Positions 1 through 64,000 of a DNA stretch of 64,000 nucleotides are shown here, in pieces. The translations under genes and the position numbers were made by a program. The notes beneath the pieces are model-generated. The model was not told the DNA's origin. It did not search any database and saw only the letters and a program-made list of their open reading frames with translations. Position 1 is the first letter of the stretch. The number at the start of each line of letters is the position of its first letter. The stretch comes from Pseudomonas fluorescens (lineage in GTDB: Bacteria; Pseudomonadota; Gammaproteobacteria; Pseudomonadales; Pseudomonadaceae): positions 1 to 64,000 of the forward strand of contig LR782234.1 in assembly GCA_902825215.1 (NCBI GenBank), given 5' to 3'.

Positions 1-149
1 TGTTACCTGGTTCGTCCACAACGGGCCGGAATGGCCCCCGTTTTAAGAGACCGGGGATTCTAGAGAAAGCAAGCCTTCAGGTCAATTTCCAACCAGCGTT
101 TCCTTATAAATAGATCTCGCCGGCATTTCTGCATGAATGCTTGTTCACC

Positions 150-500
150 AGACATAAAAATAAAGAAGGGAATTATTTAAAGCTTTTTTGTAAAGCTTGT
201 TAAAGCTAGGCAATGCCTCATCTGTGGATAAGTCCCATGGTGCCTTTATTTCTCTGATGTACAGAGAATGACAACTACAGTGGAAAACCGTGTTCAGCCT
301 GTGCTGCACTATCGGATAACCTGTGTGTGAAACAGGAGGTTATCCACAGGCGGATTATCCACCGAGTTCAGCCCCCAGTTGTCCAGTGCCCTCAAGGGCG
401 GTTATCCACAGAGCTTATTCACACACCGTTGGTCGCCTTTCATCGGCCCAGGCTGCTGATAATTGATGGATGACGGGCAACCTGCGTGTGGATAAGTGGA
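150..500. other. oriC: chromosomal replication origin, oriC
   Basis: The segment lies immediately upstream of dnaA, the standard site of the Pseudomonas origin. It carries four exact DnaA boxes: TGTGGATAA at 223-231, TTATCCACA at 340-348 and 402-410, and TGTGGATAA at 487-495. One-mismatch boxes lie at 355-363 (TTATCCACC) and 415-423 (TTATTCACA). An A+T-rich tract at about 153-208, with long A and T runs, is the likely unwinding element. The left edge (1-150) has no gene that I can support; by synteny it would be the region upstream of rpmH, transcribed leftwards out of the window. Confidence 0.93.
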
Positions 501-517
501 CGGCTCGCCGCTACAAT
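489..517 (+). promoter_or_regulatory. probable dnaA promoter overlapping a DnaA box
   Basis: A -10 hexamer TACAAT lies at 512-517. A -35-like TGGATA (4 of 6 to consensus) lies at 489-494, with a 17-bp spacer. The -35 falls inside the DnaA box at 487-495, which would let DnaA compete with RNA polymerase. This is read by eye; no transcription start is known here. Confidence 0.5.
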
Positions 518-562
518 GGCCGCTTGTTTTTGCCTCACCGGCTTTCAACTTAGGGGATATCC

Positions 563-2089
563 GTGTCAGTGGAACTTTGGCAGCAGTGCGTGGAGCTTTT
601 GCGCGAGGAGCTGCCTGCCCAACAATTCAACACCTGGATCCGTCCACTACAGGTCGAAGCCGAAGGCGACGAGTTGCGCGTCTACGCACCGAACCGTTTC
701 GTGCTGGACTGGGTTAATGAAAAGTACCTGGGCCGAGTCATGGAACTGCTCGATGAGCACGGCAATGGCATGGCGCCGGCGCTGTCCTTGTTAATAGGCA
801 GCAAACGCAGCTCGGCTCCGCGGGCCGCCCCCAACGCACCGCTCGCTGCGGCGCAGGTTTCTCAGGCCCAGGCCAATACCGCGCCGCCTGCCAGTGCTCC
901 GGCTCCTGCTCCGGCGCGCGCGTCGAACAAGCGTTCAACGCAGAAAACCGAGGACATCAGTGAAGAGCCATCTCGCGACAGCTTTGATCCGATGGCCGGT
1001 GCCGCGTCGCAACAAGCCCCGGTTCGCGCCGAACAGCGCACCGTGCAGGTTGAAGGGGCGCTCAAGCACACCAGCTACCTGAACCGCACCTTCACCTTTG
1101 AAAACTTCGTCGAAGGTAAATCCAACCAGCTCGCCCGTGCGGCGGCGTGGCAGGTCGCGGACAACCCCAAGCATGGCTACAACCCGCTCTTCCTTTATGG
1201 CGGTGTCGGTCTGGGTAAAACCCACTTGATGCACGCGGTGGGTAACCATCTATTAAAGAAGAACCCGAATGCCAAGGTCGTGTACCTGCATTCCGAGCGT
1301 TTCGTGGCCGATATGGTCAAGGCGCTGCAGCTGAACGCCATCAACGAGTTCAAGCGTTTCTACCGATCGGTGGACGCATTGCTGATCGATGACATTCAAT
1401 TCTTTGCCCGCAAAGAGCGCTCGCAGGAGGAGTTCTTCCACACCTTCAACGCCCTGCTTGAAGGTGGCCAGCAGGTCATTCTCACCAGTGACCGCTACCC
1501 GAAAGAAATCGAAGGTCTCGAAGAACGCCTCAAGTCACGTTTCGGCTGGGGTCTGACGGTAGCCGTCGAGCCGCCGGAGCTGGAAACCCGCGTGGCCATC
1601 TTGATGAAGAAGGCCGACCAGGCCAAAGTCGAGTTGCCGCATGACGCCGCGTTCTTCATCGCCCAGCGTATTCGCTCCAACGTCCGTGAACTGGAAGGCG
1701 CGCTGAAACGCGTGATCGCTCACTCGCACTTCATGGGCCGCGACATCACCATCGAGTTGATTCGCGAATCGCTGAAAGACCTGTTGGCGTTGCAGGACAA
1801 ACTGGTCTCTGTGGATAACATTCAGCGCACCGTCGCCGAGTACTACAAGATCAAGATTTCCGATCTGCTTTCCAAGCGCCGTTCGCGCTCGGTAGCGCGC
1901 CCGCGCCAGGTGGCCATGGCGTTGTCCAAGGAACTGACCAACCACAGCCTGCCGGAAATCGGCGATGTGTTTGGCGGCCGCGACCATACGACCGTGTTGC
2001 ACGCCTGCCGCAAGATCAACGAACTTAAGGAATCCGACGCGGACATCCGCGAGGACTACAAGAACCTGCTGCGTACACTGACCACTTGA
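563..2089 (+). CDS. dnaA: chromosomal replication initiator protein DnaA
   Basis: DnaA binds 9-mer boxes in oriC, opens the origin and recruits the DnaB helicase. The 508-residue protein has the usual four parts: an N-terminal DnaB/DiaA-interaction domain (about 1-90), a long variable Ala/Pro-rich linker (about 90-160), an AAA+ core with Walker [10 protein letters not shown] near 213 and Walker B LLIDDIQF near 273, and a C-terminal DNA-binding domain with the signature RDHTT near 473. The start is GTG at 563, preceded by AGGGGAT at 552-558. The coding sequence itself contains an exact DnaA box at 1810-1818. dnaN follows after 39 bp, so the two are probably cotranscribed. Confidence 0.98.
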
Positions 2090-2128
2090 TGAACACCAGC
2101 GCAGCTTATTAAGGCAAGGGACTAGACC

Positions 2129-3232
2129 ATGCATTTCACCATTCAACGCGAAGCCCTGTTGAAACCCCTGCAACTGGTCGCAGGCGTCGTCGAGCGCCGA
2201 CAGACCTTGCCGGTACTCTCCAACGTGCTGTTGGTTGTCGAAGGCCAGCAATTGTCGCTGACCGGTACCGACCTTGAGGTCGAGCTGGTTGGTCGCGTGC
2301 AGCTCGAGGAGCCAGCCGAAACAGGTTCCATCACCGTGCCTGCGCGCAAGCTGATGGACATCTGCAAAAGCCTGCCCAACGATGCGCTGATCGACATCAA
2401 GGTCGACGAGCAGAAGCTGGTGGTTAAGGCCGGCCGTAGCCGTTTCACCCTGTCGACCCTGCCAGCCAACGATTTCCCGACCGTTGAAGAAGGCCCGGGC
2501 TCGCTGACCTGCAGCCTTGAACAAAGCAAACTGCGTCGTCTGATCGAACGTACGAGCTTCGCCATGGCCCAGCAGGACGTGCGCTACTACCTGAACGGCA
2601 TGCTGCTGGAAGTTTCTGCTGGCATCATCCGCGCGGTGGCCACCGACGGTCACCGTCTGGCGATGTGCTCGATGCAGGCCGACATCGGTCAGCCGGATCG
2701 TCACCAGGTGATCGTGCCGCGCAAAGGTATCCTTGAACTGGCACGTCTGCTCACAGAGCCGGACGGCAATGTCAGCATCGTTCTCGGTCAGCACCACATT
2801 CGTGCGACTACCGGCGAATTCACCTTCACCTCGAAACTGGTCGACGGCAAATTCCCGGATTACGAGCGTGTGCTGCCAAAGGGTGGCGACAAGCTGGTTC
2901 TGGGCGATCGCCAGGCCCTGCGGGAAGCGTTCAGCCGTACCGCGATTCTGTCCAACGAGAAGTACCGCGGCATCCGTCTGCAACTGGCCAGCGGTCAATT
3001 GAAGATCCAGGCCAACAACCCGGAGCAGGAAGAGGCGGAAGAAGAAGTGGGCGTTGAATACAACGGCGGCTCGCTGGAAATCGGCTTCAACGTCAGCTAC
3101 CTGCTCGACGTGTTGGGCGTGATGACCACCGAGCAGGTTCGCCTGATCCTGTCCGACTCCAACAGCAGTGCGCTGGTGCAGGAGTCCGACAATGACGACT
3201 CGGCTTACGTTGTCATGCCGATGCGTCTGTAA
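2129..3232 (+). CDS. dnaN: DNA polymerase III beta sliding clamp
   Basis: DnaN forms the dimeric ring that tethers DNA polymerase III to the template. The 367-residue length and even spread of three clamp folds match the family. The N-terminus (MHFTIQREALLKPLQLV) and C-terminal YVVMPMRL are typical of gammaproteobacterial clamps; the C-terminal end lies by the pocket that binds clamp-binding motifs. An AAGGGA ribosome site precedes the ATG by 8 bases. It sits 39 bp after dnaA and 14 bp before recF, as in the classical dnaA-dnaN-recF-gyrB operon. Confidence 0.98.
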   Translation: MHFTIQREALLKPLQLVAGVVERRQTLPVLSNVLLVVEGQQLSLTGTDLEVELVGRVQLEEPAETGSITVPARKLMDICKSLPNDALIDIKVDEQKLVVKAGRSRFTLSTLPANDFPTVEEGPGSLTCSLEQSKLRRLIERTSFAMAQQDVRYYLNGMLLEVSAGIIRAVATDGHRLAMCSMQADIGQPDRHQVIVPRKGILELARLLTEPDGNVSIVLGQHHIRATTGEFTFTSKLVDGKFPDYERVLPKGGDKLVLGDRQALREAFSRTAILSNEKYRGIRLQLASGQLKIQANNPEQEEAEEEVGVEYNGGSLEIGFNVSYLLDVLGVMTTEQVRLILSDSNSSALVQESDNDDSAYVVMPMRL

Positions 3233-3246
3233 TCAGCTGATTCTGA

Positions 3247-6773
<3,527 letters not shown>

Positions 6774-6791
6774 TCCGCGGTTGCTGGCAAT

Positions 6792-6825
6792 AAAAAAGGC
6801 CAACGCATTGCGTTGGCCTTTTTTA
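6792..6825. terminator. bidirectional intrinsic terminator after gyrB
   Basis: A GGCCAACGCA/TGCGTTGGCC hairpin is flanked by A6 on the left and T6 on the right. It can end gyrB transcripts on the plus strand and those of the convergent response regulator on the minus strand. Confidence 0.9.
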
Positions 6826-6851
6826 TTACCGGTGCTGTTGTACGCGATGGC

Positions 6852-7571
6852 TCACTCTACGGCAGTTGCCACACTCTCTAACCGATACCCATATCCATAA
6901 ATCGTCAACAACTGCCAACCCCGATCCGCGGTCAGCCCAAGCTTGTTCCGCAACCGATAAATATGCGTATCCAGCGGTCGGGACGAGGCCATCTCCTCAT
7001 GTGGCCAAAACCGTTCATACAGATAATCCCGTGACAACGGTCTGCCTAGATTGCTGAACAGACACCGGGCGAGCCGATACTCGCGCTCAGTCATGACGAT
7101 AGGCTGGCCCTCGCGGGTGACGGTCAGTTCGGCATCGTCGAACGTCAGATCGTTGAAACTCAGCACTTCGTTGGCAGCCGCACGTTGCTGGTTATGCCGG
7201 CGCAGTACCGCTGCGACGCGCGCTTTCAGTTCATTGGGCCGAAATGGCTTGCTCACATAATCATCGGCTCCCGCGTTCAGCGCCTGGACGATATCGCTCT
7301 CGCCGTCGCGACTGGTCAGCATGATCGCCGCCGGTGGCGCGTCCATGTGTTCGCGGGTCCAGCGCAGCAGTGCCAGGCCGGTGAGGTCGGGCAGTTGCCA
7401 GTCAAGGATCAGCAGGTCGAAGGTTTCCCGGCGCAGTTGCCGCAGCAGATCTTCGCCGCGCTCGAAGCTGTGCAGCGACCACGGTTGTTCGCCATCTTCA
7501 GCCATCTGTTGCAGGGTTTGCTCGACCCGGCGCAACTCGGCGGGTTCGTCGTCCAGTATTGCAACACGCAT
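6852..7571 (-). CDS. OmpR-family response regulator
   Basis: A 239-residue two-component response regulator. The receiver domain (1-120) has the acidic pair D7/D8, the phospho-acceptor D57 in LLILDWQ and K108 in VSKPF. The C-terminal half is an OmpR/PhoB winged helix with the usual YRLRNKLG and GYGYRL segments. It is divergent from the sensor kinase at 7707, with 135 bp between the starts, so the two are almost surely cognate and share a control region. The signal and target genes cannot be read from the sequence. Confidence 0.93.
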   Translation of the reverse strand: MRVAILDDEPAELRRVEQTLQQMAEDGEQPWSLHSFERGEDLLRQLRRETFDLLILDWQLPDLTGLALLRWTREHMDAPPAAIMLTSRDGESDIVQALNAGADDYVSKPFRPNELKARVAAVLRRHNQQRAAANEVLSFNDLTFDDAELTVTREGQPIVMTEREYRLARCLFSNLGRPLSRDYLYERFWPHEEMASSRPLDTHIYRLRNKLGLTADRGWQLLTIYGYGYRLESVATAVE

Positions 7572-7706
7572 ACGCGGTGGTTCCTTGTTGCTTGGGCAGT
7601 TGGCGTCAACTGTAGTCGCTTGGCCATTACGGCGAAAGTAAAGCAGCGCCTCGTTGGCCGACGTTCCGCTATGATTCTTCGGATCAACGTCTCAGACCCG
7701 TGGCCC

Positions 7707-9266
7707 ATGAAACCATTCCCCCTGCCCTCTCCCCATGAAAATAATCGCCGTCGCGAAAGCCGGGTGCCAAGCCAGGTGCAGCGGCTGTTTCGGCGGTTGG
7801 TGCGTGAGTGGTTGTGGATAAGTCTGGTCCTGTTACCGCTGACTGCGTTGTTGTCGTATCGGGCGCAGACCAGTCTGAAGGGTGTCTCTGCGACGATAGG
7901 TCCGTCCCTATCGGTCGGGTTAGTGGCTGTGGTCTTGAGTCTGTTGTTATGGCGTCCACGCTGGGCGCTGTGGATTACCCTGACGGGCATGGCCTGCGCA
8001 CTGTTGATCAGTGCCGGCTTGGCGCAGGCGCAACATTGGTGGTCGCCGACCCCAACGGTTCTCGGCATGTTGTTCGGTTATCTGATCTGGAACTGGCGGC
8101 GCCTGAGTGTCGTGCTCACCTACTTTGGCTGGGAACTGGCGCGCCTGGACAGCGAACCAAAGGTGTTTCCGGAGCGGCGCCGTTCGCAGTTCACCGGTAC
8201 CGATCGCTTGCAAGGCCAGATCATGGCGCTGGAACAAGCCATGAGCCGCACCCGCGATACCCGCAGATTCATTGCCGATGGCCTCGAATACCTGCCCGTC
8301 GCCACGCTGATCAGCGACCCCAAGGGGCAGATTCTGTTGGGTAACCGCAAAGCACGCGAGCTCTTCGAAAACGATCTGGTGGGCAACGATGTGCTTGATC
8401 AACTGGGCAGCCTGGGCTACCCGGAATTATCCACAATGCCGCGACCGCCGCTGTCAGCGATGTCGTTGCTGGAGTTCCGTGATCACAAGGAGCGCAGCCT
8501 GCGCCTGGAACGTGCAGCATTGCTGACGGCCGACGGCGATACGCCCATTGGTTGGCTGTTCAGCCTCACCGACCTCAGCGCCGAACGCGCTGCTGAAGAA
8601 CAACGCGGTGTGTTGCTGCGCTTCCTGTCCCATGACTTGCGCGCGCCCCATTCAGCCATCCTGGCGCTGCTCGACGTGCATCGCCATCAGGCTGGCGCCG
8701 ATTCACCGTTGTTCGAGCAGATCGAACGCCAGGTCCGCCGAGCCCTGGACCTGACGGATGGCTTCGTCCTGTTGGCCCGCGCCGAATCCGAAGCCTATCA
8801 GTTTCAGCCAAGCCTGTTTGCGATGCTGGTGCTCGACGTGCTCGATCAAGCGCTGCCCATCGCTCAGCAAAAACGTATCGAACTGCGGCATGACATGGAC
8901 GAGCAGTCTCAGGAACGCCTGGTCATGGCAGACCAGGGCTTGCTGACTCGCGCGTTGTTCAACCTGTTGGAAAACGCGGTCAAATACAGCCCGGCTGGCT
9001 CTACGGTGCAATTGTGTGTGAGCTGCCATGAGCAGTGGCTGCGTTGCGAGCTGATTGATCAGGGCAAGGGTATCGCCGAGCACGAATTGCCGGAGCTGTT
9101 CAGTCAATACCGGCGTTTCTCCTCCGCGCAGGGCATTGATGGCGTAGGGCTGGGCCTGTCGATGGTCAAAGCGGTGATCGATCACCACGGAGGCAGCATT
9201 GAATGCCGCAGCGTGATCGACCGAGGCACCACGTTCCTGTTGCATTTACCGTTGATTGCCGAATAA
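7707..9266 (+). CDS. sensor histidine kinase, CHASE2-type lineage but lacking CHASE2
   Basis: A 519-residue kinase, partner of the divergent OmpR-type regulator. Membrane segments are seen at about 35-51, 68-83, 87-105 and 113-130, followed by a PAS-like domain (about 195-290), a HisKA helix with phospho-acceptor H309 in LSHDLRAPH, an N box NLLENAVKY, and G boxes DQGKGI and GVGLGLSM. The first membrane helix and the three later ones look like those that normally bracket a periplasmic CHASE2 domain, yet only about 15 residues separate them here. The start is ATG 7707; the frame is open further upstream but that stretch lies over the divergent regulator. Two exact DnaA boxes (7813, 8427) lie in the gene. 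Confidence 0.88.
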   Translation: MKPFPLPSPHENNRRRESRVPSQVQRLFRRLVREWLWISLVLLPLTALLSYRAQTSLKGVSATIGPSLSVGLVAVVLSLLLWRPRWALWITLTGMACALLISAGLAQAQHWWSPTPTVLGMLFGYLIWNWRRLSVVLTYFGWELARLDSEPKVFPERRRSQFTGTDRLQGQIMALEQAMSRTRDTRRFIADGLEYLPVATLISDPKGQILLGNRKARELFENDLVGNDVLDQLGSLGYPELSTMPRPPLSAMSLLEFRDHKERSLRLERAALLTADGDTPIGWLFSLTDLSAERAAEEQRGVLLRFLSHDLRAPHSAILALLDVHRHQAGADSPLFEQIERQVRRALDLTDGFVLLARAESEAYQFQPSLFAMLVLDVLDQALPIAQQKRIELRHDMDEQSQERLVMADQGLLTRALFNLLENAVKYSPAGSTVQLCVSCHEQWLRCELIDQGKGIAEHELPELFSQYRRFSSAQGIDGVGLGLSMVKAVIDHHGGSIECRSVIDRGTTFLLHLPLIAE

Positions 9267-9275
9267 AACAGGCAC

Positions 9276-9306
9276 AAAAAAACCGGCTATATCAGCCGGT
9301 TTTTTT
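9276..9306. terminator. bidirectional intrinsic terminator
   Basis: An ACCGGCT/AGCCGGT hairpin with A7 on one side and T7 on the other. It ends the kinase transcript (plus) and can also end the glyQ-glyS-gmhB-plsC transcript (minus), whose last gene stops at 9436. Confidence 0.9.
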
Positions 9307-9421
9307 ACATCGAAAATAAACTTATGCACGGTTTTCGATGTTAGGCGAGACTCAAAAAAACTATTTTAAATCAACACCTTACGTCGAACTTGATGGCGTT
9401 TTAAAGCAAACCGTACACAGG

Positions 9422-9430
9422 TTATCCACA
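9422..9430 (+). other. intergenic DnaA box
   Basis: Exact TTATCCACA in the gap between the terminator at 9276-9306 and the plsC stop. It is one of 16 exact boxes found outside oriC in this window. Confidence 0.6.
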
Positions 9431-9435
9431 AAATG

Positions 9436-10215
9436 TCAGGCAGGCACTTGCTCATTGGTCACCGGCGCTTGCGGCGTCGGCGGCAGCGAGCCCATTTCCT
9501 GCTGCGTCTTTTCATTCCAGGCCTGGACGCGGTCGTTCAGCTCGGCAATGGCGCGTGGGCCGGTGCCCTCGGCGTACATCGGCTCACCGATAACCACGGT
9601 GATCACCCCGGACTTCTTGCCCCAGCCGACTTTCGGCCAGAATTTGCCGGCATTGTGCGCAATCGGCAGTACCGGAAGCGCCGCATTCACCGCCAGCGCA
9701 CTGCCGCTGCGGGAGAATTTGCCGATGGTGCCGTAAGGTACGCGCGTCCCTTCCGGGAAGATCAGCACCCAAACGTTGTCCTTGAGCAACTCATCGCCCT
9801 TGGCCGCCACTTGTTTGAGTGCGGCTTTGGGGTTGTCGCGATCGATCGCGATCGGCCGCAGCATGGCCATGGCCCAGCCGAAGAACGGCACGTAAAGCAA
9901 TTCGCGCTTGAGCACCTGGCTCAATGGCGAGAAATAGGCGGAGAGAAAGAAGGTCTCCCAGGTGCTCTGATGGTTCGATTGAATCACGCAGGGCCGGTCA
10001 GGCACGTTTTGCGCGCCTTTGATTTCGTAACGTATACCGAGGAAGACCTTGGTCAACCACAAGGCGCATCGGCACCAGTACACGTTGATGAAGCGATAGC
10101 GCGCCTTGAAAGAAAGAAACGGCGCGATAAAAAAACTCAAGCTGCACCACAGCAGGGAGGTGGTGCCCAGCAGCAGGTAAAAGAGAAAAATCCTGATGGC
10201 CCGCAGTATCGACAT
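9436..10215 (-). CDS. plsC: 1-acyl-sn-glycerol-3-phosphate acyltransferase
   Basis: The enzyme transfers a second acyl chain to lysophosphatidic acid, making phosphatidic acid at the inner membrane. The 259-residue protein has a membrane segment near the N-terminus (about 7-30), block I NHQSTWE at 81-87 and block III FPEGTR at 153-158. Block I has Glu where many relatives have Asp (HX4E rather than HX4D); I believe this is normal for this Pseudomonas subfamily but cannot align it here. It is the last gene of the glyQ-glyS-gmhB-plsC run, 82 bp after gmhB. P. aeruginosa has an acyltransferase at the equivalent place near its origin. Confidence 0.9.
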   Translation of the reverse strand: MSILRAIRIFLFYLLLGTTSLLWCSLSFFIAPFLSFKARYRFINVYWCRCALWLTKVFLGIRYEIKGAQNVPDRPCVIQSNHQSTWETFFLSAYFSPLSQVLKRELLYVPFFGWAMAMLRPIAIDRDNPKAALKQVAAKGDELLKDNVWVLIFPEGTRVPYGTIGKFSRSGSALAVNAALPVLPIAHNAGKFWPKVGWGKKSGVITVVIGEPMYAEGTGPRAIAELNDRVQAWNEKTQQEMGSLPPTPQAPVTNEQVPA

Positions 10216-10297
10216 AATGACGTTTACCGTTACGGGGCAATGCCCGTCTGTTCAAGCGCACCCCCGAGCAATCCCTGGTCAGGAATTCAGAAGTACT

Positions 10298-10831
10298 CTA
10301 GTTGTGGATAAGTTCTGCGGCAATCGCCGCCAGATCGTCGAAAATCAGAGTGCCCACCGGCAGGGTTTTGCCCTGAGTCTTTGCGCCTTTCCCGGTCTTT
10401 ACCAAAACTGGCTGTGAATCGACGGCTTTGGCAGCCTCCAGGTCACCAAGGCTGTCGCCGACGAACCAGACGTTGGTCAGCGGCACCTGGTAATGCGCGG
10501 CGATGGTCTTGAGCATGCCCGGTTTCGGTTTGCGGCAATCGCACCCTTCGTCCGGCCCATGCGGGCAATACACGATAAGCCCGACTTCGCCGCCCTGCTC
10601 CGCCACCAGATCGCGCAAGCGCGCGTGCATGGCGTCGAGGGTGGCGAGGTCGTAATAGCCGCGAGCGATGCCTGACTGGTTGGTGGCCACCGCCACCGTC
10701 CAGCCGGCCTTGCTCAACTGCGCGATCGCTTCGATCGAGCCGGGGATCGGAATCCACTCTTGCACCGATTTGATGTAAGCGTCGGAGTCGTAATTGATCA
10801 CCCCGTCCCGATCGAGAATCAGCAGTTTCAA
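10298..10831 (-). CDS. gmhB: D-glycero-beta-D-manno-heptose 1,7-bisphosphate 7-phosphatase
   Basis: GmhB is a HAD-family phosphatase that removes the 7-phosphate in the ADP-heptose pathway for the LPS inner core. The 177-residue model has the HAD motif DRDGVI at residues 7-12, the Thr/Asn-Gln motif ATNQSG, a Cys/His zinc loop CPHGPDEGCDC and the C-terminal FVGDSLGD. I chose the TTG start at 10831, with GAGGA a few bases upstream, because the core fold begins there; ATG codons further upstream lie inside glyS and have no homology. It begins 10 bases after the glyS stop, so it is cotranscribed. An exact DnaA box (10303-10311) overlaps its last codons. Confidence 0.92.
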   Translation of the reverse strand: MKLLILDRDGVINYDSDAYIKSVQEWIPIPGSIEAIAQLSKAGWTVAVATNQSGIARGYYDLATLDAMHARLRDLVAEQGGEVGLIVYCPHGPDEGCDCRKPKPGMLKTIAAHYQVPLTNVWFVGDSLGDLEAAKAVDSQPVLVKTGKGAKTQGKTLPVGTLIFDDLAAIAAELIHN

Positions 10832-10841
10832 CAGCAATTCC

Positions 10842-12896
10842 TCAACCCAGCAGCGAAATGTCGGCAACGCCAAGGAACAGACCACGCAAACGCGCCAGCA
10901 GCGCGTAACGGTTGGCCCGCACATTGGCGTCGTCGGCATTGACCATTACGGCGTCGAAGAACGCATCCACTGGCTCACGCAATGCTGCAAGGCGTGCCAG
11001 TGTTTCGTTGTACTGACGCGCCGCGGCCATTGGCTGCACCGCCTGATCCGCTTGCTGGATCGCCGAGTACAGCGAGAACTCGTTGGCGTTGTCGAAGTAC
11101 TTGGCTTGCACCTCGGTCGGCACCGAGCCTTCGACCTTGCTCAACAGGTTCGACACACGCTTGTTGACGGCCGCCAGCGCTGCCGCTTCCGGCAGTTTGC
11201 GGAATGCCTGCACCGCTTGCACACGCTGGTCGAAATCCAGCGCCGAACCCGGCTTCAGGGCACGAACCGACAGATAGGTGGCCACATCGACGCCTTCGTC
11301 TTCGTAACGCGCACGCAGACGGTCGAAGATGAATTCCAGCACGGACTCGTTGAGACCGGCAGCCTTGATCTTGGCGCCGAATGCGTTCACCGCGAAAGCC
11401 ACAGCGTCGTTGAGGTCCAGATCCAGTTGTTTCTCGATCAGGATGCGCAGCACGCCCAGCGCCGCACGGCGCAGGGCATACGGGTCTTTGCTGCCGGTCG
11501 GCAGCATGCCGATACCGAAGATGCCGACCAGCGTGTCGAGCTTGTCGGCGATCGCCACCGCTGCACCGGTCAGGGTTGCCGGCAGTTCCGCACCGGCACC
11601 GCGTGGCATGTACTGCTCGTTCAATGCCAGCGCGACGTCCTGCGGCTCGCCGTCATTGAGGGCGTAGTAGTAACCGGCGACGCCTTGCATCTCCGGGAAC
11701 TCGCCGACCATTTCGGTGGCCAGGTCGCACTTCGACAGCAGGCCGGCACGGGCCGCCCACGAAGCGTTGCCGCCGATGCGCGCGGCGATGTACGCCGCCA
11801 GTTTCGAGACGCGCTCGGCCTTGTCGTAGACGCTGCCGAGTTTTTCCTGGAACACCACGTTCTGCAGGCGCAGGTTGAAGTCTTCAAGCTTCTGCTTCTT
11901 GTCCTGCTTGAAGAAGAATTCGGCGTCGGTCAGACGTGGGCGAACCACTTTCTCGTTACCGGCGATGATTTGCTGCGGATCTTTGCTTTCGATGTTGGCC
12001 ACAGTGATGAAACGTGGCAGCAACTTGCCGTCGGCGTCCAGCAGGCAGAAATATTTCTGGTTGTCCTGCATGGTGGTGATCAGCGCTTCTTGCGGCACGT
12101 CGAGGAAACGCTCCTCGAACGAGCACACCAGCGGCACTGGCCACTCGACCAGCGCCGTCACTTCGTCGAGCAGCGCCGGCGGCACGATCGCGGTGCCTTC
12201 CTGACGGGTCGCCAGTTCTTCGGTGCGCTTGCTGATGATCTCGCGGCGCTCGTTGGCATCAGCCAGCACGTAAGCGGCACGCAGGTCGGCGAGGTAGCTC
12301 GATGGCGAACCGATGCGCACGGCTTCCGGATGATGGAAACGGTGGCCACGGGAATCACGACCTGCCTTCTGCGCAAGGATCGTGCAATCGATGACCTGGT
12401 CACCGAGCAGCATCACCAGCCATTGGGTCGGACGTACGAACTCTTCCTTGCGTGCACCCCAACGCATGCGTTTCGGGATCGGCAGGTCGTTCAGCGAATC
12501 TTCGACGATGGTCGGCAGCAGGCTCGCGGTCGGCTTGCCGGCGATGTTCTGGCTGTAGCGCAGTTTCGGTCCGCTCTGATCGATCTCGCTCAGCTCGACG
12601 CCACACTTCTTGGCGAAGCCCAGCGCGGCCTGAGTCGGGTTGCCGTCAGCGTCGAATGCGGCCTGACGTGGCGGGCCGTCGAGGTTGATGCTGCGGTCCG
12701 GCTGCTGAGTGGCCAGCGCGGTGATCAGCACGGCCAGTCGACGCGGCGCGGCGTAGACGGTTTTCGTCTCGTAGTTCAGGCCAGCGGCTTGCAGGCCCTT
12801 GTCGATACCGGCGAGGAACGCCTCAGCCAGGGTGTTCAGGGCTTTGGGTGGCAGTTCTTCGGTGCCCAGTTCAACCAGAAAATCTTGCGCACTCAT
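10842..12896 (-). CDS. glyS: glycyl-tRNA synthetase beta subunit
   Basis: The large subunit of the tetrameric alpha2beta2 glycyl-tRNA synthetase; it is involved in tRNA recognition, while GlyQ holds the adenylation site. The 684-residue length and the N-terminal [16 protein letters not shown] segment are characteristic. An HD-like region lies in the middle and an anticodon-binding-type domain at the C-terminus. It overlaps the glyQ stop by 4 bases, the usual tight coupling of the two subunits. Confidence 0.97.
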
Positions 12897-13846
12897 TGTG
12901 CAGCCTCCAGCTTGGCCAGTACTTCGTCACGCAGGTCCGGGGTCGCCATCGGGAAGCCCAGCTTGGCGCGGGCCAGCAGGTAGGCTTGCGCAACGGAACG
13001 CGCCAAGGTGCGTACACGCAGAATGTATTGCTGACGCGCCGTCACCGAGATCGCCCGGCGTGCATCCAGCAGGTTGAAGGTATGCGAAGCCTTCAGGACC
13101 ATTTCATAGCTCGGCAACGGCAGCGGCTGGTCGAGCTCGATCAGGCGCTTGGCTTCGCTTTCATAGAAGTCGAACAGTTCGAACAGCTTGTCGACGTTGG
13201 CGTGTTCGAAGTTGTAGGTGGACTGTTCCACCTCGTTCTGATGGAACACGTCGCCGTAGGTGACTTTGCCGAACGGACCGTCAGCCCAGACCAGGTCGTA
13301 GACCGAATCCACGCCTTGCAGGTACATCGCCAGGCGCTCGAGACCGTAGGTGATCTCGCCGGTTACCGGGTAGCACTCGATGCCGCCTGCTTGCTGGAAG
13401 TAGGTGAACTGAGTGACTTCCATGCCGTTGAGCCAGACTTCCCAGCCCAGACCCCAGGCGCCGAGAGTCGGCGATTCCCAGTTGTCTTCGACGAAGCGGA
13501 TGTCGTGGACCAGCGGGTCGAGGCCGACATGCTTGAGCGAGCCCAGGTACAGTTCCTGGAAGTTGTCCGGGTTCGGCTTCAGGACGACCTGGAACTGGTA
13601 GTAATGCTGCAGACGGTTCGGGTTTTCGCCGTAGCGGCCGTCAGTCGGACGGCGGCTTGGCTGCACGTACGCGGCGTTCCAGGTTTCCGGGCCGATGGCG
13701 CGCAGGAAGGTCGCGGTGTGGAAAGTGCCGGCGCCTACTTCCATATCGTAGGGCTGAAGTACCACACAACCTTGCTCGGCCCAGTATTGCTGGAGCGCGA
13801 GGATCAAGTCTTGGAAGGTACGCACGGCTGGCGTAGGCTGGCTCAC
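12893..13846 (-). CDS. glyQ: glycyl-tRNA synthetase alpha subunit
   Basis: The catalytic subunit of heterotetrameric glycyl-tRNA synthetase, charging tRNA-Gly with glycine. The 317-residue model begins at GTG 13846 ([15 protein letters not shown]), with CAGGTGA upstream; the frame extends further upstream but that extension is not conserved in type and crosses the divergent tag promoter. Motifs of class II synthetases are visible, including [19 protein letters not shown] near the N-terminus and [19 protein letters not shown]. It heads the glyQ-glyS-gmhB-plsC run. Confidence 0.97.
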
Positions 13847-13927
13847 GAAATTCACCTGTTTCTTGGGCTGCGATTTAAAGAGCGGGAGTATACCCGATTC
13901 GTTGCTGCGCACGCCCCCTGGAGCCTT

Positions 13928-14485
13928 ATGCCACGCTGCTTTTGGTGTACCGAAGATCCGCTGTACATGGCTTATCACGATCAGGAGTGGGGCACGCCGC
14001 TACGCGATGCGCAGGGTTTGTTCGAGTTGCTTTTGCTCGAAGGGTTCCAGGCCGGGCTGTCGTGGATCACCGTGCTGCGCAAGCGCGAGCGTTATCGCCA
14101 GGTGCTGTTCGGCTTTGACGTGCAGCGTGTGGCGCAGATGAGCGACGCCGAAATCGACGAATTGATGCTCGATCCAGGGATCATCCGCAACCGCCTCAAA
14201 CTCAACGCCGCCCGCCGTAATGCCCAGGCCTGGCTGGCGCTGGAAGACCCGGTGGCGTTCCTCTGGTCGTTTGTTAACGACCAATCGATCATCAATCATT
14301 TCAAGGATCGCAGCGAAGTCCCGGCGATCACCCCCGAAGCGCTGGCGATGAGCAAAGCCTTGAAAAAGGCCGGGTTCACCTTCGTCGGCCCGACCATTTG
14401 CTACGCGTTGATGCAGGCCTCGGGAATGGTCATGGACCATACGCAGGATTGCGACCGCTACGCGCAGTTGGTCAACGCCGGTTAG
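13928..14485 (+). CDS. tag: DNA-3-methyladenine glycosylase I
   Basis: Tag removes 3-methyladenine from alkylated DNA as the first step of base-excision repair. The 185-residue protein starts with [21 protein letters not shown]-type sequence, with Cys residues of the zinc site, and continues with the HhH-like fold including [16 protein letters not shown]. Length fits the family. It is divergent from glyQ with 81 bp between the starts. The upstream open frame overlapping glyQ was not used because homology begins at ATG 13928. Confidence 0.95.
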
Positions 14486-14526
14486 AATGCCGGCCTCGCG
14501 CACAGCACAAAGATCAGGAGTGAACT

Positions 14527-15414
14527 GTGGAAAAGTTTAAAGGCGCCTTGCTGGTAGGCGCGCTGCGGCTGTTTGCCCTGCTGCCATGGCGGGCCGTGCA
14601 GGCCGTGGGTTCGGCGATCGGCTGGATCATGTGGAAAACCCCCAACCGTTCCCGCGACGTGGTGCGGATCAACCTCGCCAAATGTTTTCCACAGATGGAT
14701 GCGGCCGAACGCGAGCGTCTGGTCGGCCAGAGTTTGAAGGACATCGGCAAGTCGCTGACCGAAAGTGCCTGCGCGTGGATCTGGCCGGCTCAGCGCTCGA
14801 TCGATCTGGTTCGTGAAGTCGAAGGCCTCGACGTATTGAAAGAAGCGCTGGCCTCTGGCAAAGGCGTGGTCGGCATCACCAGCCACCTGGGCAACTGGGA
14901 AGTCCTCAACCACTTCTATTGCAGCCAATGCAAACCGATCATTTTCTACCGCCCGCCCAAGCTCAAGGCGGTGGACGAATTGCTGCGCAAACAGCGTGTG
15001 CAACTGGGCAACAAAGTGGCTGCATCGACCAAGGAAGGCATCCTCAGCGTTATCAAGGAAGTGCGCAAAGGTGGTGCAGTGGGCATTCCGGCCGACCCGG
15101 AACCGGCCGAATCCGCCGGGATCTTCGTGCCGTTCTTTGCCACCCAGGCGCTGACCAGCAAGTTCGTGCCGAACATGCTCGCCGGTGGCAAAGCAGTCGG
15201 CGTGTTCCTGCATGCCCTGCGGCTGCCCGACGGCTCTGGCTACAAAGTAATCCTCGAAGCCGCGCCCGAAGCCATGTACAGCACCGATACCGCCGAATCC
15301 TGCGCGGCCATGAGCAAAGTGGTCGAGCGCTACGTTGCGGCATATCCGAGCCAGTACATGTGGAGCATGAAACGCTTCAAAAAACGTCCACCGGGCGAAG
15401 CGCGCTGGTACTGA
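14527..15414 (+). CDS. lpxL: lipid A biosynthesis (lauroyl-type) acyltransferase
   Basis: A 295-residue member of the LpxL/LpxM (HtrB) family, which adds a secondary acyl chain to lipid A at the cytoplasmic face of the inner membrane. A hydrophobic anchor lies at about 5-35. The catalytic HX4E motif is HLGNWE at 120-125, followed by the family YRPPK segment. The start is GTG 14527 with AGGAGTG just upstream. Pseudomonads carry more than one lpxL-like gene, so the exact acyl chain and position cannot be assigned. It follows tag by 41 bp. Confidence 0.9.
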   Translation: MEKFKGALLVGALRLFALLPWRAVQAVGSAIGWIMWKTPNRSRDVVRINLAKCFPQMDAAERERLVGQSLKDIGKSLTESACAWIWPAQRSIDLVREVEGLDVLKEALASGKGVVGITSHLGNWEVLNHFYCSQCKPIIFYRPPKLKAVDELLRKQRVQLGNKVAASTKEGILSVIKEVRKGGAVGIPADPEPAESAGIFVPFFATQALTSKFVPNMLAGGKAVGVFLHALRLPDGSGYKVILEAAPEAMYSTDTAESCAAMSKVVERYVAAYPSQYMWSMKRFKKRPPGEARWY

Positions 15415-15440
15415 GCACGGTCGACGAGATTGGCATGATC

Positions 15441-15472
15441 TGTGGATAACCTCATCCTTGAAGTTATCCACA
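15441..15472. other. inverted pair of DnaA boxes
   Basis: Two exact boxes face each other in the gap between lpxL and the PilZ gene: TGTGGATAA at 15441-15449 and TTATCCACA at 15464-15472, 14 bp apart. Confidence 0.6.
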
Positions 15473-15496
15473 AACGTTCATTCAAGGGCGCAGCAG

Positions 15497-15736
15497 ATGT
15501 CCGAACACCGCAAGTCGTTTCGTATCAAGATCACTCACGACAGCTTGGGCGAATGCCTCGGGCAGACGCGCAACCTGTCGCCCACCGGCGTTTACGTGCA
15601 GCATCCGCGTCTGGCGTCGTTGCCCAAGGGGGCAGTGGTGTATGGTCAGGTGCAAGACTTACCCACAGGTGCGCCGCGAGTGCGTATGGAAGTGGTCACG
15701 GTGGATGCTGAAGGCATCGGCTTGCGCTATTTGTAA
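15497..15736 (+). CDS. small PilZ-domain protein
   Basis: A 79-residue single-domain PilZ protein, the class that binds cyclic di-GMP. Both parts of the binding signature are present: RxxxR as RKSFR at 5-9 and (D/N)xSxxG as NLSPTG at 26-31, so it probably binds the nucleotide. The target is unknown. I chose ATG 15497 because the RxxxR motif normally sits very near the N-terminus and the codons upstream run through the DnaA-box region. It is convergent with the TPR gene, 3 bp apart. The window also encodes a diguanylate cyclase and an EAL phosphodiesterase. Confidence 0.9.
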   Translation: MSEHRKSFRIKITHDSLGECLGQTRNLSPTGVYVQHPRLASLPKGAVVYGQVQDLPTGAPRVRMEVVTVDAEGIGLRYL

Positions 15737-15739
15737 GAT

Positions 15740-16054
15740 TTACCGGGCCTGACGCTCGAGCTTCTTCAGGAACACCGACATTTCCTTTTCGGCCTGCTTG
15801 TCGCCATGGGCGCGGGCCGCTTCCAGCCCCTGTTCCCAGGCTTGCCGCGCGGCAGCAGAATCTCCCAGCGCCAATCGGGCCTTGCCCAATAATTTCCATG
15901 CCGCCGAATATTTCGGATCGAACGCCACGCAGCGCTGAAAATGCTCGGCAGCCTTGGCGTGTTCGTCCAGATCCAGATAACCATTGCCTAGGCCGAAGCG
16001 CAGCAGAGCGTTATCCACACCTTTGGCGAGCATTTTTTCCAGCGACTCAAGCAT
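15740..16054 (-). CDS. small TPR-repeat protein
   Basis: A 104-residue cytoplasmic protein consisting of about two tetratricopeptide repeats (for example the GNGYLDLDEHAKAAEHFQRC and LGKARLALGDSAAARQAWEQ segments). TPR proteins act as protein-interaction scaffolds; the partner here is unknown. It follows trkA on the same strand with a palindromic repeat between. A similar gene lies at the same place in P. aeruginosa. An exact DnaA box (16011-16019) is inside the coding region. Confidence 0.85.
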   Translation of the reverse strand: MLESLEKMLAKGVDNALLRFGLGNGYLDLDEHAKAAEHFQRCVAFDPKYSAAWKLLGKARLALGDSAAARQAWEQGLEAARAHGDKQAEKEMSVFLKKLERQAR

Positions 16055-16075
16055 CTATTGCACCCTCGTTTCAGT

Positions 16076-16107
16076 GATCGTTCCCACGCTCTGGCGTGGG
16101 AACGATC
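16076..16107. repeat. REP-type palindrome (GTTCCCACGC family)
   Basis: A perfect 14-bp inverted repeat, GATCGTTCCCACGC and its complement, separated by TCTG. It lies between trkA and the TPR gene. The same core recurs at 28917-29026. Confidence 0.88.
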
Positions 16108-16117
16108 GATAACCGGA

Positions 16118-17494
16118 TCAGAAGAAGCTCAACCCCACATGAAACAGCTTCTCCACATCGCGAATATGCTTTTTATCCACAAGGAACAGAATCACATGGT
16201 CGCCCGCTTCGATCACCGTGTCGTCGTGGGCAATGATCACTTGTTCGTTGCGGATCACCGCGCCGATGGTGGTGCCCGGTGGCAGGCCAATTTTCTCGAT
16301 CGGCTTGCCGATGACCTTGCTCGACTTGGCATCGCCGTGGGCGATCGCCTCGATGGCTTCCGCGGCCCCGCGGCGCAATGAGTGCACGCTGACGATATCG
16401 CCACGGCGCACGTGGGCCAGCAAAGTGCCGATGGTTGCCAGTTGGGGGCTGATCGCGATGTCGATATCGCCGCCCTGGATCAGGTCGACATAGGCCGGGT
16501 TGTTGATGATCGTCATGACCTTCTTCGCCCCGAGCCGTTTGGCCAGCAGCGAAGACATGATGTTGGCTTCGTCATCATTGGTCAGGGCGAGGAAGATATC
16601 GGCGTCGGCGATGTTCTCCTCCAGCAGCAGATCGCGGTCCGAAGCGCTGCCCTGCAGCACCACGGTGCTGTCGAGGGTATCGGAGAGGTAACGGCAGCGT
16701 GCCGGGCTCATCTCGATGATCTTCACCTGATAGCGGCTTTCGATGGCTTCGGCCAGGCGCTCGCCGATCTGCCCGCCACCGGCGATGACGATGCGTTTGT
16801 AAGTTTCGTCGAGGCGGCGCATTTCGCTCATCACCGCGCGGATATCCTCACGGGCGGCGATGAAGAACACTTCGTCGTCGGCCTCGATCACCGTGTCGCC
16901 CTGCGGCAGGATCGGCCGATCACGGCGGAAAATTGCAGCGACGCGGGTTTCGACGTTCGGCATGTGCTCGCGTAGCTGGCGCAGTTGCTGGCCGACCAGC
17001 GGCCCGCCGTAATAGGCGCGCACCGCCACCAGTTGCGCCGCGCCTTCGGCGAAGTCGATCACCTGCAAGGCGCCGGGATGCTGGATCAGGCGTTTGATGT
17101 AGTTGGTCACCACCTGCTCGGGGCTGATCAACACGTCGACCGGAATCGCCTCGTTCTGGAACAGCTGCTCTTCGCGATTGAGATACGACGCTTCGCGCAC
17201 CCGGGCAATCTTTGTCGGGGTGTGGAACAGCGTGTGCGCGACCTGGCAGGCGACCATGTTGGTCTCGTCACTGTTCGTCACGGCGACCAGCATGTCGGCG
17301 TCGTCGGCGCCGGCCTGACGCAGTACCGAAGGCAGCGAGCCACGGCCCTGCACGGTACGGATGTCGAGGCGATCGCCGAGGTCGCGCAGGCGCTCGCCGT
17401 CGGTGTCCACCACGGTGATGTCGTTGGCCTCGCTGGCCAGATGTTCTGCCAGCGAACCGCCGACCTGTCCTGCACCGAGGATGATGATTTTCAT
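16118..17494 (-). CDS. trkA: Trk potassium uptake system regulatory NAD-binding protein
   Basis: TrkA is the peripheral RCK subunit that gates the TrkH/TrkG potassium channels in response to nucleotides. The 458-residue protein is a tandem of two RCK units, each with a Rossmann nucleotide site: GAGQVGG near residue 7 and AGGGQIGE near 238, each followed by an RCK-C domain. Length matches the family. It follows rsmB by 22 bp on the minus strand, an arrangement (fmt-rsmB-trkA) common in gammaproteobacteria. An exact DnaA box (16173-16181) lies near its 3' end. Confidence 0.97.
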
Positions 17495-17516
17495 CCAGTC
17501 ACTCCGTTGAATCCGT

Positions 17517-18827
17517 TTAGCTGCGCGCGGCAGCGATCTTGATCAGCTTGGCGTAGTAGAACCCGTCATGCCCGCCTTGCTGGGCCAGCAGTTGGCGACC
17601 ATGGGGCTGTTTGATTCCAGCCGCAGTAGCCAGGTCCAGCTCCCGTGCTCCCGGCGTACGCTCGAGAAACGCAGCAATCACTTCAGTATTTTCGGTCGGC
17701 AGCGTCGAGCAGGTGGCGTACAGCAGGATGCCGCCGACTTCGAGGGTTTGCCACATCGCGTCGAGCAGCTCGCCTTGCAGTTGCGCGAGAGCGGCGATGT
17801 CGTCGGGTTGCCGCGTCAGCTTGATGTCCGGATGACGGCGGATGACGCCGGTGGCCGAGCACGGCGCGTCGAGCAGGATGCGCTGGAACGGTTTGCCGTC
17901 CCACCACTTCGCCGTATCACGGCCGTCGGCAGCGATCAGCTCGGCGCTGAGGCCGAGGCGTTCAAGGTTCTCCTTCACTCGCACCAGACGCTTGGCCTCC
18001 AGGTCCACCGCCACCACGCCGGCCAGCGCCGGTTCGGCTTCGAGGATGTGGCAAGTCTTGCCGCCGGGGGCGCAGCAGGCGTCTAGCACGCGTTGGCCCG
18101 GCGCCAGGTCAAGCAGGTCGGCGGCCAGTTGCGCGGCTTCGTCCTGGACGCTGATCCAGCCCTCGGCGAAACCCGGCAGGCTGCGTACATCGGCGGCGGC
18201 TTCGAGGATGATGCCGTCGCGGCTGTACACGCAGGGCGTTGCGGCAATCCCGGCCTCAGTCAGCAGGCCGAGGTAGGCGTCGCGGCTGTGATGACGACGA
18301 TTGACCCGCAGGATCATCGGCGGATGTGCATTGTTCGCCGCGCAAATCGCTTCCCATTGCTCAGGCCAGAACGCCTTGAGGGATTTTTGCAGCCAGCGCG
18401 GGTGTGCCGTGCGTACCACTGGGTCACGCTCCAGCTCGGCGAAAATCGTTTCGCTTTCGCGCTGGGCATTGCGCAGCACGGCGTTGAGCAGGCCTTTGGC
18501 CCAGGGTTTTTTCAGCTTGTCGGCGCAACCGACGGTCTCGCCGATGGCGGCGTGGGCCGGCACGCGGGTGTAAAGCAATTGGTAGAGACCGACCAGCAGC
18601 AGCGCTTCAACATCGGCGTCGGCGGCCTTGAACGGTTTCTGCAAAAGCTTCTCGGCCAATGCCGACAGGCGTGGCTGCCAGCGCGCGGTGCCGAAGGCCA
18701 GATCCTGAGTGAAACCGCGATCGCGATCCTCGACCTTGTCCAGTTGCGTGGGCAGCGAACTGTTCAGCGAAGCCTTGCCACTGAGCACGGCGGCAAGTGC
18801 CTTGGCGGCGGCCAGACGCGGGTTCAT
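17517..18827 (-). CDS. rsmB: 16S rRNA (cytosine-967-C5)-methyltransferase
   Basis: RsmB (Sun) methylates C967 of 16S rRNA using S-adenosylmethionine. The 436-residue protein has an N-terminal NusB-like RNA-binding domain (about 1-140) and a Rossmann methyltransferase domain with the SAM motif [10 protein letters not shown], the motif [11 protein letters not shown] and the motif VI YATCST containing the two catalytic cysteines. Its start overlaps the fmt stop by 4 bases, so the two are translationally coupled. Confidence 0.96.
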
Positions 18828-19783
18828 TGCGCGTCCACCGCGGCACCGAGCACGGTGCCGACGGCGAATTTCTCGCGACGGCTGTTGAACAGGTCACTGA
18901 AATTCAGCGCTTTGCCGCCGGGCAGTTGCAGGCGGGTCAGGCACAGCGCTTGTGCACCGCAGGCGACAATCAGGCCGTCCTTGCTGGCGCTGAGGATTTC
19001 ACCCGGAGCGCCATTGCCGTCGGCCACGGTCGCGGCCAGCACTTTCAACGCTTCGCCATTGAGCGTGCTGTGGGTGATCGGCCATGGATTGAAGGCACGC
19101 ACCAGGCGTTCCAGCTCAACGGCCGGACGGCTCCAGTCGAGGCGTGCCTCATCCTTGTTCAATTTGTGCGCGTAGGTGGCAAGTTCGTCGTTCTGCACTT
19201 CGCCTTCCAGGGTGCCGGCGGCGAGACCGGCAATGGCCTGGATCACAGCGGGCGGGCCCATCTCCGCGAGACGATCATGCAAGGTGCCGCCGGTATCGTC
19301 GGCACTGATCGGCGTGACAACCTTGAGCAACATCGGCCCGGTGTCGAGCCCGGCCTCCATGCGCATCACGGTCACGCCACTTTCTGCGTCACCGTGTTCC
19401 ACGGCCCGTTGAATCGGCGCCGCACCGCGCCAGCGTGGCAGCAGCGAGGCGTGGCTGTTGATGCAGCCCAGACGCGGGATATCCAGCACCACTTGCGGCA
19501 GGATCAGTCCGTACGCGACCACCACCATCAGGTCCGGCTTCAGCGCAGCCAGTTCAGCCTGAGCATCGGCATTGCGCAAGGTCGGCGGCTGCAACACCTG
19601 GATATGGTTTTCCAGGGCAAGCTGTTTGACCGGGCTCGGCATCAGTTTCTGCCCACGCCCGGCCGGACGATCTGGCTGGGTGTACACCGCGACGATCTCG
19701 TACGGGCTGTTCAGCAAGGCCTTGAGGTGTTCGGCGGCGAATTCCGGGGTGCCGGCAAAAACGATGCGCAATGGCTCAGTCAT
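18824..19783 (-). CDS. fmt: methionyl-tRNA formyltransferase
   Basis: Fmt formylates the initiator methionyl-tRNA using 10-formyl-tetrahydrofolate. The 319-residue protein has the formyltransferase core with [19 protein letters not shown] and the catalytic-site GLDTGPM segment, and a C-terminal OB-fold domain. It lies between def, which removes the formyl group after translation starts, and rsmB. A hairpin at 19804-19829 separates it from def, so some expression may come from a promoter between the two. Confidence 0.97.
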
Positions 19784-19803
19784 GAAGGGCGTCTCATAAA
19801 ATG

Positions 19804-19829
19804 AAAAAGGCTTGCCGCAGCAAGCCTTT
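19804..19829 (-). terminator. intrinsic terminator or attenuator between def and fmt
   Basis: Perfect 10-bp stem AAAGGCTTGC/GCAAGCCTTT with loop CGCA. Read on the minus strand it is followed by TTTTTCATTTT. It lies 12 bp after the def stop and would partly uncouple def from fmt. Confidence 0.75.
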
Positions 19830-19840
19830 GAAGAGGGGCA

Positions 19841-20347
19841 TCAAGCGTTCTGGCGGTGCAGCTTTTCCAGTTTCTTCTTGATCCGGTCGCGTTTGAGCGT
19901 GGACAGGTAGTCGACGAACAATTTGCCGTTGAGGTGGTCGCATTCGTGCTGGATGCACACCGCAAGCAGGCCTTCGGCGATCAGTTCATAGGGCTTGCCG
20001 TCGCGGTCCAGCGCCTTGATCCTGACCTTTTGCGGGCGATCGACGTTTTCGTAGAAACCGGGTACCGAGAGGCAGCCTTCCTGGTACTGGTCCATGTCCT
20101 CGGTCAACGGTTCGAACTCGGGGTTGATGAACACCCGCGGCTCGGTCCGGTCTTCGGAAAGGTCCATGACCACGATGCGTTTATGTACGTTGACCTGGGT
20201 CGCGGCAAGGCCGATGCCCGGCGCTTCATACATTGTTTCAAACATGTCATCGACCAACTGACGCACTTCGTCGTCCACTACAGCCACAGGCTTGGCGATA
20301 GTGCGCAGACGCGGGTCCGGGAATTCGAGGATGTTTAAAATGGCCAT
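19841..20347 (-). CDS. def: peptide deformylase
   Basis: Def removes the N-formyl group from new proteins. The 168-residue metalloenzyme has all three motifs: [13 protein letters not shown] (with the metal-binding Cys) and QHECDHLNG (the HEXXH-type metal site). The start is ATG 20347 ([11 protein letters not shown]), the conserved N-terminus of the family; an ATG six codons upstream is less likely. It is divergent from the LysM gene, with about 160 bp between the starts. Confidence 0.97.
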
Positions 20348-20508
20348 AGGCTTTGATTGCTGCACACGTTGAGTAAAGTCGGGTCGATGGCCTGGCAGGT
20401 CCGAAGATGCAGGCTACCGTTGTGAAGCGTAGCTTGTGCAGTTTGCCCAAGCGAGCCACGGGGGCTCTGACGGTTCACGCGAACGCATATGATAAAGGGA
20501 TTCACGGC

Positions 20509-21534
20509 ATGAGGAAAACACTACTCGCCCTGCTGCTCCTGGCTTCGGCCGGCGCGGCGCAAGGGCAAGTGCAACTCAGGGATGGTTTTCCACAGCAATA
20601 CACGGTGGTTTCAGGGGACACGCTCTGGGACATTTCCGGCAAATACCTGCGCGAGCCCTGGCAATGGCCGCAACTGTGGCGGGCCAACCCGCAGATCGAT
20701 AACCCCAACCTGATCTATCCCGGCGACACGCTGACGCTCAGCTACGTCAACGGCCAGCCGCAACTGACCGTCAACCGCGGCGAGTCGCGCGGCACCATCA
20801 AACTCTCGCCACGCATCCGCACCAGCCCGGTGGCCGAGGCGATTCCAAGCATTCCGCTGAAGTCCATCAACAGTTTTCTGCTGAGCAACCGCATCGTCGA
20901 CAAGGCCGAGGATTTCGACAAGGCACCGTACATCGTCGCCGGCGATGCCGAGCGCGTGCTCAGCGGCACCGGTGACCGCATCTTCGCCCGTGGCCATTTC
21001 GACCCGGAACAACCGGTGTACGGCATCTTTCGCCAGGGCAAGGTCTACACCGATCCGCAGACCCAGGAATTTCTCGGGATCAACGCCGATGACATTGGTG
21101 GCGGTGAAATCGTCGCCACCGAGGGCGATGTCGCCACCCTCGCGCTGCAACGCACTACCCAAGAAGTGCGCCTCGGTGATCGTTTGTTCAGCGGCGAAGA
21201 ACGTTCGATCAATTCGACCTTCATGCCCAGCGCCCCTGCCCGCGATATCAACGGGGTGATCATCGACGTACCGCGCGGCGTCACGCAGATCGGCGCGATG
21301 GACGTGGTCACGTTGAACAAGGGCAAACGCGATGGCCTTGCCGAGGGCAACGTGCTGGTGGTGATGAAAACCGGCGAAACCGTGCGTGACCGGATCACCG
21401 GCCAACCGCTGAAGATTCCCGATGAACGCGCCGGGTTGCTGATGGTGTTCCGTACCTACGACAAACTCAGCTATGGCCTGATTCTCAACGCATCGCGCTC
21501 GCTGGCGGTGCTCGACAAGGTGCGTAATCCGTAG
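20509..21534 (+). CDS. secreted LysM-domain protein
   Basis: A 341-residue exported protein with a clear signal peptide (MRKTLLALLLLASAGAAQG, cleavage near 19) and one LysM peptidoglycan-binding domain at about 30-80 (YTVVSGDTLWDISGKYL, NPNLIYPGDTL). The remaining 250 residues have no motif I recognise; the GEV/GDR-type beta-rich pattern suggests a structural domain. Homologues next to dprA occur across Pseudomonas. AAAGGGA lies 8 bases before the ATG. It is divergent from def and followed by dprA after 79 bp. Confidence 0.9.
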   Translation: MRKTLLALLLLASAGAAQGQVQLRDGFPQQYTVVSGDTLWDISGKYLREPWQWPQLWRANPQIDNPNLIYPGDTLTLSYVNGQPQLTVNRGESRGTIKLSPRIRTSPVAEAIPSIPLKSINSFLLSNRIVDKAEDFDKAPYIVAGDAERVLSGTGDRIFARGHFDPEQPVYGIFRQGKVYTDPQTQEFLGINADDIGGGEIVATEGDVATLALQRTTQEVRLGDRLFSGEERSINSTFMPSAPARDINGVIIDVPRGVTQIGAMDVVTLNKGKRDGLAEGNVLVVMKTGETVRDRITGQPLKIPDERAGLLMVFRTYDKLSYGLILNASRSLAVLDKVRNP

Positions 21535-21559
21535 CTTGCTCAACAAGTTACCAACAGAG

Positions 21560-21568
21560 TTATCCACA
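21560..21568 (+). other. intergenic DnaA box
   Basis: Exact TTATCCACA in the 79-bp gap between the LysM gene and dprA. A second exact box lies inside dprA at 22177-22185. Confidence 0.6.
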
Positions 21569-21613
21569 GCTTGTTCCGAAAGGTACGGGCCTTATATCGA
21601 TCAAGGATGATCC

Positions 21614-22714
21614 ATGATGTCTCCTGTCTGTACACCGGTTTCCCCGGCGGAACTGGAAGCGCGCCTGCGCCTGCACCGCTTGCCGGATATCGGCCCCAAG
21701 CGCTTTGCCAAATTGCTCGAAGCCTTTGGCTCGGCCTCCAAAGCCATCAGTGCGCCGGCCAGCGCCTGGCGTTCGCTGGGTTTGCCGGCGGCGTGCGCCG
21801 AGGCGCGGCGTTGCCCTACGGTTCGCGACGGTGCCAGCCACGCAATGCGCTGGCTAGAGCGGCCGGGCCAGCATTTGCTGATGTGGGACCAGGCCGATTA
21901 TCCGGCGCTGCTGGCGCAGATTCCGGATCCGCCGCCGTTGTTGTTCGTTGCCGGCGATGCGCGGATTCTGGAGAAACCGCAACTGGCGATGGTCGGAAGC
22001 CGCCGCGCTTCGCGTCCTGGCATGGACACCGCCGCAGCGTTTTCGCGCAGCCTTGCCGGGGCCGGTTTTGTCATCACCAGCGGCCTGGCGCTGGGCATCG
22101 ACGCGGCAGCCCACCAAGCCGCGCTGGATGTTGGCGGGCTGACCGTCGGGGTACTCGGCACCGGCCTGGAAAATTTTTATCCACAGCGCAACCGACGGCT
22201 GGCCGAGGCGATGATGGCGTCCGGCAGCGCCGTGCTTTCGGAGTTTCCGCTGGATGCCGGGCCGGCCCCCAGCAACTTCCCGCGGCGTAACCGGATCATC
22301 AGCGGTTTGTCGCTGGGCGTGCTGGTGGTCGAGGCCAGCGTCGCCAGCGGTTCACTGATCACCGCGCGGCTGGCGGCGGAACAGGGGCGTGAGGTGTATG
22401 CGATTCCCGGGTCGATTCATCATCCGGGCGCACGTGGCTGTCATCAGTTGATTCGTGATGGCGCGGTGCTGGTGGAAACCATCGAACACATCCTCGAAGC
22501 CCTGCGCGGCTGGCAGCATGTGTCTCCGTCCACGGATTGCGCGAAGGCCGACCATCCGTTGCTCGCTCTGCTCCACGCCGCCCCGCATACCAGCGAAGCG
22601 CTGGCCGATAGCTGTGGCTGGGCCTTGCCCAAAGTGTTGGCAGCACTGACCGAGCTGGAAATGGACGGCCGGGCGGTCTGCGAAAACGGTCGTTGGTTGG
22701 CCAGGACACGCTAG
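21614..22714 (+). CDS. dprA: DNA-processing protein DprA
   Basis: DprA (Smf) protects incoming single-stranded DNA and loads RecA during natural transformation; the gene is conserved even in bacteria not known to be competent. The 366-residue protein has an N-terminal SAM/HhH-like region, a central Rossmann fold with VGSRRAS and SGLALGID, and a C-terminal winged-helix domain. AGGAT precedes two adjacent ATG codons at 21614 and 21617; the first was used. tsaC follows after 55 bp. Confidence 0.95.
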   Translation: MMSPVCTPVSPAELEARLRLHRLPDIGPKRFAKLLEAFGSASKAISAPASAWRSLGLPAACAEARRCPTVRDGASHAMRWLERPGQHLLMWDQADYPALLAQIPDPPPLLFVAGDARILEKPQLAMVGSRRASRPGMDTAAAFSRSLAGAGFVITSGLALGIDAAAHQAALDVGGLTVGVLGTGLENFYPQRNRRLAEAMMASGSAVLSEFPLDAGPAPSNFPRRNRIISGLSLGVLVVEASVASGSLITARLAAEQGREVYAIPGSIHHPGARGCHQLIRDGAVLVETIEHILEALRGWQHVSPSTDCAKADHPLLALLHAAPHTSEALADSCGWALPKVLAALTELEMDGRAVCENGRWLARTR

Positions 22715-22769
22715 GTTTTACATGCAGGATAGGTAAACTGCGCGAAACCTGATTGCGGAGAGTTTTTTC

Positions 22770-23327
22770 ATGGTCAACAGTTGGCGTGTGCAACAAGCCG
22801 CGCGAGAGATTCGTGCCGGGGCGGTGATTGCCTATCCAACCGAAGCCGTCTGGGGGCTGGGTTGCGACCCGTGGAATGAAGAGGCCGTGGACCGGCTGCT
22901 GGCGATCAAGAACCGCTCGGTGATCAAGGGGCTGATTCTGGTCGCCGACAACATTCGCCAGTTCGACTTCCTGTTCGAAGATTTCCCGCAGGAATGGATC
23001 GACCGCATGGCCAGTACCTGGCCGGGGCCGAACACGTGGCTGGTGCCGCATCAGGGCTTGTTGCCCGAATGGGTGACCGGCATCCACGACACCGTGGCAC
23101 TGCGGGTCAGTGATCATCCGCAAGTGCGCGACCTGTGTTCAATGGTCGGGCCGCTGATTTCCACGTCTGCCAACCCTCAGGGGCGCCCGGCTGCGCGTAC
23201 GCGCCTGCGGGTCGAGCAGTATTTCCGTGGGCAGCTCGATCTGGTACTCGGCGGGCAACTGGGTGGCCGCAAGAACCCCAGCGTGATCCGCGACCTGGCG
23301 AGCGGCAAGATCATTCGTCCCGACTGA
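22770..23327 (+). CDS. tsaC: threonylcarbamoyl-AMP synthase
   Basis: TsaC (YrdC/RimN) makes threonylcarbamoyl-AMP, the first intermediate of the universal t6A modification at position 37 of ANN-decoding tRNAs. The 185-residue protein is a single YrdC domain with [14 protein letters not shown], the [10 protein letters not shown] stretch (the usual KxR motif) and the conserved [14 protein letters not shown] lies 7 bases before the ATG. The dprA-tsaC neighbourhood is typical of gammaproteobacteria. Confidence 0.95.
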
Positions 23328-23352
23328 TCCGCCATAAAAAATTAAAAATGTG

Positions 23353-23383
23353 AGTACTCCTCGGCGTGATGGCGAGGAGTACT
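23353..23383. repeat. perfect inverted repeat after tsaC
   Basis: An 11-bp perfect inverted repeat AGTACTCCTCG/CGAGGAGTACT with a 9-base loop, 25 bp after the tsaC stop. There is no T-run after it, so it is a terminator-like hairpin at best. The rest of 23384-23568 holds no recognisable feature apart from the leader of the next gene. Confidence 0.6.
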
Positions 23384-23568
23384 ACGCATGCCTGAGATTT
23401 TTCCTGCAACAGGGGCTTTCTCTCGTGTCAGAAAAGTCGTCAACCGCCCGGATTCATTGACTTTTCCCACCTGATTATCAGACCTCCTGGCGTGGCGGAA
23501 TCGCCAAAAGCAACCATCCTTTCCTCAGCACTCGAAACACTTCGATAAGTAAGGACTGCGGAGAAAGA

Positions 23569-24243
23569 ATGGACACTACGGATTTGCAACTCACAGATTA
23601 CCTGCAAACGCTTCAGACAACGTTAAAGAGTCATCACGAGGGTTGCCGTATCGTGACGCTTGAAGCGGGATCGGATACCCAGGACTTTGATCGGTTCATC
23701 GATCGGCAATTTCGGCTGCGGCTGCAGCATTACATGCTGTCCTCACGTGCGCGGCTGCTCGAAACGCAACTGGCGATCAAGTCGCGCAGTACGCACTTTC
23801 TGCTGTACCGCCACGACCAGTTGCTGGCGGTACTGCGGGCCACTCCGGCACCGTTCGAATGGGCGTTGCTGGCGCAACAACATGTGTCGCCCACGGTGGC
23901 GCTGTCACGGCATGTCGAATTCAGCCGCTTGATCTCTTACTCGACCCATCAACTGCCCATCGCGGTCAACGGCCTGTTGGCCGCCGCTGCGGAGTGGGCG
24001 ATCAGGAATGGCTACCGGGGCGTCACCGCACTGTGCCGGTCGCAACAGCTGCGTTTTTACCAGCGCTTCGGCCTGATGCCGATTGCTTCCAATGCCCTGC
24101 ACATCGACCATCGCGCGCGCGGCGATTACTGGGTGTTGTCCGCCGAGTGGCGGCAGATCCTCGCGGCGGTGCAACCGCCGGATCAGGCGGCGATTGGTCA
24201 TCTGATACAGAAGCCGTTGGCGTGTCATCCGCCAGGTTTCTGA
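23569..24243 (+). CDS. GNAT-fold N-acyltransferase, possible N-acyl amino acid synthase
   Basis: A 224-residue cytoplasmic protein that I assign to the GNAT superfamily from the pattern VEFSRLIS, an LLAAAAEWAIRNGYRG helix and QLRFYQRFGLMPIA near the C-terminus. This arrangement recalls the FeeM-type N-acyl amino acid synthases and the LuxI-like fold rather than small acetyltransferases, but the substrate is inferred only. It stands alone between tsaC and the quinone oxidoreductase, flanked by hairpins on both sides (23353-23383 and 24254-24295). In P. aeruginosa tsaC and qor are adjacent, so this gene looks like an insertion. Confidence 0.6.
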   Translation: MDTTDLQLTDYLQTLQTTLKSHHEGCRIVTLEAGSDTQDFDRFIDRQFRLRLQHYMLSSRARLLETQLAIKSRSTHFLLYRHDQLLAVLRATPAPFEWALLAQQHVSPTVALSRHVEFSRLISYSTHQLPIAVNGLLAAAAEWAIRNGYRGVTALCRSQQLRFYQRFGLMPIASNALHIDHRARGDYWVLSAEWRQILAAVQPPDQAAIGHLIQKPLACHPPGF

Positions 24244-24253
24244 AGAGGCTCGC

Positions 24254-24295
24254 ACGTCTCGCCAGCCGTGGCGCCAGGCCTGGCTGGCGAGACGT
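24254..24295. repeat. inverted repeat between convergent genes
   Basis: A perfect 14-bp inverted repeat, ACGTCTCGCCAGCC and its complement, with a 14-base loop. It lies between the convergent GNAT gene and qor and may act as a weak terminator for both; no T-run is present. Confidence 0.6.
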
Positions 24296-24306
24296 CGACG
24301 GGTTTG

Positions 24307-25284
24307 TCAGGGCAGCAGGACGGTAGAACCGGTGGTGCGCCGCGCCGACAGTTCGGTTTGCGCTTTCGCCGCCTCGGCCAGTGGATAACGCTGGCTGATG
24401 TCCACCTTAAGTTTGCCGCTGCTGATCATCTCGAACAGCTCGTCGGCCATGCGCTGCAGGTTTTCGGCGTTGTTGGCATAGGTCGCCAGGGTCGGCCGGG
24501 TGACATACAACGAGCCTTTGGCAGAAAGAATGCCCAGGTTCACCCCATCCACCGCACCTGAAGCATTACCGAAACTGACGACCAGGCCCCGTGGCGCAGC
24601 GCTGTCGAGGGAGGTCAGCCATGTGTCCTTGCCGACGCCGTCATACACCACCGGGACTTTCTTGCCGTCGGTCAACTCCAGCACGCGCTGGGCAACGTTC
24701 TCGTGGCTGTAATCGATCGTCGCCCAGGCGCCATTGGCTTTGGCCAGTTCAGCTTTTTCTTTGGAACTGACCGTACCGATCAGCTTCACCCCGAGCGCCT
24801 TGGCCCACTGACAGGCGAGCGAGCCGACGCCACCGGCCGCAGCGTGAAACAGAATGGTCTCGCCACCCTTGAGTTCATAGGTCTGGCGCAGCAGATATTG
24901 CACGGTCAGGCCTTTGAGCATGACGCCGGCGGCCGTCTCGAAACTGATGTCGTCGGGCAGGTGCACCAGATTGTCCTGCGGCAGCACGTGCAATTCGCTG
25001 TAAGCACCCAGCGGGCCGGTGCCGTAGGCCACGCGATCGCCAACCTTGAACCGGGTGACTTCGCTGCCGACTGCATCGACGATGCCTGCCCCTTCAGCGC
25101 CCAGCCCGGACGGCAAGGCAGGCGGCGGATACAGGCCGCTGCGGAAATAGGTGTCGATGAAGTTCAGGCCGATCGCCTTGTTCGCCACCCGCACCTGATT
25201 CGGGCCGGGTGCGGCGGGTTCGTAATCTACATATTCGAGCACTTCGGGACCGCCGTGGGCGCGGAACTGGATACGCTTTGCCAT
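24307..25284 (-). CDS. qor: NADPH:quinone oxidoreductase
   Basis: A 325-residue zinc-independent medium-chain dehydrogenase/reductase of the QOR (zeta-crystallin) type, reducing quinones with NADPH. The GroES-like domain spans about 1-125 and the Rossmann cofactor domain follows with AAAGGVGSLACQWAKALG; the catalytic-zinc cysteines of alcohol dehydrogenases are absent. The start is ATG 25284 (MAKRIQF) with AAGGAG 8 bases upstream; an ATG 14 codons further up lacks such a site. It is divergent from hemF. Confidence 0.92.
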   Translation of the reverse strand: MAKRIQFRAHGGPEVLEYVDYEPAAPGPNQVRVANKAIGLNFIDTYFRSGLYPPPALPSGLGAEGAGIVDAVGSEVTRFKVGDRVAYGTGPLGAYSELHVLPQDNLVHLPDDISFETAAGVMLKGLTVQYLLRQTYELKGGETILFHAAAGGVGSLACQWAKALGVKLIGTVSSKEKAELAKANGAWATIDYSHENVAQRVLELTDGKKVPVVYDGVGKDTWLTSLDSAAPRGLVVSFGNASGAVDGVNLGILSAKGSLYVTRPTLATYANNAENLQRMADELFEMISSGKLKVDISQRYPLAEAAKAQTELSARRTTGSTVLLP

Positions 25285-25335
25285 CTGCCTGCTCTCCTTG
25301 GGGCTTTTTGTAAGCCCCCTATCCAACTCCCATGC

Positions 25336-26353
<1,018 letters not shown>

Positions 26354-26362
26354 GGACCTCTG

Positions 26363-27184
26363 ATGGATCGTTACGTCGTTTTCGGAAACCCGATCGGTCA
26401 CAGCAAATCGCCGATGATTCACCAGCTGTTCGCGCAGCAGACCGGCCAGCAACTTGAATACAGCACGTTGCTGGCCCCGCTTGATGACTTTTCCGGCTGC
26501 GCCATGGCGTTTTTTCATGAAGGCCGCGGCGCCAATGTTACTGTCCCGTTCAAGGAAGACGCCTATCGCCTGGCCGACAGCCTGACCGCCCGAGCGCAAC
26601 GCGCCGGCGCGGTGAATACCTTGAGCAAACTGACTGATGGCACGCTGCTCGGTGACAACACCGATGGTGCCGGGCTGGTGCGCGATCTGACGGTGAATGC
26701 CGGCTTCAGCCTGACGGGCAAACGCATCTTGCTGCTGGGTGCCGGTGGCGCAGTGCGCGGTGCGCTGGAGCCGCTGCTGGCGGAGAAACCGGCATCGCTG
26801 ATCATTGCCAATCGCAGCGTGGACAAGGCCGAGCTGCTGGCCGAATCGTTTGGCGATCTGGGCCCGGTGTCGGCCAGCGGTTTCGACTGGTTGCGCGAGT
26901 CGGTTGACGTGATCATCAATGCCACCTCGGCCAGCCTTACTGGCGACGTGCCGCCGATTGCCGCGAGCCTGATCGAACCGGGCAAGACCCTGTGCTACGA
27001 CATGATGTACGGCAAGGAGCCGACCGCTTTCTGCCGTTGGGCCAGTGAGCATGGCGCGGCGCTGTCGATGGATGGTCTGGGGATGCTGGCAGAGCAGGCG
27101 GCCGAGGCGTTTTACCTGTGGCGCGGTGTGCGCCCGGACACGGCGCCGGTGCTGGCCGAACTGCGCCGCCAGCTCGCGCAATGA
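26363..27184 (+). CDS. aroE: shikimate dehydrogenase
   Basis: AroE reduces 3-dehydroshikimate to shikimate with NADPH in the aromatic amino acid pathway. The 273-residue protein has the substrate-binding [10 protein letters not shown] at the N-terminus, the catalytic Lys in [14 protein letters not shown] and the nucleotide motif [13 protein letters not shown] lies 7 bases before the ATG. A REPIN follows the stop directly. Confidence 0.96.
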
Positions 27185-27188
27185 TCTC

Positions 27189-27281
27189 CCTGTGGGAGCG
27201 AGCCTGCTCGCGAAAGCGGTCTATCTGACACATCGATTGCGGATGTGCCACCGTCTTCGCGAGCAGGCTCGCTCCCACAGG
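27189..27281. repeat. REPIN (GTGGGAGCGAGCC family)
   Basis: Two inverted REP arms, CCTGTGGGAGCGAGCC and its complement, each carrying an inner GAGCCTGCTC-type hairpin, face each other across about 41 bp. It lies at the end of aroE, between convergent transcripts. Confidence 0.92.
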
Positions 27282-27300
27282 TTATTCGGTGTTCTCGAAG

Positions 27301-28869
27301 TCAGTCTTCAAACCTGATCGGGCATTTCTCCGGCCCTTCGAGCTTGCGCAACTCCTCCACCACCTGCGGCCGCGCCCCACGCAAGGTCAGGCTGCGGTTC
27401 TGGCGCAGCAGGCGTCGCGCCTCCTGGTGCAGCATTTCCACCCCCGAATAGTCGATGAAATTGATCTGCTGCGCTTCGATCACCACCCGTTCGCCGTGCA
27501 TGCGTTGCAGGCGCACTTGCAGGTAATGGCTGGCGCCGAAAAAGATCGACCCGCCGACCCGCAGCACATCGTCTTCGCCGTCGCGCCAATGTTGCACTCG
27601 CGGTTGCGACGTGCGCTTGAGGTAGAAAAACAGCGAGGCCAGCACACCGGCGTAAATGGCGGTCTGCAATTCCAGCAGCAACGTGGCGAGGCAGGTCAGG
27701 GCCATCACCACGAACTCGGCGCGGCTGACCCGCAGCAAGGCCCGAATGGCGCGATGATCAATCAGGCCCCAGGCAATCAGCAGAATGCTCCCGGCCATCG
27801 CCGGGATCGGAATGTGCGCAATCAGCCCGGCGCCAAAGATCGCGAATAATGCCACCCACAGCGCCGAAAACACTCCCGCCAGCGGCGAGCACGCGCCCGC
27901 TTCATAACTCAGGCCCGAGCGGGTAAACGAGCCGGCGGACAGCGAGCCGGAGAAAAACGCACCGACGATATTCGACAAGCCCTGCGCGCGGACTTCCTGG
28001 TTGGCATCGAGCAACTGTTGCGATCGCGCGGAAATCGAGCGCGCGATCGACAGGCTGGTGACCAGGCCCAGCATGCCGACTGCCACCGCGCTCGGCAGCA
28101 GGCGCAAGACCAGGTCGAGGTCCAGTGGCAAGGCACTGAACGGCGGCAAGCGCCCTACGAAGGCGCTGACCCGATGTACATGGCCGAACATCGCCGGCCA
28201 CAGCCAGACCAGCACACTGGCCAGGACGAGGGTGATCAACAACGTCGGCCAGCGCGGTAGCCAGCGTTTGAGCACGATGCCGACCAGCACCGTGGCCACG
28301 CCGAGTACCAGCGAAGGTTTATCCACAGCTCGCAGGTGCTCAAGCAGATCCATCAGGCTTGCCAACGCCGTGCTATTGGCCGGCAATTCCAGCCCCAGCA
28401 GGTTCGGCAACTGGCCAATGGCAATAACCACTGCCGCGCCGAGGGTGAAACCCAGCACGACTGAATGCGAAACAAAATTCACCAGCGCGCCGAAGCGCAA
28501 CAAGCCGAGCAACCACTGGAAGATTCCGGCGAGCAAGGTCAGCAGCAGAATCAGCGTGATGTAGTCCTGCGAGGCGGGCACGGCCAAGGGGCTGACGCTG
28601 GCAAACAGCACGATCGAAATCGCCGCCGTCGGGCCGCAAATCAAATGCCAGGACGAACCCCACAGACAGGCAATCAGCACCGGCACAATTGCCGCATACA
28701 GACCGTACTCGGGCGGCAGGCCGGCGATCAGCGCGTAGGCAACCGACTGCGGTAACGCCAGAATCGCCCCGCTGAGCCCGACGATCAGATCCCGTCCGAC
28801 GCTGGCGCGGGTTTGCCGTGGCAGCCAGGTGAGGAAAGGGAAGAGAGAGTGGCGGCTGGGGAAGGCCAT
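27301..28869 (-). CDS. SulP-family anion transporter with STAS domain
   Basis: A 522-residue inner-membrane transporter of the SulP/SLC26 family, members of which move sulfate, bicarbonate or other anions. About 10-12 hydrophobic segments span residues 25-410, including the family segment SVAYALIAGLPPEYGLYAA, and a STAS domain covers the last 100 residues. Its place downstream of the choline-O-sulfate genes suggests it handles the sulfate released there, but the substrate is inferred. P. aeruginosa has a homologue at the corresponding locus. An exact DnaA box (28319-28327) lies inside. Confidence 0.88.
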   Translation of the reverse strand: MAFPSRHSLFPFLTWLPRQTRASVGRDLIVGLSGAILALPQSVAYALIAGLPPEYGLYAAIVPVLIACLWGSSWHLICGPTAAISIVLFASVSPLAVPASQDYITLILLLTLLAGIFQWLLGLLRFGALVNFVSHSVVLGFTLGAAVVIAIGQLPNLLGLELPANSTALASLMDLLEHLRAVDKPSLVLGVATVLVGIVLKRWLPRWPTLLITLVLASVLVWLWPAMFGHVHRVSAFVGRLPPFSALPLDLDLVLRLLPSAVAVGMLGLVTSLSIARSISARSQQLLDANQEVRAQGLSNIVGAFFSGSLSAGSFTRSGLSYEAGACSPLAGVFSALWVALFAIFGAGLIAHIPIPAMAGSILLIAWGLIDHRAIRALLRVSRAEFVVMALTCLATLLLELQTAIYAGVLASLFFYLKRTSQPRVQHWRDGEDDVLRVGGSIFFGASHYLQVRLQRMHGERVVIEAQQINFIDYSGVEMLHQEARRLLRQNRSLTLRGARPQVVEELRKLEGPEKCPIRFED

Positions 28870-28916
28870 GGGTCCTCGCAGTTGAAATTTTAAACAAGGG
28901 TATCAGCCCTTACGCC

Positions 28917-29026
28917 GATCATTCCCACGCTCTGCGTGGGAATGCAGCCGGGACGCTCTGCGTCCCATTCAAAGCCGAACGCGGAGCGTCCGTTGAGGCA
29001 TTCCCACGCGGAGCGTGGGAACGATC
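28917..29026. repeat. composite REP cluster (GTTCCCACGC family)
   Basis: Four nested palindromic units in about 110 bp: ATTCCCACGC with its complement at each end and GGACGCTCTGCGTCC/GGAGCGTCC units in the middle. It fills the gap between the SulP gene and the choline-binding protein gene and belongs to the same family as 16076-16107. Confidence 0.85.
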
Positions 29027-29039
29027 TGTGCGCGCTAAA

Positions 29040-29960
29040 TCAAAGCTTCGCCTTCACCGCCGCCAACGCATCCTTGCCATCCGCCGTCTTCACCCCATCC
29101 AGCCATTTATCCAGCACGGCGGGGTTGGCCTTGATCCATGCCTTCGCCGCCTCGGCATTGCTGATCTTCTTGTTCACCACCTCGGCCATGATGCTGTTTT
29201 CCATGTCCTGAGTGAACGCCAGGTTGGTCAGCAATTTGCCCACGTTCGGGCAGGCCTCGGCGTAACCCTTGCGCGTCAGCGTATAAACGCTGCCGGTGCT
29301 GCCGAAGTACTTCTCGCCGCCCTTCAGGTAATGCATTTTCAATTGCACGTTCATCGGGTGTGGGGTCCAGCCGAGGAAGGTGACGAACTTCTGCTTCTTC
29401 ACCGCACGCGAGACTTCCGCCAGCATCGCCTGTTCGCTGGACTCGATCAGCTTCCACTGGCCCATGTCGAAGTCATTCTTCTTGATGATTTCCTGCAACG
29501 AGATGTTCGCTGGCGCACCGGAGCCAATGCCGTAGATCTTGCGGTCGAACTTGTCGGCGTATTTGTTCAGGTCGGCAAAATCATGCACACCCGCGTCCCA
29601 CACGTAATCCGGCACGGCGAGGGTGAACTCCGTGCCTTCGAGGTTCTTCGCCAGCTGCGTGACGTCACCGGTGGCGACGAACTTGTCGTAGAAGCCTTGC
29701 TGTGCCGGCATCCAGTTGCCCATGAACACATCCACCTGGCCGTCCTTCAGACCGCCGAAGGTGATCGGCACGGCGAGGGTGTCGATCTTGGCCTTGTAGC
29801 CCATGCCGTCGAGCAGAAACCCGGTGATGGCGTTGGTCGCCGCGATGTCGCTCCAGCCCGGATCGGCCATTTTCACCGTGCCGCAGTTCTGTTCGGCAAA
29901 AGCCGAAGCGCTGCTCAATGCGATTAGACCAACCGTTACGACTGTGGATAACTTGCCCAT
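29040..29960 (-). CDS. choX: periplasmic choline/betaine-binding protein of an ABC transporter
   Basis: A 306-residue exported solute-binding protein (signal peptide to about residue 22, ending ASAFA) of the glycine betaine/choline family (OpuAC type). Trp and Tyr residues typical of the quaternary-amine cage are visible, as in DPGWSD, GNWMPAQ and LGWTPHPMN. It follows the choline sulfatase by 15 bp on the same strand, so it probably captures choline made from choline-O-sulfate. No permease or ATPase gene is nearby, so it must share one encoded elsewhere. An exact DnaA box overlaps codons 4-6, using the rare Leu codon TTA. Confidence 0.88.
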   Translation of the reverse strand: MGKLSTVVTVGLIALSSASAFAEQNCGTVKMADPGWSDIAATNAITGFLLDGMGYKAKIDTLAVPITFGGLKDGQVDVFMGNWMPAQQGFYDKFVATGDVTQLAKNLEGTEFTLAVPDYVWDAGVHDFADLNKYADKFDRKIYGIGSGAPANISLQEIIKKNDFDMGQWKLIESSEQAMLAEVSRAVKKQKFVTFLGWTPHPMNVQLKMHYLKGGEKYFGSTGSVYTLTRKGYAEACPNVGKLLTNLAFTQDMENSIMAEVVNKKISNAEAAKAWIKANPAVLDKWLDGVKTADGKDALAAVKAKL

Positions 29961-30003
29961 GGACTTCCCCTTACATTATTGGTTTTGGCAGGGTTGTGGA
30001 TAA
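29943..30003. other. two DnaA boxes around the choX-betC junction
   Basis: Two exact TGTGGATAA boxes in the same orientation, at 29943-29951 and 29995-30003, flank the 15-bp gap between choX and betC. Confidence 0.6.
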
Positions 30004-31490
30004 CGTGCTTTGCGTTCCAGATCATCGAGGTCGATGTGGTTGCGCATGTACTGCTGACTGGCGTCCACCAGCGGCTGGTGATCCCAGCTCTTCAGCTTGC
30101 CGAGGGTCAGGGCTTGTGCGACGAAACGGCGGCGGCGCTGACTGGCGAGCACCTGGCCGTGAATCGTCGGAATGTCCCATTTGGCCCGCGCTTCGGCGAG
30201 AAAGTCTTCGAACAGTTGGCGATGTGCCGGCGACTGGCTGAGCTCTTCCAGTTCACGCGGATCGTTGTCTACGTCGAAGAGTAGGCAAGGGTCGCTTTCG
30301 CTGTAGATGAATTTGTAGGCGCCGCGACGGATCATCATCAACGGGCTGACGGTGCCTTCGGCCATGTATTCGCCGAACACTTCGTCGTGACCGCCCTGCC
30401 CTTGCAGGTGTGAAACCAGCGAGCGGCCATCCAGCGGCAAGCCCGGTTCGAGGGTGCCTCCGGCCAGTTCGACAAAGGTAGGCAGCAGGTCGGCGGTCGA
30501 GACTGCGGCGCTGACACGGCCGGCGTTGAATTGCCCCGGCGCACTGATCAGCAACGGCACTCGGGCAGCCATTTCGTACCAGTGCATTTTGTACCAGAGG
30601 CCCTTCTCGCCGAGCATGTCGCCATGGTCGCCGGAGAACACCACGATAGTGTCATCCAGTAAACCGGTATCTTCGAGGGTTTGCAGCAGTTTGCCGACGT
30701 TGGCGTCGATATAGCTGCAGGCACCGAAGTAGGCCCGGCGCGCATCACGAATCTTGTCCACAGGCAAGGGTTTGTCCCACAGGTCGTAAACCTTGAGCAG
30801 GCGTTGCGAATGTGGATCGAGTTCGTGCTGATCCGGCGTCGCCGGCAGCGGGATATCGGCATCGTCGTACAAATCCCAGAAGGCCTTGGGAATGGTGTAC
30901 GGGTCGTGGGGGTGAGTCATCGAAACGGTCAGGCAGAACGGCTGGTCGCCGTCCTCGCGAATGTGATCGAACAGATATTGCTGGGCCTTGAACACCACTT
31001 CTTCATCGAAATCGAGCTGGTTGGTACGCACGCAGGGCCCGGCCTGCAGGACTGACGACATGTTGTGATACCAGGTCGGCCGCACATCCGGTTCATCCCA
31101 GTTCACGGCCCAACCGTAATCGGCCGGGTAGATGTCGCTGGTCAGGCGCTCTTCATAGCCGTGCAATTGATCCGGTCCGCAGAAATGCATCTTGCCCGAC
31201 AGCGCAGTGCGGTAGCCAAGGCGGCGCAGGTAGTGGGCGTAGGTCGGGATATCGGCGGGAAAATCGGCAGCGTTGTCGTAAGCGCCGATCTTGCTCGGCA
31301 ACTGACCGCTGACCAGGGTGAAACGCGACGGCGCGCACAGCGGACTATTGCAATAAGCGGCATCGAACACCACGCCTTGTTCGGCGAGGCGCGACAGATT
31401 CGGCAGTTTGATCGGCGACGGGCCGTAGAACGGCAACATTGGCGCGGCCATTTGATCGGCCATGATGAAAAGAATGTTCTTGCGCTTCAT
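29976..31490 (-). CDS. betC: choline sulfatase
   Basis: BetC hydrolyses choline-O-sulfate to choline and sulfate, feeding the osmoprotectant and carbon/nitrogen/sulfur supply. The 504-residue sulfatase has the formylglycine motif CAPSR with the modified Cys near residue 52, metal residues in the N-terminal ADQ segment and GDHGDMLGEKG, and a C-terminal choline-sulfatase domain. I used ATG 31490 (MKRKNILFIMADQ), the conserved N-terminus; an ATG six codons upstream is possible and neither has a strong ribosome site. choX follows on the same strand and a LysR regulator is divergent. Confidence 0.94.
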   Translation of the reverse strand: MKRKNILFIMADQMAAPMLPFYGPSPIKLPNLSRLAEQGVVFDAAYCNSPLCAPSRFTLVSGQLPSKIGAYDNAADFPADIPTYAHYLRRLGYRTALSGKMHFCGPDQLHGYEERLTSDIYPADYGWAVNWDEPDVRPTWYHNMSSVLQAGPCVRTNQLDFDEEVVFKAQQYLFDHIREDGDQPFCLTVSMTHPHDPYTIPKAFWDLYDDADIPLPATPDQHELDPHSQRLLKVYDLWDKPLPVDKIRDARRAYFGACSYIDANVGKLLQTLEDTGLLDDTIVVFSGDHGDMLGEKGLWYKMHWYEMAARVPLLISAPGQFNAGRVSAAVSTADLLPTFVELAGGTLEPGLPLDGRSLVSHLQGQGGHDEVFGEYMAEGTVSPLMMIRRGAYKFIYSESDPCLLFDVDNDPRELEELSQSPAHRQLFEDFLAEARAKWDIPTIHGQVLASQRRRRFVAQALTLGKLKSWDHQPLVDASQQYMRNHIDLDDLERKARYPQPCQNQ

Positions 31491-31604
31491 GTGATCGCGG
31501 CATTCCATAGTGAATATTTATGCGACATTGCTGCAATCGAGCATGGAGCCCCTGCTCTGTTCGGTAAAGCCTGCGCCAGACAATGACTAGGATAAGCACA
31601 GCTT

Positions 31605-32555
31605 ATGTATGAAGCCTTGGGTGACCTGTCGCTCGACCTGTTACGCGCCTTCGAGGCGGCTGCTCGACATCGCAGCTTCACCGCCGCGGCGGTCGAACTC
31701 GGCACCACGCAACCGGCGATCAGCCAGCAGATCAAACGGCTGGAGGAACAACTCGGCACGCGCTTGTTCGATCGCATCTATCGCGGCATCGAGCTGACGG
31801 AAGTCGGCGCCATTCTGTTCGAGCAGGTCAGCCTCGGTCTGCAAAACATTGATGCGGGCTTGAGCGCGATCAGCACGCAGCAGCAACACGAAGTGCTGCA
31901 AGTCGCCACGGATTTTGCCTTCGCCGCGTACTGGCTGATGCCACGCCTGCACCGTTTTCACGAGGCCAACCCGCATATTGACGTCAGCCTGGTGACCAGC
32001 GAGCGCAACCACAACATGCTGCGCACCGATATCGATGTGGCGGTGCTGTTTGGTGACGGGCGTTTCAAACAGGGCGAAAGCCATTGGCTGTTCAGCGAAG
32101 AAGTGTTTCCGGTGTGCAGCCCGCTGTTGCTCAAGGGGCGCCCGCTACCGCTGCCGGCGCAGGCGTTACTGGAGTTTCCGCTGCTGCACTTGCGCGGTGA
32201 GAACAGCAGCAACTGGTTCGACTGGAGTGGCCTGTTTCGCGAACTTCGCATCGCCACCGCACCGGCACCGGGGCAATTGCGTTTCGATAATTACACGCTG
32301 TTGATCCAGGCGGCGATTGGTGGCCAGGGTGTGGCGATCGGTTGGCGGCACCTTGTGGATAACTTGCTGACGCAAGGGTTGTTGTGTCGCCCGCTCGCCG
32401 AAACCACCCTGTCACGCCTTGGTTATTACGTCGTACTGCCGCCACGCAAACGTCGCGGCGCGCTGATTCAATTGTTCGTCGACTGGTTGATGGCCGAGCA
32501 GGCCAGCAGTGCCGCCTCGTTCAACGGACTGGCATTGCCTTCGATTGCCATCTGA
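31605..32555 (+). CDS. LysR-type regulator of choline sulfate use
   Basis: A 316-residue LysR-family regulator with the winged helix-turn-helix at about 8-66 (FTAAAVELGTTQPAISQQIK) and a periplasmic-binding-protein-like effector domain. It is divergent from betC with about 115 bp between starts, the standard arrangement for a regulator of the adjacent operon. The effector is probably choline, betaine or choline-O-sulfate, by context only. An exact DnaA box (32354-32362) lies in the coding region. It converges on the next gene with 4 bp between. Confidence 0.87.
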   Translation: MYEALGDLSLDLLRAFEAAARHRSFTAAAVELGTTQPAISQQIKRLEEQLGTRLFDRIYRGIELTEVGAILFEQVSLGLQNIDAGLSAISTQQQHEVLQVATDFAFAAYWLMPRLHRFHEANPHIDVSLVTSERNHNMLRTDIDVAVLFGDGRFKQGESHWLFSEEVFPVCSPLLLKGRPLPLPAQALLEFPLLHLRGENSSNWFDWSGLFRELRIATAPAPGQLRFDNYTLLIQAAIGGQGVAIGWRHLVDNLLTQGLLCRPLAETTLSRLGYYVVLPPRKRRGALIQLFVDWLMAEQASSAASFNGLALPSIAI

Positions 32556-32559
32556 GGCG

Positions 32560-33222
32560 CTAGTCCGACGCCGCGACAAAATTCACATGCTCGCCGATAT
32601 GCAGATTCAGCCGTAATTCATCGGCAATCCCCACCGCCGCGCGATTCAAGCGCTCTAGCGGCTCGGCGAGGCCCGGCTCGAGATTGCCGCTGACCTGACT
32701 GAAATGTTCGATGGTCAGGCCCGCCACTCCATGGGGCGCGTTGACCAGCGTCCATTGCAACGAACTGCTTTGCAGCGCCTCGCGAATTTCTTCCGCGGCA
32801 TGGCGCTGCAGGCGATCATCGACGTCCGCCTCGTCGAGCACGGCAAAATCACCCACCAGAAACAGCCGTGCAACACTGGCCAGTTGCAGCCCATCGACCA
32901 GCGCGTCCACCGCCAGCACTTGTTCGACCGGGCCGAGTACCACCGAGCGCTCGACGTGATCGCTGCTGAACGGCAACCCCGGCGCATCCAGTAAACAGAT
33001 GACCGCTGTGCTGCCGGCCACGCTCTGATTGACCCGCTCCGGATCGAACAGGTCACCGGTTTTGGTACGCAAACCCGGGCGTGGCGCCAGTGCGGTGAGA
33101 TCGTCAAGAATGGCAATGACTTCGTGCTGGCGCCGCAGCAGCTCAGCCATCAACGCGCTGCCCAGGCTACTCATGGCACCATAGAGCACCACTTTTACCG
33201 CCGGGGTTTCGGCATTCTTCAT
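32560..33222 (-). CDS. NAD(P)-binding Rossmann-fold protein, NmrA/SDR-like
   Basis: A 220-residue protein with a Rossmann nucleotide motif close to the N-terminus (VVLYGAMSSLGSALMAELL) and a fold pattern like the atypical short-chain dehydrogenase/NAD_binding_10 group. The first glycine motif is degraded (GAMSSLG instead of GATGxxG), and no clear YxxxK catalytic pair is visible, so it may sense NAD(P) rather than catalyse. It is divergent from the DOPA dioxygenase-like gene. No function can be assigned. Confidence 0.7.
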   Translation of the reverse strand: MKNAETPAVKVVLYGAMSSLGSALMAELLRRQHEVIAILDDLTALAPRPGLRTKTGDLFDPERVNQSVAGSTAVICLLDAPGLPFSSDHVERSVVLGPVEQVLAVDALVDGLQLASVARLFLVGDFAVLDEADVDDRLQRHAAEEIREALQSSSLQWTLVNAPHGVAGLTIEHFSQVSGNLEPGLAEPLERLNRAAVGIADELRLNLHIGEHVNFVAASD

Positions 33223-33302
33223 GGCTGTTTTCCTTGTTCTGGGCCCATATGGCCTGTGACGATGGAAAACGCCGAGGGTTCGAACCGATCAGAGGATTTG
33301 CG

Positions 33303-33629
33303 ATGCACGCGATCAAGGGTTACCACGCCCACGTCTATTTCGACGCCGATACCATCGACCAGGCGCGCGCATTGTGCGAAGAAGCCGCGCAGACGTTTGC
33401 CTTGAAAATGGGCCGCGTCCACGAACGGCCCGTCGGGCCACACCCGGACTGGAGCTGCCAGTTGGCCTTCGGCCCGCAATTGCTCGGTGAGGTCCTGCCG
33501 TGGCTGGCGCTCAACCGCCACGGCCTGGTGGTGTTTCTGCACCCGGACACCGGCAATGATTTGCTCGACCACAGCGACCATGCGATCTGGATGGGCGCGA
33601 TGCGGCCGTTGAACTTGTCGGTTTTTTAA
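33303..33629 (+). CDS. DOPA 4,5-dioxygenase-like protein
   Basis: A 108-residue protein of the DOPA-dioxygenase-like family: it has HAHVYFD near the N-terminus, HPDWSCQLAF in the middle and the FLHPDTGNDLLDHSDHAIWMG-type C-terminal segment with several His that are candidate metal ligands. Family members open catechol rings of DOPA; the natural substrate in pseudomonads is not known to me. ATG 33303 was chosen with GAGG 7 bases upstream. It stands alone between divergent and downstream genes. Confidence 0.8.
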   Translation: MHAIKGYHAHVYFDADTIDQARALCEEAAQTFALKMGRVHERPVGPHPDWSCQLAFGPQLLGEVLPWLALNRHGLVVFLHPDTGNDLLDHSDHAIWMGAMRPLNLSVF

Positions 33630-34025
33630 ACAGCGCTGGTCGCAACTCAAACATCAGCGGATGTGTCGGCAATGGCAGCCGCTGTTGTGCCAGGAGTGGC
33701 GCTTGATAGGCCCCTCCCCCGTGTTTATTGGTTCACAGTCCGCTTCAGCGAGCGCATGACCGTTCACTCAAAGCTTTGCCCCGCGAAAGGTAGCTGAAAG
33801 CTTCCCCGATTAGGATCGCCCCACTCCCGGCAACAGACCGGTTGGCCAACGCCTGCGATGACTCGCTCGCCCCGGCCCTTTTAACAACAACAATGGTGAT
33901 TCTGATGTCCTCTGCAACCCGCCTCTTCGCTGTCACTCCGCCCGTACGTTTCGTGTTTGCCGTTCTGCGCTGATCGCGCCTGATCCGCTCACCCAACTCG
34001 CCGCGCTGCGCCTGGAGTATTTCCC
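33630..34025. other. 396-bp non-coding stretch upstream of the citrate transporter
   Basis: No gene of normal size is supported. A short frame at 33893-33973 (26 codons, or 22 from an inner ATG at 33905 with GGTGA upstream) ends 52 bp before the transporter and could be a leader peptide; support is weak. I see no clear promoter or terminator. Confidence 0.4.
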
Positions 34026-35333
34026 ATGCTGACTTTCCTTGGCTTCGCCATGGTCATCACGTTCATGTTCCTGATCATGACCAAGCGCCTGTCCGCGCTG
34101 ATCGCGCTGATCATCATCCCGATCCTGTTTGCCCTGTTCGGCGGTTTTGCGCCGAAGATCGGCCCGATGATGCTCGAAGGCATCACCAAGCTGGCGCCGA
34201 CCGGCGTGATGCTGATGTTTGCCATTCTGTATTTCGCCCTGATGATCGACTCCGGTCTGTTCGACCCGGCCGTGCGCAAGATCCTCAAACTGGTCAAGGG
34301 CGACCCGCTGAAAGTTTCGGTCGGTACCGCCGTACTGGCGCTCGTCGTTTCCCTCGATGGTGACGGCGCGACCACTTACATGATCTGTGTGGCCGCCATG
34401 CTGCCGCTGTACAGCCGCATCGGCATGAGCCCGCGGATCATGGCCGGTCTGATCATTCTCGCCGGTGGCGTGATGAACATGACCCCATGGGGCGGCCCGA
34501 CCGCCCGTGCGGCAAGTGCGCTGCATGTCGACCCGTCGGACATTTTCGTGCCGATGATCCCGGCGATGGCTGCCGGTGTAGTGGCGATCCTGCTGATTGC
34601 CTACTTCTACGGTAAACGTGAGCGTGCGCGCCTCGGTGAGCTGCATCTGGTTGGCGACGAAATCGATCACAGCGAAATCAGCGTCTCGCAATTCCCGGAT
34701 GCCCGCCGTCCGAAGCTGATCTGGTTCAACGCCGCGTTGACCTTCGGCCTGATGTGCACGCTGATCGGCGGCCTGCTGCCGCTGCCGGTGCTGTTCATGG
34801 TGGCGTTCAGTATTGCGATGATCGTCAACTACCCGTGCCTCCAGATGCAGAAGGATCGCGTCGCTGCGCATTCGGGCAGTGTGCTGGCAGTGGTCGGGCT
34901 GATCTTTGCGGCCGGTATCTTCACCGGTATCCTGTCCGGCACCGGCATGGTCGATGCGATGTCCAAGAGCCTGTTGGCAGTGATTCCGGAGTTCCTCGGC
35001 CCGTACCTGGCGGTCATCACGGCGCTGGTGAGCATGCCGTTCACCTTCTTCATGTCCAACGACGCGTTTTACTATGGCGTGTTGCCGGTGCTGGCCGAAG
35101 CGGCCAGTCACTATGGGATCACTGCAGTGGAAATGGCCCGTGCCTCGATCGTCGGCCAGCCCGTCCACTTGCTGAGCCCGCTGGTGCCGTCGACCTATCT
35201 GTTGGTGGCGCTGGCCGGCATCGATTTCGGTGATCACCAGCGTTTCACCTTGAAATGGGCGATCCTGGTGTGTATCTGCATTCTGATTGCTGCGCTGCTG
35301 TTGGGGACTTTCCCGGTGTTCAGCACTCTATAA
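34026..35333 (+). CDS. CitMHS-family metal-citrate/proton symporter
   Basis: A 435-residue inner-membrane transporter of the CitMHS family, which takes up citrate complexed with Mg2+ or a similar ion together with protons. About 11-12 hydrophobic segments are visible, starting at the very N-terminus. Family-like segments include SLDGDGATTYMI, NMTPWGGPTARAAS and the C-terminal GQPVHLLSPLVPSTYLLV. The upstream leader is long (about 400 bp). A terminator follows at 35354-35389. P. aeruginosa CitA is a likely homologue. Confidence 0.93.
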   Translation: MLTFLGFAMVITFMFLIMTKRLSALIALIIIPILFALFGGFAPKIGPMMLEGITKLAPTGVMLMFAILYFALMIDSGLFDPAVRKILKLVKGDPLKVSVGTAVLALVVSLDGDGATTYMICVAAMLPLYSRIGMSPRIMAGLIILAGGVMNMTPWGGPTARAASALHVDPSDIFVPMIPAMAAGVVAILLIAYFYGKRERARLGELHLVGDEIDHSEISVSQFPDARRPKLIWFNAALTFGLMCTLIGGLLPLPVLFMVAFSIAMIVNYPCLQMQKDRVAAHSGSVLAVVGLIFAAGIFTGILSGTGMVDAMSKSLLAVIPEFLGPYLAVITALVSMPFTFFMSNDAFYYGVLPVLAEAASHYGITAVEMARASIVGQPVHLLSPLVPSTYLLVALAGIDFGDHQRFTLKWAILVCICILIAALLLGTFPVFSTL

Positions 35334-35353
35334 GCCCATGACTCACCGATTCG

Positions 35354-35389
35354 GGTCCTGGCTTCGCGGTTTGAAGCCCGGACCTTTTT
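35354..35389 (+). terminator. intrinsic terminator after the citrate transporter
   Basis: Stem GGTCC-T-GGCTTC pairs with GAAGCC-C-GGACC (one internal mismatch), loop of 7, followed by T5. It lies 20 bp after the stop. Confidence 0.8.
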
Positions 35390-35418
35390 CGGTTTAACAA
35401 CTGCTCAAAGGAAAACAC

Positions 35419-36168
35419 ATGGAATGGCTGACCAACCCCGAAATCTGGGTTGCCTTCTTCACCCTGACCGCCCTGGAAATCGTCCTCGGCATCGATAACA
35501 TCATCATGATCTCGATCCTGGTCAGCCGCATGCCCAAGCACATGCAGCAGCGCACCCGGATTTTCGGTCTGGCCCTGGCGATGGTCACGCGAATCCTGTT
35601 GCTGCTGTCGATCACCTGGGTCATGCGCCTCACCGCCGACCTGTTCGAAGTGTTCGGCCAGGGCATTTCCGGCCGTGACCTGATCCTGTTCTTCGGTGGC
35701 CTGTTCCTGCTGTGGAAAAGCTCCCAGGAGATGTACCACGCGCTGGAAGGCGAAGAGGACAGCGACGACGCGCCTTCGGGCAAGGGCGGCAACTTCCTCT
35801 ACACCATCATCCAGATCGCGATCATCGACATCGTCTTCTCGCTGGACTCGGTGATCACCGCCGTCGGCATGGTTTCCCACGTGCCGGTCATGGTCGCGGC
35901 GATTATCGTGGCGGTGCTGGTGATGATGCTGGCCTCGGGCAAGATCAGCGAATTCATCGACAAGCACCCGTCGCTGAAAATGCTCGCGCTGTCGTTCCTG
36001 CTGGTGGTCGGTACCGTGCTGATCGCTGAATCGTTCGACGTGCATGTACCGAAAGGCTACGTCTACTTCGCCATGGCGTTCTCGCTGGCAGTCGAAGCGA
36101 TCAACATCAAGATGCGCGGCGCGATTGCACGCAAGAAAAAGCAGCAGGATCCGGTGAAACTGCGCTAG
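35419..36168 (+). CDS. TerC-family integral membrane protein
   Basis: A 249-residue membrane protein of the TerC family with about seven hydrophobic segments, the typical EIVLGIDNIIMISIL and DIVFSLDSVITAVG repeats with acidic residues inside the membrane, and a Lys/Arg-rich C-terminus. TerC relatives are linked to metal-ion (Mn2+) efflux or tellurite resistance; which applies here is unknown. An AAAGGAAA site precedes the ATG. It is a single-gene unit between a terminator and a REPIN. Confidence 0.9.
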   Translation: MEWLTNPEIWVAFFTLTALEIVLGIDNIIMISILVSRMPKHMQQRTRIFGLALAMVTRILLLLSITWVMRLTADLFEVFGQGISGRDLILFFGGLFLLWKSSQEMYHALEGEEDSDDAPSGKGGNFLYTIIQIAIIDIVFSLDSVITAVGMVSHVPVMVAAIIVAVLVMMLASGKISEFIDKHPSLKMLALSFLLVVGTVLIAESFDVHVPKGYVYFAMAFSLAVEAINIKMRGAIARKKKQQDPVKLR

Positions 36169-36197
36169 GACCTGACGCGCATAAACCGGTAATGCCC

Positions 36198-36289
36198 CTG
36201 TGGGAGCAAGCCTGCTCGCGAATGCGGTAGATCAGTCAAGGTTGTTGCCGACTGACACACCGCTTTCGCGAGCAGGCTCGCTCCCACAG
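36198..36289. repeat. REPIN (GTGGGAGCAAGCC variant)
   Basis: Inverted REP arms CTGTGGGAGCAAGCC and GGCTCGCTCCCACAG about 45 bp apart, each with an inner hairpin. The left arm has one base changed relative to the right. It follows the TerC gene. The rest of the gap (36290-36491) shows no clear element beyond the ribosome site of the next gene. Confidence 0.9.
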
Positions 36290-36491
36290 TTGTTTTTGAA
36301 TTCGGTTGACGGCAATGAAGCTGGCGAAAGCTGACTGGCTTTTCATGACAGTTTTGTTTCAAAGAGACCTTTAGCTGTGCAATGCTGGCGCCGAGACCGT
36401 TCGCCAACTACAGCTTAAGTATCAAGAACGTAGAAACCGCGCGGTGCCGTCCACTTGCCCCTCTGGGGCGCTGCTATCAGAGGGGGTCTGC

Positions 36492-38150
36492 ATGCTCACC
36501 CTGCTCAATCTTCTTTCTGCCGTGGCCCTGCTGATCTGGGGCACGCATATCGTCCGAACCGGCATTCTGCGGGTGTATGGGACCAACCTGCGGCATGTGA
36601 TCGGCCAGAACATGTCGAAGAAATGGCTGGCGTTCGTCGCCGGTATTCTGGTTACGGCGATGGTGCAGAGCAGCAACGCCACGGCAATGCTGGTGACGTC
36701 GTTCGTCGGTCAGGGCCTGATGGCGTTGACGCCGGCGCTGGCAACCATGCTGGGGGCTGATGTCGGTACGGCGTTGATGGCGCGGGTGCTGACGTTTGAC
36801 CTGTCGTGGCTGTCGCCGCTGCTGATTTTTCTCGGGGTGATTTTCTTCCTGTCGCGCAAACAGACACGGCTCGGGCAGATGGGCCGGGTGTCGATCGGTC
36901 TGGGACTGATCATTCTCGCGCTGCAACTGATTGTCGAAGCGGCGGCGCCGATCACTCAGGCCCAAGGGGTAAAAGTGATTTTCGCTTCGCTGACCGGCGA
37001 CATTTTGCTCGACGCCCTGGTTGGCGCGTTGTTCGCGATGATTTCCTATTCCAGCCTCGCCGCCGTGTTGCTCACCGCCACCCTGGCCGGGGCGAGTGTG
37101 ATCAGCCTGCCAGTGGCGATCGGTCTGGTGATCGGTGCCAACATCGGCAGTGGCATCCTCGCGTTCATGAGTACCAGCATGCAGAACGCCGCCGGCCGGC
37201 AGGTGGCGCTGGGCAGTCTGTTGTACAAATTGATCGGTCTGCTGTTGATCATTCCAGTGCTCGATCCGCTGGTGCACTGGATCGACAGCCTTGATTTCAG
37301 CCCGCAGGAAATGGTCATCGGCTTCCACCTGCTCTACAACACTGCGCGCTGCCTGATTCTGCTGCCGAGCGTCGGGCCGATGGCGCGGCTCTGCGCCTGG
37401 CTGCTGCCGGAGCGGCCGGAGGTCAACGGCACGGCCAAACCACGGCATCTCGACCCGACGGCACTGGTCACGCCGAGCCTGGCGCTGGCCAACGCCGCCC
37501 GAGAAACCCTGCGCATCGGCGACCTGCTCGACAACATGCTCGACGCCACCCTCGATGTGCTGCGCGGCAAGCAGACCGCCGTCACTCAGGAGATACGCCG
37601 GCTCACCGATGACATCGAATCGCTGTACAGCGCCATCAAGCTGTACCTGGCGCAAATGCCCCGCGAGGATCTTGGCGAGCGCGACAGTCGGCGCTGGGCC
37701 GAAATCATCGAACTGGCGATCAACCTGAAACTCGCTGCCGACCTGATCGAGCGCATGCTGCGCAAGATCCAGCAGCAGAAAACCTCACAGCGCCGCTCGT
37801 TCTCCGAAGAAGGCCTGGAGGATCTGGCCGGACTGCACCAGCAATTGATCGCCAATCTGCGCCTGGGTCTGTCGGTGTTTCTCAGCGGCGATCGCGAAAG
37901 TGCTCGCCAGTTATTGCGCGAGAAGCGCCGTTTTCGTGCGCAGGAGCGGCGTCTGGCCCACGCGCATGTCAGCCGTTTGCAACGCAAGATCGTGCAGAGT
38001 ATCGAAACCAGTTCGCTGCACCTTGAGTTGATCGCCGACATGAAGCGCTTGAATTCGCTGTTTTGCGGCAGCGCCTATGTGGTGCTGGAAACGGCCGACA
38101 CCGGCGCCTTGGCGGTGGATGATATGACTGACATTACGCATTCGCCTTGA
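36492..38150 (+). CDS. Na/Pi-cotransporter family protein with PhoU-like domain
   Basis: A 552-residue inner-membrane protein of the NptA/YjbB family, whose members move phosphate with sodium. Two inverted halves of the transport domain are visible in residues 1-310, each with a QSSNATA-type or YSSLAAVLL motif. A cytoplasmic PhoU-like helical domain covers about 340-540. The start is ATG 36492 (MLTLLNLLSAV) after AGAGGGGGT; an open extension upstream has no homology. Direction (import or export) cannot be told from the sequence. A single ATGACAG (a Pho half-site) lies at 36345. Confidence 0.88.
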   Translation: MLTLLNLLSAVALLIWGTHIVRTGILRVYGTNLRHVIGQNMSKKWLAFVAGILVTAMVQSSNATAMLVTSFVGQGLMALTPALATMLGADVGTALMARVLTFDLSWLSPLLIFLGVIFFLSRKQTRLGQMGRVSIGLGLIILALQLIVEAAAPITQAQGVKVIFASLTGDILLDALVGALFAMISYSSLAAVLLTATLAGASVISLPVAIGLVIGANIGSGILAFMSTSMQNAAGRQVALGSLLYKLIGLLLIIPVLDPLVHWIDSLDFSPQEMVIGFHLLYNTARCLILLPSVGPMARLCAWLLPERPEVNGTAKPRHLDPTALVTPSLALANAARETLRIGDLLDNMLDATLDVLRGKQTAVTQEIRRLTDDIESLYSAIKLYLAQMPREDLGERDSRRWAEIIELAINLKLAADLIERMLRKIQQQKTSQRRSFSEEGLEDLAGLHQQLIANLRLGLSVFLSGDRESARQLLREKRRFRAQERRLAHAHVSRLQRKIVQSIETSSLHLELIADMKRLNSLFCGSAYVVLETADTGALAVDDMTDITHSP

Positions 38151-38200
38151 ACGACTGGGGCTGGGGTCAGTCAGTTACAGTGGTTCAGCCTTGAGACCGT

Positions 38201-38275
38201 CATCGCTGGCAAGCCAGCTCCCACTGGGTTTTGTGAACCCCGCAGGTCCTTGTGGGAGCTGGCTTGCCAGCGATG
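38201..38275. repeat. REPIN (GTGGGAGCTGGCTTGCC family)
   Basis: Arms CATCGCTGGCAAGCCAGCTCCCA and complement face each other across about 27 bp. It belongs to the second REP sequence class of the window (TGGCTTGCCAGC core), different from the GAGCCTGCTCGC class. It lies between the Na/Pi transporter and the M16 peptidase. Confidence 0.9.
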
Positions 38276-38327
38276 GGGGTCGCCACTGACGACACGGATC
38301 TCCAAATCAGCCGTATGGAAGCCTGTT

Positions 38328-39719
38328 ATGCGTTGCCTGTTGTTCGCCTGTGTGCTGCTCGGTTCCCTGCCCGCCCTTGCTCTGGATCGTTTTCAGGTCG
38401 AAGGCTATGCGCTGCCCAACGGTTTGCAGCTGTTGCTCAAACCTGGCACTGAGCGTGGCCATGTGGCGATCCGGCTGGTGGTTGGCGTCGGTCTCGACGA
38501 TTTCGATTGTGACGAAAAAGAGCTGCCGCACTTGCTCGAGCATCTGCTGTTCAGCGGCATCGACGCGACCGGCGAAGGCGGATTGGAAGAACGCATGCAA
38601 GCCTTGGGCGGCGACTGGAACGCGTTCACCAGCAATGCCGACACCACTTTCGTCATCGAGGCGCCGGCGAAAAACCAGCGCAAGGTACTCGACCTGTTGC
38701 TCGATCTGCTGACCCAAACGCGCATCGACGACAACGCGATCAACGCCGCCAAACGCGTGGTCGAGCGTGAAGACGGCGGCCATTACACCAAACTGCGACG
38801 GTTTCTCGATCGCCAGGATCTTGGGCATTCTGCGAGTAATCAACTGGCCGTCGAGCTCGGTCTGAAGTGCCCGCAACGCGCCGAAGTCGAGCACCTGACC
38901 CAGGCGCAACTGGAGCAGGTCCGCAAGGCCTGGTATGCACCGAACAACATGACGTTGATCGTGGTCGGTGAGCTCGACAAGCTGCTGCCGGCCTATCTCG
39001 AACGCACTTGGGGCGCGCTCGAGGCGGTTGACCCGAGCGAGCATCGGCCACTGCCGGACATTCGCGCCAGCGCCGCCCATGAGCGCACCCTCACCCGCGG
39101 CTTTATCGGCGACAACGCCAAGCTGCACTGGCTGGTGCCGGAGCCGGTGCTGGACGATCAGTACGACCAGACTTTCGACATTCTCAAGGATTACCTCGAC
39201 TGGGCGCTGTACCGGCAGATCCGCCTCAATCACGGTTTGTCCTACGGGCCGTGGGCCGAGCGCGAAGTGTTCGGCGGTGTCGGTTTCATGAGTCTCAACG
39301 CTGATCTGGACCGCGACGACGTCGACGAAGCGATTCAGGTGCTCGAAGACCTCAAGACCGATCTGCTGAAAAACGGCCTCGATCCGACGACCTTCGCCCG
39401 CATCAAACAGGCGTCAATCGCCCATCAGGCGTGGGCCGTGCAAGGCAACAGCGCGATGGCCGATTATTACTGGAGCGCCTTGGCCGATTACCAGGACGGG
39501 CGCTTCGCCAATCCCGCGCGTGAGCTGCAAGGTGTGACGCTGGACGCGGCGAACAAGGCCATGCGCGAATTGCTGTTGCAGCCAGGCTATTTACGCATCG
39601 AGAAACCGTTGATCGGTGATGACCAGGTGCTGTGGATAAGTGCCGCAGGGCTGGGTGTGGTGCTGCTGATAATGCTCGGATGGCGCGTGCATCACCGCCG
39701 AAAAACCGTCGAACACTAA
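38328..39719 (+). CDS. M16-family zinc metallopeptidase, membrane-anchored
   Basis: A 463-residue exported peptidase of the insulinase/pitrilysin family. It has a signal peptide (to about residue 19), the inverted zinc motif HLLEH at 68-72 with the third ligand Glu at about 146, and the C-terminal half domain. A hydrophobic segment near 440-457 followed by WRVHHRRK would anchor it in the inner membrane with the catalytic part in the periplasm. M16 enzymes cleave short peptides; the substrate is unknown. ATG 38328 has GGAAG 6 bases upstream. An exact DnaA box lies at 39631-39639. Confidence 0.87.
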   Translation: MRCLLFACVLLGSLPALALDRFQVEGYALPNGLQLLLKPGTERGHVAIRLVVGVGLDDFDCDEKELPHLLEHLLFSGIDATGEGGLEERMQALGGDWNAFTSNADTTFVIEAPAKNQRKVLDLLLDLLTQTRIDDNAINAAKRVVEREDGGHYTKLRRFLDRQDLGHSASNQLAVELGLKCPQRAEVEHLTQAQLEQVRKAWYAPNNMTLIVVGELDKLLPAYLERTWGALEAVDPSEHRPLPDIRASAAHERTLTRGFIGDNAKLHWLVPEPVLDDQYDQTFDILKDYLDWALYRQIRLNHGLSYGPWAEREVFGGVGFMSLNADLDRDDVDEAIQVLEDLKTDLLKNGLDPTTFARIKQASIAHQAWAVQGNSAMADYYWSALADYQDGRFANPARELQGVTLDAANKAMRELLLQPGYLRIEKPLIGDDQVLWISAAGLGVVLLIMLGWRVHHRRKTVEH

Positions 39720-39721
39720 CC

Positions 39722-39813
39722 TTGTGGGAGCGAGCCTGCTCGCGAAGGCGCCGGGTCATCCAACGGTGATGGCGCCTGACACGCCGCCTTCGCGAGCAGG
39801 CTCGCTCCCACAA
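39722..39813. repeat. REPIN (GTGGGAGCGAGCC family)
   Basis: Inverted arms TTGTGGGAGCGAGCC and complement separated by about 44 bp, starting 3 bp after the M16 peptidase stop. Confidence 0.92.
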
Positions 39814-39904
39814 AGGAAAATCGGTGTGAGCCCAAACTCGCCACATCGCCCGGCGGACGCTACTCTGTCGAAGTATTTCCCCACTCTGTCGTGAACCGCC
39901 CCCC

Positions 39905-40933
39905 ATGCCGAAATTACAGCTCCTGATCCAGCGCCTCCTCGAACTGATGAAGCGCTATCCCGGGGTGATTGCGCTGGGTGGTTTCATCTCCGGGGTCGGC
40001 AGTTTCATGCTGGTCGATCGCCAGCAAGGGCTGGCGAGCTGGATCACGGTGATCATGCTGCTGAGCTGGATCTGGCTGATGCTGGAAAACACCCTGACCG
40101 GGCTGTTCACGCGGATCTTCAAACGCGAAATTCCTCAGCCGCTGTTGCGTTACGCGACGCAGATGATCCATCAGGAAAGCCTGTTTTTCGTCCTGCCGTT
40201 CTTCTTCATCACCACCACCTGGAACAGCGGCCAGTTGTTTTTCACTGGCCTGCTCAGCGTCGCCGCCCTGATCTCCATCGTCGACCCGCTGTATTACAAA
40301 TGGCTGGCGCCACGGCGCTGGGCGTTTCTGGCGTTGCACACCCTGACCCTGTTCGCCGCCCTGCTCACTGCGTTACCGGTGATCATGCACCTGACCACCG
40401 CGCAGAGTTTCAAATGGGCGCTGGGCATTTCCGTGTTGTTGTCGTTTCCGAGCCTGGCGTCGATCTTCCCGATCCGCACGCTGCGCAACGCCCTGGCCAT
40501 TCTTTGCATCACTGTCGGCATTGGTGGCGTTGGCTGGGTGCTGCGTTCGTGGGTGCCGCCAGCGACGCTGTGGATGACCGATGTGGCAATCAGCACCACG
40601 TTGCAGGACCGTACCCCCGGCGCCAGCCTCGACACGGTCAGCGCCGAGCAGATCCGCAACGACGGGCTCTACGCCTACACCGCGATCAACGCGCCGCGCG
40701 GCCTCGATGAGCGGATTTATCACGTCTGGCAGTTCAACGGCAAAGAGGTCGACCGCATCGCCCTCGACATTCACGGCGGGCGCAAGGAAGGTTACCGGGC
40801 GTGGACACATAAGCAGAACTTCCCCGGCAACCCGGCGGGCAAGTGGCAGGTGCGGGTGCTGACCGAAGACGGCCAGGTGATTGGTGTGCTGCGTTTCGTC
40901 ATCACCGACAGCACACCGGCCAAAGAAAAGTAA
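39905..40933 (+). CDS. DUF5924/DUF2914-type membrane protein
   Basis: A 342-residue protein with about six hydrophobic segments in residues 20-225 and a soluble C-terminal domain (about 230-335) with IYHVWQFNGKEVDRIAL and WTHKQNFPGNPAGKWQVRV, which I recognise as the DUF2914 type. Such proteins are of unknown function; the C-terminal domain probably faces the periplasm. It is followed 54 bp later by the Mce-type operon on the same strand but need not belong to it. Confidence 0.75.
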   Translation: MPKLQLLIQRLLELMKRYPGVIALGGFISGVGSFMLVDRQQGLASWITVIMLLSWIWLMLENTLTGLFTRIFKREIPQPLLRYATQMIHQESLFFVLPFFFITTTWNSGQLFFTGLLSVAALISIVDPLYYKWLAPRRWAFLALHTLTLFAALLTALPVIMHLTTAQSFKWALGISVLLSFPSLASIFPIRTLRNALAILCITVGIGGVGWVLRSWVPPATLWMTDVAISTTLQDRTPGASLDTVSAEQIRNDGLYAYTAINAPRGLDERIYHVWQFNGKEVDRIALDIHGGRKEGYRAWTHKQNFPGNPAGKWQVRVLTEDGQVIGVLRFVITDSTPAKEK

Positions 40934-40987
40934 TCCGGTTCGTGCTATTACGTAGGCTCTCGTAACAGCCGTACAAGCACGGAGCTT

Positions 40988-42136
40988 ATGACCAGCAGCC
41001 CAACGCCCGGCAGTGCCCGCCTGGACACCTCGCTCAGCCCTGCCCGCTTGCGGGTCAGCGGCGACTGGACGCTCGCCCATTACACGGCGCTCAAGCACCT
41101 GAGCGAAAAGCTCCACGGCCAGTACGACACCAATACCCCGATCGATCTCAACGACCTTGGCGCGCTCGACACTGCCGGCGCCTCGCTGCTGGTGGAGTTG
41201 CTCGGCGCCGAACGCCTTGGCAAATCTGCAGAACACCCGGATTGCACATTGTCCGCAGCCGATCGTGCCTTGCTGCAGACGGTGTATTGCTCGCTGAGCG
41301 ATTTCTGTGTGCCGCTCAAGGAACCTGAAGTCAGCGTGAGCGTGCAACTGCTCACGCGCATCGGCCGTGCCGTCGACACCGTGTGGCAAGACACCCTGCA
41401 ACTGCTCGGCTTCGTCGGCCTGATCCTCGAAACCCTGGCGCGCGGGCTGCTGCGCCCCAAGCGCTGGCGCATCACGCCGATGATCGCCCACATCGAACAG
41501 ACCGGCCTCGACGCCGCGCCCATCGTGGCGTTGCTGACGTTTCTGGTCGGCGCCGTGGTGGCGTTTCTCGGCGCGACGGTGCTGGCCGGTTTTGGCGCGA
41601 CGATTTTTACCGTGGACCTGGTCGGCTTCTCGTTCCTGCGTGAGTTCGCGGTGCTGCTGACGGCGATCCTCATGGCCGGGCGCACTGCCAGTGCGTTCAC
41701 CGCGCAAATCGGCTCGATGAAAGCCAACGAAGAAATCGACGCGATCCGCACCCTCGGCCTCGACCCGATGGAGCTGCTGGTGGTGCCGCGGGTCCTGGCG
41801 ATGCTGGTGGCGCTGCCGATGCTGACCTTTCTGGCGATGCTTTCCGGGATCATTGGTGGCGGCGTGGTCTGCGCGGTGTCGCTAGATATCTCGCCGGCGA
41901 TGTTCCTCTCGCTGTTGCAATCGGACATCGGCGTGCAGCACTTTCTGGTCGGCATGGTGAAAGCGCCGATCTTCGCGTTCCTGATCGCCGCGATCGGTTG
42001 TCTGGAAGGCTTCAAGGTCAGCGGCAGCGCCGAATCGGTCGGTGCGCACACCACTTCCAGTGTGGTTCAGTCGATTTTCGTGGTGATCGTGCTCGACGCG
42101 GTGGCTGCGCTGTTTTTCATGGAGATGGGCTGGTGA
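40988..42136 (+). CDS. MlaE-type ABC transporter permease with N-terminal STAS domain
   Basis: A 382-residue permease for phospholipid or other lipid transport between the membranes. An N-terminal STAS domain (about 10-110), like MlaB, is fused to an MlaE domain with about five hydrophobic segments (for example AFLGATVLAGFGA and the EIDAIRTLGLDPMELLVVPR coupling loop). Fusion means this system needs no separate MlaB. Its TGA stop overlaps the GTG start of the ATPase gene. It is the first gene of a four-gene Mce operon, distinct from the Mla (Ttg2) operon, whose MlaC gene is absent here. Confidence 0.92.
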   Translation: MTSSPTPGSARLDTSLSPARLRVSGDWTLAHYTALKHLSEKLHGQYDTNTPIDLNDLGALDTAGASLLVELLGAERLGKSAEHPDCTLSAADRALLQTVYCSLSDFCVPLKEPEVSVSVQLLTRIGRAVDTVWQDTLQLLGFVGLILETLARGLLRPKRWRITPMIAHIEQTGLDAAPIVALLTFLVGAVVAFLGATVLAGFGATIFTVDLVGFSFLREFAVLLTAILMAGRTASAFTAQIGSMKANEEIDAIRTLGLDPMELLVVPRVLAMLVALPMLTFLAMLSGIIGGGVVCAVSLDISPAMFLSLLQSDIGVQHFLVGMVKAPIFAFLIAAIGCLEGFKVSGSAESVGAHTTSSVVQSIFVVIVLDAVAALFFMEMGW

Positions 42137-42936
42137 GTCGTCTACCCCGCGCGCCCTCCGAGGCGGTGATTGAAGTGCGTGGCCTGTGCAATCGCTTTGG
42201 GAGCCAGAGCGTGCACGAGAACCTCGATCTGGATGTGTACAAAGGCGAAATCCTCGCCGTGGTCGGCGGTTCCGGCACCGGCAAATCGGTGCTGCTGCGC
42301 AGCATTGTCGGGCTCAACCGGCCCAGCGAAGGCGTGGTCAAAGTGTTCGGGCAGAACCTGCCGAATCTGGCCGAACATGAGCGCTCCTTGATCGAACGAC
42401 GTTTCGGCGTGCTGTTTCAGAAAGGCGCGCTGTTTTCCTCGCTGACCGTCACCGAAAACGTCGCCCTGCCCCTCATCGAACACGCCGGCCTCAGCCGCCA
42501 CGACGCCGAGCATCTGGCGGCAGTGAAGCTGGCGCTGGCCGGGTTGCCGCTGTCGGCGGCGGACAAATACCCGGCGTCGCTGTCCGGCGGCATGATCAAA
42601 CGCGCGGCGCTGGCGCGCGCCCTGGCACTGGATCCGGACATTCTGTTTCTCGACGAACCCACCGCCGGCCTCGACCCGATTGGCGCGGCGGCCTTCGATC
42701 AGTTGATCCTGACCCTGCGCGATGCGCTCGGCCTCAGCGTGTTTCTGGTGACCCACGACCTCGATACGCTCTACACCATCACCGACCGCGTGGCGGTGCT
42801 GGCGCAGAAGAAAGTGCTGGTCGCCGGACCGATCGACGAGGTCTCGGAAACCGACGACGCGTGGATTCACGAATATTTCCACGGCCCGCGTGGCCGCTCG
42901 GCGCTGGACGCCGCCAAACTGCTCAACGAGGTCTGA
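42133..42936 (+). CDS. Mla/Mce-type ABC transporter ATP-binding protein
   Basis: A 267-residue ATPase that powers the neighbouring permease. Walker A is GGSGTGKSV, the signature is LSGGMIKRAA (an MlaF-like Met replaces the usual Gln) and Walker B is ILFLDEPTAGLDPI, followed by the switch THD. The start is GTG 42133 inside the stop of the permease gene, with GGAGAT 6 bases upstream. The next gene starts 1 base after its stop. Confidence 0.94.
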   Translation: MSRLPRAPSEAVIEVRGLCNRFGSQSVHENLDLDVYKGEILAVVGGSGTGKSVLLRSIVGLNRPSEGVVKVFGQNLPNLAEHERSLIERRFGVLFQKGALFSSLTVTENVALPLIEHAGLSRHDAEHLAAVKLALAGLPLSAADKYPASLSGGMIKRAALARALALDPDILFLDEPTAGLDPIGAAAFDQLILTLRDALGLSVFLVTHDLDTLYTITDRVAVLAQKKVLVAGPIDEVSETDDAWIHEYFHGPRGRSALDAAKLLNEV

Positions 42937-42937
42937 C

Positions 42938-43876
42938 ATGGAAACCCGAGCCCATCATGTGTTGATCGGCCTGTTCACGGTGATCGTGGTGGCAGGCGCC
43001 CTGCTCTTCGGTCTGTTCCTGGCCAAGTCCAGCGTCGACACCGAGTTCAAGGATTACGAAGTGGTGTTCAACGAGGCGGTCAGCGGCCTGTCCAAGGGCA
43101 GTTCGGTGCAGTACAGCGGGATCAAGGTCGGCGACGTGGTCAGCCTGCGCCTGGACCCGCAAGACCCGCGCCGGGTGCTGGCGCGGATTCGTCTGGCGGG
43201 CGACACGCCAGTGAAGGAAGACACCCAGGCCAAACTGGCGCTGACCGGGATCACCGGCACCTCGATCATCCAGCTCAGCGGCGGCACGCCCGAGAGCCCG
43301 AAATTGCGCGGGCATGACGGTCAGTTGCCGACCCTCGTCGCCTCGCCCTCGCCTATCTCGCGTCTGCTCAACGACAGCAGCGATTTGATGACCGGCATCA
43401 GCGCGCTGCTGCAAAACGCCAATCACATGTTCTCCGCCGAGAACGTCGAGCGTGTGAGCAAGACCCTCGCCCATCTTGAACAGACCACCGGCACCATCAA
43501 CGACCAGCGTGGCGACATCAAGCAGGCCATGCAGCAACTGGCGAGCGTCGGCAAACAGGCCGGCAGCATGCTCGAACAGACTTCGCTGCTGATGCGCAAC
43601 GCCAACGGCTTGCTCAACGATCAGGGCAAGCAGGCCCTGGGCAGCGCCGAGCAGGCGATGAAGTCGCTGGAGCAAAGCAGCGTGACCATCAATGGCCTGC
43701 TCAGCAAAAACCAGAATTCGCTGGATAACGGCATGCAGGGCCTTAATGGCCTGGCGCCGGCGATCCGCGAACTGCGCGAGACGCTGACCTCGCTGCGCGC
43801 CATCTCCCAACGCCTCGAGGCCAACCCCAGCGGCTACCTGCTGGGCAGCGACAAGAACAAGGAATTCACCCCATGA
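42938..43876 (+). CDS. MCE-domain (MlaD-like) substrate-binding protein
   Basis: A 312-residue protein anchored by one N-terminal hydrophobic segment (about 8-30) with a periplasmic MCE domain (about 40-120) and a long helical C-terminal region with Gln-rich, coiled-coil-like repeats (about 140-300). Single-MCE proteins form hexameric rings that shuttle lipids across the periplasm; the long helical tail may form a tunnel, as in other MCE proteins. Its stop overlaps the ATG of the lipoprotein gene (ATGA at 43873). Confidence 0.92.
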   Translation: METRAHHVLIGLFTVIVVAGALLFGLFLAKSSVDTEFKDYEVVFNEAVSGLSKGSSVQYSGIKVGDVVSLRLDPQDPRRVLARIRLAGDTPVKEDTQAKLALTGITGTSIIQLSGGTPESPKLRGHDGQLPTLVASPSPISRLLNDSSDLMTGISALLQNANHMFSAENVERVSKTLAHLEQTTGTINDQRGDIKQAMQQLASVGKQAGSMLEQTSLLMRNANGLLNDQGKQALGSAEQAMKSLEQSSVTINGLLSKNQNSLDNGMQGLNGLAPAIRELRETLTSLRAISQRLEANPSGYLLGSDKNKEFTP

Positions 43877-44496
43877 AACTGACTCGAATCGCCCTCCTAT
43901 TCGCAGGTCTGACCCTGCTCGGCGCATGCTCGATTCTGCCGCAGTCAGAACCCTCGGACGTCTATCGCCTGCCCGCTGCGCCAGCGCCGGCCTCGGCCAA
44001 TGCGCCGACGCAGTCGTGGTCGTTGCGGCTGAACAAATGGCAGGCCAGCGAAGCGCTGAATCGACCGAGCATCGCGGTGATTCCACAGGGTGACGTAATC
44101 AGCAGCTACAAGGGCTCGCGCTGGAGCGATCCGGCGCCGGTGTTGCTGCGCAACCGCCTGCTCGACGGTTTTCAGCGTGATGGCCGGGTAACGTTGCTCA
44201 GCACCGATGACAGTAACTTCCAGGCGGATCTGGAGCTGGGCGGCAGTTTGCAGGCATTCCAGACGGAGTATCAGGGTACCCAGGCCAGCGTCGTGGTGCG
44301 CGTCGATGCGTTGCTGGTACGCGGCTATGACCAGCGAATTCTCGCCAGCCGGCGGTTTGAAGAGCGCCAGCCGTTGAGCGCTGTGCAGGTACCAGCGGTG
44401 GTGGCCGGGTTTGGTCAGGCCAGTGATCGGCTTACCGCCAAAGTCGTCGCCTGGGCCGTCGAACAAGGCCAGAAGCTCGCCCACCAAAGACCTTAA
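43873..44496 (+). CDS. ABC-type transport auxiliary lipoprotein (PqiC-like)
   Basis: A 207-residue lipoprotein: the signal peptide ends in the lipobox LGAC with Cys at residue 19. The mature part matches the ABC_trans_aux/PqiC (DUF330) fold, with YRLPAAP, an IAVIPQGDVISSYKGSRWSDP segment and a GGSLQAFQTEYQG strand. Such proteins sit in the outer membrane and accept or pass lipids for Mce systems. It closes the operon; a REPIN follows after 14 bp. Confidence 0.88.
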   Translation: MKLTRIALLFAGLTLLGACSILPQSEPSDVYRLPAAPAPASANAPTQSWSLRLNKWQASEALNRPSIAVIPQGDVISSYKGSRWSDPAPVLLRNRLLDGFQRDGRVTLLSTDDSNFQADLELGGSLQAFQTEYQGTQASVVVRVDALLVRGYDQRILASRRFEERQPLSAVQVPAVVAGFGQASDRLTAKVVAWAVEQGQKLAHQRP

Positions 44497-44510
44497 GCCC
44501 AACACAATCC

Positions 44511-44602
44511 CTGTGGGAGCGGGCTTGCCCGCGATGGCGGTGTGTCAGTCACCAGAGATTCTGAATGTGCTGCCCTCATCGCTGGCAAGCCAGCTCCCAC
44601 AG
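44511..44602. repeat. mixed REPIN
   Basis: The outer arms CTGTGGGAGC and GCTCCCACAG match, but the inner cores differ: GGGCTTGCCCGCGATGGC on the left and the TGGCAAGCCAGC class on the right. It therefore joins arms of two REP classes. Confidence 0.85.
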
Positions 44603-44611
44603 GGTTCTCTA

Positions 44612-45841
44612 TCAGCCGAAGAACCAGTAGCAGACAGCGATAGCGCCCACCACCCCGGCAAACTCAGCGAGCAACGCACATCCCACCGCATGTCGCGCGC
44701 GCTGAATCCCCACCGCGCCGAAATACACCGCCAGCACATAAAACGTCGTTTCGGTACTGCCCTGCACTGTCGCCGCCACCAGCGCCGGGAAGCTGTCAAC
44801 GCCTGACGTCTGCATGGTTTCAATGAGCATCGCCCGTGCGGCACTGCCGGAAAACGGTTTGACCATCGCTGTCGGCAGCGCATCGACGAAGCGCGTGTCC
44901 CAACCGGCCCACTCGACCAGATGACGGATGCCGTCAAGGCCGAAATCCAGCGCGCCCGATGCCCGCAACACGCCCACCGCGCAAAGCATCGCCACCAGAT
45001 ACGGCAGCAGATTTTTCGCCACGTCGAAGCCTTCCTTCGCGCCTTCGACGAACGCTTCGTAGACCTTGACCTTGCGCAGTGCGCCGATCACCAAAAACAG
45101 CATGATCAAGCCAAACAGCGTAAGATTGCCGAGGATCGACGACAATCCCGCCAGCGCCGTGGCGGAAAGGGTGCCGAGCAAGGCCATGAAACCGCCAAGG
45201 GCGAGGGCGCCGGGAATCAGGTAGGCCAGCACCACTGGATCCCAGATGCGCAGGCGTTGCATGAACGCCACTGAGAGGAAACCGACGATGGTCGAGCAAC
45301 TGGTCGCCAGCAGGATCGGCAGGAACACCAAGGTCGGGTCGGGCGCGCCTTGCTGGGCGCGGTACATGAAGATCGTCACCGGCAGCAGGGTCAGGGAGGA
45401 GGCGTTGAGCACCAGAAACAGGATCTGCGCGTTGCTGGCGACGGTGGCGCTGGGATTGAGCTCCTGCAGCGCTTTCATGGCTTTCAGGCCGATCGGCGTC
45501 GCGGCGTTATCGAGGCCCAGACCGTTGGCGGCGAAGTTCAGGGTGATCAGGCCGAGGGCAGGGTGACCGCGCGGAACTTCCGGCATCAGCCGCAGAAACA
45601 GCGGCCCGAGCACTTTGGCCAGCCATTCGACAATCCCGGCCTTCTCGGCAATGCGCAGAAAACCCAGCCAAAGGGTGAGGGTGCCGAACAGCAGCACCAT
45701 GACTTCGACCGAAAGCTTGGCCATGGCGAAGATGCTTTCCACCATCGCCGCGAAAATCCCGGCATTGCCGCCGATCAGCCACTGCGCCAGCGCCGACACG
45801 GCTGCCACGATGAAGAAGCCAAGCCACAAGCCATTAAGCAT
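44612..45841 (-). CDS. SpmA/SpmB-type (nucleoside-recognition/Gate) membrane protein
   Basis: A 409-residue membrane protein that fuses the two halves found as SpmA and SpmB in spore formers; each half is a Gate/nucleoside-recognition domain, with about ten hydrophobic segments. The NFAANGLGLDNAATPIGLK segment of the first half and the FSGSAARAMLIE and TVQGSTETTFYVLAVYFG segments of the second are characteristic. Its role in non-spore-formers is unknown; transport of an unidentified solute is the usual guess. It is convergent with the Mce operon across a REPIN. Confidence 0.88.
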   Translation of the reverse strand: MLNGLWLGFFIVAAVSALAQWLIGGNAGIFAAMVESIFAMAKLSVEVMVLLFGTLTLWLGFLRIAEKAGIVEWLAKVLGPLFLRLMPEVPRGHPALGLITLNFAANGLGLDNAATPIGLKAMKALQELNPSATVASNAQILFLVLNASSLTLLPVTIFMYRAQQGAPDPTLVFLPILLATSCSTIVGFLSVAFMQRLRIWDPVVLAYLIPGALALGGFMALLGTLSATALAGLSSILGNLTLFGLIMLFLVIGALRKVKVYEAFVEGAKEGFDVAKNLLPYLVAMLCAVGVLRASGALDFGLDGIRHLVEWAGWDTRFVDALPTAMVKPFSGSAARAMLIETMQTSGVDSFPALVAATVQGSTETTFYVLAVYFGAVGIQRARHAVGCALLAEFAGVVGAIAVCYWFFG

Positions 45842-45894
45842 CAGTCAAATCCCCCGAAGAATGCCGCGAATGATAGCGGGGTGGCCAGAAACGA

Positions 45895-45920
45895 CAAACC
45901 CCGGATTGCTCCGGGGTTTG
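45895..45920 (-). terminator. hairpin, possible gltP terminator
   Basis: Perfect 11-bp stem CAAACCCCGGA/TCCGGGGTTTG with loop TTGC. On the minus strand it is followed by TCGTTT, a weak T-run. It lies 150 bp after the gltP stop, beyond a REPIN, and just upstream of the SpmA/B-like gene. Confidence 0.5.
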
Positions 45921-45952
45921 TTGGTACGTTACTTGTGGCCTGGCTCAAGTCC

Positions 45953-46045
45953 TTTGTGGGAGCGAGCCTGCTCGCGAAAGCGTCCTGTCAGTCACATTAA
46001 TGCTGAATGACATTTCGCCTTCGCGAGCAGGCTCGCTCCCACAAA
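45953..46045. repeat. REPIN (GTGGGAGCGAGCC family)
   Basis: Inverted arms TTTGTGGGAGCGAGCC and complement, about 43 bp apart, between gltP and the hairpin at 45895-45920. Confidence 0.92.
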
Positions 46046-46069
46046 AGCCAATCTCCACAGGGTTTTGCA

Positions 46070-47401
46070 TTAGTTCTTGGAGATTTCGCCAGCCGGCAGC
46101 TTTTCCTTGCTGCGCCAGTGCGGCAGGGAGTTCCAGTAGCGCTCGCCCTTGGCATCGTCGTACATGCCTTCCCAGCGCGAAATCACCAGTACCGCCAGGG
46201 CGTTACCGATCACGTTCAGCGCAGTACGGGCCATGTCCATGACGCGGTCGACACCGGCGATGAACGCCAGACCTTCCAGCGGAATACCAACGCTGCCCAG
46301 GGTCGCCAACAGCACCACGAAGGACACGCCCGGTACGCCGGCGATGCCTTTGGAGGTCACCATCAGGGTCAGCACCAGCAGCAGTTGCTGGCTGATCGAC
46401 AGGTCGATGCCGTACAGCTGGGCGATGAAGATTGCCGCGATCGACTGATACAGGGTCGAGCCGTCGAGGTTGAACGAATAACCGGTCGGCACCACGAAGC
46501 TGCAGATGGCTTTCGGTGCACCGTAGGCTTCCATCTTCTCGATCACCCGTGGCAGCACGGTTTCCGAGGAGGCGGTGGAGTAGGCCAGCACCAGCTCATC
46601 CTTGAAGATGCGCATCAGCTTGAGCACCGAGAAGCCAAACAGTTTGGCGATCAGGCCCAGCACCACGAAGGCGAAGAAGGCGATGGCCACGTAAACCAGG
46701 ATCACCAGTTTGGCCAGCGGCACCAGGGACGCGAAGCCGAAGTTGGCGACGGTCACCGCGATCAGTGCGAACACGCCAATCGGCGCATAGTTCATGATCA
46801 TGTGGGTGACCTTGAACATGCTTTCCGACACGCCCTGGAACATCTTCACCAGTGGCTCGCGCAGGTCCGACTGCAGGCTCGACAGGCCGAGACCGAACAG
46901 CACCGAGAAGAAGATGATCGGCAGCATTTCGCCACGGGCCATGGCCGCGAAGATGTTCGACGGGATCAGGTTGAGGATGGTCTCGATGAACGCATGTTCA
47001 TGCTGCACTTCGGCGGCGGTCGCCTGGTACTTGGAGATGTCCACCGTGCCCAGGGTGCTCATGTCGATGCCGGCACCCGGATGGAACAGGTTGGCCAGCA
47101 GCAGGCCGACGACGATGGCAATGGTGGTGACGATTTCGAAATAGATGATGGTCTTCAGGCCGATACGCCCGAGCTTCTTGGCGTCGCCGACCCCGGCGAT
47201 GCCGACGATCAGGGAAGAAATGACGATCGGGATCACGATCATCTTGATCAGACGGATAAAGATATCGCCTGCCGGTTGCAGGACGTTGCTGATCCACCAC
47301 GCCTTCTCGGCACTGAAGTGGTTGAGCAACGCACCGATTGCAATCCCCAATACCAGACCGATGAGGATCTGCCAGGCGAGGCTAAGCTTTGCCTTCTTCA
47401 T
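46070..47401 (-). CDS. gltP: glutamate/dicarboxylate:cation symporter
   Basis: A 443-residue inner-membrane symporter of the DAACS family (GltP/DctA). It shows eight membrane segments with two re-entrant hairpins; the family motifs SSSETVLPR-type (here TASSETVLPR) and GYSFNLDGSTLYQ are intact, as is the C-terminal VDRVMDMARTALNVIGN. The context matches the GltP gene of P. aeruginosa near ivy-like and algB genes, but C4-dicarboxylates or aspartate are also possible substrates. The start is ATG 47401 (MKKAKLSLAWQ) after AAGGG; an ATG 52 codons upstream lies over a terminator-like hairpin and was rejected. Confidence 0.92.
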   Translation of the reverse strand: MKKAKLSLAWQILIGLVLGIAIGALLNHFSAEKAWWISNVLQPAGDIFIRLIKMIVIPIVISSLIVGIAGVGDAKKLGRIGLKTIIYFEIVTTIAIVVGLLLANLFHPGAGIDMSTLGTVDISKYQATAAEVQHEHAFIETILNLIPSNIFAAMARGEMLPIIFFSVLFGLGLSSLQSDLREPLVKMFQGVSESMFKVTHMIMNYAPIGVFALIAVTVANFGFASLVPLAKLVILVYVAIAFFAFVVLGLIAKLFGFSVLKLMRIFKDELVLAYSTASSETVLPRVIEKMEAYGAPKAICSFVVPTGYSFNLDGSTLYQSIAAIFIAQLYGIDLSISQQLLLVLTLMVTSKGIAGVPGVSFVVLLATLGSVGIPLEGLAFIAGVDRVMDMARTALNVIGNALAVLVISRWEGMYDDAKGERYWNSLPHWRSKEKLPAGEISKN

Positions 47402-48106
47402 TATCTTTACCCTTACTTGCGTTTGACTCAGGCACATGCAGGAACTGGAACGCTCATCAGCGGAAAAGTCTGTGCATCTGCCTCCGTATAAGGTGCCCCG
47501 AAGCGCGTGTTTACGGCTCTTCGGCAGGCGAAAAAAGGCGCAACTATTCCGATGCAAGGTTGCGCCGTCTAATGCCGTAAACGCCTACCCTATGCCGAAT
47601 CGGCATGAGCTTTTTTAATTGAAACTGGCGTCCCAACCGGTTCGATTGTGACATTTCAGCCGCCATAAGTGCCGTGAACCGGCCATTCCAGCGTAGATGC
47701 CGTTAATCAGCAGCGTAAAAAATCGACGAAAAACTTGCGAAAAAACCTACGCAGAGAGACTAGAAGTCCCACTCTTTAAACGGTTTCTTTATCGATATAC
47801 GGTCGTCAGGAAACACCGCGTAATATTTGCAGGCGCAGTGTTGACGATAAAAAGGCTGTGAAGGGCGCGCTGGATCAAGCTTTTTACATGGGGAAGCTCA
47901 GCGCAAGTCCGTCGAGCCATGATCGGTCGACGAACCTGCGACGCAGCTTTTACCTGCCCTGACCCGGCCCTTGCGCAGGCACTCCCTGTACCCGTAGGTC
48001 ACTCCGACCCTGTAGCAGTCAGAACGTCCCGGCCCCCTGGTCATGCACCGACCCTCCTCGGGTGGGTGCAATGGAAAGCAGCAGGGCTGCTGCCTTCATG
48101 TTCGAA
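47402..48106. other. 705-bp non-coding region upstream of gltP
   Basis: No convincing protein gene on either strand. It holds a minus-strand terminator at 47531-47566 and a small palindrome ATGCC-GAATC-GGCAT followed by T6 on the plus strand (about 47588-47612). Runs of A on the plus strand (47717-47750) and an AT-rich patch around 47770-47830 could hold a promoter. A regulatory RNA or long leader is possible. Confidence 0.5.
47531..47566 (-). terminator. intrinsic terminator or attenuator upstream of gltP
   Basis: Perfect 8-bp stem GGCGCAAC/GTTGCGCC with a 14-base loop; on the minus strand it is followed by T6. It is 130 bp before the gltP start and in its direction, and more than 500 bp after ivy. 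Confidence 0.75.
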
Positions 48107-48571
48107 TCAGTACCACTTCGGATCTTTCTTCAGGGTTTCCATCAGCAGATCCTGCATACCCTGGTCTGGCTTGCCGAAGAAGCGGTAGGTGGCGTGTCGC
48201 GTCGGCGATTTGTCCTGCGGCAGACCTTCCGGCACATCAACCAGCATCGCGTAAGCGTCGTCCTTGTCGAAGCTGAAGGCGACGATCAAGCGATGGTTCA
48301 GGCATTTGTCCTGACTTTCGCAGAGCGGGCCCACCAGATATTTATCGCCGTCTTCAGTGACCGCGTTCATCTGTTGTTCCGATGTGCCGGTCAGGTTGAT
48401 CACCCATTCCGGTACGCGCTCTTCCTTTTTGATCACGCCTTCCCAGGTTTCCCGGTATTGCGCATCGGACGCGAGCAACTCGTTGACCCGCGTCTGGCCG
48501 TCATTGGCCGCCATCGCCATGGCACTGCCGCCCAGAAGCAGGGCGGCGGCCAGCGTCTTCAAGACTGTCAT
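48107..48571 (-). CDS. Ivy-family lysozyme inhibitor
   Basis: A 154-residue periplasmic protein with a signal peptide (to about 21, AMAMA). The segment ASDAQYRETWEGVIKKE and the following PEWVINL and Cys-loop strand order match the inhibitor of vertebrate lysozyme family. The key loop, CKPHDC in E. coli Ivy, reads CESQDKC here: one residue longer and without His, so C-type lysozyme inhibition is uncertain. The ATG lies 3 bases after the stop of the small membrane-protein gene, so the two are cotranscribed. P. aeruginosa has related genes at the equivalent locus near algB. Confidence 0.72.
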   Translation of the reverse strand: MTVLKTLAAALLLGGSAMAMAANDGQTRVNELLASDAQYRETWEGVIKKEERVPEWVINLTGTSEQQMNAVTEDGDKYLVGPLCESQDKCLNHRLIVAFSFDKDDAYAMLVDVPEGLPQDKSPTRHATYRFFGKPDQGMQDLLMETLKKDPKWY

Positions 48572-48573
48572 CG

Positions 48574-48804
<231 letters not shown>

Positions 48805-48812
48805 TTAGCGAG

Positions 48813-49100
48813 TCAGAAAACCCAACGTTCTTCGCGCGGCAGTTGATCCAGCGGTTGTGCCTGATCGACTTCCATCATGCGCATCGTGGCGCGTTCGTCC
48901 TGCGTGCTGCTGACGGCGCTGAAATGGCTCTGCGTCGCGTGCTGCATCGACACCAGCGGCGCTTCCGGCTGCTGGCTGTTTTCCCAGCGCAGGTATTGCT
49001 GGCAGGCGATCAGAGTGATCAGCAGTGCCAGAACTGCGAACAGACCTTGCTGGATATGCAGTGGCGAGAGGCGCACTTGGGCGGCACGTTGGCGAGTCAT
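48813..49100 (-). CDS. small single-pass membrane protein, unknown
   Basis: A 95-residue protein with a basic N-terminus, one hydrophobic segment (about 19-33, FAVLALLITLIACQQY) and a polar tail. I do not recognise a family. The composition and codon use look like the neighbours, and GAACCCAGGATG precedes the ATG. It may be cotranscribed with the DUF1328 and ivy-like genes, 74 bp downstream. Confidence 0.65.
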   Translation of the reverse strand: MTRQRAAQVRLSPLHIQQGLFAVLALLITLIACQQYLRWENSQQPEAPLVSMQHATQSHFSAVSSTQDERATMRMMEVDQAQPLDQLPREERWVF

Positions 49101-49529
49101 CCTGGGTTCCTCACTCTTGTTCGGTTGGGGCAGTGCTGATCTGCCCGGGCTGAAACAGGTATTGCAGCCTGCATGCCAGTTTTTGAGTGTTTGAAAACGT
49201 CTTTAAAATCAATAAGTTATAGATATATGGAAAAGCCCCGGCGACGCATCCTGCACGATGGGGTTATCCGGCGTCGTGCGGATTGCACGATTATTTCGTA
49301 GGAGATTTCGGTCTTACGGAATGAAGAGCTCGCCGCAGATGTCAGAGATGTACGCAGGACAAGCCCTGCAAAACCGTGGCGGATTAAAAAATCAACAAAA
49401 TCAACGTATTGGCCGTATCGGCTGGAGAGGGCTACCCTCCTATGGCTGGCATCGTTCAGAATAAACCATGCAACTTGCCCGATTTTTCCGGGACTAACCC
49501 AAGACCAATCACTATGGAGCGTAGGAAAA
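49101..49529. promoter_or_regulatory. 429-bp regulatory region upstream of algB
   Basis: The gap between the divergent small gene and algB has no credible gene. It contains three copies of the hexamer GCACGA: direct at 49253-49258, inverted at 49274-49279 and direct at 49285-49290; the last two form TCGTGC-GGATT-GCACGA. A second, imperfect dyad (TTCGTA ... TTACGGAA) follows at about 49295-49321. No standard promoter is obvious. Confidence 0.45.
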
Positions 49530-50876
49530 ATGGAATCTGCCACTGAGCATCAAGGCCGCATTCTGCTGGTGGACGACGAATCCGCCATCCTGCGTACCTT
49601 CCGTTATTGCCTCGAAGACGAAGGTTATACGGTGGCCACCGCCAACAGCGCGGCCCAGGCCGAGGCATTGCTGCAGCGCCAGGTGTTCGACCTGTGCTTC
49701 CTTGATTTACGTCTGGGTGAAGACAACGGTCTGGATGTACTGGCGCAAATGCGTATCCAGGCGCCTTGGATGCGCGTGGTCATCGTCACCGCGCACTCGG
49801 CTGTCGATACCGCGGTGGATGCCATTCAGGCGGGCGCGGCCGATTATCTGGTGAAACCGTGCAGCCCCGATCAGTTGCGTTTGGCCACCGCCAAGCAACT
49901 GGAGGTACGCCGGCTGTCGGCACGCCTGGAAGCACTCGAAGGCGAAATCCGCAAACCCAAGGACGGTCTCGACTCCCACAGTCCGGCCATGAAAGTCGTG
50001 CTCGAAACCGCTCGCCAGGTTGCCAGCACCGACGCCAACATTCTGATTCTCGGCGAGTCCGGTACGGGTAAGGGCGAATTGGCTCGAGCCATTCACGGCT
50101 GGAGCAAGCGCGAGAAGAAATCCTGCGTGACCATCAACTGCCCGTCATTGACCGCCGAGTTGATGGAAAGCGAACTGTTCGGCCACAGCCGCGGCGCCTT
50201 CACCGGCGCCAGCGAAAGCACCTTGGGCCGGGTCAATCAGGCGGATGGCGGTACGCTGTTTCTCGACGAGATCGGCGACTTTCCCCTGACTTTGCAGCCG
50301 AAATTGCTGCGTTTCATTCAGGACAAGGAATACGAACGCGTCGGCGACCCGGTCACCCGCCGCGCCGATGTGCGGATACTGGCGGCGACCAACCTGAACC
50401 TTGAAGACATGGTTCGCGACGGACGCTTCCGCGAAGACCTGCTCTATCGCCTCAACGTCATCACGCTGCATCTGCCGCCGTTGCGTGAGCGCGCCGAGGA
50501 CATCCTGACCCTGGCTGACCGCTTCCTGGCGCGTTTCGTCAAAGAGTATGCGCGCCCTGCGCGTGGTTTCAGTGACGAGGCCCGCGAGGCGCTGCTCGGC
50601 TACCGTTGGCCCGGCAACATTCGCGAGCTGCGCAACGTGGTCGAGCGGGCCAGCATCATTTGCCCGCAGGAACGTGTGGAAATCAGCCACCTCGGCATGG
50701 CCGAGCAACCGGCCAATAACGCGCCACGGGTCGGCGCAGCACTGAGCCTCGACGAACTGGAAAAAGCTCATATCGGCGCCGTCCTGGCGACGGCCGGCAC
50801 CCTCGATCAAGCCGCCAAGACCCTGGGTATCGACGCTTCGACCCTGTATCGCAAGCGCAAGCAGTACAACCTGTGA
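49530..50876 (+). CDS. algB: NtrC-family response regulator AlgB
   Basis: AlgB is the response regulator paired with KinB; in P. aeruginosa it activates algD and alginate production and links to light and density sensing. The 448-residue protein has a receiver with D59, an AAA+ domain with Walker A GESGTGKGE (about 172), GAFTGA at 222-227 (sigma-54 contact) and a C-terminal helix-turn-helix (TLDQAAKTLGIDASTLYRKR). The order with kinB, the ending RKQYNL and the whole receiver are close to the P. aeruginosa protein. TAGGAAA precedes the ATG. kinB follows after 10 bp. Confidence 0.96.
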   Translation: MESATEHQGRILLVDDESAILRTFRYCLEDEGYTVATANSAAQAEALLQRQVFDLCFLDLRLGEDNGLDVLAQMRIQAPWMRVVIVTAHSAVDTAVDAIQAGAADYLVKPCSPDQLRLATAKQLEVRRLSARLEALEGEIRKPKDGLDSHSPAMKVVLETARQVASTDANILILGESGTGKGELARAIHGWSKREKKSCVTINCPSLTAELMESELFGHSRGAFTGASESTLGRVNQADGGTLFLDEIGDFPLTLQPKLLRFIQDKEYERVGDPVTRRADVRILAATNLNLEDMVRDGRFREDLLYRLNVITLHLPPLRERAEDILTLADRFLARFVKEYARPARGFSDEAREALLGYRWPGNIRELRNVVERASIICPQERVEISHLGMAEQPANNAPRVGAALSLDELEKAHIGAVLATAGTLDQAAKTLGIDASTLYRKRKQYNL

Positions 50877-50886
50877 GCGCCCGGCG

Positions 50887-52677
50887 ATGAAACTGGCGAT
50901 GAAGTTGCGGACCCGTTTGTTCCTGAGCATTTCCGCACTGATCACCGTGGCCTTGCTCGGGCTGCTGCTCGGGCTGGTCAGCGTGATGCAGATGGCCGGA
51001 ACGCAAGAAGCGTTGGTGCGCAGCAACTTCGTCACCCTTGAGCTGGGGCTCAAGTTGCGGCAGACCTTGGGCGATCAACTGATCATCATGCTCGCGGAAA
51101 AGCCTGATCCCGTCGCGTTCGAGGCCTCCAAACAGCATTACTTCCAGTTGCTCGACGAGGGTATCGCGCAAGAGCAGCACGATGGCGAGCGCCAATATGG
51201 TTTCAGCCAGGCCAAGGCCGACTACCTGAATTTCCTGCAAGCCTTCGATCTGTCTCGCGACCCCTCCAACGCCGCAAGCTCCAGCGCCGATTTCAGAGAG
51301 CGCTTCAATATTCTGCGCAACGGACTGATCACCGAACACAAACACGCGCTGGATAAGATCAACGGCGTACAGAACGACGCGCGCGACCGCGCCCTGTTGA
51401 TCGCCGGCCTGCTCGGGCTGGTGGGGCTCGCCGTGCTGATCATCGGATTTGTCACCGCCCACGGCGTCGCCCGGCGCTTTGGGGCGCCGATCGAAGCGCT
51501 GGCGCAAGCGGCGGATGAAATCGGCAAAGGCAAATACGACGTGACCCTGCCAGTGTCCTCGTCGCTGGAACTGAACCAGTTGACCAAACGTTTCGGCCAG
51601 ATGGCCGAGGCCTTGCGCGAGCACCAGGCGACCAACGTCGATGAGCTACTGGCCGGGCAGCAACGGCTGCAGGCGGTCCTCGACAGCATCGATGACGGCT
51701 TGTTGATGATTGATCGCCAAGGGCAACTGGAGCACCTCAATCCGGTCGCCCAGCGGCAACTCGGCTGGGAAGACGACCGTCTCGGTCAGGGCCTGGGCAC
51801 CGCCCTCGGCAGGCCCGAATTGGATGCGCAGCTGCAACTGGTGCTGCGCGGTGGCACGCTGGAGCGCGCGCCAGACGATCTGAGCATCGAAGTCGACGGC
51901 GAATCGCGTTTGCTGACCTACAGCCTGACGCCGGTCAGCCATACCCAAGGGCATATTCTTGGCGCTGTGATGGTGCTGCACGATGTCACCGAGCAACGTG
52001 CGTTCGAGCGGGTGCGCAGCGAGTTTGTCCTGCGCGCCTCCCATGAATTGCGCACGCCGGTCACTGGCATGCACATGGCGTTCGGCCTGTTCCGTGAGCG
52101 GGCGAAATTCCCCGAAGAGTCGCGCGAAGCGGACTTGCTCGACACGGTCAACGAAGAGATGCAGCGCTTGATGCAGTTGATCAACGACCTGCTCAACTTC
52201 TCGCGCTACCAGAACGGTTTGCAGAAACTCACAATCGCACCGTGCTCGATAGAAGACCTGCTGGAACAGGCGCAACTGCGTTTCGCCGAGGCGGCAGAGG
52301 CCAAGGGCATTGCCTTGAAGGTCGAAGTGCAGGGACCGTTACCGCGCTTGCAGGCCGATCAGACACAACTGGATCGGGTCCTCGATAATCTCATCGACAA
52401 TGCCTTGCGCCATACCGCCCGCGACGGGCAGATCCGCTTGCAGGCGCGTCGGCACGGCGAGCGGGTGATCATCAGCGTCGAAGATAATGGCGAAGGCATT
52501 GCCTACGGCCAGCAAGGGCGAATCTTCGAGCCGTTCGTGCAGGTCGGTCGCAAGAAGGGCGGCGCCGGGCTCGGGCTGGCGCTGTGCAAGGAGATTGTCC
52601 AACTGCACGGCGGGCGCATGGGCGTGTATTCGCGGCCGGGGCAGGGCACGCAGTTTTATATGGCCCTGGCCGTTTAG
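50887..52677 (+). CDS. kinB: sensor histidine kinase KinB
   Basis: KinB is the membrane sensor kinase/phosphatase for AlgB. The 596-residue protein has a membrane segment at about 10-33, a periplasmic helical domain (about 35-160), a second segment (about 165-187), a HAMP domain, a PAS domain (about 250-370), HisKA with H386 in ASHELRTPV, and an ATPase domain with NLIDNALRH, DNGEGI and GAGLGLAL. In P. aeruginosa loss of KinB gives mucoid cells through RpoN and AlgB. The kinase residues are all intact here. Confidence 0.95.
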   Translation: MKLAMKLRTRLFLSISALITVALLGLLLGLVSVMQMAGTQEALVRSNFVTLELGLKLRQTLGDQLIIMLAEKPDPVAFEASKQHYFQLLDEGIAQEQHDGERQYGFSQAKADYLNFLQAFDLSRDPSNAASSSADFRERFNILRNGLITEHKHALDKINGVQNDARDRALLIAGLLGLVGLAVLIIGFVTAHGVARRFGAPIEALAQAADEIGKGKYDVTLPVSSSLELNQLTKRFGQMAEALREHQATNVDELLAGQQRLQAVLDSIDDGLLMIDRQGQLEHLNPVAQRQLGWEDDRLGQGLGTALGRPELDAQLQLVLRGGTLERAPDDLSIEVDGESRLLTYSLTPVSHTQGHILGAVMVLHDVTEQRAFERVRSEFVLRASHELRTPVTGMHMAFGLFRERAKFPEESREADLLDTVNEEMQRLMQLINDLLNFSRYQNGLQKLTIAPCSIEDLLEQAQLRFAEAAEAKGIALKVEVQGPLPRLQADQTQLDRVLDNLIDNALRHTARDGQIRLQARRHGERVIISVEDNGEGIAYGQQGRIFEPFVQVGRKKGGAGLGLALCKEIVQLHGGRMGVYSRPGQGTQFYMALAV

Positions 52678-52704
52678 GCACTGATCGAAACTGCCTTGAC
52701 CTTT

Positions 52705-54318
52705 CTAGGCTTCATCATCGATGCGCCGCCCGGCGAGGCGGCGGCCACGGGTAATCAGTTCGATGAACTGCACTGCACTCAGCGCATGAGCGAACAGCCA
52801 GCCCTGGCCGAACTTGACCCCTTCACTGCTGAGCAATTGCGCTTGCGATTCCAGCTCGATGCCTTCGGCAATTACTTTCAGATCCAGTGCCTGGGCCATA
52901 TGAATGATATGCGGGGCGACGCCGCTGCTCGCCGCGTCATGACCGAGGGCGTCGATGAACGCCTTATCGATTTTCAGACAATCCACAGGCAATGTTTGCA
53001 GGTAGGCGAGGCTGCAATAGCCGGTGCCGAAATCGTCGATCAGCACCTGATGACCGACGTCACGCAAGGCTTGCAGATTTTCCCGTGCTACCACCACATC
53101 GATCAGCCCGCGCTCGGTGACTTCGAAAGCAATCTGCCGCGCCGCGACCCGGTGCAAGGCCAGCAGGCGCGCCATGACCTGGCCTACCCGGGGCACCATC
53201 ACGTCGCACGCAGCGAGGTTAACGGAAATATAAAGCTGTGGATTGGCCCGCAATAACTGCCCCAGTTGCTCCAGCAAGCGCTGCAGGACGAAATCGGTCA
53301 TCTGCCGAATCTGCCCGGTGTTTTCTGCCATCGGAATAAACAGATCAGGGCTGGTCAGCGTGCCGTCCGGTCGCCGCCAGCGCAGCAGGGCTTCGGCGCC
53401 CACACAATTTCGGCTGTCGAGGTCGAAAATCGGTTGGTAGAGCACCTGCAACTCACCGCGCCGAATCGCCCCGTGCAATTCGGCGTCGAGCGACTGGCGC
53501 TGGCGCACCAGCAAAAACACGCAGAACCCGACAAAGCCGCCGAGCACCAGGCACAGCGGGACCACCCACCACCATACGACGGGAATGTGCATACCGGTGC
53601 GTGGCGCAATCAACACCAACTGATATTCCGGGCTGTCGGTGGGCATGCGGTAGATCAGGCGGGTTTGCGTGACCTGCAAGGCCGCGCTGGCTTTCGGCGG
53701 CCACGGTTCGGTAGGCGGCCATATCTGCGCCTGGCCCAGCACCGGGATGGCCCGCGTACCGTGATCGAGCACCACCAGCAAACTGCTGCCCGGCGACAGG
53801 TCGACCATGTCGGTGAGGTGCCCGCGCGAGGTGGCCACGCGGAAATTGCCGCGCCCGAGCATCAGCGCCGCGCGGTTTTCGTCGGGTTCAGTGGTGGTGT
53901 TCAGCCAATAGCTGTAGGTCGGGCCGGTGATGTCCGGCGCCCGAGCGCTCGAGAGGATTTCCTGACGCGGACGGTTCGAGCAGGTCTGCGAGGCATCCGT
54001 ATAGGCCGCTTCGTAGACGAAGCGATAGTTGAACGTGACCTGTTGCAGGGTGGCAATCATTTCATCGTCGCAACTGCGCAATGGCTGGGCTTCGAGATCA
54101 TCAAGGCTTTCGCGCAGCTGGCCGAACAATTGTTCAAGACGGGCAAGAAATCGCTCGCCCTGAGCATTCATTTCCTGGCTTTCATTCTGCTCGACTTGAC
54201 GCATCGCGACGAACATTGCGCCGGCGATCAGCAGGCTGGTACTGAGGACAGCCGCGATCATCGCCAAAAACACCGGGCGATAAAACCAGCTACGCAGTGT
54301 CTCTCGGGTAGCAGCCAT
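52705..54318 (-). CDS. cyclic di-GMP phosphodiesterase with CSS-motif and EAL domains
   Basis: A 537-residue membrane protein. Two membrane segments (about 15-40 and 242-270) bracket a periplasmic domain of the CSS-motif class, with a Cys in RSCDDE near residue 83 and another in SQTCSNRP; in this class, periplasmic disulfide state controls the enzyme. The EAL domain (about 285-525) has all key residues, including E309 in EALLRW, the ND/DDFGTG motif and the KIDKAFID lysine, so it should degrade c-di-GMP. DsbA, encoded 4.5 kb away, could affect it. It is convergent with kinB. Confidence 0.9.
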   Translation of the reverse strand: MAATRETLRSWFYRPVFLAMIAAVLSTSLLIAGAMFVAMRQVEQNESQEMNAQGERFLARLEQLFGQLRESLDDLEAQPLRSCDDEMIATLQQVTFNYRFVYEAAYTDASQTCSNRPRQEILSSARAPDITGPTYSYWLNTTTEPDENRAALMLGRGNFRVATSRGHLTDMVDLSPGSSLLVVLDHGTRAIPVLGQAQIWPPTEPWPPKASAALQVTQTRLIYRMPTDSPEYQLVLIAPRTGMHIPVVWWWVVPLCLVLGGFVGFCVFLLVRQRQSLDAELHGAIRRGELQVLYQPIFDLDSRNCVGAEALLRWRRPDGTLTSPDLFIPMAENTGQIRQMTDFVLQRLLEQLGQLLRANPQLYISVNLAACDVMVPRVGQVMARLLALHRVAARQIAFEVTERGLIDVVVARENLQALRDVGHQVLIDDFGTGYCSLAYLQTLPVDCLKIDKAFIDALGHDAASSGVAPHIIHMAQALDLKVIAEGIELESQAQLLSSEGVKFGQGWLFAHALSAVQFIELITRGRRLAGRRIDDEA

Positions 54319-54394
54319 CAGGGGATATCCGAAGAATTACCAATGAGTTATAGCTGCTGATTGCGAATTTGCGCTGACCGTCGGGCGGGCGTCA

Positions 54395-55177
54395 TTATTT
54401 TGTCTGATTGAGGACCAGTAGCAGCGCCGCCGTTTGCGCGTCTGGCGTGCCGTCGAAGCGTGCAGGGCGATAGTGCATTTGAAACGCCGCGAGGACATGG
54501 CGGGTGGCGATGTCCAGTTCGCCGGTCTGCGGCGTGTCGTAGCCCACGCGCGCCAGTTGCGCCTGGAACCAGCTGATGCTCGGCAGTTCACCGCTGTTGA
54601 ACAGCGCTTGCTGCCGCGCTACCGCCTGTTCGTTCGGCCATCGGCCAAGGCCTTCGGCGGCGAGACGCTTCCAGGGGAACAAGGGGCCTGGATCGAGTTT
54701 GCGCAGCGGCGCGATATCGCTGTGACCGATGATGTGCTGCGGGCTGATACCGTTGCGCTTGCTGATGTCCTTGAGCAGGGCGATCAGCGCTTGAATCTGC
54801 GCTTCGCTGTACGGGTACCAGAGGCGCCCGGTCGGGGTGTCCTTGAAACCGGGATTGACGATTTCGATGCCGATCGAGCTGGAGTTGAGCCAGGTACGGC
54901 CCTGCCACTGGCTTTCACCGGCGTGCCAGGCGCGCTGGTTTTCATCCACCAGCTTGTAGACGGTGCCGCCCTTGTCGTCGCCGATCAGGTAATGGCTGCT
55001 GACTTCGCCGTGAGTCAGCAGCTGCAGGGAGCGCTCCAGCGAGGCCGAGGTGTAATGAACGACCACGAACTGGATGCGGCTGTCGTAATTGGCCGAAGGG
55101 TGGCTGGTGTCGTAACGCGGGCCGCTGGCGCAACCGGCGAGGACAAGCAGCGATGTGAGCAGAGCGATTGATTTCAT
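54395..55177 (-). CDS. ampDh2: N-acetylmuramoyl-L-alanine amidase, AmpDh2-like
   Basis: A 260-residue lipoprotein amidase. The signal peptide ends in LAGC (Cys about 16). The Amidase_2 domain has the zinc ligands in VVHYTS, HAGES and GHSDIAP, and a C-terminal peptidoglycan-binding domain (about 190-255). It cleaves the MurNAc-L-Ala bond; in P. aeruginosa AmpDh2, next to kinB, is a periplasmic anchored homologue of AmpD that helps limit beta-lactamase induction. The start is ATG 55177 (MKSIALLTSLL), with AAGGAG-type sequence upstream; the longer frame adds a non-signal N-terminus. Confidence 0.9.
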   Translation of the reverse strand: MKSIALLTSLLVLAGCASGPRYDTSHPSANYDSRIQFVVVHYTSASLERSLQLLTHGEVSSHYLIGDDKGGTVYKLVDENQRAWHAGESQWQGRTWLNSSSIGIEIVNPGFKDTPTGRLWYPYSEAQIQALIALLKDISKRNGISPQHIIGHSDIAPLRKLDPGPLFPWKRLAAEGLGRWPNEQAVARQQALFNSGELPSISWFQAQLARVGYDTPQTGELDIATRHVLAAFQMHYRPARFDGTPDAQTAALLLVLNQTK

Positions 55178-55283
55178 GGCAAGGAGCAACACAGTGGAGA
55201 GCGATAATGCAACAGTGTAACGTAAGACGGCTCGCCTGAAGCTATCGGTAGTATTTTGTATCGATCCCAAGCGAGCCGGCCTT

Positions 55284-55676
55284 TTAACCTTTGCAGATCA
55301 GGTAATAACTCATGGCATACACGCCTGGAGCGTGGTCTGTCCCGGCCAGCCTGCTCATCACTGTTACTTGGTTTTTATTCGGCTTTCCACCTAGTGTTGC
55401 AACTCCAAATATTTCCGCGTCAAAGCTGCTCTGATCATTGATGGAAACGAGACAAAACTTCGGTTGTTTTTTGAAAATACCCTGAGAGAAGTTGATGTTG
55501 TAAATGGCAGCATGGTTTTCATCAACACTATGCGAAATTGAATCGATCCACTTCGGAGATTGAGCCTCTATTGTTCCATTGCTCGAAATAGAGGCTGAGT
55601 ACAGCCGTTCGCCGGCTTGGCTGCTCAGGCTGGCTGCGAGCAGGTAAAGGCTCAAGATAAACCTGGTTTTATTCAC
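55284..55676 (-). CDS. low-G+C secreted orphan protein
   Basis: A 130-residue protein with a probable signal peptide (KTRFILSLYLLAASLSSQAGE). I recognise no family. The mature part has two Cys (KFCLVSI and LICKG) that could form a disulfide. The GTG start at 55676 has AAGGA 7 bases upstream; an ATG 17 codons earlier lacks such a site. By direct count only 74 of 180 bases are G+C over 55381-55560 (41%), far below the neighbours, so it is probably recently acquired. The flanks, including 55728-55853, are also A+T-rich and hold no gene I can support. Confidence 0.65.
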   Translation of the reverse strand: MNKTRFILSLYLLAASLSSQAGERLYSASISSNGTIEAQSPKWIDSISHSVDENHAAIYNINFSQGIFKKQPKFCLVSINDQSSFDAEIFGVATLGGKPNKNQVTVMSRLAGTDHAPGVYAMSYYLICKG

Positions 55677-55853
55677 TGAAACATCCTTGTCAGTTACTGT
55701 GCAATGATTGATTTCATGCACAGTCATTAGAACAATGGATATAACTGATCCACGCTACGCCAGACAAGACGGAAAATGTTCATTAGCCAAGAGGAGAAGT
55801 TATTCAGAGAATGGCTACGCTGCGGTTCGGGCAAGACTACAGCGATATGGCAT

Positions 55854-57911
55854 TTATCCTACTTGTACATTATTTCGATCATTACTTTTGGCGCGATAAA
55901 GTGCATCGTCGGCTCGCTTGATAACCTGACTGACAGTTTCCCCCACCCGGAATGAGGTGATGCCAATCGATACGGTGATCGTGACCCGCTCACCCTTGAA
56001 GTGGAAAGGGCAGGATTCGATAGCCATTCGCAAAAGATTGGCCAGTTTTTCACCGTTGCCAACAGGGGTGTCAGGCATCAACAAGACGAATTCTTCACCG
56101 CCGAAGCGCGCGATGAAGTCGCTCGTACGAAGGCGCTTACGCAAGACGGTGGCGATGATCTTCAACACTTTGTCACCGGCCAGATGGCCGTAGCTGTCAT
56201 TGATCCGTTTGAAGTGATCAAGATCGAGCATCGCCAGGCTCAGGGTGTTGCCGTGCTGCTGCCACTGCTTGATTTCATGTTCGAGGCGTTCGCTCCAGGC
56301 CGCGCGATTGGGCAGGCCGGTGAGCGGGTCGATCAAGGCTTTCTGCCGTTGTTCTTCAAGGTGCTCACGAAAGCCCAGGGCCTCCTGTTCCATGTGTGCC
56401 ACGCGTTCTGACAGCCCTTTGAGCCGCGCCGCCACTTCCTGTTCGCGGGCGTCGCGCTGCTGGCGGTGCTGGTCCATGGTGCCGAGCAGGCCTTCGAGAT
56501 GGTTTTCCAGCACCTGCTTGAGGTCGTCCAGGTCTGCCGCTTCCTGCACGCTGGTCTGCAAACCGTCGACCTGCTCGCGGATCTGCGTGTCCATCGCCCG
56601 CGCCGCCGAGCTGTTGTCGGCGTGGCCATCGCTGGCGGCTTGCAGGTTGCTCTGAAACGCTTCGAGGCGTTCATTGAGTTGTTGCAGATACGCTTCGAAC
56701 TCGTGCTGGCCGCTGTCGGTGATCGCCAGCATCAGTGTCGCGAGATCGTCGAGGATCGGGATCAACTCGTACCAGTTCAAGCCATGTTTTAGCCGGTCGC
56801 GCATCGCTTCGGCTTGCGGGCGGTGCCGCTCTGGCAGGGTCAGGTCGTCGAGCAGGCCGATCAGGGTGTCTTCGATGTGCCGGGCGACGGAACTGTAGGA
56901 CGGCTCCGGGGAGTCCGGCAGGGCGAACAGGATGTCCTCTTCGGATTGCTCCGGGTCGATCGCGGCCAATGCCTGGGCGATCGGCTCGGGCAGGGGCAGG
57001 CTGTCGAGAATCAGGGGTGCAGGATCGCCGGGATGGATCAGTTCGTCAGGGTTGAACGCGGCGGGCCCCTGATCCGCGGCCGTGGCGAACACGGGCACGG
57101 GTTCGAAGGGCTTTGCTGGCGGCTCGCTCGGGTGAGCGGCGACATTGCTGGAAACGGTTGGCGGCACGAAAGCCACCACTTCCTCCGGTTCAATCAGGGG
57201 CTGCGCGGCCGGCGGGGGTGTTTCGTCAACCGGTTCAATGATCGGGGAAGCAGGCGCCACGGTCATCGGCGCAACCGGTACCGGTCGCGCCAATTCTGGT
57301 TCGGGCTGTGCTGTTGCGTGTGCCTCGATGGGCGCGGCAGCTTCCGCCGTCGATGCGGCTGCTTCTGGCGCAGGCGCCTCAGGATTTTCCCGATTGCCGA
57401 ACAAGCGTTGCAGCAAGCCCGGACGACCGGGTTCCGTCGGCGTTTCCAACTGACTCAGCGCCTTGCCCTGCAGACCACTGAGTTCGCTGAGCAACAGCGG
57501 CATTTCCCGCGCCGAGCTGACGCGGCTGTCCAGTTGCTTGGCGAATTTCTTCAAAGGCTGCGCGACTTCACGTGGCAGGGGCAACGCTTGTAACTGCGTG
57601 ACCAACGACGTCAGTGCGGTGCTGACCTGTTCGATACGGGTTTCTCGCCGCTGCTCGGAGTCGAGCACGGCTTTTTCCAGGCGTGGCAGGAGGGCGGCGA
57701 GGCCGGCGTCCATGTCATCGGTGCGCACCACGTCGCGCATCTCTTTCATGCATTGATCGACCGCCTTGTCGGTGCCTTCAGCGGCCAGGGTACTGCGGAC
57801 CAGACCCCGACGCAGCAAATCGAGGCGGGCGGCCCAGCGCCGTTCGAGCTTGTCCTGTTGTTCGATGCTTTTGAGGTATTTCTCTTTCCAGCGCTGGGCG
57901 TCGTCGCTCAT
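55854..57911 (-). CDS. diguanylate cyclase with long N-terminal region
   Basis: A 685-residue soluble GGDEF protein that makes c-di-GMP. The C-terminal cyclase domain starts with DPLTGLPNR and has GGEEF at about 604-608, preceded by the feedback site RTSD five residues before it, so catalysis and product inhibition are likely. The N-terminal region has a helical domain, a Pro/Ala-rich linker (about 190-300) and long coiled-coil segments. The ATG start overlaps the upstream EEP gene stop. P. aeruginosa has a homologue at the same locus (DgcH). No membrane segment was seen. Confidence 0.92.
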   Translation of the reverse strand: MSDDAQRWKEKYLKSIEQQDKLERRWAARLDLLRRGLVRSTLAAEGTDKAVDQCMKEMRDVVRTDDMDAGLAALLPRLEKAVLDSEQRRETRIEQVSTALTSLVTQLQALPLPREVAQPLKKFAKQLDSRVSSAREMPLLLSELSGLQGKALSQLETPTEPGRPGLLQRLFGNRENPEAPAPEAAASTAEAAAPIEAHATAQPEPELARPVPVAPMTVAPASPIIEPVDETPPPAAQPLIEPEEVVAFVPPTVSSNVAAHPSEPPAKPFEPVPVFATAADQGPAAFNPDELIHPGDPAPLILDSLPLPEPIAQALAAIDPEQSEEDILFALPDSPEPSYSSVARHIEDTLIGLLDDLTLPERHRPQAEAMRDRLKHGLNWYELIPILDDLATLMLAITDSGQHEFEAYLQQLNERLEAFQSNLQAASDGHADNSSAARAMDTQIREQVDGLQTSVQEAADLDDLKQVLENHLEGLLGTMDQHRQQRDAREQEVAARLKGLSERVAHMEQEALGFREHLEEQRQKALIDPLTGLPNRAAWSERLEHEIKQWQQHGNTLSLAMLDLDHFKRINDSYGHLAGDKVLKIIATVLRKRLRTSDFIARFGGEEFVLLMPDTPVGNGEKLANLLRMAIESCPFHFKGERVTITVSIGITSFRVGETVSQVIKRADDALYRAKSNDRNNVQVG

Positions 57912-58786
57912 TCAGGGTTTCCGCGAAGGTCAGGACTCAACGCGGGCAATGCATCGGCCGTGAGCGAACCCGGCAGACGAATCTCTACCGCGACCGGCAG
58001 GTGATCGGAAATCGGTTGGGCCAGCACTTCGACCTTTTCCAAGGTCAGGGTCGGGCTGAGCAGAATATGATCAAGGCAGCGCTGCGGACGCCAGCTGGGG
58101 AAGGTCGCTTCCACCTGCGGGGCCAGCAGGCCAAGATCGCGTAGCGGGGAGTGTTGCAGCAGATCGCTGGCGTGGGTGTTCATGTCACCCATCAGCACTT
58201 GATGTTTGTAGCCACCGATCAGCTCACGAATATAGGCCAGTTGCAGGCTGCGCGTGCGCGCGCCAAGGGCCAGGTGCATCATCACCACCACCAGCGCTTC
58301 CGGGCCTTCGCCGAAGCGCAGCAGAATCGCGCCGCGACCTTTCGGGCCGGGCAGCGGGTGATCCTCGATCGCCCACGGCTTCAAACGACTGAGCACGCCG
58401 TTGCTGTGCTGGGCCAGTCGGCCGAGGTTGCGGTTGAGTTGTTGATACCAATAGGGGAAGGCGCCGAGCTGGGCCAGATGTTCGACCTGATTGACGTAGC
58501 CCGAACGCAGGCTGCCGCCATCGGCTTCCTGCAGGGCGACCAGATCGAAGTCGCCGAGCAGGTCACCGATCTTTTGCAGATTGCCCGAGCGCCCGGTGTG
58601 CGGCAGCAGATGCTGCCAGCTGCGGGTCAGGTAATGCCGATAGCGCTCGGTGCTGATGCCGACCTGGATGTTGAAACTGAGCAAGCGCAGACGCTGGTCC
58701 GCGGGCAAGCCCGTGGACGCCAAATGATGCTCGTTGACCTGCGGATCATGCAGGCCAACGCTGCGTTCAGACTTCCAGCGGCGCAT
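57908..58786 (-). CDS. endonuclease/exonuclease/phosphatase-family protein
   Basis: A 292-residue protein of the EEP superfamily, which has DNase I-like nucleases and phosphodiesterases. Family motifs are visible: SFNIQ at the start, DLVALQEAD, GDMNTH and the C-terminal LDHILLSP with SDHLPVAV, covering the metal and catalytic residues (Glu, Asp/Asn, Asp, His). The substrate is unknown. The gene overlaps the diguanylate cyclase by 4 bases, so the two are cotranscribed; a functional link is not shown. No signal peptide was seen. Confidence 0.88.
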   Translation of the reverse strand: MRRWKSERSVGLHDPQVNEHHLASTGLPADQRLRLLSFNIQVGISTERYRHYLTRSWQHLLPHTGRSGNLQKIGDLLGDFDLVALQEADGGSLRSGYVNQVEHLAQLGAFPYWYQQLNRNLGRLAQHSNGVLSRLKPWAIEDHPLPGPKGRGAILLRFGEGPEALVVVMMHLALGARTRSLQLAYIRELIGGYKHQVLMGDMNTHASDLLQHSPLRDLGLLAPQVEATFPSWRPQRCLDHILLSPTLTLEKVEVLAQPISDHLPVAVEIRLPGSLTADALPALSPDLRGNPE

Positions 58787-58800
58787 GGCGAGGGCCGCGC

Positions 58801-59442
58801 TTAGTTGGCAGCCGCCTTGGTCGCCGCTCGCTCTTTGGCGACCAGTTGGTCAGCCAGCTTCAGCGCTTGTTCGGCACCCCCGGCCGAGCCGATGTCGAAA
58901 CGGTATTTGCCGTTGACGATCATGGTCGGCACGCCAGTGATTTCGTACTTCTTGGCCAAATCACGGGCCTTGATGATCTGACCTTTGATGGCGAACGAGT
59001 CGAAGGTGGCGAGGAACTTGTCCTTGTCCACGCCTTGAGTGGCGAGGAAGTCAGCCATGTCGTTCTTGTCGGTCAGCTTTTTGTGTTCTTTCTGGATCGC
59101 GTTGAATACCGCGGCGTGAACCTTGTGCTCGACACCCATGGCCTCGAGGGTCAGGAACATCTGACCGTGAGCGTCCCACGGGCCGCCGAACATCGCCGGG
59201 ATACGCACGAAGTTGACATCGGAAGGCAGTTTTTCAACCCATGGATTGATCACCGGCTCGAACGCGTAGCAGTGTGGGCAGCCATACCAGAACAGCTCGA
59301 CCACTTCGATCTTGCCAGGCACTGCAACCGGAACCGGGTTGGTCAGTTCCGCGTAAGGGGCGGCAGGGTCTTCAGCGGCCTGGGCGGTGACGCCGAACAG
59401 GCTGGCAGCGACGAGGGCGGCGCTGATGATCAGATTACGCAT
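58801..59442 (-). CDS. dsbA: periplasmic thiol:disulfide oxidoreductase DsbA
   Basis: DsbA introduces disulfide bonds into exported proteins and is recharged by DsbB. The 213-residue precursor has a signal peptide (to about 22, AQAAE) and the thioredoxin fold with the active site CPHC at 55-58 and the cis-Pro segment VPTMIVNG. Length is normal. The gene has its own start after a terminator that ends the cytochrome c4 transcript. Confidence 0.96.
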   Translation of the reverse strand: MRNLIISAALVAASLFGVTAQAAEDPAAPYAELTNPVPVAVPGKIEVVELFWYGCPHCYAFEPVINPWVEKLPSDVNFVRIPAMFGGPWDAHGQMFLTLEAMGVEHKVHAAVFNAIQKEHKKLTDKNDMADFLATQGVDKDKFLATFDSFAIKGQIIKARDLAKKYEITGVPTMIVNGKYRFDIGSAGGAEQALKLADQLVAKERAATKAAAN

Positions 59443-59536
59443 GCTTTACTCCTGAACAATTTGGGTCGCCTCGCTCGACCTGTTTTCAGACAGGTCCTGG
59501 CGGGCATGAGTGCTGTAGTGTAACGGCAGCGGCCAC

Positions 59537-59565
59537 AAAAAAGGGCGGCCAAAGCCACCCTTTTT
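59537..59565 (-). terminator. intrinsic terminator after cytochrome c4
   Basis: Stem AAAGGG-C-GGC/GCC-A-CCCTTT with loop CAAA and flanking A and T runs. On the minus strand it ends with T6. It lies between the cytochrome c4 stop and the dsbA start. Confidence 0.75.
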
Positions 59566-59641
59566 ATACTTGCTGCAACGGATTAATCGAGCGTTAACGT
59601 TGCTGGAGATGTGTGCCTCGCGCAACGCCCGAAACACGGCC

Positions 59642-60253
59642 TCAGTGCAGGCCCTGGATGTAGCTGGAAACGGCTGCGATGTCTTCGTCGCTCAGCTTGC
59701 GCGCGATGGTGCGCATGGTCATCGCGTCACCGTCATTGGCGCGCCCACCTTCTTCCTTGCGGAAGTCGGTCAGCTGCTTGGCGATGTATTGCGCGTGCTG
59801 GCCGCCCAGATGCGGGAAGCCGGCGGCGGCGTTGCCGGAACCGTTCGGCGAGTGGCAGCCGGTGCAGGCGGGCAGGCCCTTGTCCAGATTGCCGCCGCGG
59901 AACAGCGCTTCACCGCGTGCGACGAGTTTCGGATCGGCGGCGCCGACGCTGCCTTTCTGGCTGGCGAAGTAGGCAGCGAGGTCAGCCAGGTCCTGATCGT
60001 TGAGATTGGTCAGCAGACCGGTCATTTCCAGCACGACCCGCTTGCCATCCTTGATTTCTTTCAGTTGCTTGGTCAGGTAGCGTTCGCCTTGCCCGGCCAG
60101 TTTCGGAAAGTTTGGCGCCATGCTGTTGCCGTCCGGGCCATGGCAGGCTCCGCATACGGCGGCTTTTGCCTGGCCTGCTGCGGCATCACCGGCAGCATGG
60201 GCGAAGCCTGAAATTCCCACGGTCAACAGCAGACTCACGATCAGTTTGTTCAT
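59642..60253 (-). CDS. cc4: diheme cytochrome c4
   Basis: A periplasmic, membrane-associated electron carrier to terminal oxidases. The 203-residue precursor has a signal peptide (about 1-20) and two c-type haem domains: CGACHG with C34-H38 and CTGCHS with C130-H134. Axial Met candidates lie in NSMAPNFPKL and MTMRTIA. The c5-like cytochrome gene lies 30 bp upstream on the same strand. The order matches P. aeruginosa. Confidence 0.95.
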   Translation of the reverse strand: MNKLIVSLLLTVGISGFAHAAGDAAAGQAKAAVCGACHGPDGNSMAPNFPKLAGQGERYLTKQLKEIKDGKRVVLEMTGLLTNLNDQDLADLAAYFASQKGSVGAADPKLVARGEALFRGGNLDKGLPACTGCHSPNGSGNAAAGFPHLGGQHAQYIAKQLTDFRKEEGGRANDGDAMTMRTIARKLSDEDIAAVSSYIQGLH

Positions 60254-60283
60254 CAGCTAATCCAACTACGGCTAAGGGTTAAG

Positions 60284-60589
60284 TTATGGACCGGGTTTAC
60301 TCTCGCTCATCCACAGGATGATGGCCTGGTAATCCTCGGCACTGCAGTCCATGCACAAACCACGCGGCGGCATCGCCTTGAAACCCTGGGTCACGTGTTG
60401 CACCAGCGTCCCCATACCTTTCGCCAACCTCGGCGTCCAAGCTTCCTGATCGCCTCTTGCGGGCGCCATGGGTAGTTGGCCGGAATGACAGGCACCACAA
60501 ACACGGTTGTACACTGCTTCCGGATCCTGTGTAGCCTGTGCGCTGTAAAGCGGCATCAAGACTCCGGCAGCCAGCAGCCATTTCGTCAT
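60284..60589 (-). CDS. monoheme c5-like cytochrome
   Basis: A 101-residue exported c-type cytochrome with a signal peptide (about 1-19), one haem site CGACH at 31-35 and the Met-ligand segment KAMPPRG. A second Cys pair, CMDC near 78, is typical of the cytochrome c5 family. It is probably cotranscribed with cytochrome c4. The longer upstream frame was not used because the signal peptide begins at MTKWLLA. It is divergent from engB. Confidence 0.9.
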   Translation of the reverse strand: MTKWLLAAGVLMPLYSAQATQDPEAVYNRVCGACHSGQLPMAPARGDQEAWTPRLAKGMGTLVQHVTQGFKAMPPRGLCMDCSAEDYQAIILWMSESKPGP

Positions 60590-60780
60590 AAAACGACCTT
60601 TTCAGGGTTGAGAGCGATCTGCGTTCTAGTGCGCAATCAAGGTCCGTCGCTCTCCTGAACTTCATCCTTCGCTGGGACAAAGCACACACAAAATCTGCGG
60701 CATTATATACTGGCGTCACTGAAACGGAAGCGACACCGCGTTCCGCGCCCAATCCCGGCGCCGCCCACATCGGAAATCCC

Positions 60781-61428
60781 ATGCAACTCAAGAATCCCAT
60801 CCTCGGCCTGTGCCAACAGTCCACGTTCATGCTCAGTGCCGCCAAAGTCGATCAATGCCCTAACGACGAAGGCTTCGAAGTGGCGTTCGCCGGTCGTTCC
60901 AATGCCGGTAAATCCAGCGCATTGAACACTTTGACGCACGCCAGCCTGGCGCGGACCTCGAAAACCCCGGGTCGCACACAGCTATTGAATTTCTTCAAGC
61001 TAGACGATGATCGGCGTCTGGTCGACCTGCCGGGCTACGGTTACGCAAAAGTACCGATCCCGCTCAAGCAACATTGGCAGCGTCACCTCGAGGCTTACCT
61101 CGGTGGTCGGGAGAGTTTGAAAGGTCTGATTCTGATGATGGACATCCGCCATCCGATGACCGATTTCGACCTGCTGATGCTCGACTGGGCCGTCGCCGCT
61201 GGCATGCCGATGCACATCCTGCTGACCAAGGCTGACAAGCTCACCTATGGCGCGGCAAAAAACACGCTGCTGAAAGTGCAGTCGGAAATCCGCAAAGGCT
61301 GGGGCGACTCAATCACCATCCAGCTGTTCTCCGCGCCAAAACGCATGGGCCTGGAAGAGGCCTACACCGTCCTGGCCGACTGGATGGAACTGGCAGACAA
61401 AAACACCGAGGCCGCTGCTGCGGAGTAA
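60781..61428 (+). CDS. engB: ribosome-biogenesis GTPase EngB (YihA)
   Basis: An essential GTPase for large-subunit assembly. The 215-residue protein has all G motifs: the P-loop GRSNAGKSS at 38-46, the G2 Thr in GRTQLLN, the G3 DLPGYG and the G4 TKADK. engB is divergent from the cytochrome gene and convergent with the small RNA and polA, the same context as in P. aeruginosa and similar to that of E. coli polA-spf-yihA. Confidence 0.96.
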
Positions 61429-61436
61429 GGCGAGTT

Positions 61437-61559
61437 CAAAACTGTCTGTGGTGCTGTCAGGCAAGGCAAAGGCATCGCTAAAAAGCGGAGTTTAGGGGAC
61501 CTAAATGAGCATTTTAGCGGTGCCTTTAACGCAGCATGACGGCATCACAGCCAGTTTTG
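61437..61559. repeat. 123-bp imperfect palindrome (MITE-like)
   Basis: The outer arms (61437-61459 and 61537-61559) match at 20 of 23 bases when one is inverted. A middle arm pair, AAAGGCA-CGCTAAAA and complement, matches again at 61468-61483 and 61512-61527 with one mismatch, and TTTAGG-GGA-CCTAAA forms the tip at 61491-61505. It starts 8 bases after engB and ends 4 bases before the T-run of the small RNA. It could terminate engB or be a miniature mobile repeat. Confidence 0.75.
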
Positions 61560-61563
61560 GGGC

Positions 61564-61697
61564 AAAAAAAAGCCCCGGGATTCAGTGGGGAGGTAGAATT
61601 CCGGGGTTCAAGTTCCGAACCGCTAGGGCGGGGTTCAGATATCTGCCAACACTTAACACAACATAGGAGCATCGAAGGGCTTCACCAGCCATTCAGT
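61564..61697 (-). ncRNA. ersA: ErsA-type small RNA (Spot 42 position)
   Basis: The gap between engB and polA is where P. aeruginosa encodes the envelope-stress small RNA ErsA and E. coli encodes Spot 42. On the minus strand a promoter ends at 61701, a start near 61697 is expected, and a strong terminator (CCCCGG ... CCGGGG, then T8 at 61571-61564) gives about 134 nt, close to the known 132 nt of ErsA. In P. aeruginosa ErsA, with Hfq, represses algC and oprD. Identity is by position, promoter and length; I could not align the sequences. Confidence 0.8.
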
Positions 61698-61700
61698 ACC

Positions 61701-61728
61701 TCTGAGTGTTCGGTCGCCAGATTAGTTC
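61701..61728 (-). promoter_or_regulatory. AlgU (sigma-22)-type promoter of the small RNA
   Basis: On the minus strand GAACTA (61728-61723), a 17-bp spacer and TCAGA (61705-61701) match the AlgU/sigma-E pattern GAACTT-N16/17-TCTGA with one change in each element. ErsA of P. aeruginosa is AlgU-dependent. Confidence 0.7.
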
Positions 61729-61794
61729 AGATTTTTTTCGAAAACTTTGGAATAGCACTCAGCGTTTTCAGGTCTAAGCCCGTTTTCAAGGGGT

Positions 61795-61818
61795 TTGCCG
61801 CGACTTCGGTCGCGGCAA
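61795..61818. terminator. hairpin after polA
   Basis: A perfect 10-bp stem TTGCCGCGAC/GTCGCGGCAA with a TTCG loop, 10 bp beyond the polA stop. There is no T-run, so it is a weak terminator or an RNA-stabilising element. Confidence 0.45.
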
Positions 61819-61828
61819 GACACGCGTC

Positions 61829-64000
61829 TTAGTGCGCCTCATCCCAGTTGTTGCCCACACCCACTTCCACCAGCAACGGCACATCCAGTGTCGCCGCTTC
61901 GCTCATGTGCTGACGAATCTCGGCGCTGACCTGCTCGACCAGATCCTCACGCACCTCCAATACCAGTTCGTCGTGCACCTGCAGGATGACCCGGGCATCG
62001 AGCCCGGACGTCGCCAGCCAGTTGTCCACCGCGACCATGGCTTTTTTGATGATGTCGGCGGCGGTGCCCTGCATCGGCGCGTTGATCGCCGTACGCTCGG
62101 CGGCGGCGCGTTCCTGCGGCTTGTTCGAGTTGATCTCCGGCAAGTACAGGCGACGGCCGAAGAAGGTTTCGACGTAACCCTGATCCGCCGCCTGCGCGCG
62201 GGTGCGCTCCATGTATTCGCGAACCCCCGGATAGCGGGCGAAGTAGGTGTCGATGTAGGCCTTGGCGGTCTTGGTGTCGACACCAATGTCCTTGCCCAGT
62301 TTCTGCGCGCCCATGCCATAGATCAGGCCGAAGTTGATCGCCTTGGCGCTGCGACGCTGGTCGGAACTCACTTCATGCAGCTCGACCTTGAACACTTCGG
62401 CAGCCGTGGCGGTGTGTACGTCCAGGTTGTTGCGGAAGGCGTTCATCAGACCTTCGTCGCGGGACAGGTGCGCCATGATCCGCAGTTCGATCTGCGAATA
62501 GTCCGCCGCCAGCAGTTTGTAGCCTTTCGGCGCCACAAAAGCCTGGCGGATGCGCCGGCCTTCAGCGGTGCGCACCGGAATGTTCTGCAGGTTCGGATCG
62601 CTGGAAGACAGGCGACCGGTCGATGCCACTGCTTGATGATAGGAGGTGTGGATACGTCCCGTGCGCGGGTTGATCTGCTCCGGCAGGCGATCGGTGTAGG
62701 TGCTTTTCAGCTTGCTCATCGAACGGTGCTCCATCAGCACCTTCGGCAAGCGGTGATCGTCTTCGGCGAGTTTGGCCAGCACTTCTTCAGCGGTAGACGG
62801 CTGGCCCTTGGCAGTCTTCTTCAAGACCGGCAGGCCAAGCTTTTCGTACAGGATTACGCCCAGTTGCTTCGGTGAGCCCAAGTTGAATTCTTCGCCAGCA
62901 ATCTCGAACGCTTCGCGCTCCAGCGCGACCATCTTGTTGCCCAGCTCGATGCTCTGGATACCCAGCAGTTCGGCGTCGACAAAGGCGCCCTGACGCTCGA
63001 TGCGCGCCAGTACCGGTACCAGCGGCATCTCGATATCGGTCAGTACGCTGGCCAGGCTCGGAATGGCATTGAGTTTCTCCACCAGCGCCTGATGCAGGCG
63101 CAGGGTAATGTCGGCGTCTTCAGCGGCATACGGCCCGGCCTGTTCCAGTGCGATCTGGTCGAAGGTCAGCTGCTTGGCGCCTTTGCCGGCAATGTCCTGG
63201 AAGCTCACGGTGGTGTGGTCCAGGTATTTCAGCGCGAGGCTGTCCATGTCGTGGCGGGTCGCGGTGGAGTTGAGCACGTAGGACTCAAGCATGGTGTCGA
63301 AGGCAATTCCGCGCACGTTGATGCCTGCACTTTGATCGCCACCGATGGCGCAGTTGGCGAGGATGTTCATATCGAACTTGGCGTGCTGGCCGACTTTCAG
63401 CTTGTCCGGATCTTCGAGAATCGGTTTGAGTGCGCGCAACACGCTGTCGCGATCCAGTTGCTCCGGCACGCCGATGTACGAATGGGTCAGCGGGATATAG
63501 GCGGCTTCGTTGGCCTGTACGGCGAACGACAGACCGACCAGTTGCGCCTGCTGCGCGTCGATGCCGGTGGTTTCCGTGTCGAAGGCGAACAGCTTGGCGT
63601 TGCGCAGTTTTTCCAGCCAGACGTCAAAGCGCGCCTGATCGAGGATGGTTTCGTACGCGGCCTCAGCAGGCGCGGCGGGTGCCTCGGCGGCGGCCGCGCT
63701 GAACAGATCATGCGCGGGCGCCGGTTCGGCCGTCGCGCTGAGTTCCAGACGCTTGGCGTCGCGATCAAGGTCGTTCAGCCAGCTCTTGAATTCCAGCAGG
63801 GTGTACAGCTCGTACAGCTTGGCTGGGTCTTCCGGGCCCATCTGCAGGTCGTCGAGGCCGATATCCAGCGGCACGTCGATCTTGATGGTCGCCAATTGGT
63901 AGGAGAGGAATGCCATCTCCTTGTGCTCTTCGAGTTTGGCCGGCAGGGTCTTGGCGCCGCGAATCGGCAGAGTCGGGACGATGTCGAGGTTGGCGTACAG
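61829..64000 (-). CDS. polA: DNA polymerase I, 5' end cut by the window
   Basis: PolA fills gaps in repair and Okazaki-fragment maturation. The window holds the C-terminal 723 codons; the frame stays open to the last base, so the gene continues beyond 64000 and an ATG at 63916 is not the start. Visible parts are the end of the 5' nuclease region, the 3'-5' exonuclease domain with the FDTETT metal motif (so proofreading is likely active) and the polymerase domain with motif A DYSQIELR, motif B RRSAKAINFGLIYG and motif C VHDELV. It ends 10 bp before a hairpin. Confidence 0.97.
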   Translation of the reverse strand: MYANLDIVPTLPIRGAKTLPAKLEEHKEMAFLSYQLATIKIDVPLDIGLDDLQMGPEDPAKLYELYTLLEFKSWLNDLDRDAKRLELSATAEPAPAHDLFSAAAAEAPAAPAEAAYETILDQARFDVWLEKLRNAKLFAFDTETTGIDAQQAQLVGLSFAVQANEAAYIPLTHSYIGVPEQLDRDSVLRALKPILEDPDKLKVGQHAKFDMNILANCAIGGDQSAGINVRGIAFDTMLESYVLNSTATRHDMDSLALKYLDHTTVSFQDIAGKGAKQLTFDQIALEQAGPYAAEDADITLRLHQALVEKLNAIPSLASVLTDIEMPLVPVLARIERQGAFVDAELLGIQSIELGNKMVALEREAFEIAGEEFNLGSPKQLGVILYEKLGLPVLKKTAKGQPSTAEEVLAKLAEDDHRLPKVLMEHRSMSKLKSTYTDRLPEQINPRTGRIHTSYHQAVASTGRLSSSDPNLQNIPVRTAEGRRIRQAFVAPKGYKLLAADYSQIELRIMAHLSRDEGLMNAFRNNLDVHTATAAEVFKVELHEVSSDQRRSAKAINFGLIYGMGAQKLGKDIGVDTKTAKAYIDTYFARYPGVREYMERTRAQAADQGYVETFFGRRLYLPEINSNKPQERAAAERTAINAPMQGTAADIIKKAMVAVDNWLATSGLDARVILQVHDELVLEVREDLVEQVSAEIRQHMSEAATLDVPLLVEVGVGNNWDEAH

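Follow-up and report, generated by a model that had tools for sequence, protein, structure and literature searches.

The minus-strand unit that lies between engB and polA in Pseudomonas fluorescens (GCA_902825215.1, contig LR782234.1) raises the question of whether it encodes the small RNA ErsA, as a first-pass annotation had proposed from its AlgU-type promoter, its polA-engB position and its size. From our analysis of the window (the whole stretch of 64,000 nt that was analysed), the observation at 61564-61728 was confirmed to be real with all its pieces in place, the proposed identification was supported, and the unit is almost certainly an orthologue of ErsA (RF01719). The features of the window that bear on this question are as follows.

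49530-50876, plus strand: NtrC-type response regulator, presumably algB (NtrC-type families; 84% match in PA7, syntenic place)
50887-52677, plus strand: sensor histidine kinase, presumably kinB (histidine kinase families; 58% match in PA7, syntenic place)
60781-61428, plus strand: engB, YihA/YsxC GTPase (TIGR03598, 232 bits)
61437-61559, plus strand: imperfect palindrome of 123 bp, not part of ErsA (fold, covariation)
61564-61695, minus strand: ErsA small RNA, 132 nt (RF01719 match; limits inferred from promoter and T8)
61564-61606, minus strand: intrinsic terminator stem-loop with T8 (fold and alignment)
61614-61639, minus strand: ErsA central hairpin, nt 57-82 (alignment of 113 sequences)
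61640-61672, minus strand: target-pairing segment, nt 24-56 (column identity in 113 distinct sequences)
61673-61695, minus strand: ErsA 5' hairpin, nt 1-23 (fold; outside the Rfam model)
61701-61728, minus strand: AlgU/sigma22-type promoter GAACTA-N17-TCAGA (only exact site in the window)
61829-63916, minus strand: polA, DNA polymerase I, running past the window end (NF004397, 880.6 bits)

Identity and gene neighbourhood of the small RNA

A cmscan match to RF01719 (Pseudomon-1/ErsA) was found at 61556-61672 on the minus strand with 118.1 bits against a cutoff of 50 (E = 3.2e-23 over the window, far above chance), which bears out the similarity to ErsA that the annotation had set as a check, and it is the single match in the whole 6.25-Mb genome. 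The family was over its cutoff in all 149 sampled genus genomes, most of which score higher than our copy (best 146.3 bits). Family-wide, it was over the cutoff in 104/119 and at E ≤ 0.001 in 115/119, with presence in 19 of the 19 genera sampled, and none was found in the 14 named control genomes. Two matches occurred in three of the 149 genus genomes (G068, G020, and G021), and partial second matches were seen family-wide in G149, G155, and G166. The second match of G068 (39.6 bits) was rejected as a second ErsA; by eye, it is an unrelated terminator-like hairpin.

The gene order is equally regular. As had been claimed, the unit lies on the minus strand between the two genes, with polA upstream in the same direction and engB convergent. 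The same polA was found in 140/149 loci (the remaining nine hold only 300 bp of flank) and a convergent engB in 146/149 (the remaining three are short fetched stretches). We used PA7 as the P. aeruginosa reference, and the ErsA of P. aeruginosa shares with ours the polA-engB locus, an AlgU-type promoter, a length of about 132 nt, the 5' hairpin, the pairing segment, the central hairpin, and the terminator, whereas its promoter reads GAACTT-N17-TCAGA with a -35 differing from our GAACTA. The search for the PA7 comparison used an approximate anchor (about two extra mismatches at true sites) and left out 25 of 80 loci with 5-7 mismatches; these loci, having no good anchor match, may include diverged ErsA copies. 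The ErsA identity is thus backed by Rfam, gene order, promoter conservation, and the PA7 comparison, and the local ErsA is an ordinary, already known member in its usual Pseudomonas place, that is, a known regulator confirmed where it was expected.

The annotation had further placed algB-kinB about 9 kb away in this strain, as a tie between envelope stress and alginate control. The distance holds, with a gap of 8.9 kb between kinB and ErsA, but PA7 has a matching algB-kinB pair ending about 7.1 kb from its ErsA, and the closeness is therefore not particular to our strain; nothing here shows the circuits to be tied. For both the algB and the kinB candidate, no family was over its cutoff among the 25 matches listed. 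Beyond this pair, an ivy-DE RNA motif (RF02999, 94.7 bits) was noticed at 47952-48043 on the minus strand, just downstream of a minus-strand ORF of 154 aa (48107-48571) which may be ivy.

Promoter, length, and RNA structure

The AlgU-like promoter of the annotation was recovered exactly, at 61728-61701 on the minus strand, as the sole zero-mismatch site in the window; allowing up to one mismatch gives three window sites against 0.9 expected, and three or more occurred in 5 of 100 shuffles. In a scan of 149 loci in which the best site per 90-nt stretch was taken, a promoter of the form GAACT(A/T/C)-N16/17-TC(A/T)(G/C)A was found at the same place in all 149 genus genomes, ending 39-45 nt ahead of the TTAAGTGTTGG anchor, with 107 loci at 44 nt. 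The spacer is 17 in 143 loci and 16 in six, mismatches to GAACTT...TCAGA number none in 54, one in 93 and two in two, and the -35 is GAACTA, as in ours, in 90/149 genomes. Among 745 base-shuffled stretches, 41 (5.5%) reached two mismatches or fewer, 3 reached a single mismatch, and none reached zero. A gene for a sigma factor of the RpoE/AlgU type is present in the genome (TIGR02939, 323 bits, over the curated cutoff), and a scan of the locus for sigma-70 promoters and terminators called no site.

Assuming a start 6 nt after the -10 box and an end at the last base of T8 (61564), the estimated length of our ErsA is 132 nt (61695-61564). The proposed 134 nt fits ErsA in size, though it exceeds this estimate, which itself depends on the assumed start. 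The available text of two papers gives 132 nt for P. aeruginosa ErsA (PMC5819304, PMC7565897), and 121 of our 149 loci are predicted to be 131-133 nt long.

For the structure, 113 distinct ErsA sequences from the 149 loci were aligned. The pairs of the 5' hairpin are kept in at least 91 of the 113, with changes on both sides at three of eight pairs (in 8, 1, and 3 sequences), while the central hairpin has one pair with both-side changes in 36/113 sequences and 0-4 at the remaining pairs. The annotated T8 terminator was also found, its T run (61571-61564) following a G+C-rich stem at 61606-61573; a simple terminator scan allowing loops of 3-8 made no call at ErsA, where the terminator loop folds as 12. 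Across the 113 sequences, the lower stem (nt 90-94 with 119-123) hardly varies, and changes specific to our copy sit in the upper stem and loop, where just 31 of the 113 have a standard pair at our 95-118. With z -1.52, the folding energy of 61566-61694 does not stand out.

Spot 42 (spf) sits between polA and engB in enterobacteria, and this shared neighbourhood could make the unit a Spot 42 orthologue. The portions available of a review, in which ErsA is said to have been identified initially as a functional Spot 42 orthologue (PMC8395346), and of a 2012 survey listing 'Spot42' beside SPA0122 at engB (PMC3349714) point the same way. Against this, Spot 42 is absent both from the over-cutoff Rfam matches in the window and from the five Rfam matches that 61400-61860 gives at E values up to 1, and our promoter is AlgU-type; we rejected a Spot 42 identity as highly improbable and regard that RNA as a positional counterpart at most. 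It is just as hard to believe that our copy is an ErsA which has lost its function in this strain, a reading which could draw on its comparatively low RF01719 score and on the altered upper terminator stem and loop, since the promoter, the pairing segment, T8, and the lower part of the terminator stem are all intact and no version of the pairing segment is commoner. We therefore retain the reading of an ErsA orthologue of ordinary build.

Pairing segment and candidate targets

The most conserved part of ErsA is nt 24-56, with a mean column identity of 0.97 over the 113 distinct sequences. The suggestion that our ErsA may differ in its target-pairing regions holds against PA7, which differs at 6 of 36 sites around the segment (nt 22-57), but our 36-nt version is the commonest of all, occurring in 60/149 loci. 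For P. aeruginosa, the available part of the published work predicts pairing between amrZ and nt 26-56 of ErsA (PMC5819304). In our genome and in PA7, we picked candidate genes for algC, amrZ, and anr by protein families and then by reading by eye.

In our algC, GGAGCAT at -15 is a 7-nt complement of the ErsA motif ATGCTCC; by comparison, of the 70 ORFs of the window, counted with no overlap filter, one has any 7-nt ErsA complement within -30 to -5. Among the 30 closest algC matches from 40 genomes searched, GGAGCA occurs in 16 leaders and GGAGCAT in 15, with each start taken as the methionine closest upstream of a conserved motif (an earlier ATG is present in four loci). The complement is missing in some lineages (leaders L274-L281 and others), and the ErsA segment hardly changes. 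This lineage pattern hints at turnover on the target side, and a candidate site that varies by lineage opposite a nearly fixed pairing segment would fit targets evolving around a fixed RNA. Of 30 amrZ loci fetched after a search of 40 genomes, 29 have a recognised start. The amrZ site TCTGCC is present in 21 of these 29 and absent from eight; it lies within codons of a conserved RLPDG stretch, and coding constraint may explain it.

Duplex energies, computed with no accessibility term, were compared with those of 300 shuffled leaders per gene. For algC, whose target prediction had been suggested as a check, the duplex in our genome was no better than shuffles, 245/300 being equal or better; the corresponding counts were 109/300 for anr and 18/300 for amrZ, and in PA7, they were 74/300 for algC, 52/300 for anr, and 194/300 for amrZ. 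In PA7, the predicted amrZ duplex spans +64 to +105 and overlaps the site that the accessible part of the publication places at +65 to +89 (PMC5819304). Because shuffled leaders did as well in these proportions, algC, amrZ, and anr stay candidate targets.

On the favoured reading, envelope stress would free AlgU (sigma22), which would drive initiation at the GAACTA-N17-TCAGA promoter directly behind polA and yield an ErsA RNA of about 132 nt ending at the strong terminator facing engB. Together with Hfq, the segment nt 24-56 would then pair with mRNAs close to their start sites and alter translation, and on the candidate target algC, ErsA 5'-AUGCUCC-3' would lie over GGAGCAU at -15. As ErsA and an AlgU-type promoter occur together in 149/149 genus genomes, we infer that the stress role of ErsA is probably older than the virulence of P. 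aeruginosa.

A hairpin beside the ErsA terminator

The imperfect palindrome occupies the space that separates engB from ErsA, and the fold of 61437-61563 reaches -72.8 kcal/mol (z -11.25). It exists as one copy in our genome, where other matches are weak (best E 0.06). No inverted repeat came out of a plain repeat search over 61400-61850, though folding shows the long hairpin, and Rfam gave nothing for it beyond weak chance-level matches. Relatives of it are dispersed in other Pseudomonas genomes: related sequence at E ≤ 0.001 was found in 83 of the 149, with few candidates scored per genome, and in at least 18 genomes, ours included, the hairpin and the ErsA match are no more than about 20 bp apart.

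The covariation set comprised 15 in-place copies, leaving out L118 and three loci with a replaced inner part (L122, L075, and L117). Of 729 cells, 95.9% pair, and both-side changes occur at 27 of 50 pairs, although the structure was taken from one of the 15 test sequences, a bias in favour of pairing; values this high occurred in none of 500 shuffles, and pairing in slid controls is 35.6-41.5%. A literature text search with three hairpin fragments gave no title on Pseudomonas repeats among the matches listed. Two repeat families of P. fluorescens, R30 at 120 bp and R178 at 101 bp, as described in the available part of one paper (PMC2718517), are near the hairpin in size; overall, the literature gave no identified match, published repeat families being compared by their descriptions.

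We take the hairpin to represent a family of palindromic repeats in a gap where such sequence is tolerated, and a role as a barrier or 3'-end element is speculation. It is rather unlikely, though worth stating, that an undescribed dispersed Pseudomonas palindrome family has had a copy fixed here in part of the genus, its fold kept by compensatory changes because it serves, where the engB and ersA transcripts converge, as a barrier in both directions or as a protective 3' end. Of the 145 engB-ersA gaps measured, 43 fold below -40 kcal/mol, some via palindromes of other sequence. In L122, L075, and L117, the inner hairpin is partly replaced by other sequence that still folds, and in L118 (genome G036), the hairpin beside ErsA is without its inner part and a shorter hairpin still folds.
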